Origin: Sacculina carcini
Taxonomy: Eukaryota; Arthropoda; Thecostraca; Sacculinidae
Reading direction: 5' to 3'
Length of the DNA stretch: 64,000 nucleotides
NCBI GenBank assembly: GCA_916048095.2
Contig: OU696587.1
Coordinates: forward strand, 3,566,079-3,630,078
The notes under the pieces were generated by a model. It worked only from the letters and a program-made list of their open reading frames with translations, searched no databases and had not been told where the DNA came from. The first letter of the stretch is position 1, and every line of letters starts with the position of its first letter. The translations under genes and the position numbers were made by a program. Positions 1-64,000 of this stretch are shown one piece after another.

Positions 1-14
1 TGATTGCGTTTCAG

Positions 15-1127
15 ATGGAGTCTCAGTTTGATCAGATTCATCAGCGGTGCTTGATGAACGGTGAATTATGGCAAGACCCAATGTTTCCTGCCACACAAGC
101 CTCTGTTTTCTACCATCAAACTCCTCCGTTTCAGTTTGTCTGGAAACGGCCTCGTGTGAGTTGCGTCTTGATAATTTGTATATTTCTGTGCCGATGCTGT
201 AGATATTAATATATATGCGCCTGATTTTGATTGGTTTGACACTATATAGCTCATTTCCTGATATCCGCTTATCTCGACATTTGATGGTCGGTTTTGTGTG
301 TCAACCTTATTCGACGTGTTGTTGACAGGAATTGTGCAATGACCCATTGTTCATGCGTGAAGATGAACTGGACTTCAATATTAGCCCCGGCAAGCTCGGT
401 GGGTCCACCATGTGCCGGCTTATTGACTATTTATGACTATTTATGATTATTTATTCATGACTCGCCGACTTATTTGTCACTTACTCTTCCTCTTAATCTC
501 TTTGTGCGAATCGCCTGCTGCTGTCTCGAGTATCGTTTATCTCTCTCCTACCATGCTAGTCGGCCATGCTTACACAAGCGCTCACGAGCCGAGGTAATTA
601 TTACTGTAGCTGCGCTTTGTTGAATCGGTTATATATGTTGTGACTGTTGATGTCCCTTATATGAAGTTCGGTGTGTGTTATGCTGATAGGAGACAGTTGG
701 TTTGTGTCATGTGTCGGCTGCTTGCAGACCACACGTGGTCTGTTCTACCGCGTCGTGCCCGCCGATCAGACGTTCGATCCGAGCTCCTATTCGGGTGTTT
801 TCAGGTGTGTCAGCTCAACCTCATATACACCGATCATCTATGATTGACACACATTCTTGACCGGCGTAATAATACCGTGATATTTTCAAACTTTCACACA
901 ACCAAGCTTGTCTGTCACTCTTTATATGTGTGTGCGTCAGATTCCGAGTGTTCTGGAACGGCGAGTGGGTGGAGGTGTTGGTCGATGATCGACTGCCTAC
1001 AGTCAACGGCAGGCCGGCGTTCACGTGTTCTCGCGACGGTCGCGTCTTCTGGGCCTCGCTGCTCGAGAAAGCCTGCGCCAAGTGAGATATTGCGCCGTCT
1101 CGCCGGCTCCACATTGTTTGTGCATGC

Positions 1128-1160
<33 letters not shown>

Positions 1161-1540
1161 CTGTATGTGTGTCTGTAATGGTGTGTGTATGCTGTCTGAA
1201 ATACTTTTATGTGTTTGTGTGTGTACATTCTGTGTGTGCTGTCTAATATACCTTTGTGTGTGTGTGCTGTCAGAAATACGTTTGTGTGTGTACATGCTGT
1301 GTATGCTGTCTGAGATGTCTCTCTATCTGCGTTTGTGTACGTGTCTTTATTTGTGTGTACGTGGTGTGTATGTATGTCAGTGTGTTTGTGTGTGCGCGTG
1401 TGAGTGTGTGTGTGTGTGCGCGCGCATGTGAGTGTGTGTGTGTGCGCGTTTGCAGCGCCCTAGAGACCCTCTAGGTGTAGGGCGCTATATAAATATCTAT
1501 CTAATGTAACGTAATGTGTGTGTGTGTGTGTGTGTATTTT

Positions 1541-1571
<31 letters not shown>

Positions 1572-2801
1572 GTGAGTCAGACTGCACGGCTCATTCGAGG
1601 CGCTCAAGTACGGCAGCAGCGTGGACGGTCTGGCCGATATGACGGGCGGCGTGGCCGAGGTGGTGCCGCTCGACCAGCACGCGCCGTCCGCCGCCCTTCT
1701 CGCCTCTCTGCTGCGTCACACGTCGCTCGTCACGGCAGTGGCGGACAAACACGTTAGTGCGCCACGATTGTCGCAGCAAATCGGGCGGGATGTCGCATTG
1801 TGTGTGCTGTAGGGCAGATTATCGGTGAATTGTGTCTGTTAACGTTTATGTGTGTGTGTGTGTGTGTGTGCGTGTGTGTCAGGCATCAAACGGGACCACG
1901 TTGGAACAACTATCCAACGGTATTCTGGTGGGGTCGAACTACAGAGTATTGGCGCTGGATGAGGTATTTTTCCAATTTACACTTTTCTCACAGCCTCTTT
2001 CTAACTCGGTGTTTCTTAACCTTTCTCAGTGCTTGTATCCCTTCAAATCAGCAGTCAGCTCTCGTACCCCCTGGATTATTGATATACGAAAATATACAAA
2101 TACAAACGACATAATAACAAAACGTTTGTATTCAATATTGATTCATACAACTCCGTTAAGAGGATTAAGCAAAACTACGTTTTTCAGGAAAAGCATAATG
2201 CATAGGTTGGACATATAGTTTATTTTAAAGAAATTACAGGAGTCTTCGCACCCCTAGGAACCAGTCTCGCACCCCTAGTAACCAGTCTCGCACCCCTAGG
2301 AACCAGTCTTGCACCCCTATGAACCAGTCTCACACCCCTAGGAACCAGTCTTGCACCCCTAGGAACCAGTCTTGCACCCCTAGGAACCACTCTCGCACCC
2401 CTAGGAACAACTCTCGCACCCCTAGGAACAACTCTCGCACCCCTAGGAACCAGTCTCGCACCCCTAGGAACCAGTCTCGCACCCCTAGGAACCAGTCTTG
2501 CACCCCAGGTTAAGAACCCCTGTTCTAGCTGATGTGTACTTCACCGTAATATACCCTCATTCATTGTGGCAAGCTGGTGGTAAAATGTGACACAAGCCAT
2601 TGATGAGTTGATCTTACTGATAATAAAACTATTACCAATACCCGCCTGTGTGTGTCAGTGCGAGGAAGGGGCGGGCGGTTGTGTTGTACTTTTGCAGTCT
2701 TCACTGGGCGCTGCCGGGTTGTGTGCGCGTGACATCATGTGTGTGCCTCCAGCCAGTCGTCACACACAGCCACAATCTACCGCTGAAGGCTGCTTCTGGT
2801 G

Positions 2802-2834
<33 letters not shown>

Positions 2835-3308
2835 TACATATATAATTGCTGGAAATCAGCGTTTCTCTCTATTTCGCTATCTATTTTGCTGTGACTTCAT
2901 TGCATCGAATACAACGTACACACAATAATTTGCGTGAATGACGATATGAAGAATGTGTGTGTTCGTGTGTGTGTGTTTATTGACATGCAGGATATCGGTG
3001 GGCGAGTTTGTGCGTTCGTTCAGTCACCTGGAGGTGGTGCATTTGGACGAGGAGACTGCTCGAGCCGAGACAACACTGAGGGCGGGTCGGCCGTGGCACG
3101 TGAAGGTGTACCAGGGCGTGTGGCGGCGTGGAGTGACTGCAGGCGGGTGCCGCAACAACACAGGTGCCGTTCGTGCATACACTGGGTGTCACACAGGGTG
3201 TATGTTCACATTGTGTGGACTCACATACAAACTATGATACAAGTCAGAACTGCACCAACACTCAATTCAAGCGAAGCTAAAGTGCCGGCATAAAAGTTTC
3301 TGACACAG

Positions 3309-3363
<55 letters not shown>

Positions 3364-5285
3364 CACGCATACACCCACACACCCACATATACGCTCACAC
3401 ACAGCCAAACAAACGCTAGCAGACGCAGACAGACACACACGCAGATCCACAAATATATACAGACAAACACACAGCGTTGATTATACATATAAATCACTAA
3501 TACAATAATACAATAATATTATAATGGCGCACTGAACATGCACGGTTGTGTGTAATTGTGTTGGCTCGGGCAGATACGTTTCACATAAACCCGCGACTGC
3601 AGCTGGGCGTGACTGGCGCCGAGCCCTTGTTGATCAGCCTGTCGCAGCACGCAGTCACCGAGCCTCGCGTGGTCGGATTCACCGTGTACCCGGCCTCTGC
3701 GGCCGATTTCACTGCGTGTCCGACCACGGCTTGCAGGGCAGATGGAGACCCGGCCGCGGCGGTCTCATCGGTGGCCGCCGTGCATGACAGCGGCTTCTTC
3801 CGACAACGCAAGAGTCTCGTCAACTCGCAGTACACCAACGGACGTCAGGTCAGACATAGTCACCGCTGTTATTGTCAGTCCGGCGATCGTCAATGTCAAT
3901 TGTCAATTGTCAGTCGTGCAGGCTGTTCCAGTTCTAGTTCACTTCACCGCACAACACACAACAATGTTGTGCCATTGTCAATAATGCTCAGTGGATTTCA
4001 GCCATGTTTCAAAATATTCACTAATCTGTGACTCCCAATTGACTCGATATCACTTGATTTACTTCTGATTAATGCTGAGCAATTCAGGTGAACATTTTGT
4101 GGTGATTATTGAGTCAGAATACTGCTAGCGTGCAGTGACAGTGATGCGTGGGTGTTGTGCGAGTTAATGCACGAGTTTCTGTGTCGTCATATTGGATTAT
4201 TATCGTAATGTCAGGTGTCGCAGCGGTGCAGCCTGAAGCCAGGCAGTTATATCGTCGTGCCGACCACGTTTGAGCCCGCTCACGAGGCCCAGTTCACTCT
4301 GCGTGTCTTCTCCACGCGCACCGTCAAACTGCGCTTCCTAGACACTCCGCCGGCCGTGCTGAGGAACCCCGTGCTCAAGGTACCGCCTGTCTATTCTCAT
4401 CCTCTCACTCCCTCTCGCCTGTCTATTCTCATCCTCTCACTCCCTCTCTCCTGTCTATTCTCATCCTCTCACTCCCTCTCTCATGTCTATTCTCATCCTC
4501 TCACTCCCTCTCTCCTGTCTATTCTCATCCTCTCACTCCCTCTCTCCTGTCTATTCTCATCCTCTCACTCCCTCTCTCCTATCTATTCTCATCCTCTCAC
4601 TCCCTCTCGCCTGTCTATTCTCATCCTCTCACTCCCTCTCTCATGTCTATTCTCATCCTCTCACTCCCTCTCTCCTGTCTATTCTCATCCTCTCACTCCC
4701 TCTCTCCTGTCTATTCTCATCCTCTCACTCCCTCTCTCCTGTCTATTCTCATCCTCTCACTCCCTCTCTCCTGTCTATTCTCATCCTCTCACTCCCTCTC
4801 TCCTGTCTATTCTCATCCTCTCACTCCCTCTCTCCTGTCTATTCTCATCCTCTCGCTCCCTCTCTCCTGTCTATTCTCATCCTCTCGCTCCCTCTCTCCT
4901 GTCTATTCTCATCCTCTCACTCCCTCTCTCCTGTCTATTCTCATCCTCTCACTCCCTCTCTCCTGTCTATTCTCATCCTCTCGCTCCCTCTCTCCTGTCT
5001 ATTCTCATCCTCTCGCTCCCTCTCTCCTGTCTATTCTCATCCTCTCACTCCCTCTCTCCTGTCTATTCTCATCCTCTCACTCCCTCTCTCCTATCTATTC
5101 TCATCCTCTCACTCCCTCTCTCCTGTCTATTCTCATCCTCTCGCTCCCTCTCTCCTGTCTATTCTCATCCTCTCACTCCCTCTTTCCTGTCTATTCTCAT
5201 CCTCTCACTCCCTCTTTCCTGCGGGTCTCCGCTTTTCTCGTAAATGTTTGTTGATGTTTGCACAGTTAGTGAGACGTGTCGACCC

Positions 5286-5348
<63 letters not shown>

Positions 5349-7136
5349 AGGCGCCGGTGAGTGTGGACGGCAATGGATTCAACCAGTACGAGGCCGTGTT
5401 CCTGCAGCTGGCCGACGAGCACAAAACAGTCAACGCGTTTGAGCTGCACGAACTGCTAGAAGCCTGTCTGCCCAACGGTACTCAATCACCAACACTCTCA
5501 TGTGCGGTATGAGTGGTTGAAATTTCAATGTTAATTGATCGCGGCTGTGTTGAGTTTCGAACCCTGGACCTTCGAGTTACTACTAGTGCGATGTTGCCAC
5601 TGAGCCGCTGTGGTCATATGTTGTGTGTGCCTTATTAACAGATTATATCAAGAGCTGCGCCACCCTGCCTGTCAGTCGTCAAGTGGTGTTTCTCATGGAC
5701 ACGTCAGGTCTGGGCAGACTGAGTTTCGTCGACTTCAAGGATCTGATGTGCAGTCTGAAACTCTGGCAAACCGTCTTCAACAACCACGCCAAGGAGAAAA
5801 CGGGCGTGCTGCGGGCCGAACGGTATGCGCGTGTGTATGTATGTAGTGTGGTGTCTGTGTCTGTTTGTGTGTCTCTATGTGTATCTTTATGTGTGTGTGT
5901 GTGATATTTAATATTCCTTCGGGTTCTCATGTTTCTTCTTATTTACAAAAACTTAAGTTACTTCCCATTAAGGCTCTTATTGAGTACCGTATTTGTTTAA
6001 TTATTCATTCAGCTCTTCATCTTCGTAAGCCTGCGTATCTATTTGACCTTATGTCTTATAAAACCTCATCTCTTTGTCTTAGGTCTTCTAACGATCCTTT
6101 TCTACTAGTTGAACCTTCCTTTCCTTCTAGGCATTCTCACTACAATCGTTGTTTCTCTATCTTAGGACCTCGTATCTACAATAGGCTTTCTCCCTCAATA
6201 CGCTCAATCAAATCTCTATCTCTTTTCAAGAAACATACTAAAAACTTCTCTCAAGTCTTATTACTGTCTTGATAATAATGTATATATTAGTACTGAATAT
6301 AAGGTCTGATTGTTTCCTAATTCTGTCTTCTATGTGTATGTGTTTCATGCGTGTATGTTTTCCGTTCTTGTGTATGTATGTTTCTGCATCGTATGCTATC
6401 TGTGTGTTGCTGTGTTGAGCTCTGTTATTTGTGTTTGTGTGTCTGTTGTGTTGTGTTATCTGTCTATTTGTTAAAGTGTATGTCTTTGTGTGTCTGTCAT
6501 GTTGTGTTTTCTGGTTTGTATTTGTGTGTCCATTGTGTTGTGATTTGTCAATCTGAGTGTATGTCGTTGTATGCCTGCTTTGTTGTCTTAATGTGTTGTA
6601 TTTTGTGTTGTCTTCTGTTGTCTTATTCAATATGTGTGTGTGTGTGTGTGTGTGTATTTTTGTGTTTTTGAGTATGTAAACGTGAGTGTATGTTTTTTAC
6701 TTGTGCGTATATGTGCTTGTCTGTTTTGTTTCTGTTTTGTGTGAGTGTGTTTGCGAGCAATTGTGTATGTGTATGACTCTTGTGCTTGAGTGTGTACATG
6801 TGTGTGAGCGCTTTTGAGACCCTCGGGTGAATGTAATGTGTGTATGTGACGGATGGGTGCAGACTGCGCGAGTCATTGCTGGAGGTGGGCTTGCAGTTGA
6901 GTTGTGACGTGCTGGCCGTGCTGGTACAGCGCTTCATGCGGCGTGACGGCACGCTGCGCTTCGGCGACTTTGTGGCTGCCGTGTTGCAATTGTGCACGGC
7001 CTTCCACACGTTCGGCGAGAAACAGGCCGGCGCAGGCGTGCGACTCTCCACGGCCGAGGTATTGACGCTCACATACTGGTGCTTGTCAGCGAGTCGCAAC
7101 CCAAACACCCTGGGTTCGATTCCCGGTAGTTGCTAG
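15..7136 (+). CDS. Atypical calpain lacking the Cys-His-Asn triad (13 exons, 5' end uncertain)
   Basis: Seen: 13 exons join in phase into about 684 residues: 15-155, 329-398, 690-804, 941-1081, 1581-1752, 1883-1963, 2659-2798, 2991-3163, 3574-3848, 4215-4379, 5351-5477, 5642-5822, 6863-7136. Order of domains: protease core (FPA near the start, then LGDSWF, RVVPADQ, GEWVEVLVDDRLP, GGVAE), a calpain C2-like domain (WHVKVYQGVWRRGVTAGG, NPRLQLGV, LKPGSYIVVPTTFEP) and a C-terminal EF-hand region (DTSGLGRLSFVDF). Active calpains read LGDCW, GHAYSV and RNPWG; here these are LGDSW (Ser73), GSNYRV (Ser231) and QSSLG (Ser254, by alignment). Known: triad-less calpains occur in several animals and protists and are thought to act as scaffolds. 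Inferred: no proteolysis. Exon 1 begins at an AG, so its ATG may be internal and an upstream exon may exist. The last residues run into a tRNA-like repeat, so the true C-terminus is uncertain. Confidence 0.85.
1452..1530 (+). repeat. LINE/SINE 3'-end hairpin running into (TG)n
   Basis: AGCGCCCTAGAGACCCTCTA then GGTGTAGGGCGCT can fold into a stem (AGCGCCCTA with TAGGGCGCT). It is followed by ATATAAATATCT, TAATGTAACGTAATG and a TG microsatellite. The same block recurs at 6797, 10272, 17898, 18008 and 32761. Confidence 0.7.
1999..2530. mobile_element. Non-autonomous hAT-like element with an internal 21-bp minisatellite, in a calpain intron
   Basis: The element (2007-2522) starts GGTGTTTCTTAACCT and ends, read in reverse complement, CAGGGGTTCTTAACCT, so it has imperfect terminal inverted repeats. 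It is flanked by TTCTAACT (1999-2006) and TTCTAGCT (2523-2530), an 8-bp target duplication with one difference, as expected for hAT transposons. The inner 2241-2510 is about 12-13 copies of a 21-bp unit containing CGCACCCCTAGGAACCAGTC. No transposase is present. It lies wholly within the intron 1964-2658. Confidence 0.75.
2241..2510. repeat. 21-bp minisatellite (about 12-13 copies)
   Basis: Tandem unit of the form CAGTCTCGCACCCCTAGGAAC with C/T and G/A/T variants. The unit is a multiple of three, so it reads as an apparent open frame (NQSxTPR repeated), which is not a gene. Confidence 0.9.
3311..3361. repeat. (CA)n microsatellite
   Basis: About 25 CA units in the calpain intron 3164-3573. 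The following 80 bases are degraded CA-rich sequence. Confidence 0.95.
4391..5222. repeat. 32-bp pyrimidine minisatellite (about 26 copies) filling a calpain intron
   Basis: The unit reads TCTATTCTCATCCTCTCACT followed by CCCTCTCTCCTG, 32 bases, nearly purine-free on this strand. Copies differ mainly by A/G at the CTCACTCC position and C/A in the last bases. Because 32 is not a multiple of three and the unit has no stop in any frame, long false open frames arise in all three forward frames. It fills most of intron 4380-5350, which ends in a TG microsatellite and the 3' splice site at 5350. Confidence 0.95.
5284..5350. repeat. (TG)n microsatellite forming the 3' splice-site tract
   Basis: About 30 uninterrupted TG units run directly into CAG at 5348-5350, the acceptor of a calpain EF-hand exon. 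There is no ordinary polypyrimidine tract after the minisatellite. Confidence 0.9.
5546..5612 (-). repeat. tRNA-like (SINE head) fragment in a calpain intron
   Basis: Reverse complement shows GCGGCTCAGTGGC (A-box like) and GGGTTCGAAAC (B-box like) about 35 bases apart. It lies in intron 5478-5641. There is no complete cloverleaf, so it is read as a tRNA-derived SINE head rather than a tRNA gene. Confidence 0.55.
5905..6840 (+). mobile_element. 5'-truncated non-LTR retrotransposon, C-terminal part, in a calpain intron
   Basis: Encodes the last about 120 residues of a LINE reverse-transcriptase protein ([52 protein letters not shown]), then a T/G-rich 3' region and the shared 3' end GAGCGCTTTTGAGACCCTCG with TGAATGTAATGTGTG. 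It is about 90% identical at protein level to the copy at 10272-11640 on the other strand, so both belong to one family. Confidence 0.85.
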
Positions 7137-7140
7137 TTTT
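7078..7140 (+). repeat. tRNA-like B-box fragment overlapping the calpain stop
   Basis: CCTGGGTTCGATTCCCGG is a strong B-box/T-arm match. The calpain frame reads through the putative GT donor at 7059 into this repeat and stops inside it at 7134-7136. Confidence 0.5.
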
Positions 7141-7896
7141 TTCCAGTATTATGTCATGCATCAATTGCTCCTAATTGGAATCAATTATATCGGATATGGT
7201 TGTGCCAGTCTAGCAAGTAGGAGACCTGCTGATGTTTGTTGCGTCCTTGGTGGGAATGGTGTGGTCGGTACTGATTAAACTGTTCCACGTGGCGCTGAAA
7301 TAATCTCCTGTGTGTGTGTGTGTGTACGGCGTGTTTGTGATGTCTGTCTGCAGTGGCTTCGAGGCGCCCTGTCGTGTTGACTTGATCCTGTATGAGTGAC
7401 TGATGTCACACCGACAACTCACAGTCATGCGGGTTTGCGTCCATTCGTCCAGCTTCTCATATCTGCGCCAGTATTAGTGCGCGCTTGTGTATGTGTGTGT
7501 GTGTACTTCACTTCAGGTTAGTGAACTCGGGTATGTGAAAGGAAATGACTATATGGCAAGGTATCTGGGTGTTCGTGAGTATGTATGCGTGTGTGTGAGT
7601 GTGTGTTTGAAAACATTCCGTCCATTGCGTCGCGAACTCATTGTGCAACGTGAAAATCATTGTACCTGACCAATCAATGTGTTTAGACACTTGATTGCTC
7701 ATATATTTATACGTCTATATCAAGCGGATCTTGAAATTGTGTTTCATCTTTCATTGACAGCGCAACGCTTGTGATAATCATCTTTATTAATTGATTTCGT
7801 AAAGTTCTTGTTCTATGTATGTCTGCTGTGCATTATTGTGTATTGGCTGGCAATTCGTGGCGTCTAGACTCATCTAGACATCTTGCATGTCGCATC

Positions 7897-7902
7897 AATA
7901 AA
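7897..7902 (+). promoter_or_regulatory. Candidate poly(A) signal for the calpain gene
   Basis: AATAAA on the plus strand, about 0.76 kb after the last calpain stop and only 157 bases before the convergent anoctamin stop. A TTTATT at 7783-7788 gives AATAAA on the other strand, beyond the anoctamin stop. If both are used, the two transcripts overlap at their 3' ends. Confidence 0.35.
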
Positions 7903-8058
7903 CATCACATTGCAACCGGCCGTATTATCAATGAGTGGCGTGTGTGAGTGCTCACTGCTGTTGTCTGCGTCGTATCATTCGTATTGCACAGAAGGCACAG
8001 GACACACACACACACACACACACACGAGAGTGCATCGAGAGTGCTCGAGAACGAGGAG

Positions 8059-9978
8059 TTAGTGACGCTGGCGGAGTTGGGAGTGGGAGCTCAGCGCCGG
8101 CGGCGTTTGTGTCGCCTGCAGTTTGTCAGCGGCCAGTTTGTCTGACTTCATTCGTCTCCTGATATCTCTGCGTCGCTGTGTTCACGTCCAACCAACAGAC
8201 AAACACAACAAAACGACGCGCACATCACGATTCACAGCGAGTTCTATCAAGCAAATGCGCCCACACATCGCTAGCGGGGCTTTATTGAGCCGCTCTCCGC
8301 CGCTGTAAGGAAACATAATGGAGAACTAAGCTTGACGGATAACCAGAGCTAAAAATATTGGGCTTTCTGTGTGCAATAACGTCTCGTTAGCACGCGGTGG
8401 ATACGGTGTCTGATTGTTGCCACTGAGAGAGAGGCGTTCTATCTAGCAAGCCGGACGAAGCGACGGCAGACCTGACCTGCTAGCTCAACTGTTCCTGCAC
8501 TCTTGCTTAACTTGGACATAGCGAGGTAGGAAGAACACGAAGATGAGAGAAATCATTTTGCTCCGAGATATAACACAAGCAATGAGAGGGGTGTCATATG
8601 GTCTGACAGGCCGGTGCGCCCATTAAACACCAATTATTATGAAACAGAGAGAGTGAGAGAGGTTTGGCACACGCACCTGATGGTGCAGTTGTTGTCGCAC
8701 GTGGTATTGCTGGCGCGCCACAGCTCGTCGCACCCAGCCAGGCACGTCGGGAACGGCCTGACGCACGAGCAGTTTGAGTGCGAGCATAGCGTGTTCTGCG
8801 ACGACAAACACGGCTAGCCAGTGATCGGCGCCGAGATGACCGGGCGCCACATCACGCACCGCCGACGACAAACACAACAACGCACAGTTGGTGATGGCTG
8901 CCAACACGCCCATCACCTCGAACGCAGGCTAACACATCAACACACACACACACATACAGACAGAAGTGAGCGTAAAGTGTTGTCACATCATCAGCCCACT
9001 CTAGATCAGTGTTTTGTTAGATGTGAGTATTTCCCACTGGTGGATAATTGAAAATGAATAGTTGGTTCATTAATAATTGTGTAGTAATTATACGCAGTGG
9101 TACGGAATGGCTAACATGTCACTGTCACACACACACACACACACGCACACACACACACGCACACACACACACACGCACACACACACACACACACAGGGTT
9201 ACCATCCAGGCGCCGATATTGCGCACGGTCTTGGCGGCCGGTCGCTGGTGCACGCGACACAATTTGAACGCGTCGGCGCGAATCTCCAGCACGTTGTTGA
9301 GCACAGCCCAGAAGGCCGCCATCGGAAAGACGGGCGAGAAAAGAAACGCGTAGCCGAACTGCACAAACATCTCCAGATAATCCTCATGTGTGTCCTGTCC
9401 CGCACACAATGAGAATATTTGAGCATAATTAGAGAAATGGGATGGCGTGTTGGTCTCACGGGGGTCGAGATCGCTATTTGTTTGGCTTTCTCAAATGTCT
9501 ATTTATTTAAATGTCTCTGTATTATTGTGAAGCATTTATTGTTATTGTGTCTCTGTTATTTCGTGTTTGTTTGATAAATGTCTTTTTTGTTTTGCAGAGT
9601 ATTGTTACACAATGTCTGGGAGCAAAAAGTCTTCATTTAAGCCACCAGGACAGTGGTTGCCAGCCTGTGAGGATCTTCCAGGTGGTTGCACGAACACTTT
9701 CTGTGTCATGAACAACAGTACCAGGACATGATTTCAGATGAGCTGTGAGCAAAATGATACCCCGCCTTGACCAGCTGGTGGAGAAGAAGCAGACACAGGC
9801 CTCGCATTGAGTCGTTTATTTCAGTTGATTGTTGTGTTCTACTATATAAACTGAGTTTCTCTGGAGCCAGGTGGTGTGCGGCGACTTTATGGGACCTCCA
9901 AGTAGTATTCGATCACAAAATGGTTGGGAACCACCGCACTAGCACACGGTCAAACAGTGGCACATTAGCCCAGCCCGC

Positions 9979-10022
<44 letters not shown>

Positions 10023-10227
10023 AGAGAGAGAGAGCCAGAGATAGCCAGTATTAGTCACCGGGTACGGGTCCAGTTGCAACTGCCACTTCACGTACAGCAC
10101 GTGCTGGTGCAGCGGCGGCAACACGTGCACACCACGTGGCGTCCACGTGCTGCCACGTGCATCATCGTCCCCGTCAGAGGGGCGCACAGGGGCGCGCGAG
10201 AACCACCCCGCCAAATATGAACGCACC

Positions 10228-10276
<49 letters not shown>

Positions 10277-11634
10277 TACATTACATTACATTAAGACATT
10301 TCTATCGCGCTTTTCACCCGAGGGTCTCAAAAGCGCTCACACACACACACACTCAAGCACAAGAGCCATACACATACACAATCACGAACACACACACTCA
10401 CCTACATACACACACACAAAACAGACAAGTACATATACGCACAAACACAGACACACTCACGTTTACATACTCAAAAACGCAAAAATACACACGCACATAC
10501 ATATTGAATAAGATAGCACAGCAGACATACAGCACAGAATACAACACATTAAGACAACACAGCAAGCATACAACGACATACACTCAGATTGACAAATCAC
10601 AACACAATAGACACACAAATACAAACCAGAAAACACAACATAACAGACATACAATGACATACACTGAAACACATAGACAGAGAACACAACTCAACAGACA
10701 CACAAACACAGATAACAGAGCTCAACACAACAACACATAGACAGCATACAATGGAGAAACATACATACACAAGAACGGAAAACACACGCATGAAGCACAT
10801 ACACATAGAAGACAGAATTAGGAAACAATCAGACCTTATATTCAGTACTAATATATACAATATTATTAAGACAGTAATAAGACTTAGTGATAAAGAATTT
10901 TTTGTATGTTTTTTTAAAAGAGATATAGATTTGATTGAGCGTATAGAGGGAGAAAGCCTATTGTAGATACGAGGTCCTAAGATAGAGAAACAACGATTGT
11001 AGTGAGAATGCCTAGAAGGAAAGGAAGGTTCAACTAGTAGAAAAGGATCGTTAGAAGACCTAAGAGAAAGAGATGAGGTTTTATAAGACAGAAGGTCAAA
11101 TATATACGCAGGCTTACGAAGATGAAGAGCTGAATGAATAATTAAACAAATACGATACTCAATAAGAGCCTTAATGGGAAGTAACCTAAGTTTTTGTAAA
11201 GAAGAAGAGACATGAGAACCCGAAAGAAGATTAAATATCATACGACAGGCCTTATTAATTATAGATTGAAGTTTCCTAAGCTGGCGGTGGTTGAAAGATA
11301 GTAGAAGAGAACAGCAATACTGAATTTTACTGAAGATGAATGAGTTAGCTAACTTGAAAGCAGCAGAAATAGTTATATATCTACGAATGGAATAGATACG
11401 CCTAAGTTGAAAGTTACAGCACCTGATAATGTCAGAGATGTGATAATCAAAAGAAAGAGAGCTATCAAAAATGATACCAAGACTACGTACAGAGCAGGAT
11501 AGAGGTATACTAAGAGAAGTAGTACTATTAGAAGATGGAAAGATAATATACTTAGTCTTATCAGGATTAAGTTTGAGATGACGAGTGAACGCCCAACTTT
11601 CAATATCAGATATAATAGAATCACACATATATAT

Positions 11635-11725
<91 letters not shown>

Positions 11726-11848
11726 TGAAGACATGTGCTGGCATAAGATAGTGAGGTGTATGTATGAGTGACGTCACAATGAAAACACTATGAAATATAG
11801 AGGTAGGGAACACATGTATGTGCATGTGAAAAATCGTAAATAAGTGCA

Positions 11849-11882
<34 letters not shown>

Positions 11883-14414
11883 CAATACCCGAGAATAATA
11901 TTTACGAAAGACGATGGGCAGCAGTGCTTCCTGAAAATGACTGATTAACTGTTGTACTATCAACATGACGGCCAGTTGCTGCCACAAACACGCACACACA
12001 CACACACACACACACAAATAAACACACTATATTGAAGTGTTTTGGTATTACTTGCGACGATAAGCCGGTCTCCATCTTCAAATGCTCCGAAACGTCGCAA
12101 AACATTGGCAAACTACTGCCAAATATCGGCGCAAGTAAAAGCAAAACACTTGCACGAACAATGAAGAATACGCGCGCAAGAGAATTGTGAGCTGTGAACT
12201 GGCAATTAACTTCAACCTCGTGGGTATCAACAAAAATATTCTGCCTGGCAACACTAACATCAAATAAACATACATATACACGCAGAAACACACACAAAAA
12301 CACCGCAATGATGACATAAATAAGCACGGATATACAGAAATGCAATTACATAAGCAAATGATATGATGTTAGTACTGTATGTTAATGTGTGTGTGTGTTG
12401 ACATGTAGTTGTGTTGCATTGGTCGGCGAAATATTTTTACTTCTTTGCTCCTCGTCTCTATAACTCCTTGTCTTCTAGTATCCGGTCATCACTTTCACTT
12501 AGATCCTTCTCTTCTGCTCTTCATGCACATCTTCTTCAGTCTACCTCTCCCTGTTGAATGGGTTCGTGTTTTTCTTTTGTATATACACTTGTTCAATTTT
12601 GTCTGTCATGCTCTTAGCTATTCTGACATTTGTTTCACTTATTATATAAACATACATACTATATGATTTTAATATATTTGTATATTTGGCACTATATAAA
12701 ATACATGTTGTTGTTGTTGTTGTTAGAAAAAAAGAGCGCGCACCCCTCGCAGCATTTCCATGTCCTGCATATAGAAGCCGATATAGAAGAGACACATGAA
12801 GCTGTTGACAAACTCGAACAAGACCAGCTTGATGACGCGGTAATAGTCGAACTGCTTGTCTGTGCGGTGATTCTCTGCCGACAAACAGTACAAGCAAATA
12901 TTACGTCTTCACGTCGTGACCTCATCACAACTTCATCACTTCTTATACATCATCACGTCACGAGCTCACTAGAACTCATTTCTGACTCAACATCAAAGAA
13001 TAATTATTTGTTAGATAAAATAGCAGTAGATGAAATATCAATCGCAATATTTTTGTTAATAAAAAATCAAAGAACAAAAGGCAATGGCAAGAGCGTGCAC
13101 GTTATAAATGAGATGGCTGCAATTTCCATGTGCCTGGATCATCAACAGACAGACAGACAGACAGAAAAGAGTAATAACAGGAGCAAGACAAGCACAAACA
13201 CTGCAAGTGAAACATACAAACATACACATACACATACATGCGGCAGCCTTGACAAGCCTTTCAAAAGTTCCCGGCACCCTTATAAGGAAATACATATTTA
13301 AAATCTGTTATTTTTATTATTATGTTTCATTTCGACATTTTGCATCGGTGTAACAACACCTTATACATAGATATTAAATTGTTATTTACACTGATCCTGC
13401 TATTACAAAAAATGGTATTATAATACAAATATGTCATTTCCCCCTGAATTTTGGCGGCACACAGGTTGGCAAACACTGCACTAATGCCTAAGCAACACAA
13501 CAACCACACGGCAACGAGCGATTAAACAACAGTCGAGACTCGCGGAGTCATTGAACCCGCCGCGGTCGCAGGGGAGGGAGAGGGGACCACAAGGGGGGAG
13601 GGGGAGGGCACGCACCCCACTCAGTGAGGGCGGACGCAAGACGGTTGTAGCTCTTGTTCATGACGAGCACGAGCGCCGAGTAGATGACCGACGGCACGAG
13701 AATGAGCCCGGCGTGCACGTTGTTACCGTAATGATGCCGGTTGAGTGTCAAGTGCTCCTCGGCCCAGAATGACAACAACATCAGGTAGAACGAGCCGAGC
13801 AAACACAAACACACCACCGGCAGCGACACGGCGTACAACTGCACACACACACACACCGACACACACACACACCGACACACACACCGACACACACACACAC
13901 CGACACACACACACCGGCACACACACACACACACCGACACACACCGACACACACACACCGACACACACATACACACACCGGCACACGGAGAGACACATGA
14001 ACATATATACACGGGCACATACACTCACATACATACACACACGGACACACCCACACCCACATACGCACACATTTTTTTTGAATATGTGGGATATTGTGTA
14101 TATTGTTTTCCTATGTATGTGTGTTTTATATATATAGTGTATTGTTTACTTGTAGAGAAATGTGGTTGAATACTTATGAATATGTTTACGTGTCTGCTAA
14201 GAAGACAGCTGTGTCTGGCTTGGCAGACTGTGCCAATATGTTTTCACTATGCTTACTTTACTGTTCTGTGTTGTATGGCAATAAACAAACAAACAAAAAC
14301 AAAACACACACACCAAGAGCGAGACACACACACAGTAAATGAACAGTCGTTGTCAAAACAGATAAAAGCGAGTATAATTTACTGTTGTTTTCTACTCTTA
14401 TTGTGTGTGTGTGT

Positions 14415-14489
<75 letters not shown>

Positions 14490-14724
14490 TGTGTGTGTGT
14501 GTGTGTGTGTGAGTGTGTATCGGTCACTTTGAGCAGAGTTTTCCAGCGGGGATAGTGCGGCATGAACCTGCCGGTCACTTGGTCGCGTTTCATTTGGCCC
14601 CAGTGAGCGGCGCGAGGCTCCAGGAACGACATCTGCGTCTTGTCCAGCACGCCCCACGTGAATGCCAGCTCGTTGCACTTGCGCTTCCACGCCTGCCGCA
14701 GCCAGCGCCGCACACACACACACG

Positions 14725-14763
<39 letters not shown>

Positions 14764-16970
14764 TACAGCACTGAATCAGTGAAAGTGCACATCAAATAGA
14801 AACACGTGCAATTTAGAATTAATAAAATGTAAGAATGTATAATAAGTATAAAAGTATAATAAGTCACAATGCACATACACAAAGCAGGTTAGGAAGGATT
14901 CAATGTGAGAGAAAGAAACAGTTATACTAAACTGAAAACTGCTCTGAAACAAGCACAGCATTTGAAGGTTAAAGGTTAAATGCCTAAGTGGCAGCTGCTA
15001 CACGGGAAGAAGCCGAAGCTTATGAACACACAGGTGTGCCCCGTGCAGCTCGCTGCCACCACAGAACCGACCCTCTCCACGCTATGACGTCACAAGGACG
15101 TAAGACGTATTAGAGAGGGCCACCTCCCCAGAATGCATGGCACAACTCATGACTGATATCTGGTACCATCATTTTCTGCTGGGTGGGCAGGGACTGTGGG
15201 ATGAAATTCTGGGAAGGAATTCGCCCAATGAAATTCTGCTCCGCCGGGATTTGAACCACAGACCTCCCTTTGTGAATGTTTATAAGTAAAACTTATTAAA
15301 TCCATCAGATAATCAAAATTACGGCGTCAAGGAGATTGAGGATTATGAGGTTGATAATTGTAATTGGCCGCCAATGTGACACACTATGGATCAGATCGGT
15401 TCCATGTCAGCAAGGGAGATAGCGGCTGAGACAAGCTGCAGGAGACCCACCTCAAGAAACACGGTCACCCAGAGCATGTTGAAGACGGCATAGAGCGCGT
15501 ACTCATGCGCCGAGTCAACACCGCACACAAACTGAACCAGACCGAGCAACGCAGGACCCAACAGCGCTGTCGTGTAGAAGCCGAGAAACGAGAAATACAT
15601 GGCCACTGACTCGCCGAAATAACTGCGAATGTCATCTGTACACAAACACACAAAAACACACATACACACACACACGTACACACACACAAGCTAAATAATG
15701 GGCAAAAGTGCAGGATAAGAACGTTTCCGTATAAATAGCACAACATACAAACACGACACAAACAATTGTGGTGGATTGAGATCGGCAGCAAGCTACTGTT
15801 GAAATGTGCACTCGGCTCAGCCAGACGACTTGAAAACTGTCAATAACAACAACAACAACAATAGGTCCTGCAGCTGTGGCGTCTACGTCGTGGGACCACC
15901 CTCCAATCGTCGTCAGAACGACGGGGCTGTCAAACTCCTGGGATCGGCTTCGGTCAGCCGGGTTCCACAGGTCTTTTTTCTTTCTTTTTTTCAGCTCAGT
16001 GTAACTGGCACAAATCGTGACACCACGCTACACATACACAAACAACAGACACAGTACCAACACCGCTCGCCTCACACTTTCATTTTCACGCATGCCACCG
16101 TCTCCTGCGGGGGCGTCGAGATATGACCCGCTCGCGATCATTTCTCGTATGCTCATACTCGCAGGAGACGTAGAACCAACTCAGGCCCGAGACACGCATA
16201 CATCTGCCACATATGTACACAGCCACTCACTACACGCCGACACACAAAAGGCTCAGTTCAGTGCAACTCCTGCATGAACTGGTGCCATACCACATGCTCA
16301 TCACTTCACATCACACAATACACGAGGTCATTCATCTGCTCATCATGCGCACCAAACTCATCAACACCTGCACGTACACCGACACTGGCACATTCACCAT
16401 CAACATCAGTCACCTCTGTCTCATCAACATCACCGCGGTCATCAGCACCACCGACATCACCATCATTCCCATCTTCACATGCAACTCGTTCATCATCACA
16501 ATCACCAACAACTTCGTCCTCCTCACAATCATCACCATCATTTCTCCCATTATCACCACACTCATCAACACATTCACCACCACCACCACCTCCATCAACA
16601 ACTCAACAACACTCTCACTCGCACAAACACCAACATACACCGCACACACACATCAACATTCTCCAGCTCAACATCGACGGCATCAACACAAAAAAAACGA
16701 ACTAACACACTTCCTCACGCGACACTCCATTCACATAGCACTCATACAGGAAACAAAGTTACAACAGCACCACAGAACACCCACCTTTCACAATTACACC
16801 ACCATCCGCCAAGACCGCACTAGCGGCCGAGGCGGTGGTCTCATCACACTTATACACAGAACAATCAACTACGCAAACACCAGCACAACCACTACTAAAA
16901 TCACCGATGTTGTTCGGCCAGACAAACTGAGGAACAACAACAAAAACAACAACATTAACAGCAGAACGAT

Positions 16971-17057
<87 letters not shown>

Positions 17058-19912
17058 GTGTGTGTGTGTGTGTGTGTCCGAACCGAACGGTTGTCGCTGA
17101 AACAGGGCGGCGTACCACGACTGTCCCAGTTTGTCCAGTGTCGGCATATCGTGCAGCGGAAACATTTGCACGATCACGCCATGCTGCACCAATAACTGAG
17201 CTGAACATCACAAACACACAAACATAACTTCATGGAGACAAACAATAGTAGCACACATGCCAAATATACAGCATATTATTATTATTATTATTATTAATTA
17301 CAGGTGGAGTAGCGCGAATATTCGTAAAGACTACTTTCCAAATGTGTGGCGAATAGAAAAGTCATATGAACGAAAAAACACAGTTAGGAAAAACGAAGAC
17401 AAAAGCATGGAAGGTCATACATTCACATATACACAACTACAACTGCACAATTATCCACACAGACACAAAAACACACGCGCGCACAGACAAGCACAAGAGC
17501 GTACAGGCGGCCACTCACTGACACTCTGGCCCGGATAGAGACGGATGTCCGGACGACCAGGCACGTGACACTGTCCGGCCGTCGTGGAGGCGGAAGCGCG
17601 CACGTGCAGCAGCTCGTGCCGCACGATACGCTGCTTCTGACAATCACTGAGCAAGTGGTGTCCGTCACCGCGCCCCCCGTCCTCACCCCCACCACTGACA
17701 AACTCGGCCAGTTCTGCACGCACAAACTCGCGAGGTCGTCCGCTGCGTCGCTCCACCAGCTGCAACTGCATCAGCTCGGCCGCCTCCAACAACCGGCCAC
17801 CGCTGGCGCTCACGTGCAACACCACTCCCTGCAAGCAACCGAGCACACACACACATACACAGATATGACATGACATTGAGCCACACACACACACATATAT
17901 CGCGCTTTTCACCCGAAGGTCTTAAAAGCGCTCACACACATATACACACACGGACACAAGCACGAAACACACACATATACATTCACACACACACACACAC
18001 ACACAGTACAGTAATACATTTATATCGCGCTTAACATCAAATGTCTCTAAAGCGCGCGCACACACACGCACGCATATAGACACATACAAAACAAACAGCC
18101 ACAAACACACACAGCCACAAACACACACAATCACATACGCGGACACGGACAAAATGCTAAACACGATACTTTTCTGAAATGATGGCAGAACGATTGTGAC
18201 ATGAGATAGTGTAAGAGATGTTAAGGAAGTATTTTTAGCAGTGTCGTATAAAGAATCAAGAAATTGAATGGAACGAAGGGAAGACGGTTATATATACGAG
18301 GGCCCTGAATAGAAAAGCACCGATCATAATGAGAATGGCGAGGAGGAAATTGAGGCTCAGATAGTAAGAATTTGTTGTCAGATCTAAGATGAACAGAGTT
18401 GAGCGAAACCTTATACGAGAACATGTTGAATATATATTCAGGTTTGTGGAGGATTAAAGCAGAATGGATAAGTTTACAAATACGAAACTCAATCGAAGCT
18501 TTAATAGGAAGCCCACCTAATTTGTGAAGATAAGAGGTAATGTGAGAGCCATATGGATAAAAAAGTGAGCAACAATAGACTACCCTTGATACTACAAGAA
18601 CATTAATTAATTTAGGAGAAGCAGGAACAGCAATAAAGTTACGTATGAAGTAGATACGGCGAATTTGAAAAAAACATTGGTGGTTAATCTCACAAATACA
18701 AGGATCAAATGATAACTTGTCGTCGACAAGTACACCTAAATTAATAACAGTAGCAGAAGGAGAAATGGCAAAAGTAGAAGGTAGAGGGGAGGAATTACAC
18801 ACACACATACGCACGCATACAAACACAAACACATACACACAGACAAACACACGGACACACACACACAGACACACACACACAGACACACACACACAGACAC
18901 ACACACACACACAGACAAACACACACACACTCGCACACGCAGACAAACACACACACACACAAACACACACACACAAAGAGAAACGCACGGACACACACAA
19001 ACACAGACACACACACGCAGACAAACACACACATACACACACACACGCACACACACACACATACACACACACACATACACGCAGACAAACACACTCGCAC
19101 GCACGCACGCACACACACACATACACACACACACACACACTTGTGGTTAAAGGAGTATCTTCGTCATGTGGACCAGTGAAGAGTGGAGTGCCACAAGGGT
19201 CTGTATTGGGACCCATCATATTCTTGGTTCATATGAATGACATGGTTGAAGGGATTAAAAGTTATATTAGTTTGTTCGCTGATGATGTCAAGATACAAAA
19301 CAGGGTTATAAATTGTGATAGTTGCCAGGAACTTTAGAATGATTTAGATATTATATTCAGATGGAGTGTGAAATGGGAGATGTCATTCAATGTCAATAAA
19401 CGCCATGTCATGGAAATAGGTAGAGGCAAAAGATGACCGTCCAGGGTGTATAAATTGGGAAACAAATAATTTAAAAGGGGATCCGAGGGAAAAGATTTGG
19501 GAATTGTTATTGAAGAAACACTTTCGGCTGAGAAACATATAGGCAGGGTTGCTGCAGTAGCCTACGCGTCACTGAAAACACTGAGGTTGGCGTTTTTGGA
19601 TGCCGATATGAAAGTATTTGGAAGTATTTGGAAGTATTTGGATGCCGATATGCTAAGAAAGATAATTGTTTATATTATAAGACCGAAGTTGGAGTATGCA
19701 GACTACTGTGGCAGTAAATTGAAAAAGACGAGGTGTGTTAGCAATGTGAAATTGTTCAGCTTCCCTAGTAGGTGTGTGGACGCATGGAACGGCTTGAGTG
19801 CAAAAATAGTGAATGCAGAGTGTATTGGGAAATTCAAAGAGAGGCTGGATATTGACAAGGAGACAGGACAGCTCGAGCTTAGCTCATTTCCTGTATCTAT
19901 AAATATGTGAGT

Positions 19913-19943
<31 letters not shown>

Positions 19944-19994
19944 CAAACACAGAGAGAGAGAGACAAACACACAGACAGAGAGAGAGAGAGACAA

Positions 19995-20051
<57 letters not shown>

Positions 20052-20540
20052 CACACACAGAAATACAAGCAGCGGCGCACCGAGTCGCGGGCTGGCACGT
20101 GCGTGGCGACCAGCAGCTCGGCACCGCCGTGTCTCCGGCGCGCCTGCACTCGCGCCACGTACCAGTCGACAGTGGCGGCGGCGGCACGAGGCGAGAACTG
20201 CAGCACGTATAGTGGAGGAGGCGGCGACGACGAAGGAGATGACGAGACCTGGCCCTCGTGGTCGTCACCGGCCGCCACTTCGTCATTAGCAGAACAAACG
20301 CCATCGCACACTGCCTCTGTTTCATCACACACACATACACACACCCACATACACACACACAGGTGAGAAGACTGGCTGGCACAAGTGGACATTCAGTAAT
20401 TTGTACTGTATTTGTAGTGAAACACCGCCTGTCCATCACTATTAGCAGGTCTCACCATCGGAGCTGCTGTAGAACACGGCAAGACTAGACTGGCACAGTT
20501 CGGCCGGCGATTCTTCGTTATCACTGATCGCTGGCATCAT
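8059..20540 (-). CDS. ANO10: Anoctamin-10 (TMEM16K)-like membrane protein, 13 exons, complete
   Basis: Seen: minus-strand exons 20456-20540, 20057-20316, 17519-17828, 17084-17200, 15451-15635, 14528-14692, 13616-13838, 12744-12874, 11889-11978, 10059-10226, 9203-9394, 8677-8928, 8059-8115. All junctions are GT-AG and every phase matches, giving 744 residues (human ANO10 is about 660). Diagnostic blocks in order: [41 protein letters not shown] then [130 protein letters not shown]. Known: ANO10-type proteins are multi-pass ER/endosomal calcium-dependent lipid scramblases. The first exon starts [10 protein letters not shown]; the last adds 18 residues before TAA at 8059. Introns are packed with microsatellites and LINE pieces. 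Confidence 0.93.
9651..9945. mobile_element. Possible hAT-type MITE in an anoctamin intron
   Basis: The left end CAGTGGTTGCCAGCCTG and the right end in reverse complement GCGGTGGTTCCCAACC resemble hAT terminal repeats. The flanks CACCAGGA and CACTAGCA are only weakly alike, so the target duplication is unconvincing. No coding capacity was seen. Confidence 0.4.
10272..11640 (-). mobile_element. 5'-truncated non-LTR retrotransposon in an anoctamin intron (longest copy of its family)
   Basis: On the minus strand about 300 residues of an RT C-terminal half are open: [84 protein letters not shown]. LNxxKTxxx and LGxxxD are RT domain 6/7 and thumb signatures. It is truncated at its 5' end exactly at a (CA)n tract (11641-11720). 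Its 3' end is the family hairpin AGCGCTTTTGAGACCCTCGG near 10310-10340, then TTAATGTAATGTAATG and another microsatellite. Confidence 0.85.
11639..11720. repeat. (CA)n microsatellite at a LINE 5' truncation point
   Basis: About 40 CA units with one AAC interruption, directly abutting the truncated LINE coding sequence. Confidence 0.95.
12410..12725 (+). mobile_element. Non-LTR retrotransposon 3' fragment with (GTT)n tail, in an anoctamin intron
   Basis: One plus frame reads [20 protein letters not shown] followed by [11 protein letters not shown], the typical end of a LINE RT protein (xPxLYNxLPxxIRxxxSLxxF). It ends with a short GTTGTTGTTGTTGTT tail at 12709-12725. This is a different family from the hairpin-tailed elements. 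Confidence 0.65.
13838..14010. repeat. Higher-order CA repeat with CACACCGACA units
   Basis: (CA)n blocks of 8-12 bases separated by CCGACA or CCGGCA recur about ten times. They form the TG-rich tract upstream of an anoctamin 3' splice site. Confidence 0.8.
14402..14516. repeat. (TG)n microsatellite
   Basis: More than 50 TG units with rare TA/GA interruptions, immediately downstream (on the minus strand) of the donor of the anoctamin exon 14528-14692. Confidence 0.95.
14968..15275 (-). mobile_element. tRNA-headed SINE with conserved core hairpin, copy 1
   Basis: On the minus strand it begins with GGTTCAAATCCCGG (B box, 15240-15265) and continues into a body shared with 60600-60840 on the plus strand. 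Shared stretches include CTGGGGAG, GGCCCTCTCTAATACGTCTT, GGTGGCAGCGAGCTGCACGG and CCCGTGTAGCAGCTG, then ACTTAGGC and TTTAACC. CTGCACGGG can pair with CCCGTGTAGCAG across a short loop in both copies. Confidence 0.75.
15845..16965 (+). mobile_element. Non-LTR retrotransposon fragment with APE-type endonuclease start, in an anoctamin intron
   Basis: Near 16655-16890 the frame reads [61 protein letters not shown]. This is the N-terminal part of an apurinic-endonuclease-like domain (N-x-x-G motif, the QET catalytic Glu, GGGL). The 16270-16650 part is a low-complexity ATCA/CACC-rich segment, plausibly the 5' region or first ORF. The element breaks at about 16965 at a (TG)n tract, so the RT is missing. 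Confidence 0.75.
16974..17077. repeat. (TG)n microsatellite at a LINE breakpoint and splice donor
   Basis: About 50 TG units separate the broken endonuclease LINE from the end of the anoctamin exon 17084-17200. Confidence 0.95.
17898..18790 (-). mobile_element. Non-LTR retrotransposon copy, C-terminal part with two 3'-end hairpins
   Basis: The minus frame reads [79 protein letters not shown]. It is a diverged relative of the 5905 and 10272 copies. Downstream are two related 3' hairpin blocks (17898-17940 and 18008-18060, GCGCTTTTAAGACCTTCGGG type), suggesting two stacked insertions. Confidence 0.8.
18795..19140. repeat. Long degenerate CA repeat region
   Basis: About 345 bases of CA repeats with ACACAGACA, CGCACGCA and AAACAC interruptions. 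It separates two oppositely oriented LINE fragments, both truncated at it. Confidence 0.9.
19141..19910 (+). mobile_element. Non-LTR retrotransposon RT fragment with catalytic FADD, broken by stops
   Basis: The plus frame reads [20 protein letters not shown] and [10 protein letters not shown] (RT domains 4 and 5 with catalytic ADD), then [47 protein letters not shown] and KTRC. Stops occur at about 19335, 19433 and 19470. A 12-bp local duplication (GGAAGTATTTGG) lies at 19619-19640. It is of a CR1/Jockey-like type, distinct from the hairpin family. Its tail CGAGCTTAGCTCATTTCCTG recurs near 37225. Confidence 0.85.
19985..20048. repeat. (CA)n microsatellite at an anoctamin splice donor
   Basis: On the minus strand the exon ends TTCTGT and the intron begins directly GTGTGTGTG, so the microsatellite supplies the donor GT of exon 2. 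Confidence 0.9.
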
Positions 20541-20770
20541 TAGCTCTCAGCCAAAACGAGCCACACACAAGCACACACATGAATGATGTACCATCACTGC
20601 AGGAACAAGCAACCACACAGTGATATGAGGTCCGAATAGCAGTAAGCCCCGGAATACACCAATTATTAACCCTCTGTAAAAAAATTGGGTCGCACTATAG
20701 AAGGTTGCGTCATGTCACAGTTATTACGCAGGAGTGAGAAACATAGGCACTGTCTGTTATGGCTCCTCTA
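20541..20770. other. Upstream region of the anoctamin gene; no gene seen
   Basis: This lies 5' of the anoctamin start codon (20538-20540, minus strand). No convincing TATA box or upstream exon was identified. The sequence is unique, without long open frames. Confidence 0.4.
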
Positions 20771-20960
20771 TATCATAATGATTATTATTGGCGCACCAGC
20801 AAGTTGAGACAACATTGCGCACCACACTGTGAGTCATCTACAGAGGTGACTCCCGGTAGACTCAAGTGGAGGTGTTGATGAACGCACCCGGGCCAGGGTT
20901 CGAACCGCAGACCCTTGACACGAGAGTTCAGCGCCTAACCACTGAGCTATACGGGAGCAC
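20770..20960 (-). mobile_element. tRNA-derived SINE
   Basis: The minus strand from 20958 reads GCTCCCGTATAGCTCAGTGG (tRNA 5' end and A box), then TTAGGCGC, and GCGGTTCGAACCC (B box). Next come the tRNA-unrelated block GGTGCGTTCATCAACACCTC, ACCGGGAGTCACCTCTGTAG, and an AATAATAAT-like tail. The same body is found at 41595-41745 and 28470-28600. The non-tRNA tail and the three related copies show it is a SINE, not a tRNA gene. Confidence 0.85.
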
Positions 20961-23080
20961 ATCCCTGTGTAACAATACTGAAAACTTTAATCTACTAAAA
21001 TTATGCCAGGGTAACAAGAATACGTAGAAATCCCCGATATGCGAGCGTCACTCTTTATAGATAATCAAATAAATGTCATCGTCTTGCGAGTAAAAGCATA
21101 CTGCGAAAAACCGCCTAATTTGTATTAACCACGTCATTTTAGCTATACCAGGAGGATCATATTTTCGGGAGCAGCCATTCCTAATTTTCTTAATAAAACT
21201 GTCTGAATTCCAAATTTCAATAATAAAACAAATACTTTATTTTTGTATGAGGATTTGAAGTCAATTGAGAATATCCGCTAAGGAAGATGAGAATATCCGA
21301 TAGAATATCCGATATCCAATTGAGAATATCCGCTAAGAACAAGTGACACCTAGCAGTGACCACTACACTGATGCACAGACGATGAATATCGGACAACGAT
21401 CCGAAAAACAATAAATCATGCCAAATAATATGAATGCACGAACTCACCTGGTGCACTCATTGAATTAATTCACATTCAGTACGTACAAGTTAAGCACTCC
21501 TTTTTGTCAAAATTGTTTTCCGAAACGAAGCAAGCACACACACACACGCGCGCACACAGACATACACACATACACCAGCCCTTCACCAGCAGAAACAGAC
21601 TAGCTGTCCTCAAGAGGGCAGCAGTGGCCTGTTTGGGAGTCGGCCAGATTTCAGCACACAGCACAGAAATAACTGACAACTGCAGGCTGCCAAAAATATT
21701 CACTCTACTACAATGACTTTATGTGGAAAAATACAAAAACAGCCACTCGTAGAAGCAATCCATTTTTATATGCAACAAAACGACATATACATCTACAAGT
21801 AAATGAAACATAACATTATACAAAACTACATGATGAATAACAGAACATATAATTTGCGTATTCACCAGTAAAAATATATAAACAAATAAAACAAAAAATA
21901 TGAATAAATATGAATAAATGGTAATTGTATTCAATCATCTATCAAGTAAATATTTAATAATAGATATTTATACATAATTTAAGTTTATTATATATATATA
22001 TATATATTTCTGTAATAATAAAAATATAATAATTGTGCTGAATTCCATTAACATACGCGTTTTCAGCGAGCGTTTGCAAAACTCAGCGGTGAGTGGAAGT
22101 GCAAAGGGGCAGACAGAAGCACAGCAAAACGGAGTGTGTAATTAAGTACATCGTCGTGCATGTGCGTGTTCCAGAAGCGTTTTTTTAGTCTGTATGTGTA
22201 GCTTACCAATATTGTATTTATAATTCACATTTATTTCTCTATTAGTGTTTGTTTTCCACTTTCATTGTATACATCATGTCATTCAGTCGAGAGAATGTTC
22301 GAAACATCCCTGCGAGAATGCCACCGTATCATTTCTGCTAATTGTACTTGCAAAATTTTGCAAGAGGGACCACACACACACACTCACATACACAATTGCG
22401 CATATTCGTGTATCGTGTACCTCTGAGAGATCGCTCTAAGAATGGGATGAATACAAACGGTGATATTTGACGCTTGCATTCTGCTGCATTATGTGTGTGT
22501 GTGTGTGTGCGTGTGTGCACGAATGCGTGTTTCTGTGTGCGCAAATCAAAGTAACTATGTTGTTAAACTGTACCACAGAGTGAATAACAATTTAACGTAT
22601 AAGAACGCGCTCATTCGCATTCTCAAATCTGCTGATTCAACAGTTCACAAGGCACTAGCTACAAGATTGTTTGTTTGTTCGTATGCACATTTGTGTGTGC
22701 ATGCACGTTTGTGTGTTTAAGCTATACTCGCGATTTTTGTGTTTATTTGTGAGCGTGTAAATTAAGTCAACACGTGTGCTCTCACAGTAGAACTGTGAAA
22801 CTGAGAACTGTGAAAAGTCCAACTGCTGTCATAAGCGGAATTAGTGAAATTATCCTTGCTGTATACGACTAAGGATTCACAATATCAACGATTCAATATC
22901 AAAGATTATGAACTGTTGACCAGCAATGCTAATTTAGTTTAATTTAGCTTGTGGTGCGACACAACTTCCGTCTAGAGACCACAACAGCTGTGTGTACGCC
23001 TGTTTGTCTGTATGTCTGTGTGTCATGTTTGTCCGTGTCATTTTTTTCACATCTGTATTGTTCATATTACGTAAAAGCTA
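20961..23080. other. Gene-poor AT-rich stretch
   Basis: No coding exon could be supported. There is a short internal repeat at 21266-21335 (three occurrences of AGAATATCCG with CAATTGAGAATATCCGCTAA repeated) and short CA/TG runs at 21538-21565 and 22490-22520. The part next to 23080 is probably the 3' untranslated region of the retrotransposon on the minus strand. Confidence 0.5.
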
Positions 23081-24532
23081 TCACAACAGGACACAGGCAG
23101 CGTTGCCGCGCATGATGGCCAGACTAACTGGCTGAATTAGCCAGGCAGTTTCACGCTTCTCGCCTGTGCGCTCTGTGATCTTTCGACCGATGTGCTTGCA
23201 CAGTGTCTCGCATGCTGGTCCCAGAACACCGCTGGTCTCCACCGCTACTGGTACGAAGTGGTAACGGTCCGTTAGCGATGCGTATCGCTGGCGCTTGCGT
23301 TGTTCTGCTGCTAGGGCTGCTGCGCCGGCGTTGATGGCGCAGTTCAGCGTGTGTGTGGTGCTGAACGTGTTTGAGCAGGTGGCATCCCAGACAAGGCTTT
23401 TGCCGCTCGTGAAAGGGTATACGGTTATCCCGTCCGGGCGGCGTCCGTCTCCCCTGTCCAGGCCTCGTGGTTCCAGCACCGCGCCGATCCCAGCTGCCGC
23501 CAAACCGCGATACACAGTGTCGTTGAGCGCCGTGTGCCTTGGAATTCGTCCCGCGCTTTGTTGACATGTCAACGCATGATGCCCCCATTTGTCCGACATG
23601 GCACCGCATCGGCATCTGTGGGGTTGTTGGACGGGCGAGCCGATACGCAACGCCACGCCTACACGCACCACATCGTCTAGCAGAAGAAGGCCCAGACTGG
23701 CCACCGGAACCGCGTGCAGCCATGCTCCACTGTGTGATGTAGCCGCTGCAAGAATGCGTGCCCGCTCTGTTTGGTTGGCGGTGGACAACAAGTTCTGCTG
23801 CCGCATCTTGGAGGCCTGTCGGGCCAGGTTGCGCTGGGTAATTGTCTCGTCGAAGCTCCAGTTCGGGCACTGCTCTGCGACGTATCTCTCCAAGGCGGCC
23901 ACCAAAGCTCCCGGTCTGTCGACGCTGTCGCGTCCAATGATTCGACTTACCAGGTCTCTGGTGGACTCCAATGAGGCCACAAACGCGGGTAGTGCGACGT
24001 CCGCCATGCGTCGAGAGCCAATCCCACCCAAGCTCACCGGTAGGGAGGCTTGTGTCCAGCTGGAGTCGGTCATGCTGACATTGCAGCTCTGGCATATTGC
24101 TGCTCGCAGAGTGTCATCGATCGATTTCAGCTGGGTGGAGGCCGTATGCACCGGCGCTGCTCGCATAAGGTATGTCGCCCTGGGTACCGATGAGTATCGG
24201 CTCAGAAAAAACAGTGTCACATGGCTTTGCAGGCCAACCGATCTCTCGCGCAGTAGGTTAGTGGCTTCTGCAATTTTGGTCAGTGCGAAATCTATGCCCC
24301 CGTGCATCAGTGGAGCACCGAGCAGGGTCAGCTCGGACAAAGGAATTACCTTAGCTTGACTGAGCGGGTCGCTATCAGCCTGGATCGCTCCGCAGTTGCT
24401 GAGTCTGCATACCTCGCACTTGGCACTGTTAACTTCGAGGCCGATTGACCTCAGCAGGGGCACTATTTTTTTAATGTCGTTTCGGACACTGGTGGCCGGG
24501 CCGCCGAATGTGGCGTCGTCCAGATACCGTAG
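23081..24532 (-). pseudogene. Retrotransposon ORF, C-terminal half after the in-frame TAG: RT palm/thumb + CCHC + RLE endonuclease
   Basis: Continues in the same frame as the upstream half. It begins LRYLDDATFGG (catalytic DD present), then GLEVNSAKCEV, LGAPL, a thumb region, a knuckle C284-x-C286-x8-H295 or H296-C300 (numbered from codon 24463), and the endonuclease core RRPDG with VWDAT about 15 residues later. The region between LGQTKIWSC and YLDD, normally holding GVxQGDPLGPxLF, is absent. So the frame is preserved but the enzyme is not. Confidence 0.8.
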
Positions 24533-26284
24533 CTACGGGCCACGGGATCCACCGCCAATGCGGACGGGATCTATGCATGACCATATCTTGGTTTGTCCAA
24601 GGTACAACGGAGTCGGATGTCCGTATGCTTGGTAAACAAGTTGAACGGCTGCCGGGAACCGGCGGCGCACTTCCTGCAAGACGGCTCGTCTGCTGACAGT
24701 ATTAAAAGCGTTTTGCAGGTCGAGCTTGAAAATTACGTTTTCCGGCGAGTCGATATGCTCCATTGCGTATTCTCTTGTGGCATGCACCGCTGCTTCGCAG
24801 CCCATGGGAGTGGCAACGCCCAGCTGCACTGGACGTAGCAGCGGAGTGACTGACGCTGCCATGCGGGATGCCACCAATTTGCTGGCGAGTCTGCGCAGGA
24901 TGCTGCCGACATCAATTGGCCTGACACCGCCAGACGTTTTCCTCACGGCAATTAGTCTGGCTGTAAAAAACCCACTCCTCGCGAAATCTGGGATGTTGCC
25001 AGCTATAGCGGTGTTGCACAGGGCTGTGAGAGCTGTCAGCAAGTGCTGACCCGCCTCTGCTGTTTTGGGCGACACCAGCTGTCTCAGGTGCATGGGTCTG
25101 ATGCCATCGAGTCCTCCCGATGAGCCCTTAGGCAAGATGTTGATGGCCTGGCGCACCTCGTTCTCATCCACGATCATGGCTGGCGGGACGTCGGAAAGCA
25201 AGTCAGCAGGCAGCTCATCAGCCGTATCGGGGTGTTTTTCTTGTATGATCGCGGCGATGTCTGCGGTTGGTGAAATGACGGTGTCAGAAGAGCTCAGCAA
25301 ACGAAGTGCTCCTCGGATATCGCCGTCGGCACATTTTGTGTTCACGCGACGAGACAGGGCGCTGCATGACGAGGTTGGAGAACGTGTATCAGATCCTCCG
25401 GATCTAGTCATCTGACTTGTCGGTGCTGTTGGTTGATTGCTCATTGTACCGGTGCGGGCGTAGGACAGTAAGTGCCACCAGGCGCGCAAAGATCTCTGGT
25501 CGATGGCTTCCTTGATAAGGTGTGCCAACTCAGAGGTGACTCGGTGTCTTAATCGGCGTGGCACATGTTGGCGCACGGAGGCCTGTCGGCTGAGTGCAGC
25601 CAAGGCGTCAGCAATGTTCGATGGGGTTTCTGGACCCATCTCTTCCGCCGGTCCGTTTATCGCGACTTCATTGGCTTCGGCCTCGAGGCAACCGTGGCAG
25701 CACCATGACTGCAGTGAGTCTGCCTGCCGACACGTCAGTCCAGCACAGCTCAAATGAAACCTTTGCGAGCAAGCAGTGCAGTTGATGCTCCGCTTTCTGC
25801 TGTTGTTCAGAGAGCAGACGCTGCAAGCTGCGGTTTCATCCCTCGCGATGTGAGAAACGCTTCCGGCGGGCTGTTGTTCACGCACCTGGTAGAGCATTCC
25901 GGCTGCGATGCACTTGTCAAGTCGACAGGGGGCACATATTCGTGAACCGTGTGACACGTCGCAGTGTCCGCCGTTCTGACACGTCCTGGACGAACGATCG
26001 TCGCTGTGATGTCGCCCGAAAAAGGCTTGACATGCTCGGCAAACTACAGCCCCGAATCGAAGGTGGGTCTGTCCATGCAAGTCGCAAACAACGCACGAAA
26101 TCATGACAGAAGTGTTTATGCCGGTGTGTACGCCATATACTCGTCGCACGGTATGGCCGTCTTCGCAGTTATTGATCGTGACAGCTTTCGCTGCCAGGGG
26201 TATAAAAACACAAGGTCGGTCGCAGGCAGGTCGCAGAAGACGCGGTACAGCACAACCTTCCTCGACGACGGTAGAACAAGACAA
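24533..26284 (-). CDS. Retrotransposon ORF, N-terminal half: nuclear-receptor-like C4 finger + PHD + RT
   Basis: 583 residues. C4 domain at residues 64-130: C64-x2-C67, C82-x2-C85 within CRACQAFF, C102-x5-C108, C117-x2-C120, then RLDKCIAAGM, the RxxKCxxxGM end typical of nuclear receptors. The first finger spacing is 14 rather than the usual 13, the second 8 rather than 9. PHD finger at 154-199: C154-x2-C157, C169-x2-C172, H177-x2-C180, W194-x-C196-x2-C199. RT starts at about 375 and carries the first catalytic aspartate in KLDLQNAFN (D522). No ligand-binding domain follows the C4 domain. The frame ends at TAG after GGGSRGP, where the GDPLGP-type RT motif should be. The RT is intact up to this point. 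Confidence 0.88.
   Translation of the reverse strand: MSCSTVVEEGCAVPRLLRPACDRPCVFIPLAAKAVTINNCEDGHTVRRVYGVHTGINTSVMISCVVCDLHGQTHLRFGAVVCRACQAFFGRHHSDDRSSRTCQNGGHCDVSHGSRICAPCRLDKCIAAGMLYQVREQQPAGSVSHIARDETAACSVCSLNNSRKRSINCTACSQRFHLSCAGLTCRQADSLQSWCCHGCLEAEANEVAINGPAEEMGPETPSNIADALAALSRQASVRQHVPRRLRHRVTSELAHLIKEAIDQRSLRAWWHLLSYARTGTMSNQPTAPTSQMTRSGGSDTRSPTSSCSALSRRVNTKCADGDIRGALRLLSSSDTVISPTADIAAIIQEKHPDTADELPADLLSDVPPAMIVDENEVRQAINILPKGSSGGLDGIRPMHLRQLVSPKTAEAGQHLLTALTALCNTAIAGNIPDFARSGFFTARLIAVRKTSGGVRPIDVGSILRRLASKLVASRMAASVTPLLRPVQLGVATPMGCEAAVHATREYAMEHIDSPENVIFKLDLQNAFNTVSRRAVLQEVRRRFPAAVQLVYQAYGHPTPLYLGQTKIWSCIDPVRIGGGSRGP
25688..25825 (-). other. PHD finger inside the retrotransposon ORF
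   Basis: C4HC3 pattern with the conserved Trp two residues before the last Cys pair (WCCHGC). PHD fingers usually read histone H3 tails; here a chromatin-targeting role is inferred only from the fold. Confidence 0.75.
25895..26095 (-). other. Nuclear-receptor-type C4 zinc finger domain inside the retrotransposon ORF
   Basis: Eight metal-binding cysteines in the two-module nuclear receptor order, with GAVVCRACQAFFGR (compare the P-box position CRACxAFF of divergent nematode-type receptors) and a closing CRLDKCIAAGM. Inferred role: sequence-specific DNA recognition for target choice or for transcription of the element. Confidence 0.85.
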
Positions 26285-27125
26285 AAATATGAAAAATTGA
26301 CTCGAAATTATTCGTTTCGCGAGTCGCTAATCAGAAGAAAGCACGTTTTTTCACCTAACTGAATTTTATCATAATTGCAACTCAGAATCGTCGGAAATTC
26401 AACAATTCTAACGGAAAGTAGCACAATTTTGCACGCACCTACAGCTTCAGTGGTGGCATCACGATTGCAGCAGTCAATCATGCTATGACGAGCACACTCA
26501 TTGAAGCAAACATCAGCAAAAATATTCTAGAAAACTATCAAAATTACCCTGTTTACCCAAATTACCTAATTCCGTGTCATTGTGTATGTGTTGTAGGAGC
26601 ATGTGTGCGTTAACTTGTTTGTACGTGTGTCTGATCGTGCTGTCCTGTTATGTCTGTATTTTTAAATACAGTCGGTCCAAAGCACTCACGTTATCAACTT
26701 GTGTTCGTCCGTCACAAGCTCCTGGTTTGTGATAGCCGCTTACCGTTGATTCTCGACTAAATATAAGTTTAAATTTTATGTTTTTTTTTCACACATACAT
26801 GTTTATTGCCCAATATCAGACACAGAACGCATAAAACACTTTTATAACGCAACGCATGTATTTAACGCACGCAACACAGAACGCATAAGCGCATACAACA
26901 TTTTCATAATAATTATTTATTATTATATATAAATATATATTATATAATTTAATTATAATTTATGTTTATTTTTTATAACAATAATCCCTTCAAGATGGTG
27001 AAGAATTAACGAGACACACGTAGTGCGGATCTACCAGTGATAATAACCCCACGAAGCTAGTTTAAATATAATCTCCCCACGCGGTATATCACTTATGACC
27101 ATCAAAAGAAGCACATGTAAATCGA
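26285..27125. other. Intergenic region between the retrotransposon and IST1; no gene seen
   Basis: AT-rich. A partly repeated motif (AACGCATAA, AACGCAACGCA, AACGCACGCAACACAGAACGC) lies at 26825-26895. A TATATAAATATATATTATAT stretch is near 26925. No exons recognised. Confidence 0.4.
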
Positions 27126-27272
27126 ACAATAGTTTATTGGTGATAAGTTCATCTCATTTCAAATAACTATATAATATTAATAAGTAAAATAATTGGCAAA
27201 TACATCACGTAAAACTCACAGTATAACACACTGGATCAAAAACACATCACGGGGACGGACTACCAAGGTGAA

Positions 27273-28208
27273 TCATTTACGATTTTTCAAGGCTTCAAAC
27301 CTTTTGGCGAGGTCGTCAAAATTCACCTCGTCTTTGGTCGACACTGTGGACGGCGGCGCGGTCGAGGGGACTGACGGAACGTCAGGCAGGTTGAGCGCGT
27401 CAAGCGGCACGTTGACGGCAGGCGCGTTGTAACTGGCGGCCGGCGGTGACGGTGCGACCGGCATCGCAGGAGCGAACGGCGCGGGAGCAGATGATGTAGA
27501 AGCAACTGGCGGACACACAGAACCCGGCTGCACGAAACCGATGGGTGGACCCAGCACTGGTGGAGCCGTGGATCCACCTCCACCGCCGGAAAAACCACCC
27601 GCGCCACTCAGGTCGTTGAAATTGATGAGATAATTGTCGGGTCCCAATTCTCCACACATTACACTGGGATCGGGCTCGTAAGGCACGCCGTAATTCTTCG
27701 CAATTTCGGCCATATACTTCTCAACGAGCATCTTGGGCGGCGCTTGTACGCTGAGTTTGTTGATCAACGTCTGCGAGACAGTCTCCAGACTGTTTTCTCT
27801 GCACGAGAGAACATACTCCTTGCCATACTTGCGGCCGAGTTGAACTGATATTTCGCGTAGTTCCGCAACGTCAGCTTCCAATCGCGGAGCCACCCACAGA
27901 ACGCTTGATATTGGCTCTGCAAGACCTTCGTCTAATGTCTTCATTTGTTTTATTAGCCCCATGCGAGCTAGCAATAGGTCGCAAAAACATTCCACTATTT
28001 CCATGGCTTCAACAAGGTAATCCTCACGAATGATGTGTTCCACTCTTATTCTGGCGCGTTCTAACTTATTCACTGATATGTAATCCGCAATTTCTTTGCG
28101 AGCTTTCAATGCTAACTCAGACTTTTTCTTCTCCAATAACTTCAGCCTATTCAAGGCCAGCCTCATGTTGGTTTTCAACTTGTTATAGTCAGGCTGTGAA
28201 CTAAACAT
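27273..28208 (-). CDS. IST1: IST1 homologue (ESCRT-III-associated), single exon
   Basis: 311 residues, uninterrupted. The N-terminal helical Ist1 domain is highly conserved: ALNRLKLLEKKKSELALKAR, KEIADYISVNKLERARIRVE, HIIREDYLVEAMEIVECFCD, LLLARMG. Then come APPKMLVEKYMAEIAKNYGV and PYEPD, a Gly/Pro/Ala/Ser-rich linker, and a C-terminal MIT-interacting motif DDLAKRFEALKNRK. Known: IST1 binds CHMP1 and VPS4 and regulates ESCRT-III disassembly in cytokinesis and endosomal sorting. The start ATG at 28206-28208 is the first in frame and fits the family length. Candidate AATAAA on the minus strand at 27133-27138. Absence of introns contrasts with the neighbours; it may be a retrocopy that is still functional or genuine intron loss. 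Confidence 0.96.
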   Translation of the reverse strand: MFSSQPDYNKLKTNMRLALNRLKLLEKKKSELALKARKEIADYISVNKLERARIRVEHIIREDYLVEAMEIVECFCDLLLARMGLIKQMKTLDEGLAEPISSVLWVAPRLEADVAELREISVQLGRKYGKEYVLSCRENSLETVSQTLINKLSVQAPPKMLVEKYMAEIAKNYGVPYEPDPSVMCGELGPDNYLINFNDLSGAGGFSGGGGGSTAPPVLGPPIGFVQPGSVCPPVASTSSAPAPFAPAMPVAPSPPAASYNAPAVNVPLDALNLPDVPSVPSTAPPSTVSTKDEVNFDDLAKRFEALKNRK

Positions 28209-28995
28209 GACAAATAGATAAAGTAATAATTCAACTAAACTTGGGCTTAACTCACCCTAAACTCACCACAGATGAAAATAAACGTTAAAAACAGATACCA
28301 CTGCCTACCGATGAATCACTCCTTACGTAGATTCGAAAATATATAGCGTAGCAGAGTACGTAGCGTTGAGCTGCGTCAGATTCGTGCGCTTGTTCAGAAT
28401 TTAATTTATAGTTCCTGTGCTAGTTAGTGGAGAAATGAGCATTGTCCTGAATTCATCGGTCCCAATCAAACTTTGATGTGCGTGGTGCGTGTACAGACTC
28501 AAACGGATGCGTTGATGAAATAACCCGAGCCAGGATTGGCACCACGAATCTCTGACACGGGAGTTCAGTGCCTCAACCAGAGCTGCTCGGGGCTGAGTAT
28601 GTAGTTGGTAGTATTTCAGATTGTGTTATTATCTGTAGTTTTTGGTGCTGCTATATTTTATTTGATGTGTTTTCATGCTCTCGTGCTGTAATCATGAGTG
28701 CTAGACGATTATTTGTGGAATGACCGGTCATTTACTATTGTAAACATGTGAGAGTCTCCGCTGCATTCTCCTGTACGTGTGCCGATTCTACGGAGTAAGG
28801 CGATTGAACGGATGTGTGTTCGGTGCGACATATGTGTTCTGTTTCATAGCGCAAGGAACGGCGGAAAAATATTGTACTGGTATGTCAGATTTGTTCGCGA
28901 GAGTAGCGAAGTACTCAATGAGTAGTTAGCACAGAAATAGCAGTAGAGGTACAGCAAGTTTGATCACACAGATAAGTTGGTAGCACTTCGACACC
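28209..28995. promoter_or_regulatory. Shared intergenic region between divergent IST1 and FRA10AC1
   Basis: 787 bases between two start codons pointing away from each other, interrupted by a SINE (28470-28600). No TATA box near either start is convincing. A bidirectional promoter is inferred from geometry only. Confidence 0.4.
28470..28600 (-). mobile_element. Degraded tRNA-derived SINE
   Basis: The minus strand reads GCACTGAACTCCCGTGTCAG then AGATTCGTGGTGCCAATCC, followed by TGGCTCGGGTTATTTCATCAACGCATCC. This parallels the fuller copy at 20770-20960 (TGAACTCTCGTGTCAAGGG, GTTCATCAACACCTCC). Confidence 0.65.
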
Positions 28996-29877
28996 ATGAC
29001 ATCGGAATTTGACTCGGCATTCGAAGGCGACAGCGAAGCGGAACGCAAAAAGAGACGGAGAAAGGACTTGGCCGTCCCTACTTGCAGTTCTGCTTCTGCG
29101 AGCAGACCTGCGCCCGAGATCAGACCGTCGCGATCCACATTGTTTGACACTGCCCATCGTCAGACTGTCGGCGGCGTGTATCGTTTCCACGATCTCTCGC
29201 TGAGCGCCTATGATCGTCACAGGCTGCTGGTGAACAATTACCTGCTGAGTCGGCCAGGAGCGCGTCTCCCCCAGCGCGACACGAGTAACGACCGCACCGA
29301 TCTCGATTTGATTCGCGAAAATCACAAGTTTGTTTGGAATGCCACCGACGAGCAGGATACGTGGGAGAAGAAGCTGGCGAAACGCTACTATGACAAGCTT
29401 TTCAAGGAGTATTGTCTCTGCGACCTGACCTATTACAAATTGAACAAAGTCGCTCTACGTTGGAGGGTTGAGAAAGAAGTGATTTCCGGTAAAGGTCAGT
29501 TTGAATGCGGAAACAAGAAGTGCACTGAAAAAGAAAAGTTGCGCTCGTGGGAAGTGAACTTTGCCTACACAGAAGGGAGCGAACGTAAAAATTGTCTGGT
29601 GAAATTGCGGCTGTGTCCCGGGTGTTCTCGAAAACTCAACTATCGCCATCGAAGAAAGGAAGTGACAAAATCGAAGAAACGCAAGCGTGAAAGGAGCAAA
29701 AGTAACTCGCCTCAACCAAGCGTGGCTGCGGACACCGATACCGTCTGCACTCAGCCGAAAGAAAATCCAAGGAAAGAGTCCATCGAAGAGAACATATGGA
29801 AACAACCTGTGCAAACGACCACTGAAAAAAGTATTGATGAACAGTTTGACGACTTTTTGTCCGACTTGTTCGTTTAA
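28996..29877 (+). CDS. FRA10AC1: FRA10AC1 homologue, single exon
   Basis: 293 residues. Conserved core: DLDLIRENHKFVW, WEKKLAKRYYDKLFKEYCLC, DLTYYKLNKVALRWRVEKEV, ISGKGQFECGNKKC, LRSWEVNFAYTEG, CLVKLRLCPGCSRKLNYRHR. The four cysteines (CGNKKC and CPGC) look like a small zinc-binding site. The N-terminus is acidic/basic low complexity (FEGDSEAERKKRRRKD) and the tail is Lys/Ser-rich with an acidic end FDDFLSDLFV. Known: a conserved nuclear protein recovered with spliceosomes; its molecular role is poorly understood. The ATG at 28996 is the first in frame and is preceded by ACACC. Candidate poly(A) signal AATAAA at 30336-30341. Confidence 0.95.
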   Translation: MTSEFDSAFEGDSEAERKKRRRKDLAVPTCSSASASRPAPEIRPSRSTLFDTAHRQTVGGVYRFHDLSLSAYDRHRLLVNNYLLSRPGARLPQRDTSNDRTDLDLIRENHKFVWNATDEQDTWEKKLAKRYYDKLFKEYCLCDLTYYKLNKVALRWRVEKEVISGKGQFECGNKKCTEKEKLRSWEVNFAYTEGSERKNCLVKLRLCPGCSRKLNYRHRRKEVTKSKKRKRERSKSNSPQPSVAADTDTVCTQPKENPRKESIEENIWKQPVQTTTEKSIDEQFDDFLSDLFV

Positions 29878-30360
29878 CTTGGTTATAACACGGCACTTAT
29901 CGTGAAATTGTTAATTATTAATTGTTATCGTGTAATGTGAATTCTGGAATGTGCTCATGACATCGTCCTTCACCGATCCGAAACACTGCCCATTCGGAGT
30001 GTGGTCCGTTGTTCATTCAGTCGCAGTCACCTCCCGTTCCCATCCCTTCACCTATTTCAAACCGCACATTATTCCAGACTGCATCTGCAATTGATCGCCA
30101 CCGAAGAAGCAAAACACTTTCACCTCCAAATATATTTACAACTTTTTTCAAATCGAACCAGCCTCACCACAAACAGCCAATAGAACTTTCTGAAAAGGCG
30201 CGCATGAACGGGAGGTGTACGACCGTGAGAATGCGACCATTAATTTTGACAAGCCGACCGATATACATGCAGTGTTTTTTCGACCAAACAAAAATCTTCC
30301 GTCTTACAGGACAGTCAGTCATCGCAAATTTGAGAAATAAAGAATTGATAGAATGATTTT
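29878..30360 (+). other. Likely 3' untranslated region of FRA10AC1
   Basis: Sequence between the stop and AATAAA at 30336-30341, without microsatellites and without a conserved frame. Confidence 0.5.
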
Positions 30361-31880
30361 TAGGATTTTTTTTTGGTTTAACGAGACTATAAGAGCATTT
30401 AAACCGGCAAACTAAGCCAACAAGATTGACACAAAACAAATCATATGTACACACAGATAAAACCAAAAACGGTACATATTGTCGGACACTGCGCAAAAGC
30501 CGCGAAAAACGTCGACGTAGGATTTGCAGTGTGCGACACACCCGATTACAAGAGCATTCAGCCCACATATCACACACCACCCATTTGAACGGTGCCATCA
30601 AACTAGAACCACTGGCGACTCCCAGTGACAACGCACCACACCAGTATACGACAAACACGACCCAACACACCCCCGCCACATGTACACACACGCACACACA
30701 CACACACAACACCGAATCAAAACAAACCACACACAAACACACGCAGTGTACACACTCAATACAGCTATGGCACAACATTGGACTAACACAACACCAACCT
30801 CGCATAAGTTGCACATGCATACACGCGGTAAACGAGCCCAATCGGCGCCTGACCCAGTGATACGCTAGATGACCAGTGATAGAAGCGAGTGAAAACAATG
30901 GCAGTAGGTAGAAAGAGGGAGCAGCAGACGAATGGAAAGTCATGACAAAAACACACGACAAGAAACGGATAACACCTCACGAAAATATACTCGATACTTG
31001 ATTGACAGAAATCAGAATCACGAAGCGCGCAAAATGGACCCAACAACATTTGAACGATCGAAGACAGAACCAATTCGCAACAAGTCACACACACACACAC
31101 ACACATACCCCCGACACAATAAATACCAATATGTACACACACACAAACGAGAACACTGAACAAACAGGGAGTCGCCAAATAAGATACACATAGATAAACG
31201 AGATTAACTACGTCAATACACAAACACACGCACACGCACACATACAAACTAACCAGAAACAATAAAAACACTGTGTGACAAGTACCAACAAACACACACA
31301 CACTCAGTCATACAGTAAATAGGTTACACACACAGAGTCATACAGTAAAGAGGTTACACACACACACACACCGGCAGAAGAGCACCCAACACAGGTCGAA
31401 CAGCATAAAACAATGAATATGTATGCAGAAGCCAACATTCATTGGTGGCAATGCATACGACGGACAGGACAAAGTTCAAACAGACCAACAATACTCTCAG
31501 ACACACACATTCAGATCAAACATATTCCTTGCATCTGGGAGTGAAATCGCCAACGCCAACTTTACGCCGCATCGAGCATGCACAGAGAAGACTACACCGG
31601 GAATAGCCCTGCCATACGAGCAGCAATAAAATAGTGTTTCAACGCCGCCAACACTGCACGCACGCACGCACACACACACACACACACACACTTGCACAAG
31701 TTGAACACACACACACACACACGCACGCACGAATACATATATAACAACGACTCACAGCCAAACACCTAGATTTACTGTCAAACTAGCGATGCACACACAA
31801 TATAACAATACAACACAACACCGATAATACGAGAATAAACACGATAGCGATATATTGTGATAATACGCATCAACAGCTAT

Positions 31881-31914
<34 letters not shown>

Positions 31915-32047
31915 CAGGCCGACATAGCCAACATACAGCTGAATGTGTATGTTTGTGTGTGCGCGTGGTGATAGCAGACAACATTGCACACGATACACGC
32001 CACCAGCGCGCACACAGACAGACAGACATACAGCTGCTCACGTGCCG
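30361..32047. other. CA-rich intergenic region between convergent FRA10AC1 and LARP4
   Basis: Scattered CA microsatellites (30690-30710, 31086-31107, 31667-31692, 31881-31911). A 30-bp near-duplicate containing AGTCATACAGTAAAxAGGTTACACACACA lies at 31306-31364. No exon supported. Confidence 0.5.
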
Positions 32048-32677
32048 CTACTTGACAACACTGGCCGATACTGGAGGAGAGCGCATGCGATCCCGACCGC
32101 CACGTGCTGCCGTCGTCGCAGCTGCACGTGCATCACGTGGCGCCACGTGACGCCGTTCATCGCCACCTAACACACACACAGAGCGAGTGAGTGAGAGTAG
32201 TCCGACTAGATGCGCACTGTCAGTGTGTTGTGCATGTATAGCTTATTAATTGCTGGAATCAACACGTCGATAATGATAATGATATGATAATGATTATGAT
32301 AGTGATGATAACCTAAGGGTGGATCAACACCAACTGGCTGCACTGCAATATTGCTCATAGACTCAAACACGACGAATACTACCAAACACTAGCAAATACA
32401 CGAGCCATCACGAGGGTTGTCGACTAACGTGCACTGTTAGAGCGCGCGACACTCGACGACGCATGCTGCTGCTGCTGCTGCGGTGAGGCGGTGGAGACAG
32501 CAGGGGTGACAGAGGCGGCGCCAGTGTTGCTGACAGAGGCGGAACAGCCATCTTGGTCGTCCTTGGCGGATTCAACCGATGATAACTTGCCACGACCACG
32601 CTGTGCCATCTGAGCGTAACTCATCGGAGCTGACGCACACTGTGACAAACACACACACAAAATGGTATACACATTCG

Positions 32678-32717
<40 letters not shown>

Positions 32718-33249
32718 ATGGTATACACATTCGTTCACACACGCACACACACACATATTTTACATTACATTAGGTAGATATTTATATAGCGCCCTACACC
32801 TAGAGGGTCACACACACAGAACACAAGAACGCACACAAACACACACAGAACACAAGAACGCACACAGAAGTGCAGTAGGAGCACTCACAGAGGCGGTGGG
32901 GGTCGCTTCACCAACATTCTTGCTGCTGTTAGTGCCCGAATCCTTGGCCGAATCTTCGCCGGTCGACACCGCAGCAACAGGCACAGCAGCCGCAGTAGAA
33001 ACACTGCCATTTTCGCGTCGCGCCGGCGGACCGCCGTGCTGGTGGTACTTGCGCTGGCGATCACTGTCCACACTGCGCCGAATTATCCGCCTGTCCCAAC
33101 ACACAAGCATACACAATTGAACATTAACATTGAAGAGAAACCGTGAATGTTAAAATGAAATCAACAGTTGAATATACCTAATTGTAGAGAAAGGAGTGGT
33201 AACTATTGGAGTGGTATCAATTGACATGTACTGTCCTAATTATATATGT

Positions 33250-33287
<38 letters not shown>

Positions 33288-36200
33288 CAAATCTTAAATA
33301 TATGTTTGGCAAGGTGAGTTTTGACGAAATAAAGTGCACAATCGTACATCTGGTCGTGACAGCAATAACACGCAGCATCGCGACTACACTGACCCTGTAT
33401 TATGAGTGGAGTAGGAGCGCGCCTCGTGGCTGCCAGTATCGCCGCCGTTCACCATCGCCGCCGATGACGCAACAGCGGCAGCATCTCGGGCACGCGCCGC
33501 TGGTCCCCGCGACACCATCATATGCGCCGACCTCGCCGCCGCACTGGCCATGCTGGGTCGCACGCACGCGCCCGCCGTCGCAATGGCGGCCCGTGGAGGC
33601 GGTGCGACTGCCGGCACCACACCAACACTCACATCTGTTTGTGTGACAGAGACAGCGACAGTGGCCGGGCAGGACGCGACAACGGCCGTGGCCGTGGCGG
33701 CATTGCTGGAACCACCAACACACACCGACACACTGACAGCAACAGAGCTGGTCACAACGCCGCCGCCACCGCCGTCCACCGCAACCACTGGCTCGACAGA
33801 TTCACCGCCGCTCGTCTGCGCCGCCACGTCGCCGCTAGCACGACTGCCAGACTGACTAGACACCGTCGAAACAACGGGCGCCGCGGCACCGGCCGGCGAT
33901 ACCTGCGACGTAACATCAGCGACGGTGGCCACTTTAGCTGCGGCCACCGTCGGCTTGGCGGTGCCTTTGACGACGTCGGCCAGACGTGACGCGGCCTCGG
34001 CTTCGTCGTCGTGACAGCCACGAGTTGCACCGGCCGGCACGACAGGCGCACAACCGTCGACACCAGCCTGTGGGGCGCCCGGCAGCGGCGGAAACATCGA
34101 GCCCTCCAGTGCAAATGAACTAGCAACTATTGCACTCTGGTTGTGGTGGTGGTGGTGTAACGTTTTCACCGGCAGGTCACATGCTCCGACGGTGCGCTCC
34201 TTGCCGTCGACCGTCGGCGCCATGCTGAGGGGCGCCGGAATCGAGGCGCACATCGGCGTGACAGTGGCGGCCGGCGAGCAGGAGGCTGCCGACACGACGG
34301 CGGTAGCCCGCGACGCTGCCGCCGGCGGAGCTGACGCGATGGGAGGCGGGTGTCGCACGTCGTCGTCACGCCGTCGCGTCCGACTGCGGTACGGACGACC
34401 GGAGGTGATAGCGGGAGCGCAACTCTGGCGTCCGGCCGAGGCGGTCGGGTAGAGCGGATGATGAGAGGCGGGAGGTGGAGGAGGCGGGGGCAGAGAGGCG
34501 GCGCTCACAGACACCACCACGTGCTCCTTGCCACCGGCTGCTGCCGTGCTGTGAACCACGGCGTGCTGCTGGCTGCTGACTGGCGCCATGTAGGAGGCAA
34601 CGGCGGCCGCCGACACTGGAACACCGTACACGTGGCCGGGCATGGCGGACGGCTCGACAGCGCGAGCGTACTCGGGAGCAGGCGAGCATTGTGGCGCGCG
34701 CTGCTGGTACTGCAGCGGTGCGCGGTGACCGCCGTTGTAAACTGCATGCGCCACGCGGCCATTCGGGTAGCCATAGGCGGGCGCGGCGGGGGGAGGCGGC
34801 GGCACGTGCGCCTGCTGGCCGTACCCGGCGTGATGGGCTGCTAGCAGAGGCATACCGCCGCCACCACTGCGACAATGATCGTGCACGGAACCAGACTGCG
34901 ACCGCTTGTTACTGCTACACACACACACACACACACACAATTAGCTACAAGGTTACAATGCCACATAGATTCGCCTGTATGATTAAACTTGAAATTGTTT
35001 AAACTTGTCGAAAAAATGCTTGGAAAACAGTTAAACTTTCAAAATAAAAACGTGACAATACACCACCCAATACGCCGTCTGATTGCAACCTGGAAATTTG
35101 TTCGGCAAGATCACGCGAATGCATAAAATCTAATCAAATTCTGAGAACACCACACTTCACTCGCTGAGTAATTTCAACAGGAAAATCGATATGCGCCTTC
35201 AAACAACCAAAAGTAGAGCAAATAATCGGAGAAAGGTACATCTAGTTGAACGCGACTGACCGATGACGCGCACCACCGCCTGGCGCCGGACTGTAGCGCG
35301 GAGGACCGCCGACCGGAGCGTGCTTGAAGGTGGCTCGTGGAGCCAGACCGTTGATGGTGAACACGGGCGCCGACGTGATCTCAAACAGACCGGCTCCCGA
35401 CGAACCGTACAAGCTCGGCAAATTGAAATATCCCGGCGGCATCTATTGCACACACACATACACACAAATGCTGACAAACTGCTAGGTATATATAATAGAG
35501 AGATACTCATGACCACAATGCAAGTACACACATCAGCAGGTGGATTAATAGAGCGCACTGACGTAGAACGACGTGTACTGCGCGGGAGGTTGTTGCTGGC
35601 TGAACGGCGGACCAACGACGGTGGCAGCGGCCGGCGGCAAAGACGTCGGCGTCGTCACGTAGGGATATCGTGACGCGACCACAGCCGCCGGCCCGTTGAG
35701 GTGCGCATATGCAGCGGGTTGAGGAGCGGCAGGGGGCGGCGGCGGTGGCATCGGCTCGGCGTTGATGACGGACGGCGGCGGCGGCGCTGGTGGAGCAAGA
35801 ACCGGTGCCGCAGCTCCATAACCGTTCTTCACCACTGTCACACCGGCACCGGCGGCCGACGGAGCGCCCGGAACTGAAGATTGACTGTTGTAAGCACGAC
35901 TGGACATAGGCTGCGCTTTGATTCGCGCCATGATCGGTTTACCCTACAAGCACACAAGTTATGAGGTACTTTTAGACACACACGCACAATATGAAAGGAC
36001 ACGTCATGACACAAATAGCAGCGGCAGTCACCTGAAACGAGCGCACTTCCTCGCGCAAGTAGCGGTAAGCCAGATGGGCATCCTCGTCGGAGTCGAAGTT
36101 GACGTACCACGAATTGTTGAGACGCGCATTTTCCACGCTGACAAACTTGGGACAGCATACGCTCTCGAATATCGCCTGTGCATGCACGAAACGCAACCAA

Positions 36201-39200
36201 AAGCACGCACACACACGCATACAGTCACCCACTTCGGCGTCAATACGCTGAGCACTCATTGTGGATTCAAATACAAGACACATTGCAAGGCACGCACGAA
36301 AGAGTAATAACTAGAATACATCCAATATAAATTTACGTAGAAATTGTTTGTCATTGAAGAAGCGTTGATCGACAGACTGCCATTGCCAAGTCAGTTCATA
36401 CGGCAAGGCTCACTAAAACACATTACGTTTATCCAGGCTAGCCTCGGCGCGAAATTAATAAGCAAACTGAACTTGTGATAAATTCAGCACCGACACTAGA
36501 TTAACAGAACGAAAGGCAAGACGATACCTTGACTTCTTCGATCGGGGTGTTGTCAGGCACCTCGCGCAATATCACCGTGCACCGCTTGTGATTGGGACGC
36601 ACCTTGGTGGCGGTCTCGTCCACCTGCACGTGAGGAGATTCTACAAACACACAAACATACGCACACATACGTGACGCTGCGTTGTTGAGACGAGAATACT
36701 GCTTAAGAGACGAAATACTGCTTATCCAAGGCCGGTGCCAAACACACACACACACACACACATCAGGAGAGATTGAGGAAAATTTAATTACCCAGGCTTG
36801 ATGGGAGGAGAGAAAGAGGCGATTTAATAAACATACATAGATGCATAAATGACACGGTCAACACTAACATCGGATTAGTTTTTCAAGGAAATGTGCGTAG
36901 AGGACACTCAAAGAAACTGAGGAAAACACGTTGTCGAAAAGAGGTAAAAAAGTAGTTTCCCGTTTAGGAGCGTAGATAAGTGGAACCAATTAGACAGTAA
37001 AATAGTTGAAGCTAGAAATTTAATTATTATTATTATTAATTACAGGCAAATCCAGTAGCATGGGAAGAGTGCAAGCACTATTACCACCCTAAGGTGGCCC
37101 CATGTACCGGAAGCGCCCAAAAGATTCAGAGAGAAAGAGAGTTCGAAGAGAAAATTTTAAGTTCCTTAAAAATATGTTAAATTATGATAAATATGATAAA
37201 TTATGGAAAAGAGACGGGACAGCACGAGCTTAGCTCATATCCTGTATAACAACTATGTGAGTAACACAGAGACACACACACACACCTTGAAGTACTTTAG
37301 TGATGAGATCGAGATTGTTGGTGAGCTTCTTGACTTGGTTGAAGTTGGCCACGGTGGCGATGGAGACATACTGGTCGCTGTCCATCTGTGACATGAGGTA
37401 CGTGTCGCTGGCCAAGTTCTCCCTGCACAAACACACACAAGCCGACGACAAGCGTTACTGCCAGTGCTCGCCAAACAAACAGCGCACACACGTGTACGGT
37501 GCAGACCGCGTGTGAATGTCACGACCGACGCACCTGGAGAAGTAGTACTCGAGCTGGTGTTGCAGGCGAGTCTTGAGCTGGTCGAGCGCCACACACTCGT
37601 CCAGCTGCTGCTGCGTGCTCGGGTAGAAGACGGGCCCGGTCGGCTGCAGGACGGTCTGCGGCGGCGGTGGCTGTGGAGGCGGCGGCATGCCGGCCAGTAG
37701 AGGCTGCGCTGGCACGGCGGCCGGCAGAACCACGGGAGCACTGCCCATCAGACCCAGCCCACTATCCCTGACACACACACACACACACACACATAGGGAC
37801 GTTGAATGATAGACTAGACCTGCGACATAGCATGCGAGCAGATCGCTGAGTTCTGACACTGCTGCTTGTTGACACCATCACCATCACGACCCAACACGCA
37901 CGCACACAGAACATCACTCACATTGACTGTGGACTGGTCTGTGCTAGCAGGCCGTGTCCATTCATAGGTGTTGTCGAGGCGACGTCTGACACAGTCACCT
38001 CAGTCTTATCCAGTCCATTCACATAGAGTGCCGAACCTGCACACACATGCACGTTCAGTTAGCACCAATGTTTTGTAGCCCATCAACAAGAGTACCTTAG
38101 CCGTAGAAGTGCCCGCGTGCTAATATCACATCACAAAATTAGCACAAATGTAATGGAAAAGATAAAAAATAAGTGACAAGCGCACAGATATATAACGACA
38201 CATGCAAGCAATCAAATCACCCCTAATTAAAACTGGCGTTGAAATTAACGAAAATAAGGAAATTTATTTTTGTCAATTGTGCTTGTATTGTCAATCTTGA
38301 TAACGACAATCCAATGAAGCAACTACAGAATTAATCGAATAACACAAAAATCTCTACAGGTGAACACAACTTAAGCAACAGCCGGGACACGAAAACAGTT
38401 AAAACTTTGCTAAATGCTTACCACTGAAGAACACAAAAATTTGGAAAATATACGGAAATACACACAAATCTGCCATATTGTACGAAAATTAAACAAAAAC
38501 ATCCCAACAATCACTAGGCAATGGCCTGCCATGACCAAAAAAGTAGAATACATAAAAAAGAATCAACATTTAAGAGAACAGATCAACTACAGCACTAAGT
38601 TGCCAGTTGGATACGCAATGACAGCTTACATTTTTTTCAAACAATTAACATGAAGCCTAAAAATATATAAACGCATAAAACTCGAAAAAGTGATGAAGTA
38701 TCGATATTCCCTTCAATAAACTACAATTACACACCACAGATTAATCCAATGCACCCACAACAGATTCCGAACATACCAAAAAATAACTATGCACACTAGT
38801 ACACCAGAACAATGAAATACCAATAACACTTGAAATTCGACAAAAAAATACAGACGTGATACGATTGTTATAGAAACGAGTTACAGACAACACATGCAAC
38901 CAACACTCACCAGACAATTCAATACCACACACCCAAAATGGCCTCCTGCAGAGGCATGTGCGTGAAAGCCACGCATTGTGGGTAGAAAGGCAAAACTCGA
39001 ATGCGAAAAAATTTCACGAAAACAGGGCAAACAATTATCAGTAAAATATTGTAATCGTAATTAAATTATCCAACCTGACAAATGACCTGAACTATAATGA
39101 TTAAGCTAAACTTGAAGCGACACTATAGACACCTGGCGGGGAAAATAGTAAATAGGATAACGGTTTGACACACCGACTGTGTAGATTCAGACACAGCAAC

Positions 39201-40803
39201 AAGTTGATCGTGTTCACCTTCTGAAACGGAAGTCTGCTGAAACAATAACCTAATAAACAGAACTATGCCACTTGTTGCTGAAGAAAAAACAATGTTGAAG
39301 AAATGTTTTATCGGTGACTAACCAATGAAAGATGAACCTTTATCATCCCAGTTATATACATTATTGATGGAGTTCAGCCAAAATCTACATATCGTCTCAA
39401 ATACCAAACGTATATATGCAGTGATGATACTCATACAACAATGTACTTGTATAGCGCTCATATAGGACGCAAGTGCGAATGAAACAACCGTACACGGTAG
39501 CAAGACGTGAGAAAAGAGATGTACAATTTAAAGGTAGTTAGGAGAATAAAAAAATGTTAAGAAGGCAGAGAAAAAACACAATCATGGGATAGCAAGGCAA
39601 CACACATAGTAGACAAACTCATATATCAACGGCATATAAAACGCGCACTCACAGTACGATTCGTAAGATACGAGCGTGAAATGCAACTGAAACAAAGTAA
39701 TGCTTAACGTTATAGAAATGTGTACGGTATAAGAGTGTGAGAAATAGGGTCGAAAGATTTAGCAAGGTATTTACGAAGTGAGGAAGAGAAATACTAAAAG
39801 ATGAGGCGGAAGTGATTGAGAGGGGAAGATCATTGTATGGTTGAGGCGCATAGAAAGAGAAGGATTTTGCAGATCAAGGAGATTCGTTTATAGCCCGAGG
39901 ACAGGATAAGGGACGATAAATACGATAACATAAGACAAAACTGAAATTAAACTGCCTATTATGATACAAATTCAACATATGAACGCTGAAATATTAATAC
40001 CTTATATTAATTATTATTTACTACTTTATCTAAATATAAATATCAAGCCACTCGTAAACTGAACCCCTTGCTTGCATATACATTGCCCTGCCATGCCATG
40101 TACAACCCTGCATGTACGACTGTCTGCTCCGATTCTGCAGAGGATTGCAGAACAACTATATATACATATAATAAAACCACATACCTTCGTGGATACGTAG
40201 AGACAAGTAAACGAAGATCATTGACAAATTACTGCCCATAATGACAGCATATACTGAACAGAATAATAGAGCATGAATTGCATGCTTAAATGATAGAATG
40301 GAGTATTTGAACTAGAAACCGGTAACACTTGCGATTAATGGATCATGGCGATGATGAACGGTGCTGGAGCATAATTGAAAAATTAATCGACATACGAATT
40401 AATTCAAAATACCGTAAAATACCGGCACTACGGGGGAAGGTTTGAAAAATAGAATGGCATGCCGTTCAAATAGATGTTTTACGGTAAGTTGATTGCTATC
40501 GATCGTCAAAATCAAGGTCATACGTTATGATTGGTTTAGTGTAAAAGTAATGCTTATATATCATATATCAGTGCATATTCTCCAGATTATGCAAACAACA
40601 CGCGCGTGAAAAATAAACCACATCCGTCCAAATACCCATCCAAACACACACACACACACACATACATACCCAAGACTGTCTCATTAAATACAACACGATA
40701 ACTCCAGCCAGAAATAATACTCGCACACAGGCCTGCACACAGACATACACGTATGTGCATGTTCGTTAACACAAACATATCACACACCAACTGTGACTGT
40801 GTT

Positions 40804-40835
<32 letters not shown>

Positions 40836-41502
40836 ACAGAGAGAGGGTTGTCAGATTACAGACGAAGCTGCTTTACTAGAACAAACAAAGTCAAGAAGAA
40901 TACACTAATAGTGAAGAAAGAGAAATATCGTATTAAGGAAATAATAATAGGTAAGATTATTAATAAATGTTAGCATAAGATAATGATAATACCCTAAAAT
41001 CAGAAAAGTGAACAAAAACTGAGACATTACCACAAGATAATTTTTCAATTTAAAAAAAATCCAAAAATGGTCAAAAATGCAAGAAGGCAAACGTTTCAGC
41101 CGCTGTTAAAGTATGCTCTTCTCAAAAGATAAAGTTTATGAATATCGTATGAGAATATACGTTATAAACGCAAAAATTAAAAGTCCGGTATGTATGAAGA
41201 CAGGCAAAAAACCCGCGAGTTTAGAAACTACAGCCCACGAGACATTTGTATTTATTCATAATGTGTATGCGCGTTTGTGTGTGATCACCGTCGGAGGACG
41301 AGAGCGGAGACATGGACGACACGGTGGAGGAGCTGTGATAGCCAGTGCACGTGGACGAAACAGAGAAGCACGCGCCGTTCATGCCCGCAACAGCAGCTGA
41401 TTTGCTCTGAAACACGCTGGCGTCCGGATTGAGAGCAGTGGAGGTGATCGAGGCCGCAGCCGTTGCCGACGTTCCAGACCCAACCACCAGCTCAGGCGCC
41501 AC
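32048..41502 (-). CDS. LARP4: LARP4/4B-like RNA-binding protein (12 exons found; first exon not found)
   Basis: Minus-strand exons, all GT-AG and in phase: 41289-41502, 37922-38036, 37534-37767, 37286-37422, 36528-36640, 36032-36175, 35563-35943, 35261-35442, 33394-34911, 32889-33090, 32429-32639, 32048-32166. These give 1,189 residues from the first known exon. Domains: PAM2 motif ([10 protein letters not shown]), a poly-Pro stretch, the La motif ([30 protein letters not shown]), an RRM-like domain ([57 protein letters not shown]), then a long Ala/Val/Ser/Pro-rich tail with the LARP4 islands [14 protein letters not shown] and [13 protein letters not shown], and an Arg-rich end MRSPP. Known: LARP4 binds poly(A) and PABP and stabilises mRNAs. 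The 1.5-kb exon is unusually GC-rich. The start codon must lie upstream of 41502. Confidence 0.93.
32761..32815 (-). repeat. LINE/SINE 3'-end hairpin next to (CA)n, in a LARP4 intron
   Basis: The minus strand reads GACCCTCTAGGTGTAGGGCG then CTATATAAATATCTACCTAATGTAATG, nearly identical to 1460-1515 on the plus strand. CA microsatellites lie on both sides. Confidence 0.7.
33253..33286. repeat. (TA)n microsatellite
   Basis: About 17 TA units in the LARP4 intron 33091-33393. Confidence 0.9.
36870..37265 (+). mobile_element. Decayed non-LTR retrotransposon end in a LARP4 intron
   Basis: The plus frame reads [20 protein letters not shown], the RGHxxKLxKxRxRxxxRK block of LINE C-termini (compare KTRC in the 19141-19910 copy), with stops. 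An insertion with ATTATTATTATTATTAATTACAGG at 37022-37046 interrupts it; the same string occurs at 17279-17303. The end TAGCTCATATCCTGTA matches 19880-19895. Confidence 0.6.
38640..41288 (-). other. LARP4 intron 1, mostly without recognisable content
   Basis: Large AT-rich part of the intron 38037-41288. Apart from the LINE fragment at 39430-39960 and CA/TG runs at 40647-40661 and 40810-40833, nothing was recognised. Confidence 0.5.
39430..39960 (-). mobile_element. Decayed LINE C-terminal fragment in LARP4 intron 1
   Basis: The minus strand reads [20 protein letters not shown] then [10 protein letters not shown], the usual xPxxYNxLPxxI end of a LINE RT protein. A possible 3' end AGCGCTATACAAGTACATTG lies near 39440-39460, similar to the AGCGCTATATAAAT of the hairpin family. 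Confidence 0.5.
41410..41433 (-). other. PAM2 motif (PABP MLLE-binding) in LARP4
   Basis: LNPDASVF fits LNxxAxxF. Vertebrate LARP4 proteins carry a Trp variant at the aromatic position; this protein has the canonical Phe. Confidence 0.75.
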
Positions 41503-41594
41503 CTGTCATCACCCGAATGGTACAGATATGAATGGCCACGTGAACAGCTACCATCAACTCCAGATAAGTTCCCGGTGTTGCGAGCTTCCGTGAA

Positions 41595-41745
41595 ACTCAG
41601 TGACTCAGACGTCGACCTCTCGAGTCGAGAGATATTCGTGGTTCAATTCCTGGCCTGGGTTCGTTCATCAACACCTCCGATGGAATCCACTGGTAGTTAC
41701 CGGTGTAGATGCGCTCACAGTGGGCCGCAAAGCTAACACTCAACT
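41595..41745 (+). mobile_element. tRNA-derived SINE
   Basis: TTCGTGGTTCAATTCCTGGC (B box) followed by CTGGGTTCGTTCATCAACAC and CTCCGATGGAATCCACTGGT, GTGTAGATGCGCTCACAGTG. The body is collinear with the 20770-20960 copy. Confidence 0.7.
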
Positions 41746-43470
41746 GCATTTTCAGTACCGCTGACCATAAATACCTCTGAAAGTGAGCTCACGATGAGTG
41801 GAAGAAGAAGGCACATAACAGCGACTTCATTATTCATTCAGGCACAAACAAGCGCCGATAAGCACATGCAAAAAAACCATTAACAATTTGGCACAAAATA
41901 AAGAATTGATCAAGCATAAACGAACCAAATAGAAATAAATGGATATATGTATACATATGCAATGTTGGCGAACAGTAGGGTACCAATGCCAGTCCATTAG
42001 ACCGATAACCCGCAGTGCCAGCGTCAACAAGGTGAGCTGAACGCTCAGTTGCACATTGATGACATGCATCGTACACACACACCCGATTATAACTACCGGA
42101 ATATAATTCCCTGACTTTCATAGATTAATCCAGTTGAGAAACACTACCGCACTGTGTTCTATCGGTAAGAGAATGAACAGAAGCGACCCGCATGCCATTT
42201 CTATTCCGTAAAATGTCCCATCTTTTCGTTTGATTTTATGACCCCGGCCACACACACAAACACATACAAACAGGGCATATGAATGAGATTTTACAACGCC
42301 GTCTAGATACATCTAGATGTTAGCCTTTCGCGCCCGAAGATCACCGATATTCAGATACGGGGTTGAACAACATGTGTTCACGACAACACACACACACGAA
42401 CACACGAACACACACGAACACACACGAAGACCGCAAGGCAGCGCAATTGCTGGCCGCCATAATCAATACACACTGATGGAGAAGACATGCAGTGCCCGGC
42501 CACCATCTGCTTACAATTACGTCGTTAGTAACACATCACCGACACGAGAAAGCGTGAGAGCCTACCAAACGCCCGCGTGCACGTGCATGTGTGTGGAGCA
42601 GCGAGTTGAGTTGAAAGCAAAGGGAATCATAGCGGCCGATTATCAAGTGCACACACACACACACACACACACACAGTGTGTTCGTAGCTTCCGGTAAGAA
42701 AGTGGCAGCAAGTGCAGCGGACCAAACGAGCACGACGCACAATTGACCGCAAATGCCAATATGATCGCCACCACACAAACACATGAACTGCCGACTGCGT
42801 GTGTGCTATGCACGAGTGTGTGCGTGTGCGTGTTTCACGAAGTCTGACTCGCCATTCATACGCCATAATGTGCCGTCCAGAGCACAACCCCACCACACAC
42901 ACACACAAATTTGCGTATCGCAGTATGGAAATAATTTTCGTAGTGGAGGTGAAAATATGATATGATATGGAGCAGAAATTAAACGAGCAGAAAGAGCAGA
43001 AATTAAACGCATAAAAACCAACTGTGTATGTGAGTGTGTGTTCTAACTGATTGTATCGGCAGCAATGCGTCAAATAACACCGTGTACAATGTGACCCCGA
43101 CACATCACCTCTGACTCAACAGACTCGCGTCAAGTGACACAACAAGAACGATGAAAATGAATGACAGCAATCAGGCTAAAAGACAAGTGTCAGGAAGAGC
43201 ACACGCAAGCGATACACACAGCATGCCGTGCCGTGTGGCTCGTGATAATGTCCTCAATTTCATCTTCGAGAAATGTCCTCAATTTGCATGAAAATATCAT
43301 GCTAAAATTGCATGTAACAACCGTCACACAAGGAAAGCAGGGACAAAATAACCTGTGCCGCACGCGCATCCTGTAGCGTCCTAAGCTGAAGACGCATTAG
43401 AAAGAGCCTAGAAAGTATCTACCATTGTCTAACATCTTATAGCATTCACCGGAATTGTCCATTATATAAA
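41746..43470. other. Upstream region of LARP4; no exon identified
   Basis: Contains several CA runs (42388-42425, 42651-42675) but no convincing ATG exon with a donor in phase 0, as required to join 41502. The missing LARP4 first exon may be here or further upstream. Confidence 0.4.
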
Positions 43471-43477
43471 CCTGTTT

Positions 43478-43556
43478 AAAGATACCGCCCAATCCGGGAA
43501 TCAAACCCAGCACACCGGTGTAAGCCTGGAGTACAAACACTAAACAGTCACTTAAC
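43478..43556 (-). repeat. tRNA-like SINE head
   Basis: The minus strand contains GCTGGGTTTGATTCCCGG (B box) about 45 bases after GTGACTGTTTAGTGTTTG. It directly abuts the TTAACAC end of the palindrome cluster. Confidence 0.5.
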
Positions 43557-45362
43557 ACTACAAGAACGAGAAAATTGAACTACCTAGAAGGACCGGAGCA
43601 GTCAATTAAGACTTCTTTTTTCTTAGCGACTTCTTGCTAAAACGATTCGAGATTTACGTTTTCTAGTGGTTTAGACAACGCTGAATCCAATGGTGATAAA
43701 AATCAAAGGAGATTTAAGTGTCGTAAATTGAATTTGAAAATCATTTTTTACAATTACCGAATTTTGCACGTTTGTACTGTACTGTATGCCAATTTAACAA
43801 CCACCATTTGTAAGATCTTTTTAAGCTCTATCTAAGGATATAATGAAAGTAAAGATGCTAAGTTATACTTAAAACTAGAAGGACCCAAAAAATGAACTCC
43901 GTAGAAGGACGGGAGCCGTCAATTGACGGCTGTCAATTAAGGGTTGATTTATATACAATTTTCCCCAAAAAATTGGTTGTAAATATACTGTTCCTTATGG
44001 TTTAGACAACGTTAAATTCAATGGTGTTAATTAAATTGAGATACAAATTATTTTGGGTGCCGTGAGGTCAATTTCAAAATTCCATATTGAACAAGAATGA
44101 CAAAGCTTGCATGTTTTGATTATTAGGTCGCGTTAAATACTATTATGACAATCTAACAACAACCATTGGAAAGATATTTTTGCGTTCTATCAAATGATAT
44201 AATTATGTTGCAATTTACTCATTATTTTATAGCAAAAATAACATGATAAACGTAGAAGAACCGCAGTCGTCAATTGTCGGTTTGGCCGCTAGAGTATATA
44301 ACAGTACAGATTTAGTGAATTCGTATAGTCAATAAGGGTATATCTCTCAAACATGCCCATGCATAATAGACGTGTGTACGCAAGGAAACCACCTCCAACT
44401 TGGTGCTCTAGACATTTTTTAGGATATGTTCAGGCTGCACCGGGCGTACTTGAGTATTTTATATTGATTTGTGGGCTTGGTTTCATAGTCAAATTATACA
44501 ATTTTGAGGTGCTGTAGTTTTGAACATTGTCGTTGGTCTTGCACAATATAATAATACTGACTTTGTGCAATAATACGGAGAAAGAAACAAGTGTATGAGG
44601 TAGAAGTCGAGCAAGCGGACTTTCGCTTCCTATGTGTACCATCTGATGAATCCGACCAGTCAAACTATTATGATGCCGGAACGCATGCTAAAACCCAATA
44701 CACATTCTGTTTTTCTAAATAATTGTGCAATTTAGTTCTAGTATATTCCATTATTCGTGTTAAAAATGTATGTGTATTATGTATTATAAATATAATCCAT
44801 ATTTCAAATGTATCATGCATTGTACAGAGTCGAAAATGTAAAAAGCGTGGGCAGGCGTCAATTGACTATGCAAATTCTTCTAGGAAGTTGTATTTTTGGT
44901 GATCTCAATATGAATGCAATTATAACAATTGCTATACCATTACAAAGATAGTAAGCTGATATATTGAATGGTGTTTGTTAAATTGCCATACATATTCTCT
45001 AGCAATGTAAATCGAGACAAATGTGCACATTTTTATGATACGGTAAAGTTGTACTTTTCAATTTAAATTTACGCCCCATAAAAAAATTTAGGTCGTTATC
45101 ATTTCAACAAGATTAGATTTAGCGTTGTCTAAAATATTCGAATATATGTACTGATGAATATTTTCGGGAAAAACTGCCGAAAACACATCTCAAATGACAG
45201 CCGTGAATTGACGGCTCTGGTCCATGTAGTTTTGTTTCTATAGAAAATAAAACTATTAATGCTAGACAACTAATATTTTGTATGTAACTCTAACCAGTGG
45301 AAATATATTTGAGGCTGAAATTTGAATAGCCGTCAATTGACGGCTCCGGTCCGTCTAGTGTT
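43552..45362. mobile_element. Decayed DNA-transposon cluster (piggyBac-like ends) with repeated 18-bp palindromes
   Basis: The left end TTAACACTACAAG and the right end in reverse complement TTCAACACTAGACGG resemble inverted termini next to TTAA. Motif CTAGAAGGACCGGAGCCGTC, with AATTGACGGCT completing the palindrome, recurs in plus orientation at 43584, 43874 (short), 43900 and 44252, and in minus orientation at 45199-45230 and 45328-45358. AGCCGTCAATTGACGGCT is perfect at 43914-43931 and 45328-45345 and has one mismatch at 45199-45216. No transposase frame was seen. The family assignment is tentative. Confidence 0.55.
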
Positions 45363-47520
45363 GAATGAATTTGTTTAAAAATTACAAATGCAAATAGGCA
45401 CACATACTGGAACAACAATGATCGGTGATTTGCAAAACGACATCGTTCATTCTGTGTTCAGAACAGCCAAGTAGAACAATACAATTTCGTACGATCACAA
45501 CATAAATACGCACTAACTTTGACCTTTGAATTGCCGTTAAAACCAAACGCAATGAATCATCTAAAACAGATTTAGATCACTATTATTCAAAAAGTCGGCA
45601 TATCCAACAATCCACGGACTCAATGTTTCTTGTCAATGTTATCTTAGCTAGATGAGTCACTGTGTGTGAATGTTTGGTGAATCACTCGACTAGCACGCCA
45701 CACACAATAGTCGACGTGCGAACAGTGGGAACACTATGGGTCCGTGGTCATAGCCAGGAATCATTACTGAAGGAATCAGAGGTTAAACCAGAGTGAAATC
45801 CAATATGAATGTGCCTGTCACCAACGTTCCTGCGTCGCATCTTAGGCATATTAACCACGAAATGACCCGAAATCAATTAATCTAAAACAAAGCACATGTA
45901 TTCTGAACAATAGATAACTTGATCCCATGTGGCTCCTGTACAGGCAGCAAGCAGTTACGAAATATCACACCAAAATAAATGAGTCCACTGCTCAGTCACG
46001 AGAAATAGACCGCAAAACAGATCATATCCAGCAACGACCAGTCCAACGCTGATCGTACAGACGCAGTTCAAAGTCTACCACAAAAATGGCTGCCACCACA
46101 AATCAAGCATGAACAATTGAACTGACATATAAACTATGTAAACTATTTAGTGAAACAAGTTGTATAATTCATCTGGTGTATATATGCCATACATCGCTCA
46201 TCATCGTAACTGGACTACTGTCCTAACCTTTTCAGCCGCTAAACTTCAACTCGTATTGGTCAAGGCTACATATTGATGTTATATGTCGGTCAAGACTAAA
46301 AACCATTACTAAACAATCTTTCTAAAAACTGTTCTTTGGTAGGCGAGATAAACAAACACCAACACACGAATCTGTGCATATTTCGTATACAGTAAATTAC
46401 AATTTCTATGAGAAAATTGACCACTGAATTCCATAGCAAAATGATTGGCATTGATGTAAAATTGGCCCACACGAGACAATAATAATTCGACGTGTCCACA
46501 CACAGAAACGCTGTATCACTATTCTGTCCGGTGTTCTCGACAAAACGTGTTCACAGCGGACCACGACAAACAGATTGCGGGTGTGTGCACTTTTCAATAT
46601 GCGCTCGAAGCAAACGGTGAACGGATACGACTAGGCCGTGCCACAGTGAAACGCAGCCGGCCAGCCACGCGTACTGCACCGAGGCAGAGTAGAACGCAGC
46701 GAAAATAGCACGAAGAACGCGTGGAAGCAGACAGAGACGGTAGAAAACAGTAGAGGAGCAATGACGCCAGCCTGTGTATATAAGCGCACATATGTGTGTG
46801 TGTCGACGCAACAACAAGCCGTTCTATGGCCAGCACACAGTCTAAACCACTTGCCTGTTGAATATTCTCTGGGTCAACGAACACAGACACACACACACAC
46901 ACACACAGACATACATATACGAATGTGCGTCAAAGTGAGAAGAGAGAGCTAGAGAGTAGAGAGAAAGGAGATAACACCGACACACACGCGAAGATACATG
47001 CATACACAGAGAAGACACGGCAAGATGTAGAGAAGATAGTGGATAAAAGACCGGACAGAGAAGCGGACCAACCCGCGTTCTACGCCGGATTGTGTTTCAG
47101 CTCAACCGCGTTGTGTGCGATTCACTGTCAGCGAATGGTTTTGAACGCAAAAAAGAGGAATAAGTCAAGAAAGACTGTCTGCTACAACTCGTAGATAAAC
47201 TGAGTTGAAATTGAAGCCAATCGTTCAACAAGATGACCACGTAGTCACGTATCATTCTCTACGAGACCCACTTCAGGAACGCAGTCCATCATGGAGATTC
47301 ATTATGTATTTATAGCTGAATTTGTTGTTTGATAGGAAGCAGATATGGATCATACAGAATCTGTTGTCTTCATTACAAAACTCAAAACACAATGAAAATT
47401 ATGCACTTTCAAGGTCTAGTGATTTTTTATTTAATGTGGCTCTTTGGAGATTTTGGATGTTTGATATCCGACCTAGCTGATACACTGTGCAGAAAACAGT
47501 GGTGCCTCTCACACTGAACC
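45363..47520. other. No gene recognised
   Basis: Mostly unique AT-rich sequence with a short CA run at 46886-46906. No exon is supportable. Confidence 0.5.
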
Positions 47521-47768
47521 AGTGGTTCTTAACCTGTGGTGAATGGAAGAGTTGCCAAGTGGGAAACTAAAGGTCGGACAGAAAGACAAATGTATTTTTA
47601 TCAATTCAAATTCGTTTATTTCTGTTTCTAATGACCTTTTGATATTTTCTTTGATTTAACAACTAAATTTATCAGCGCTGTTGTGGAAAATGAACTGGCT
47701 CAATGAGCTCATGAGATGGCTCATTAAGAAGTGGGGAATCAGAGAAAAAGGTTAAGAACCACTGCACT
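47521..47768. mobile_element. hAT-type MITE, copy 1
   Basis: Starts CAGTGGTTCTTAACCTGTGG and ends GGTTAAGAACCACTG, so the terminal repeats are perfect over about 15 bases. The body (GAATGGAAGAGTTGCCAAG, CTAAAGGTCGGA, CTAATGACCTTTTGA, TTTATCAGCGC) is shared with 60003-60233. The termini match the autonomous hAT at 55987-58248. The flanks CACTGAAC and CACTACAC are only partly alike. Confidence 0.8.
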
Positions 47769-47989
47769 ACACATTCACCAAGACTTGAGTCATCATTTAC
47801 GTCTCAGCGGTGCATCTCGGGAAATCCCAGCACGTGAGGTAAACAGTCAACAAATACGTGGTTCATCAGACGCACACACTCGTCAACTGATGGCAGTGAT
47901 AAGCATGAGATAAACAAGATATCCAGCATTCACAGTATCAACATCATCTCAGACAAGCGATCTGCAATTTTAGGTATAAGGTTTTCTGA

Positions 47990-48781
47990 CTTGAGACCAG
48001 GGTTTGAAAAAACCGTTATTTTCCCCAAAAAAAAACAAAAACCATGCTGTTTTTTTAGAAAAAAACCATTGGGTTTTTAGGTATATTTGGTTTTTTACAC
48101 TTTGCACATACAAATAAAAAAAGGATTGTACCATGCTATTTAGTATATAGTTAAACATATTTTAGTACCACTCACCAAGAGTTTTTAAATATTTAAAAAA
48201 GAAAAAAAAGAAAATCATAAAAATGTACACACAGGATCTTGAATTTCACCTTGTGGCATCTATAGGCAACGGAAGTTTTAAACCGCTTCCAATTGCGAAA
48301 ACAGTCGATTTTAAACACCCACATATGTTCGCAAAGTCAAAATCAAAACACCCAGTGGCCTTATTTATGATAATCTAGTGACTAAAAATCGTTTTGTCCA
48401 TGGAAGTTAATTCATGTTTGTTTTCAGAGTAAACACAGTTTTGTTTAACTCAGAGGTTTCTAAAAATAGTGTTTTTCATAGAAACTCAAATGTTGTCTTG
48501 AAAATTTAGGATTTCTCATAAATACCAACTACAATGATTCCCCAGCAAAAACCAAAAATGTTGATAAAAATGTTTCCCATATCGTGCAAACCCTTAAAAT
48601 CATGTCAAAAAGTAATATTTATGAAGATTTAAAACTGCATTAATGAATTCATTTACTAATTCTGAGAATATTTGATCATTCCTACATGAGAAAAATCATT
48701 TCTGTCAAAAAACAAATTAAAAAAGCATGTTTTTTATTTTAAAAACCACTTGGTTTAAACCAAACAAACCCTGCTTGAGAT
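47990..48781. mobile_element. Non-autonomous hAT-like element with 8-bp target duplication
   Basis: Element 47998-48773 begins CAGGGTTTGAAAAAACC and ends, in reverse complement, CAGGGTTTGTTTGGTTTAAA. It is flanked by CTTGAGAC and CTTGAGAT. The interior is AT-rich, without coding capacity. Confidence 0.75.
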
Positions 48782-48937
48782 TATGAATGGACCCTATAAA
48801 TACGCAACATGGTGTGACATCCATTATGTTGCATGAATGCCGCTTGTAGCTCCAAAACAGAGAAACAGTGAATAATGAAATCCACATATGAGACAACAAG
48901 GATATAGATAATAATCCGCCTGCATTTCTTGGTAATC

Positions 48938-50130
48938 TGCATCTGGTGGTCGCTTATAGGCGCAGTGATCGCTAGTGAACGAGAAACAGGCAGATGCGAC
49001 TGTATTCCGCCTCTTCGCGATAGCAAAGCCCAACGGAACGGCTCGTATTTTATACGACCTCTCTCCGCTGACCGACCAATTGGCACACTACACCATCAAG
49101 TTGCCTCGCCCCACGGTGTGTCTACAACACCTGGCGGCTCACCCACAATGGAAAATGGTGAAATTCGACCTGAGGCACGGATTTTTTCAACTCCCTCTGC
49201 ACAAAGGCCTCTCAGCTTTACTCAATGTTTCGTACCGCGGACAAATCTACCAATGGACCCGGCTACCTATGGGACTCGCCTCAGCGCCCGCTCTGATGCA
49301 AACCGTGACATCGGCCATTGCACAAGCACTACAAGACCAGCTGAACATTCACTGCGTCGCCTACCTGGATGATTTCTTGGCGGTGGGACCACCACGTCAA
49401 CTGTGCAAAATTCGGCCGCTACTTGATCATTGGCAAGTACAAATCAATCATGCGAAAAGCTGTTGGAAGCCCACCACAACGATCGACTTTTTGGGGTTTC
49501 GCATCTGTCAAGGATCGACAACCAGCATCGACATCAACCCGGTGACGAAAAGACAGCTCATGCAAGCATGTGCTCTGGCGCCACAACGACCCTACGTGTG
49601 GCGTCGACGCTTGGCGGGGTACATATCGTTCTTGTGCCGCACTATGCGTCTGCCAACAACGTACGCAGCACTAGCATTATACCAACCAACACGGCTCGCG
49701 AGCGCAGCTCCGATGCTCGAAAACTTACAACCAGTCACGCCTGCGCCTCCAGTCGACTGTATTATCGCCACTGACGCCTCGCAACATGCATTAGGCTTGG
49801 CCACACCACATCAGCAATGGACGCGTCTTCACCACGACAGCCCGCATATATACGACGCGGAACAGCGTGCAGCCCTCTGGGGCTTAGCCGCAGCCTTTCT
49901 CAGCGGATATCAGATGCCGTTATTACTCACCGATAACGTTGCAGTACTCTATAATTTGAGCCGGCGACGAGTCAGTCCCGCGCTACTACCGATACTCAAC
50001 CGTTTCGCCTTTCAGCGGCCATTTCGCATGGCTTACGTCCCGACCGCTTGGAACCCGGCTGACGCCCCGTCACGATGCATCTGGTGGTCGCTTATAGGCG
50101 CAGTGATCGCTAGTGAACGAGAAACAGGCA
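48938..50130 (+). mobile_element. Retroelement RT-RNase H fragment flanked by 55-bp exact direct repeats
   Basis: The open frame (48975-50150) has no ATG near its start. It shows an RT with AKPNGTARILYDLSPL, KFDLRHGFFQLPLHKG, RLPMGLASAP and AYLDDFLAVG, then an RNase H region with IIATDASQHALGLA, YDAEQRAALWGLAAAF, LLTDNVAVL and NPADAPSR. Identical 55-base direct repeats lie at 48938-48992 and 50076-50130 (start TGCATCTGGTGGTCGCTTAT, end CGAGAAACAGGCA). At the right the repeat is part of the coding frame, at the left it is out of frame. The family is unclear: YLDD plus NPADxPSR fits retroid elements of DIRS-like or pararetrovirus-like type. There is no integrase or gag. Confidence 0.8.
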
Positions 50131-50219
50131 CAACACTCCAAACAGCCTGACAAACTACGCCGTACAATACAATGCGTGCCACGCGTTACGTAACACACAA
50201 ACACTTCCGTTCACTAACT

Positions 50220-50542
50220 CTCTAATACGGTGCTTCTCAAACTATCTGATGTGGCGGACCGGCAGGGTTTTTTTTCAATGTGTCAGGGACCGGCAAGTGA
50301 AGCAATATTCAGTAAATAGTAATATTCATATATTAATAATAATAGTAGAATAATAGTAATATTCATATATACAGGAAAAATATAATGAATACATAATAAA
50401 AGTAAGTTGACATTTCACCGTGGCATGGAGTTGGACTACTGTTTCTTTCTTTCTTTCTGGACAATCTCCAGGTACCGGTAGACGATGGCTCGCGTACCGT
50501 CACCGGTACGCGTACCACACTTTGAGTAGCACTGCTCTAATA
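50220..50542. mobile_element. hAT-type MITE with perfect 8-bp target duplication
   Basis: Element 50228-50534 begins CGGTGCTTCTCAAACT and ends, in reverse complement, CAGTGCTACTCAAAGT. It is flanked by CTCTAATA on both sides (50220-50227 and 50535-50542). The interior contains (TTTC)n at 50441-50458 and a GGTACCGGTA/TACCGTCACCGGTACGCGTA segment. Confidence 0.88.
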
Positions 50543-50829
50543 CATACATACATACAAACACACATATACATATTTGTATATATATATATACAAAAATGGC
50601 TGGCCAGTCTTCAACGAACCGAATGCACTTGAATTACGGCAAAAAGGCTGACCAAGCCTAACACGAATGTGCAAACACACACATTCACACACACACACTG
50701 TATACTGAATCCCAAACGCCAGCATGGAGATGGCCGGTACATGGCTTGCGCACAACTGTATTAAAATACACACCATTGGTTTTTAAGGTCGGTGTTACCA
50801 CACTGCCAGGGGCGATACGAGCTTTCATC

Positions 50830-50854
50830 GGGGGGGGGGGGGGGGGGGGGGGGG
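50830..50854 (+). repeat. Poly(G) tract of 25
   Basis: Uninterrupted run of G following GCTTTCATC and preceding CGTTGG. It could form a G-quadruplex, or its length could be a sequencing or assembly artefact. Confidence 0.8.
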
Positions 50855-51234
50855 CGTTGGACAGCACACTTTCGGATGTGGGCCATGAAATTGCGTAGGG
50901 GTTGTTGGAGCAATTCTAGTGAAATATGACGGTGTTGATCAATGGGCTCACATGCGGACAGTCAGAAATTCTCTCGCAGCCAGCCAAAATGCTTAAAAGA
51001 ACATGACATGGTCGTTCGTATTCTGTGTTGAATTTCATAGCAGATTTCAAGATTTTGATGTGATGTAAAATGGATTTACAATTTTAAATCCTTTGATAAA
51101 TTTGCTATTAAGAACTGGAAATGGAGGTTGACTTCACCTTCACAAAGAAACATAGTGCGAGTATTGTTGTGGTTTTCATGTTGTATTATATTGTTGTTGT
51201 GGAACGAGTGTGACGCAGTGGACACAGGGCATGT

Positions 51235-51627
51235 GTGAGAAAGGCATGCATGAGATGCATGCTTGAGGTGTTTAGTTGTTTGTACATTAATATAGCGTGT
51301 TACACTACGTTTGCAAGAGTGTACAATGCAAGAGAAATGCAAGAGTTTTCCTTAGAAACCAGTCGCCAGTGGTTTACAAACTTTTGTTTAGGGCAAACAC
51401 GAAAACCAGTCGAGATATTAGAGCTTGCTGCTCGAATTCGCCAGAACACAGCCATTGGTGACTTTTCCTCGATCAAGGATGCTCTGGACAAAGCGTCGGG
51501 GTCCAGATTGATTTCATCCGTCATGAATGAAGCGATACTAAAGTCGCTGTTCAAAATTAAGGACGATGAATTGACGTTCACAAAAGCGGTCTTGATTGCT
51601 GTTGAGATTGAGGACGCAAACAAATAA
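51235..51627 (+). pseudogene. Gag-like fragment of the gypsy element
   Basis: The open frame includes FSLETSRQWFTNFCLGQ, ELAARIRQNTAIGDFSSIKD and LTFTKAVLIAVEIEDA. It resembles the C-terminal capsid region of Ty3/gypsy gag proteins. The CCHC knuckle lies downstream in another frame, so the reading frame is broken between them. Confidence 0.6.
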
Positions 51628-52399
51628 ACTGTCCATGGTGTTGCAGCGAATCCAATTCTACAAGTTCGGAATGATCAGACAAGGAAATGACAAAGGCAAA
51701 TGAATGCCGGGTGACTGATGCAAAATGCACTGCAAACGCGAAGGTCACGTAGAAGCGATTTGTCTACGCAAAAAGAAGGACGTGACCAAGGCGAATAAAT
51801 GTTTTAAACAGATATTGATCAAAACAATATCGGTGGAAAGTCCAAAACTGCCGAAACGTGAGCTGTCAGTTGACATCCAGTACCCTGTTATGAAATTGGA
51901 CCCAGGTGCAGTGCAAACTTCATCACCGACAAAGTATGGTCCAACCTGGGAAGACCAAAACTAGAACAAGTTGTGGCGCGTTATGCATCAGCGACCAAAC
52001 ACAATCTTCCAGTGCTCAGAAAATATACGAGTACGATATTAACAAATATATTTTACCCGTAACGTTGATTTCATTGAGGGTTCTGTCACAGGATTAAGCC
52101 TGGACCGTTATGTCATTGCCAAACTACATATTTCTGTCGATGACATCGTGCGAAATGTCGGAGTATCTCAGAAATAGCTTCTCCATATACATCTATATGG
52201 AGAATTATGTGGAGTTTTCGCTATTTATTGTATACTTTAAAAGAAAAAAGACCACTGCTTTCATTGCAGAATACGTATCGGAACATGCGATCTGAATTTC
52301 CAGTATTATTCACAGATGAACTTGAACTTCTCAAAGATGTGAAGCTTGAAATCCAGTTCACATCAGAGAGCAAAACAATCTTTTGTTAGTCACGATCTG

Positions 52400-53585
52400 C
52401 TCCAATCGCAGTTCAACAAGAACTTACACAAGCGTGTGAGGCCGGTATTGCAAAAAGCATCTGGGAAGCAGTTAATTTCAGTGAGTATGGCAAATCAGTT
52501 GTTCTCGTTTGCAAGTCGATACGCTCTGGTTAAATGAGACCTGCTGAAGCAAAAACAATGTTGCAAAAGCTTGGTGGCGGGATCGATTGTCATCCATTTG
52601 ACATTATTTCTGCGTCAGGATGTTTTCAAAACATAATGAATCAGTTAACTAAAGACTAACCTCGTGTGGCGGTATTTTTTGATGATGCGATTGTAAGCGG
52701 AGCACATCGAATGCGAGCATCACCTCCGTAACTTTCGAAATTTAGTGAATCGTTTCCAGGAGAGAATTGCGCTGTCGTTTTGAAAGAATGTTCGCTCAAT
52801 CTTCATATGAGTACCTAGGGCACATGCTGACCAGCAAAGGCGTTCAGAAAAGCACAAAGATGAACGAAATAATCCAAATATCAGTTCCAACGAATATCGG
52901 TGAACTGAAATCGTTTTTGATTCTGTTTAATTTTACGGAATTGTAGTGCAAAATATGCCAACTGTTGCGAAACCGCATCATCGGTTTACGAACGAGAATG
53001 TAAGCTGGCTGTAGAATTCCTAACAAGTCAGCTTTCCAAAAGTTGACACATACTTTCCACAGATTCACTCCTGGTGCACTTTGAATCTCCTATTCCTGTC
53101 GGGATATCGAGTGACGCTTCAAATATGGGAATCGGTTGTGTGCTGTTTCACAGGTACACCGGTGGAAGTGAGTGACCGATATGCAATGCTTCGAAAATGC
53201 TAACGCCTACACAGAAAAAAATACAGTGAAATATAGGAAGAGACACTTTCCATCATATTAAGCCTCAAAAAATGTAGTCAATACCTATACGATAGACGCT
53301 TCATTTTTTTCACCGACCATAAACATTTGATGGCACTTTTCGATCCCGGAAAAAAACTCATGCCATGTCATGGCAGCAAACCACCTTGTACGTTGGGCAC
53401 TACAACTGAGCCAGCACAACTACTCACAACACAACAAAACAACTATTGAATATCGTGGTACTGGGGATCACGGAAATGCCCTCAGCCAGTTTCCAGGTGG
53501 GTTTGACGCGGAGGAATTCAACCATGAAGTAGATACAATATGTACGAAAAAAATGATAAACAGTCAGGTACAACATGCAAATTCA
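52400..53585 (+). pseudogene. Reverse transcriptase/RNase H remnants of the gypsy element
   Basis: Pieces in different frames: QELTQACEAGIAKSIWEAVN near 52412, FFDDAIVSGAHRM near 52676 (degraded YxDD box), YLGHMLTSKGVQKSTKM near 52811, then SFLILFNF, and MAANHLVRWALQLSQHNYSQ at 53370. Frameshifts and stops are frequent. Confidence 0.7.
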
Positions 53586-53730
53586 TGAAGTCTACAAAAT
53601 GATTAGGCTGAAGACAAACTCATCTCTATGGTTTTGAGGTACATTGAAGAAGGTTACCGAGACATAAGAATTGTGACGTTGAGTGTTATAGGAACATCAG
53701 TAACACTATTTCACAGCTTGGGTTGTTTAA

Positions 53731-54631
53731 TACAGTGTGTTTCAGAAAAAAATGCCAGGATTTGTTTCATTTACAAAATTTTCAATTTCCTTTGCAGATG
53801 TTATTTACAACTAGGTGGCAATTAACCCTGATGTGTTTTTTCTTGTTTGAGATAAAAATGTATAGTGTGGAGAAGAAAAAAAATAGTGCAATTTTGAATT
53901 TTGGTAACCTCCAAATCCTACGTGGAGGTTCGCCGCAGGTTTGTGAAGAAATTTGGGCTTCACCGAGGCAGGAACACCCCAGATGACAAGTCAATTTGGA
54001 GGATTCTCAAGCAATTTGAGAAGGAGCAAACTATTCACCCTTGCAATAAAGGAAGAAGTGTTGCAAAGCCTAGCATCACAGCACAGAAACGTCAACAAAT
54101 TCAGCAGTCAGCTGAGAACAGTCCAAAGAAGTCACATCGGATCCGTGCTCAAGAGCTGAGCCTTACACCAACCACTCCATGGCGAACAATGAGGAAAGAT
54201 CTACAGCTCTTCCCTTACAGGATCTCAACTCATCCTGTTTTGAAGCCCGAGGTCATGGCCAAGCGCGTTGAGATGTGTGAATGGCTTAATGACAATTTGG
54301 AGCGCACCCCAGGCTGGTTAAACAACATTTGGTTTAGTGACGAAGCACACTTTACCTCTAGTGTATGCCAACAAACCATCAACACTCACTGAATTAAAGC
54401 AAAATGTGGAGGCATACACAACCAGTGTGACCCAAGAGACATGCCAGAGACAAGCATGCTTCACCCGACGCGGCACTCATATAGAAAACATGAACTTCAA
54501 GAAGTTCACTTAGACAAAGGATAAATTGTCATCAAGGTTGCTTTCAATAGCACTACTGTTTGTTCTTTTGTTATTATTAGTTTATGAAAAAAGGAGATCA
54601 AAATCCTGGCATTTTTTTGAAACACCCTGTA
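53731..54631 (+). mobile_element. Tc1/mariner-type DNA transposon nested in the gypsy element
   Basis: Element 53733-54629 is flanked by TA. The inverted termini are CAGTGTGTTTCAGAAAAAAA with TGCCAGGATTT, and CAGGGTGTTTCAAAAAAATG with CCAGGATTT (read inward), about 30 bases. A transposase frame at 53901-54392 includes a helix-turn-helix region (EVRRRFVKKFGL, DDKSIWRILKQFEKE) and WFSDEAHF, the second catalytic aspartate block. The C-terminus after SSVCQQ is cut short by a stop and no third acidic residue block was seen, so it is inactive. It sits between the RNase H and integrase of its host. Confidence 0.88.
53901..54392 (+). pseudogene. Mariner-type transposase, truncated
   Basis: About 163 residues: DNA-binding helices, the linker RAQELSLTPTTPW, MAKRVEMCEWLNDNLERTPG and FSDEAHF. 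It lacks the last catalytic segment. Confidence 0.75.
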
Positions 54632-54839
54632 TATAGCTGTCGCATAGTGTTTCCAACCACTTTGAGACTCCAAATTCTACAGTTACTATATTCTGGCCAT
54701 CTAGGTATGCTGAGGATGAAGCACCTTGCCAGGAATTCAGTATATTGGCCAAGATAGACCAAGATATGGAGACAACTAGCCATCGCTACCATGCGTACAA
54801 CGTGCATCTAAACATTCCTTCCAAATCGCCTATTCTCCC

Positions 54840-55140
54840 GTGTATGTTTCCAGAGACTCTGGAGCAAACTTCACGTTGATCATACCATTTTCTAGGATTC
54901 AACTGGCTGGTGCTGACTGGCGCACACAGTCTCTATCATTTGATCTATTTCTCTTAGATCAATTGCTCCAGGAGGATTACAGTTCTTTCGACACCATCAC
55001 CGTTGTCTCAGACAACGGTCCTATGTTTACCAGCGCTGAATTCAAGAGCTGGTACCAAGAGAGAGTTTGTGCATCTTACAGGCGCTTCATATCATCCGGC
55101 AACCAACGGAGCTTCTGAGAGATTAGTAAAACTTTCTAGC
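54840..55140 (+). pseudogene. Integrase core remnant of the gypsy element
   Basis: TVVSDNGPMFTSAEFKSWY followed, after a +1 shift, by VHLTGASYHPATNGASERLV. These are the DNGxxFxS and HPxTNGxxER blocks of retroviral-type integrases. Confidence 0.75.
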
Positions 55141-55978
55141 AATCGCTGCGCAGGTTGTCAATACCACGGAAGGCAGCATTGCAAGAATTTCTTTTTAAAA
55201 TACCGAAGAAATCGAAATGCAAGCAGGTTTTCAAGTATACTTCTGAATGGTCAACATATACGTAAGATCATTGATACACTGCTTTCCAGTCTTGCACACA
55301 TCTTACAGGGGGGAGAACCAAAGGAAGCTTCCAGGTCTCAACGGTCGAAACACATAAGAGTCGATCACATGTACTAAGAAAGTGGTCTATGTTATGCACT
55401 CTACCGCGGACTTTGTCGCAACCGCCAGCCGGTATGGGTACCTGAAGTCGTGAAAAAGCGATGTGGCACAAAAACGTTTAATCCGCCCGGTCCAGTCTGG
55501 CGCCGTCATGAACATCTTCGCTTACGCAGCTACGCTACGTAAGCGAAAATGATACTGAACCGGGCGACCCGGTTTATCAACGACCAACCGATGAAGCTGG
55601 AGGTTATGATGGAGACTTCACGGCAGCCCGAAACCACCACAGAAATTCCGTTCCAACATCCACAGTATGACCCGCACAATCCCAGAAGAAGGAAGTGTAC
55701 CTCAAAACCGTGCACAATCGTTGATTTGTGATTGACGTCTCACATTTGGTCAAATGGAGGTGTTATGGTTTTTCATGTTGTAATATATTGTTCTTTTAGT
55801 GGAACGAGTGTGGCGCAGTGGATACAGGGCATGCGCTAAGGGATACGATACGTGTGTTTGATGAATGTTGTTCTTTTGCGGTGTTTAGTTGTTTGTACAT
55901 TAATATTACGTTTGATGTTTTTTGGGTAAACAAGTAGAATATATAACATGAAGGATGACATTGCCATGTACTGTGATC

Positions 55979-58256
55979 ATTTAGCGCAGTGGTTCTTAAC
56001 CTTGTTGGAGGTACTGAACCCCACAAGTTCCGTACATGCATTCATCGAACTCTTCGTAGTTTGAAAAATAGTGTTTTTTTTCTTCAAATCCAAAACATGT
56101 ATATAACTATATACTGTATTAGTGCACAAACTGTACCATGCATCATTTGCACACACAATCACTGTGTTCAAGGAACAAAACGAACAAAACATCAATTTCA
56201 CACAAAAACAAAATGAATACTTACTGCAAATCATCTGTGAATTTTGCTCTTGCCTCTCAGACAATTTCAGAAATGCGTGGCTTCACCTTGGCAAGTGTCA
56301 CTCTCATATCATTTTCGCAACAAATTCTGTTCCTTTTCTTTGTTTTTATGTCTACCATCATCGAAAAGGACTGCTCACAAAGATATGTTGTAACAAATGG
56401 TATGAGTATCTCGAGGGCTTTCTTAGCAATGATAAATGTGCTGCGATTTGGTGACACCAAAACGTTGACAGCGTTGTTCTGAAGAGTTGCTGTTGAACCT
56501 GGCTCTGCTGCAATTCAATGATTTCGTCCAGGTATTCATCATTGATATCTGCTGTCGCAACACTAAACGTGAACGGCTGTCTCACCCATGCTGGATATGA
56601 TTCTCTGGTGGGGAAGTATCCGTCGAAAGACTTTGCGAGCTCATCTAAGTGCATGACAATTGCTTGCTTCAGTTCCCCGGGTACAGAAATGTCTCCGATC
56701 TTATTCATAGTCATCCAGCAAGGGAAAGTTTGCAAAATTATCATTCTCCGTTCGTCGTGTCCATAACGGTAGCTTTTTTTGAAAAACTCTCAGATTTTCT
56801 TCCGCTTCGATGATGTTGACTCAACCGCCTTGCATAGAAGATATCGGCCATGTACGCCAAACTGAGAATGAACTCATAATTTTCGAAGTAATCTGCATGA
56901 CAATGTTGGTGTTCTCGCAAAAGCATGGCTAATTCCACACGCATGGCAAAAACACGATTCAGCACCTTCCCCGGGATAACCAGCGAACGTTTGAATGGTG
57001 GAGAAGTACTTCGAATTCAGAGCCCATTTCATTACACAGCTCTCTGAAGATGCGGTGCTTCAGAGACTTGCGGTACTATTTTGCACGTAGTTCACACATT
57101 CCACTACAATTTTTAATTCTGCGAGTTTTGGAGGCAAGGTTTTTGTTGCCAATGCATGTCTGTGCAGAACACTGCGTAACAATGATGTGTGGTGCACCGG
57201 CTCTCAGTAGCAAACATAAACCAGATTTTTGTCCCAGCATGACTGGAGCTCCGTCCGAACAAACTGCAGTAACCATATCCCACGAAAGATAGTTGTCTCT
57301 GAAAAAATCATCCGCAAGTTTCTTCACGTCGGCTGCTTTAGTTGTTGTTGTGATAGGCCTACAAAATAAAGTCTTCCTTTATCATGTCGTCTTTCACATA
57401 GCGCACAAACACAGCAAGCTGGCTTAGACTGGAAACATAGGTGGTCTCGTCGAGTTGGAGGCTGAATTTTGCTGGGCTTGAAATCAGATCTGCAACTACT
57501 TGAGCTAAGATGTCATTGCTCATGTCATCTATTCTGCTGCTGATGGTGTCATTTGAAAGAGGAATTTGGGACAACATATATTTAGCAGCTTTTCCCAGCA
57601 TGACATTCGCCATCTTCAAAGTAGCTGGTTTTACTAAAGTTTCACCAATGGTGTGTGTTTGCCCTGCTTTGCAATCAGGTACGCAACTTCGTATGATGCT
57701 GTTAAGACCGGTTTGTCGATGGGTTGAAAGCAGAAAGTAGACAGAGTAGCCTTTTCATCAAATCTGGCTATCTTCACCTTGAATTCAGCAAGCGTTGTGT
57801 TCTTGTATTTCCCATCTCCATGCAGCTTTAGGAAGTGTTCCCTTAGTTTTGCCGTTGCCAGACTAGAATTGCTTAACTTGGCATTGCAAATTATGCACTG
57901 AGGACGCTGACTCCCATCACGTTCCGTTATACATGTGAATCCATACTGTACGTATTCGTCCGACGGCTTCCATTTTTTGCTCGACATAGTTAGTATCAAG
58001 GGTTTGAAGTATTAAAAGGGAAATCACAAATCACGTACGATCACGACAGTCACAAGTCGACTACTGAGTGGATCGAGTTGCCCGCAGCACATATATCAAG
58101 GCCAAGCGATGTGGCGTGATCAGCTGCAGCCAATGATGACCAAGCAGAGCGTGACGTCAGGAATCATACGAGTGGGGTGAACCAAACCTCTGGGAACCAA
58201 ACTCACCGAACCCCTGGGGTTCGATCGAACCCAGGTTAAGAACCACTGATTTAGCG
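55979..58256 (-). mobile_element. Near-complete hAT transposon (BED finger type) with perfect TIR and 8-bp target duplication
   Basis: Element 55987-58248 (2,262 bp). Its ends are CAGTGGTTCTTAACCTTG and, in reverse complement, CAGTGGTTCTTAACCTGGG. Both flanks are ATTTAGCG (55979-55986 and 58249-58256). The minus strand encodes a transposase in successive frames. It inserted just after the 3' terminal repeat of the gypsy element, so it is the younger insertion. Its termini match the two small MITEs at 47521 and 60003. Confidence 0.93.
56257..57999 (-). pseudogene. hAT transposase (ZBED5/FAM200-like), broken by frameshifts
   Basis: Order on the minus strand: BED-type zinc finger (FTCITERDGSQRPQCIICNA, LREHFLKLHG), LIAKQGKHTPLVKL, KMANVMLGKAAKYMLSQIPL, RIDDMSNDILAQVV, FSLQLDETTYVSSLSQLAVF (first catalytic Asp region), VTAVCSDGAPVMLGQKSG (second), HADYFENYEFILSLAYMADI, and a C-terminal hAT dimerisation segment (ALEILIPFVTTYLCEQSFSM). 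Frames change near 57625, 57345, 57070, 56970 and 56745-56460, so no full protein is made. About 600 residues are represented, close to the family length. Confidence 0.88.
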
Positions 58257-58657
58257 GAAAAGCACACGAATCTTTTTGCATTATCAAACCACTGCTGTTG
58301 CTGCACTACAAACAAGCATGCCGCATACATAAATACATAGAAAAACCGCCCGGCAGAGAAACAAATTAGCATACCTCACAAATACTCCAGAAAAAATCGT
58401 GTTACAATGACAAATCGGAGCGCACGCAAAACAAAACAAACGCAGACGGCAGATAGCACCTGGGGTCACAATTGTCTAACAAACAATTGAAATCGGCGAC
58501 CACAGAAGCACATGCAATGCGTTATCTATAGAACAGAGCAAACACAAATATCCATTCTCTTTCAACAGGATATAACGTGTGTTAGTTTGTTTGTGTGTGT
58601 GTGTTTCTGCACCCGGTTGACCTTCACTTGCGACGCTTGACGTTCAGCACTCAGTGA

Positions 58658-58694
<37 letters not shown>

Positions 58695-60000
58695 ACGTGT
58701 GTACGTGTGTGCGTGTGTACACATCGCACATCCGCAAGCAAAACACACATGATGGGCAGCGTCAACGCTCACACCGCAGACTGATACACAAACAATTAAC
58801 AAGCTAACACCGTGCAAACACAAGCACAAATATTCAGCCATGGAAACAGCGAAGAAAAGCACACACAAGAACAAAGCACGAGGAGCAAATAGATAAAATA
58901 CACAGAACATGGAAGCTAGTAATAAACGCACAATGTTGCGTGAACGATTGCTGTCAATGATCACACGGTTTGTGCCGATACAAAGAAAACAAGTGAAACA
59001 AGTGAAGTTTGGAAGGTCGCTGTCGTCTCACAGTCGCCACACTCCCGAGCTACTGGAACGGCTATCAAGGCCAGTCACTTACAGCCAGAAACATGTCGTG
59101 AGTTAGCTCGCACATGCTGAGACACCCCTGTACAGACTGTGCGTTGACCTGCGAATTTCATGTGTATGTTGATTGTGTGAATATGTATGCGTGTGTGTTT
59201 ACTGCGTTTACGTGTGTTGCGTGCACGTGTGGCGCATGGATTGCGTGTGAATGTGAAAAAACTGATAATTGTACCAATTTAGTGAGTGAGTCTGTGTCGT
59301 GTCGTGTCATACGACTGAGCAAATGTTTGGCTAGGCATTACACAGTATCGTACTTTGTTAGTCTCTTCCGTCGTTCGTTCTTGATATCCAAACACAACAC
59401 AAATTCAGCAGTTGGAAACTGACTCGGATTCGTTCACCTACACACGTTGCTTGCCGGAGATATCCGTCCAAGAGGCAACGTGGTGGATAGTACCAGTCTC
59501 AACGGGTGGGAGTATTGGTTGGAACGAGCTCGTGATCAGCGGAACTACCGGTCAACAAAGAACAACTGTTGCAAGATACTTCAAGTAGGCATTTGATCCA
59601 ATTCCATCTAATCAAATCAAGGCAGACACGTTTTTATACAACAAAACTGTTCCATCGGTATATGTATTGGCAACAAGGGAGAATTCTAGCCGTGTCATGC
59701 ACTGGATTTTGATCTACACCTGCGCTTTTAGCTCAAACTTGAAACTTCTCATCAGTCGCATTACTTTCCAATCAGGCTTTCTCGCAAATAACCAATTCCT
59801 TTTACAGTCTCTCTGCCAGGTAAATCAACAAGTTTTCGCCCTTTAAATGCGACCAACGATTGTCAGTACGTCTATCAAGGACACTACAGCAGTATTCCAT
59901 CTGAACGGGCACGAAAGGCACATTTCCAGCCACAAAGCAAGAATTGCTTGCAGTGGACGCCCTACACCACATTTAGAACCGTTTCTCTATTGCCTAAGCC
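58257..60000. other. No host gene recognised; possible retroelement scraps
   Basis: A TG/CA run at 58660-58695. Between 59450 and 59990 several short open stretches look vaguely retroelement-like but cannot be assigned. Nothing else is supportable. Confidence 0.4.
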
Positions 60001-60002
60001 AG

Positions 60003-60233
60003 TGGTCCTTTAACTGTGGGAAACTCCCCACTGGTGTGGAATGGAAGAGTTGCCAAGTTGGAAGCTAAAGGTCGGAAAGAAGGACAAATGTTTGTTTTTG
60101 TTTCTAATGACCTTTTGACATTAACTTTAATGTAACAACTGAATTTATTGAATTTATCAGCGCAGTTGTGTAAAATGAAGAGATGGATCAATAAGAAATG
60201 GGGAATTAGAGAAATGGTCAACAAACACTGGCC
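60003..60233. mobile_element. hAT-type MITE, copy 2
   Basis: Collinear with 47521-47768 (GGAATGGAAGAGTTGCCAAG, GCTAAAGGTCGGAAAGA, TCTAATGACCTTTTGAC, TTTATCAGCGCAGTTGTG, GGGGAATTAGAGAAA). Its ends CAGTGGTCCTTTAACTGTGG and GGTCAACAAACACTGG are more eroded than in copy 1. Confidence 0.75.
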
Positions 60234-60599
60234 CAAACTATTGGACTAGATTAGGTTTCAAAGCTATTAATTACTGAGCCAGGCGTACGATGTTGTCCTA
60301 CCAGTCAAACGATCGTGCTATTCCATGATCACTCTGCTCACGGAAGACATGAGCGCTGACAGCGGGAAGTAGTTCTCGAATAATTTTACGTGCAAAAAAT
60401 TTACTAAGAACCTTAATAGAATAGGATAGGGGGCATATGCTGAAACTACTGTTCTGCATACTTCCAACCATAAAGACTGGACTTCTGCACATTTTCAGTT
60501 TTACGTGTATAGAAGAGCTGACAATTAGTAGCGGTATCTCTCATTTAATTAGTCTTTGGGCGAAAGATATAATCAAACAGCTCCTTTTCATTGAGCGAA

Positions 60600-60840
60600 G
60601 TCTATAATCCAACATCCCCTGTCCACCCGCCAGTAAATGATGGTATGTCAGTCATGTGTTGTGTCATGTATTCTGGGGAGATGGCCCTCTCTAATACGTC
60701 TTCTGCCCATGTGGCGCCATAGCATGGAGGGGGTTTGTACTGCGGTGGCAGCGAGCTGCACGGGACACACTTGTGTTCATAAACTTCGGCTTCATCCCGT
60801 GTAGCAGCTGTCACTTAGGCCTTTTAACCCTTTTTCTCTA
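60600..60840 (+). mobile_element. tRNA-headed SINE with conserved core hairpin, copy 2 (head missing)
   Basis: Plus-strand counterpart of 14968-15275: TCATGTATTCTGGGGAGATG, GCCCTCTCTAATACGTCTTC, GGTGGCAGCGAGCTGCACGG, GTGTTCATAAACTTCGGCTT, CCCGTGTAGCAGCTGTCACT. The tRNA-like head is not recognisable here, so this copy is 5'-truncated. Confidence 0.8.
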
Positions 60841-60849
60841 TTATCATCC

Positions 60850-62550
60850 CACTTTAGCATCACCTAACATCTTCTGTGTACTTCTCACGCCAAACACTGG
60901 TGTTCATATGAAATTTTCTAGTCACTGAAAATGGTTTCGCGGGTGCTACACGCCTCACGTTATTCACACAGTTCAAAGCATTTCCTCACTTATAACGTGC
61001 TCTTTCAATCGCTTGGTTCACTCACATTATACAAGGTCACATGGATGCCGTGGTTAGATATGAACTCGTCAAACCGCTGTGTCAGGCAGGTTATTTAACC
61101 ACAATAGTGGCTACAACACATACACACACACACACACACATCTGAAAAACATTTGGTGGTACAGCTGTAAACTCCTGCATACACACGAGTGCATGTTCAC
61201 GCAAACACACATACATACACTGATTGAGTGTAAGAATGATTGACGTGAAAGCCTCTGCTAAACGACAAAACACGTGGCACCTCACTCACACACACACAAA
61301 CGCCTAGAACACTAGACAAATAAATGACAAACTTGCTGACAATTGTCGCCAACCACTCAGGAGTGACATTCTTCACGCTGATGATTTCGTAAAAGAAAAC
61401 TTCAATTTACCCGTTCTGAGTAATCCTCAGTTAACATCATATGATATATATGATATAGCAACAATATAATCAGCAACAATGCCAGAACAATTTTGCCAAA
61501 GATTTTCTTCGCACGTTCATCTGATGGTGCGTATACTCTGTGAGAGTATAATATACCTTATCACCTTGACATGACATAAACACGGACATGAAAATCACAT
61601 AGCATGGCTGTGAACACGAATACGATAACTAGCAAAAATATTTTCACATCATATGAATAGAAGCATAATTGCTTGTTGGACTATTGTGTCTGAGTTTGCA
61701 TAGCTTTGCGCTAAAACCCAATGTGTGTGCATGTGTAAGTGCGTGTGTATGTGTGTATGTACAAGACCAAGAAAGCGTAAACAAAAGTTGTTCACCGCGA
61801 TACCAACAGGATCCAGAATCATCTCAGCGTAAATAAAGAACACCCATGCATGAATTGGGCGCCACACTAACTGGATCCAAAGCCAAGTGAAGATACTTGT
61901 GACGTAAAATTTAAAACGTGTAATCAAGTGTTTAGGAATGCTGATTCTAGTATGACCACTCGAGGAACTAGTGGAGGAGTAAGGGGGCCAAGATCCATTT
62001 AAAAATTGGAAACAAAAGAAAGAAGGGGATTGGCGATAGAGAAATAAAGTCTTCTATGAAAGCTATAAATCTGCATTATTTGTCTTCATTTTTGCCAATA
62101 GAAGCTTCATTTTTGTTCTACCCTCATTCTTAATCTACCTTCGATCACCACTGACAATGACAACTACACACTGCACCACCGAATGATGGAGCAATGTGAC
62201 CATGACAGCAACAACTCCATCACCACTGACCAGGACAGCAATGAAAGCTGGAGATCGAAACATATCTGTTCTCGACTGCAGAAAGGAGACACAAGGAGGT
62301 TTTATTTGCGAAGATTATAACCAACAGAGCCTGATCATGCGCGCATGCTTGGTAATAACACATCGTGGCGCATAAATTGACATCAAATAATTATTTGGTG
62401 TCTTCATACTAAGATCAGAGATTTTCCTTCCCAAACGTTCACTTGGAAACCAGCAGGATCCTTCCACAGTCAGTGACTTCACCCTTACACACCACCTTCG
62501 CGGTTGGTTCAACATAATGCCTGTACTCGGCAGGTCCCATTACACACTCA
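60850..62550. other. No gene recognised
   Basis: Short CA runs at 61118-61140. The frames seen on the minus strand here (for example 61649-61927) have no splice or family support. Confidence 0.5.
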
Positions 62551-62684
62551 ATTCCTGCTCCCCAATTGGCAAGCTACACACACACACGCACACACATTAG
62601 CACTCCATTGAACAGACAGACCAACATGGCTGACCTTTTGCAGCACCATACAGCGCGGCGACACGCACGAGCACACGTACACAC

Positions 62685-63796
62685 CAAACGGCTCGAGACA
62701 CCGGTCCAGCGTCTGCTTCAACTCGGCCGGCATCGACAATCCGGCAAAATGAACGCCGCCGTCAGACAACGCCGCTGCGGTCGGGTCGGCCGGATCTGAC
62801 GACACCACTGTGGAGCAGTGTTTATCGCGATCAGGAGGCATGACACACGCCACGCGGGCCGTCGCTCCTAGTGCCGCCAATGTTTGCGAGCGACGTGTAC
62901 GCGTGCCAAGTACACTAGAGCGCACCAGAGACACAAACAAACACTGGTCTGGTTTTCACAGGGACAGGCACGCGCGTGTGTGTACGTGCGTGTGCGTCAA
63001 CGAGAACACCTGTTGAGTGAGTGTCAACGTCACACAAGCATCAACACCACCGCCCTCACACACACACACACCCACACACAATCAATATCAGTCGGTGCGC
63101 TAACACACGCGCAAACACGTGAACGCACGTGAAACACCTTGATCAACGGCAAGACGTACTACCACCCGCCCACACAACGCACACGGCACAACCTGCCCCA
63201 ACGATTCAATGGCAACAGCAGCACATCTATCAGACACGGCGCAAGTAGAACCAATACGCACACACACCACAAGAATAGTGTATTCACGCACGAACCACCA
63301 CTACGACCAACCGACCTGGCCAACCACCAGTCGTCCACTGACAACAGCCCTCAACAAGTGTGTCGCACACACAGACACACACACACACACACATGCACCG
63401 CCTGGTCCAGTGCGGCGGATGTACGCACGCACGCACAGCGTGGGCGTAGCTGACCGTATGACGTCATCGTGCGCACGACCAATCAATGCCACTCTCCATG
63501 CGTGGGCACGCCGCGGGCGACGGGAGAAAGAGCGAGGACCAGTGCGCATTGACCTGACCGCCAGAGATTCAGGTAGCCGTTGACCATGTCACATACAGAC
63601 ACGCAAGCGCACGCGCACACATACACAAACACACGTACAGGTGTGATGGTGGTAAACTGCATAAGCAAAACACGCCTAAACCACGTGCGCGGCGAGCAAT
63701 GGGGCGTTGTGCAAGTAGTGACATAAAGGCTGCTCAATGCAGTGAAGACCCATCTTCTGCAAAACCACACTCACGTGCAGACTGTCGAAAATACCA
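62685..63796 (-). CDS. Exons of an unidentified gene (partial)
   Basis: Candidate minus-strand exons: 63775-63796 (22 bp, ending GIFDSLH), 63685-63756 (KMGLHCIEQPLCHYLHNAPL then LAAH), 63480-63553 (VNAHWSSLFLPSPAACPRM, end uncertain), and 62685-62914 (LGTRTRRSQTLAALG, RVACVMPPDRDKHCSTVVSS, ALSDGGVHFAGLSMPAELKQ, LDRCLEPFG). The first three have GT-AG borders compatible in phase; the fourth has phase-consistent ends but its link is not shown. The composition is GC-rich and protein-like, unlike the flanks. I do not recognise the family. The gene would continue off the right edge (5') and probably has further exons to the left. Confidence 0.4.
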
Positions 63797-64000
63797 CTAG
63801 AAAACAGCTGCTATTATGTTCGTGCAGTGTATCACTGTGACGTACCACGTGAGTCCGGTCATGATCGCCAACGCTCTGCATACCCAATATTTTACAAGTT
63901 CAAAAATTCAACAAGTTAAAACAACTGAGGTGCTTGGGTTTCAAGCGGATTATCTCGCAAAACCTTTACCAAATGTGACTAGGCGAGTATTTGCAGAGCA

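Follow-up and report, generated by a model that had tools for sequence, protein, structure and literature searches.

The window (the whole 64,000-nucleotide stretch of Sacculina carcini DNA that was analysed) contains a decayed copy of a non-LTR retrotransposon of the R2 group, with a restriction-like endonuclease (RLE), whose protein carries a nuclear-receptor-type C4 DNA-binding domain (DBD) ahead of a PHD finger and the reverse transcriptase (RT). The identity of the element and of its C4 fusion is close to certain. The best overall explanation, to which a probability of roughly 0.6 is given, is that an R2-group LINE captured the C4 domain, that it inserts into (CA)n microsatellites by target-primed reverse transcription (TPRT), and that the C4-PHD pair is its likely targeting arm.

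The window copy

A Pfam scan of the minus-strand open reading frame at 24533–26326 (scanned as 24536–26326) located a C4 domain, a PHD finger, and the first part of an RT. Directly past its stop codon, and in the same frame, a second minus-strand open reading frame (23081–24532) holds the YLDD motif, a linker, a zinc knuckle, and the RLE motifs. The following features were assigned, all on the minus strand:

26571–26580, minus: candidate 10-bp target-site duplication, 5′ side, inferred from the identical 10-mer at 23032–23041
23042–26570, minus: whole element copy, subfamily A, ~3.5 kb, broken; from alignment to sister copies L002–L005, with outer ends inferred from the 10-bp direct repeat
26105–26570, minus: 5′ leader; from 26326 on it is open in frame up to the Met
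26102–26104, minus: likely start codon, a Met directly before C4; the related protein P0001 and the other subfamilies examined likewise have a Met close ahead of C4
25895–26098, minus: C4 domain of nuclear-receptor DBD type (zf-C4; ORF residues 77–144)
25688–25825, minus: PHD finger, C4HC3 (PHD profile, invariant ligands; ORF residues 168–213)
24536–25336, minus: N-terminal extension and RT, up to and into the damaged block (RVT_1, motif positions; relatives match R2 proteins best in the PDB)
24529–24573, minus: damaged RT block, with small deletions against the sister copies and an in-frame stop at 24533–24535
23619–24532, minus: remaining RT, which opens with the YLDD motif, and R2-type linker (motifs; the predicted model of this half matches R2 proteins alone at E ≤ 0.001)
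23564–23614, minus: CCHC-type zinc knuckle, N-terminal to the endonuclease (C-x-C-x8-H-x4-C, conserved)
23219–23551, minus: PD-(D/E)XK RLE (RH..EP..RPD-x-D..E-x2-K motifs, predicted fold order, R2 structures only)
23042–23080, minus: short 3′ UTR with an A-run at its end
23032–23041, minus: candidate 10-bp target-site duplication, 3′ side, matching the 10-mer at 26571–26580

The sister copies L002–L005 are 94–98% identical to the window copy between 26551 and 23116, in aligned segments (26551–24574, 24565–24531, and 24528–23116) that are separated by small gaps. The net deletion in the RT block amounts to 48 bp against L003, and the stop codon at 24533–24535 results from these small deletions, so that the window copy is broken. 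The preliminary description had placed C4, PHD, RT, and endonuclease in one frame; the single reading frame stands, but in the window copy it is split by this stop. Among 73 scored genome matches, 42 have a frame open for at least 1000 residues with no stop (two of them start inside C4), although N runs or repeats may inflate the length of three open frames of more than 1200 residues. In the open copies, C4 and RT are not separated by any stop or splice boundary.

Translation of the window copy most likely begins with the Met at 26102–26104, as judged from sequence comparison, with C4 then beginning at residue 4; the 74 ORF residues upstream would thus be read-through of the 5′ leader. A Met lies a few residues ahead of C4 in subfamilies A, B, B2, C, and D1 and in P0001, and ~20 residues ahead in subfamily E. 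The 10-bp direct repeat at 26571–26580 and 23032–23041 may be the target-site duplication of this copy.

The element adjoins the IST1 gene and lies behind it. IST1 (27273–28256, minus) and FRA10AC1 (28984–29877, plus) are long uninterrupted frames, and the best named matches of IST1 are from barnacles, at 55–57% identity, followed by a mixture of other arthropods, Priapulus, and vertebrates. Elsewhere in the window, another RT open reading frame at 48969–50150 (plus) belongs to a different retroelement (RVT_1, 6e-17, with DNA_pol_viral_C just under its cut-off), and a weak Exo_endo_phos match below cut-off at 16174–17100 (plus) is possibly the remnant of an APE-type LINE.

Domain identities, family, and relatives

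The preliminary description had read the N-terminal cysteines as a nuclear-receptor-type C4 module, and this is borne out. The zf-C4 profile matched residues 77–144 of the window ORF with E = 4.3e-9 and 37.2 bits, well over the cut-off of 21.1 and not at background level. The closest solved structures by sequence alone were nuclear-receptor DBDs (androgen receptor, 8e-7; vitamin D receptor, 9e-7), and the eight cysteines are invariant across 11 aligned copies and relatives, as are the F..R of the first helix and the CRL..C. A chance cysteine pattern was ruled out by the E value of 4e-9 together with the invariant ligands. By profile, PDB sequence match, and predicted fold, C4 is a genuine nuclear-receptor DBD. 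Steroid, ROR, and HNF4 DBDs score alike as matches, and subfamily E is the one nearest canonical nuclear receptors, with zf-C4 scores of 67.6–68.5 bits in five full-length copies (L040–L044). A ligand-binding domain gave no Pfam match in the window ORFs or in P0001; the element protein therefore carries the DBD of a receptor but is not a nuclear receptor.

The PHD profile scored 20.1 bits (E = 6.4e-4) on the window copy, below the cut-off of 24, and 26.4 bits, over the cut-off, on P0001. The C4HC3 zinc ligands are invariant in the 11 aligned copies and relatives, and the PHD finger proposed from the letters of the window is upheld.

RVT_1 is partial in the window ORF, at 29.4 bits against a cut-off of 29.6, and reached 7e-18 in P0001. 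The best PDB matches were R2 proteins, with E = 8e-9 for P0001 as query and 1.6e-24 for a six-protein profile. R2 structures also made up all seven matches at E ≤ 0.001 to the predicted C-terminal half, a low-confidence model (pLDDT 61.5) in which the RLE would follow the order alpha-beta3-alpha-beta. By sequence, the RLE stretch alone gave no score against R2 (−1.7 bits). The C-terminal zinc knuckle and the PD-(D/E)XK endonuclease motifs are conserved, the 3′ ends examined mostly carry A-runs (L074 and L086 are among the few copies that have none), and 5′-truncated copies are present in the family. With this RT type, the knuckle and endonuclease, and A-tails and 5′ truncations all present, the element is an R2-group RLE non-LTR retrotransposon. 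An HDV-like ribozyme at the 5′ end was considered and rejected: nine loci gave no such Rfam match, and the simple 5′ hairpin does not fold better than shuffled sequence. The 5′ ends of L020 (subfamily D1) and L043 (subfamily E) have bases in common after the CA array (GTC...CCTTC..CG..GAAGG) though the subfamilies are distant; this motif is a possible 5′ signal, and the small hairpin at such 5′ ends is no more stable than shuffled sequence.

The genome search covered 264 Mb on 43 contigs and scored 73 of 1007 candidates, and all copy counts are therefore lower bounds. The preliminary description had proposed looking for other copies with the same domain order; such copies were found on many contigs. 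With C4 at query residues 77–144, the match began at or before residue 78 in 70 of the 73 and at or before residue 85 in 71. The C4-PHD-RT order is common to five subfamilies, named here A (that of the window copy), B with a branch B2, C, D (D1 and D2), and E. Subfamily E was brought to light by a zf-C4 profile search of the genome, which gave 147 matches, host receptors and element copies together; in E, PHD and RT likewise come after C4. A query free of C4 bias was provided by P0011, an RLE LINE protein that lacks C4, and yielded 47 matches, representing 46 copies, from 1774 first-look candidates. The whole C4 is present in 38 of these copies; the match starts inside C4 in two and six are 5′-truncated past it. 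The domain is regular in the family. Mean pairwise identity in D1 is 98.5% and the best is 99.97% (91 pairs, 14 copies); the D1 copies are young and the family has been recently active. Two D1 copies that are 99.97% alike lie in tandem inside one long CA array (G000:C31:5950814-5961263).

A protein search of 5.8 billion sequences, in which scoring was confined to the 7994 candidates with the most words in common, returned at least 14 relatives. Only one of the 14 scored, P0001 (1023 residues, source label ena), combines C4, PHD, and RT. Four relatives without C4 have a PHD finger, above the Pfam cut-off in P0003 and P0004 (as in P0001) and below it in P0002 and P0007 (as in the window copy); P0005, P0009, and P0011 have neither domain by Pfam rescan, and the precomputed domain lists of the other six name neither. 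With residues 1–150 of P0001 as query, P0001 alone was found among 54 candidates, and a scan of viral contigs with P0001 gave no match. In the RT tree, the C4-bearing elements form one group with moderate support (UFBoot 83), with P0002 next; the taxa of this tree are confined to the relatives found in this analysis. As the nearest relatives of P0001 have PHD and lack C4, one capture into a PHD-bearing R2-group LINE is suggested. The trees fit a single event of the kind proposed in the preliminary description, and C4 was probably gained once, at the N terminus of an element that already held PHD.

Insertion sites

Mapping of insertion sites, sought earlier as a way to a shared target motif, yielded one. 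With high confidence, the family targets (CA)n.(TG)n microsatellites in a single orientation; the oriented pattern is clear in subfamilies C, D, and E and weaker in B and A. In the full-length D1 copies examined, no more than a few bases separate the 5′ end from a CA-rich array, and CA follows the A-tail in most cases.

A sense-strand (CA) run of at least 10 bp was present within 150 bp of the 5′ junction in 23 of 28 copies (D1, 15/15; C, 3/3; B, 3/4; A, 2/6) and a (TG) run in none of the 28, while random stretches taken from the window or from host receptor-gene loci, which served as controls, gave corresponding rates of 13–16% and 5–11%. The 28 copies are L001–L030 except L011 (N) and L006, a further piece of the L009 copy, and their junctions were set by hand. 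Automatic mapping of 5′ ends by blastn among copies gave a CA run in 16/28 and TG in 0/28; it was replaced because CA repeats align mutually, which shifts the junction outwards. At the 3′ end, a CA run was found within 200 bp in 24 of 32 copies (D1, 12/14; D2, 5/5; C, 3/3; B, 2/4; A, 2/6) and a TG run in two, both of which also have CA runs. The 3′ controls gave 14–17% and 7–12%, the receptor-loci set here including some E copies, unlike the 5′ control. This count leaves out L090 (N), and D2 was examined at the 3′ side only. In subfamily E, a CA run was present in 3/5 of the 5′ flanks and 4/4 of the 3′ flanks; these counts leave out the damaged L040, L053, L055, and L056, and the four 3′ ends also exclude L105, which is not an E 3′ end, and L102, which breaks off in coding sequence. 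Some copies counted are not independent, namely L023 and L024, in one array, and the E copies L042 and L043, with near-identical flanks.

The flanks of the window copy hold CA runs of 6 bp at most, and the subfamily A copy L004 sits in a CACAAA array instead. The hormone-response-like elements suggested earlier as targets were rejected, as most copies sit in (CA)n microsatellites; this judgement is based on flank composition. The E copy L102 (on C20) ends prematurely within its RLE coding sequence, where a CA array follows directly, as if two arrays had recombined. The CA arrays behind L064 and L074 extend well over 500 bases; long targets are thus on offer in the genome.

Role of the C4 domain and comparison with known systems

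The element would make a single protein in the order C4, PHD, RT, zinc knuckle, RLE, its C4 derived most likely from an animal nuclear receptor. Insertion into (CA)n.(TG)n, where the sense strand of the element is the CA strand, would proceed by TPRT as in R2: the RLE would nick the TG strand and the A-tail of the RNA would be copied from the nick. The C4-PHD pair most likely replaces the C2H2 and Myb modules of R2 in holding the target DNA, and PHD perhaps holds marked nucleosomes. The parts of this reading differ in strength. Whether C4 contacts DNA at the insertion site is evenly balanced. It is rather doubtful that the captured DBD was re-tooled as an arm that reads DNA and picks out (CA)n.(TG)n, paired with PHD as a histone reader, and unlikely that C4 by itself sets the CA specificity.

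One alternative, which is credible though it falls short of even odds, is that C4 is a passenger, or binds element RNA or a partner protein, with (CA)n set by the RT, linker, and RLE and by the A-tail pairing to the strand that has been nicked; the same may apply to other RLE LINEs that insert in microsatellites. The P-box region, compared across subfamilies, reads CPSCRE, CRACQA, CRACLV, CRACSV, CPACRQ, or CRACDV; as it varies while the target is common, it is doubtful that C4 reads the bases of one target in the canonical way. C4 has also evolved faster than RT, with 42% against 67% amino-acid identity between L008 and L016. Among RLE elements, Togen is reported to be (TG)n-specific (PMC4640811), and DongAg and DongBg to insert in microsatellites (PMC3636483), with no mention of C4 in the available text of either report, so CA targeting need not stem from C4. 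On the other side stand the residues of C4 that are invariant in the 11 aligned sequences, and the 46 copies from the C4-less query, among which no full-length 5′ end without C4 was found. Substitution rates point both ways: dN was 0.55 against a dS of 1.96 in L008/L016, the one divergent pair without saturation (one saturated pair was set aside), and dN equalled or exceeded dS in two of five close pairs, with few changes. Constraint on C4 within subfamilies is thus not clear.

Tethering by PHD, through a histone mark over microsatellite chromatin and with C4 adding general DNA affinity, is improbable. PHD is the more widely kept domain among the relatives, its part of the predicted model matches the BPTF PHD from H3K4me2/3 complexes, and PHD-guided targeting has been suggested for other LINEs in the accessible part of PMC4120745. 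However, a histone mark alone would not yield a single strand orientation at CA arrays (CA to TG, 23 to 0 at the 5′ side and 24 to 2 at the 3′ side).

That the element makes its CA arrays, by carrying or seeding the tails, was rejected as largely refuted. The A-tails do pass straight into CA repeats, but CA also lies on the 5′ side of the 5′-truncated copies L017–L019, L003, L096, L097, and L099, and both flanks of one copy carry the array's own variant motifs: 8-mers other than pure CA were common to the two flanks of a copy 341 times, against 165 ± 23 after permutation (0 of 10,000; 27 copies, L018 being left out). It follows that the arrays predate insertion. A chimera, in which the ORF is an accident of a LINE lying beside a host nuclear-receptor exon, is refuted, since the fusion recurs in P0001 and, spread over many contigs, in 70 of the 73 matches scored.

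On the preferred reading of C4-PHD as a targeting arm, an RLE LINE that captured a receptor DBD would demonstrate that a transcription-factor domain of animals can take the place of the R2-type N-terminal targeting module; if this is true, a targeting module of a transcription factor has been turned into a selector of integration sites. The family offers a natural experiment: it comprises several subfamilies that differ in the P-box, its copies were active recently, and a single target, (CA)n, can be read from them. R2-group proteins are in development for gene insertion, as far as the available text of the sources indicates, and a natural swap of targeting module therefore bears on the evolution of target choice.

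The preliminary description knew of no clade with a nuclear-receptor C4 domain in an RLE LINE. The literature search, which did not extend to subscription papers, preprints, or Repbase, agrees: among the matches listed, no published description was found of an RLE LINE or retrotransposon with a nuclear-receptor domain or zf-C4, nor a paper on a PHD finger together with a restriction-like endonuclease. As far as the literature searched reaches, and in the available parts of its sources, the nuclear-receptor DBD in a LINE is new, and PHD in LINEs is already known.

Among known systems, R2 (R2Bm, R2Tg; PDB 8gh6, 9dou, 9nl3) is the best match in sequence and fold, and like the present element it has a single ORF with an N-terminal zinc module, RT, linker, CCHC knuckle, and RLE. 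R2 uses cysteine–histidine zinc fingers and Myb at a 28S rDNA target, whereas the present element has a nuclear-receptor C4 and PHD and sits in (CA)n arrays. The NeSL/Utopia/Togen and HERO groups are likewise RLE LINEs, some with loose or microsatellite targets; the extras of Utopia are one to three zinc fingers and an Ulp1 protease or RNase H, with no nuclear-receptor domain reported in the available text of PMC4640811, whereas the present element has C4. The PHD finger is shared with CR1/L2 LINEs, but these belong to the Jockey superfamily and carry it mostly in ORF1, and C4 and RLE go unmentioned in the accessible part of the report (PMC4120745). With the DBDs of nuclear receptors (GR, AR, VDR, HNF4), the present C4 shares the two-module fold, the CxxCxxF helix, and the closing CRLxKCxxxGM; it differs in its altered P-box, in being embedded in a retrotransposon protein, and in that no ligand-binding domain was found with it. 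Retrotransposons with captured DNMTs, as described in the available text of PMC5890265, have likewise taken up a host nuclear regulatory domain, and differ from the present element in the domain, the element class, and the host.
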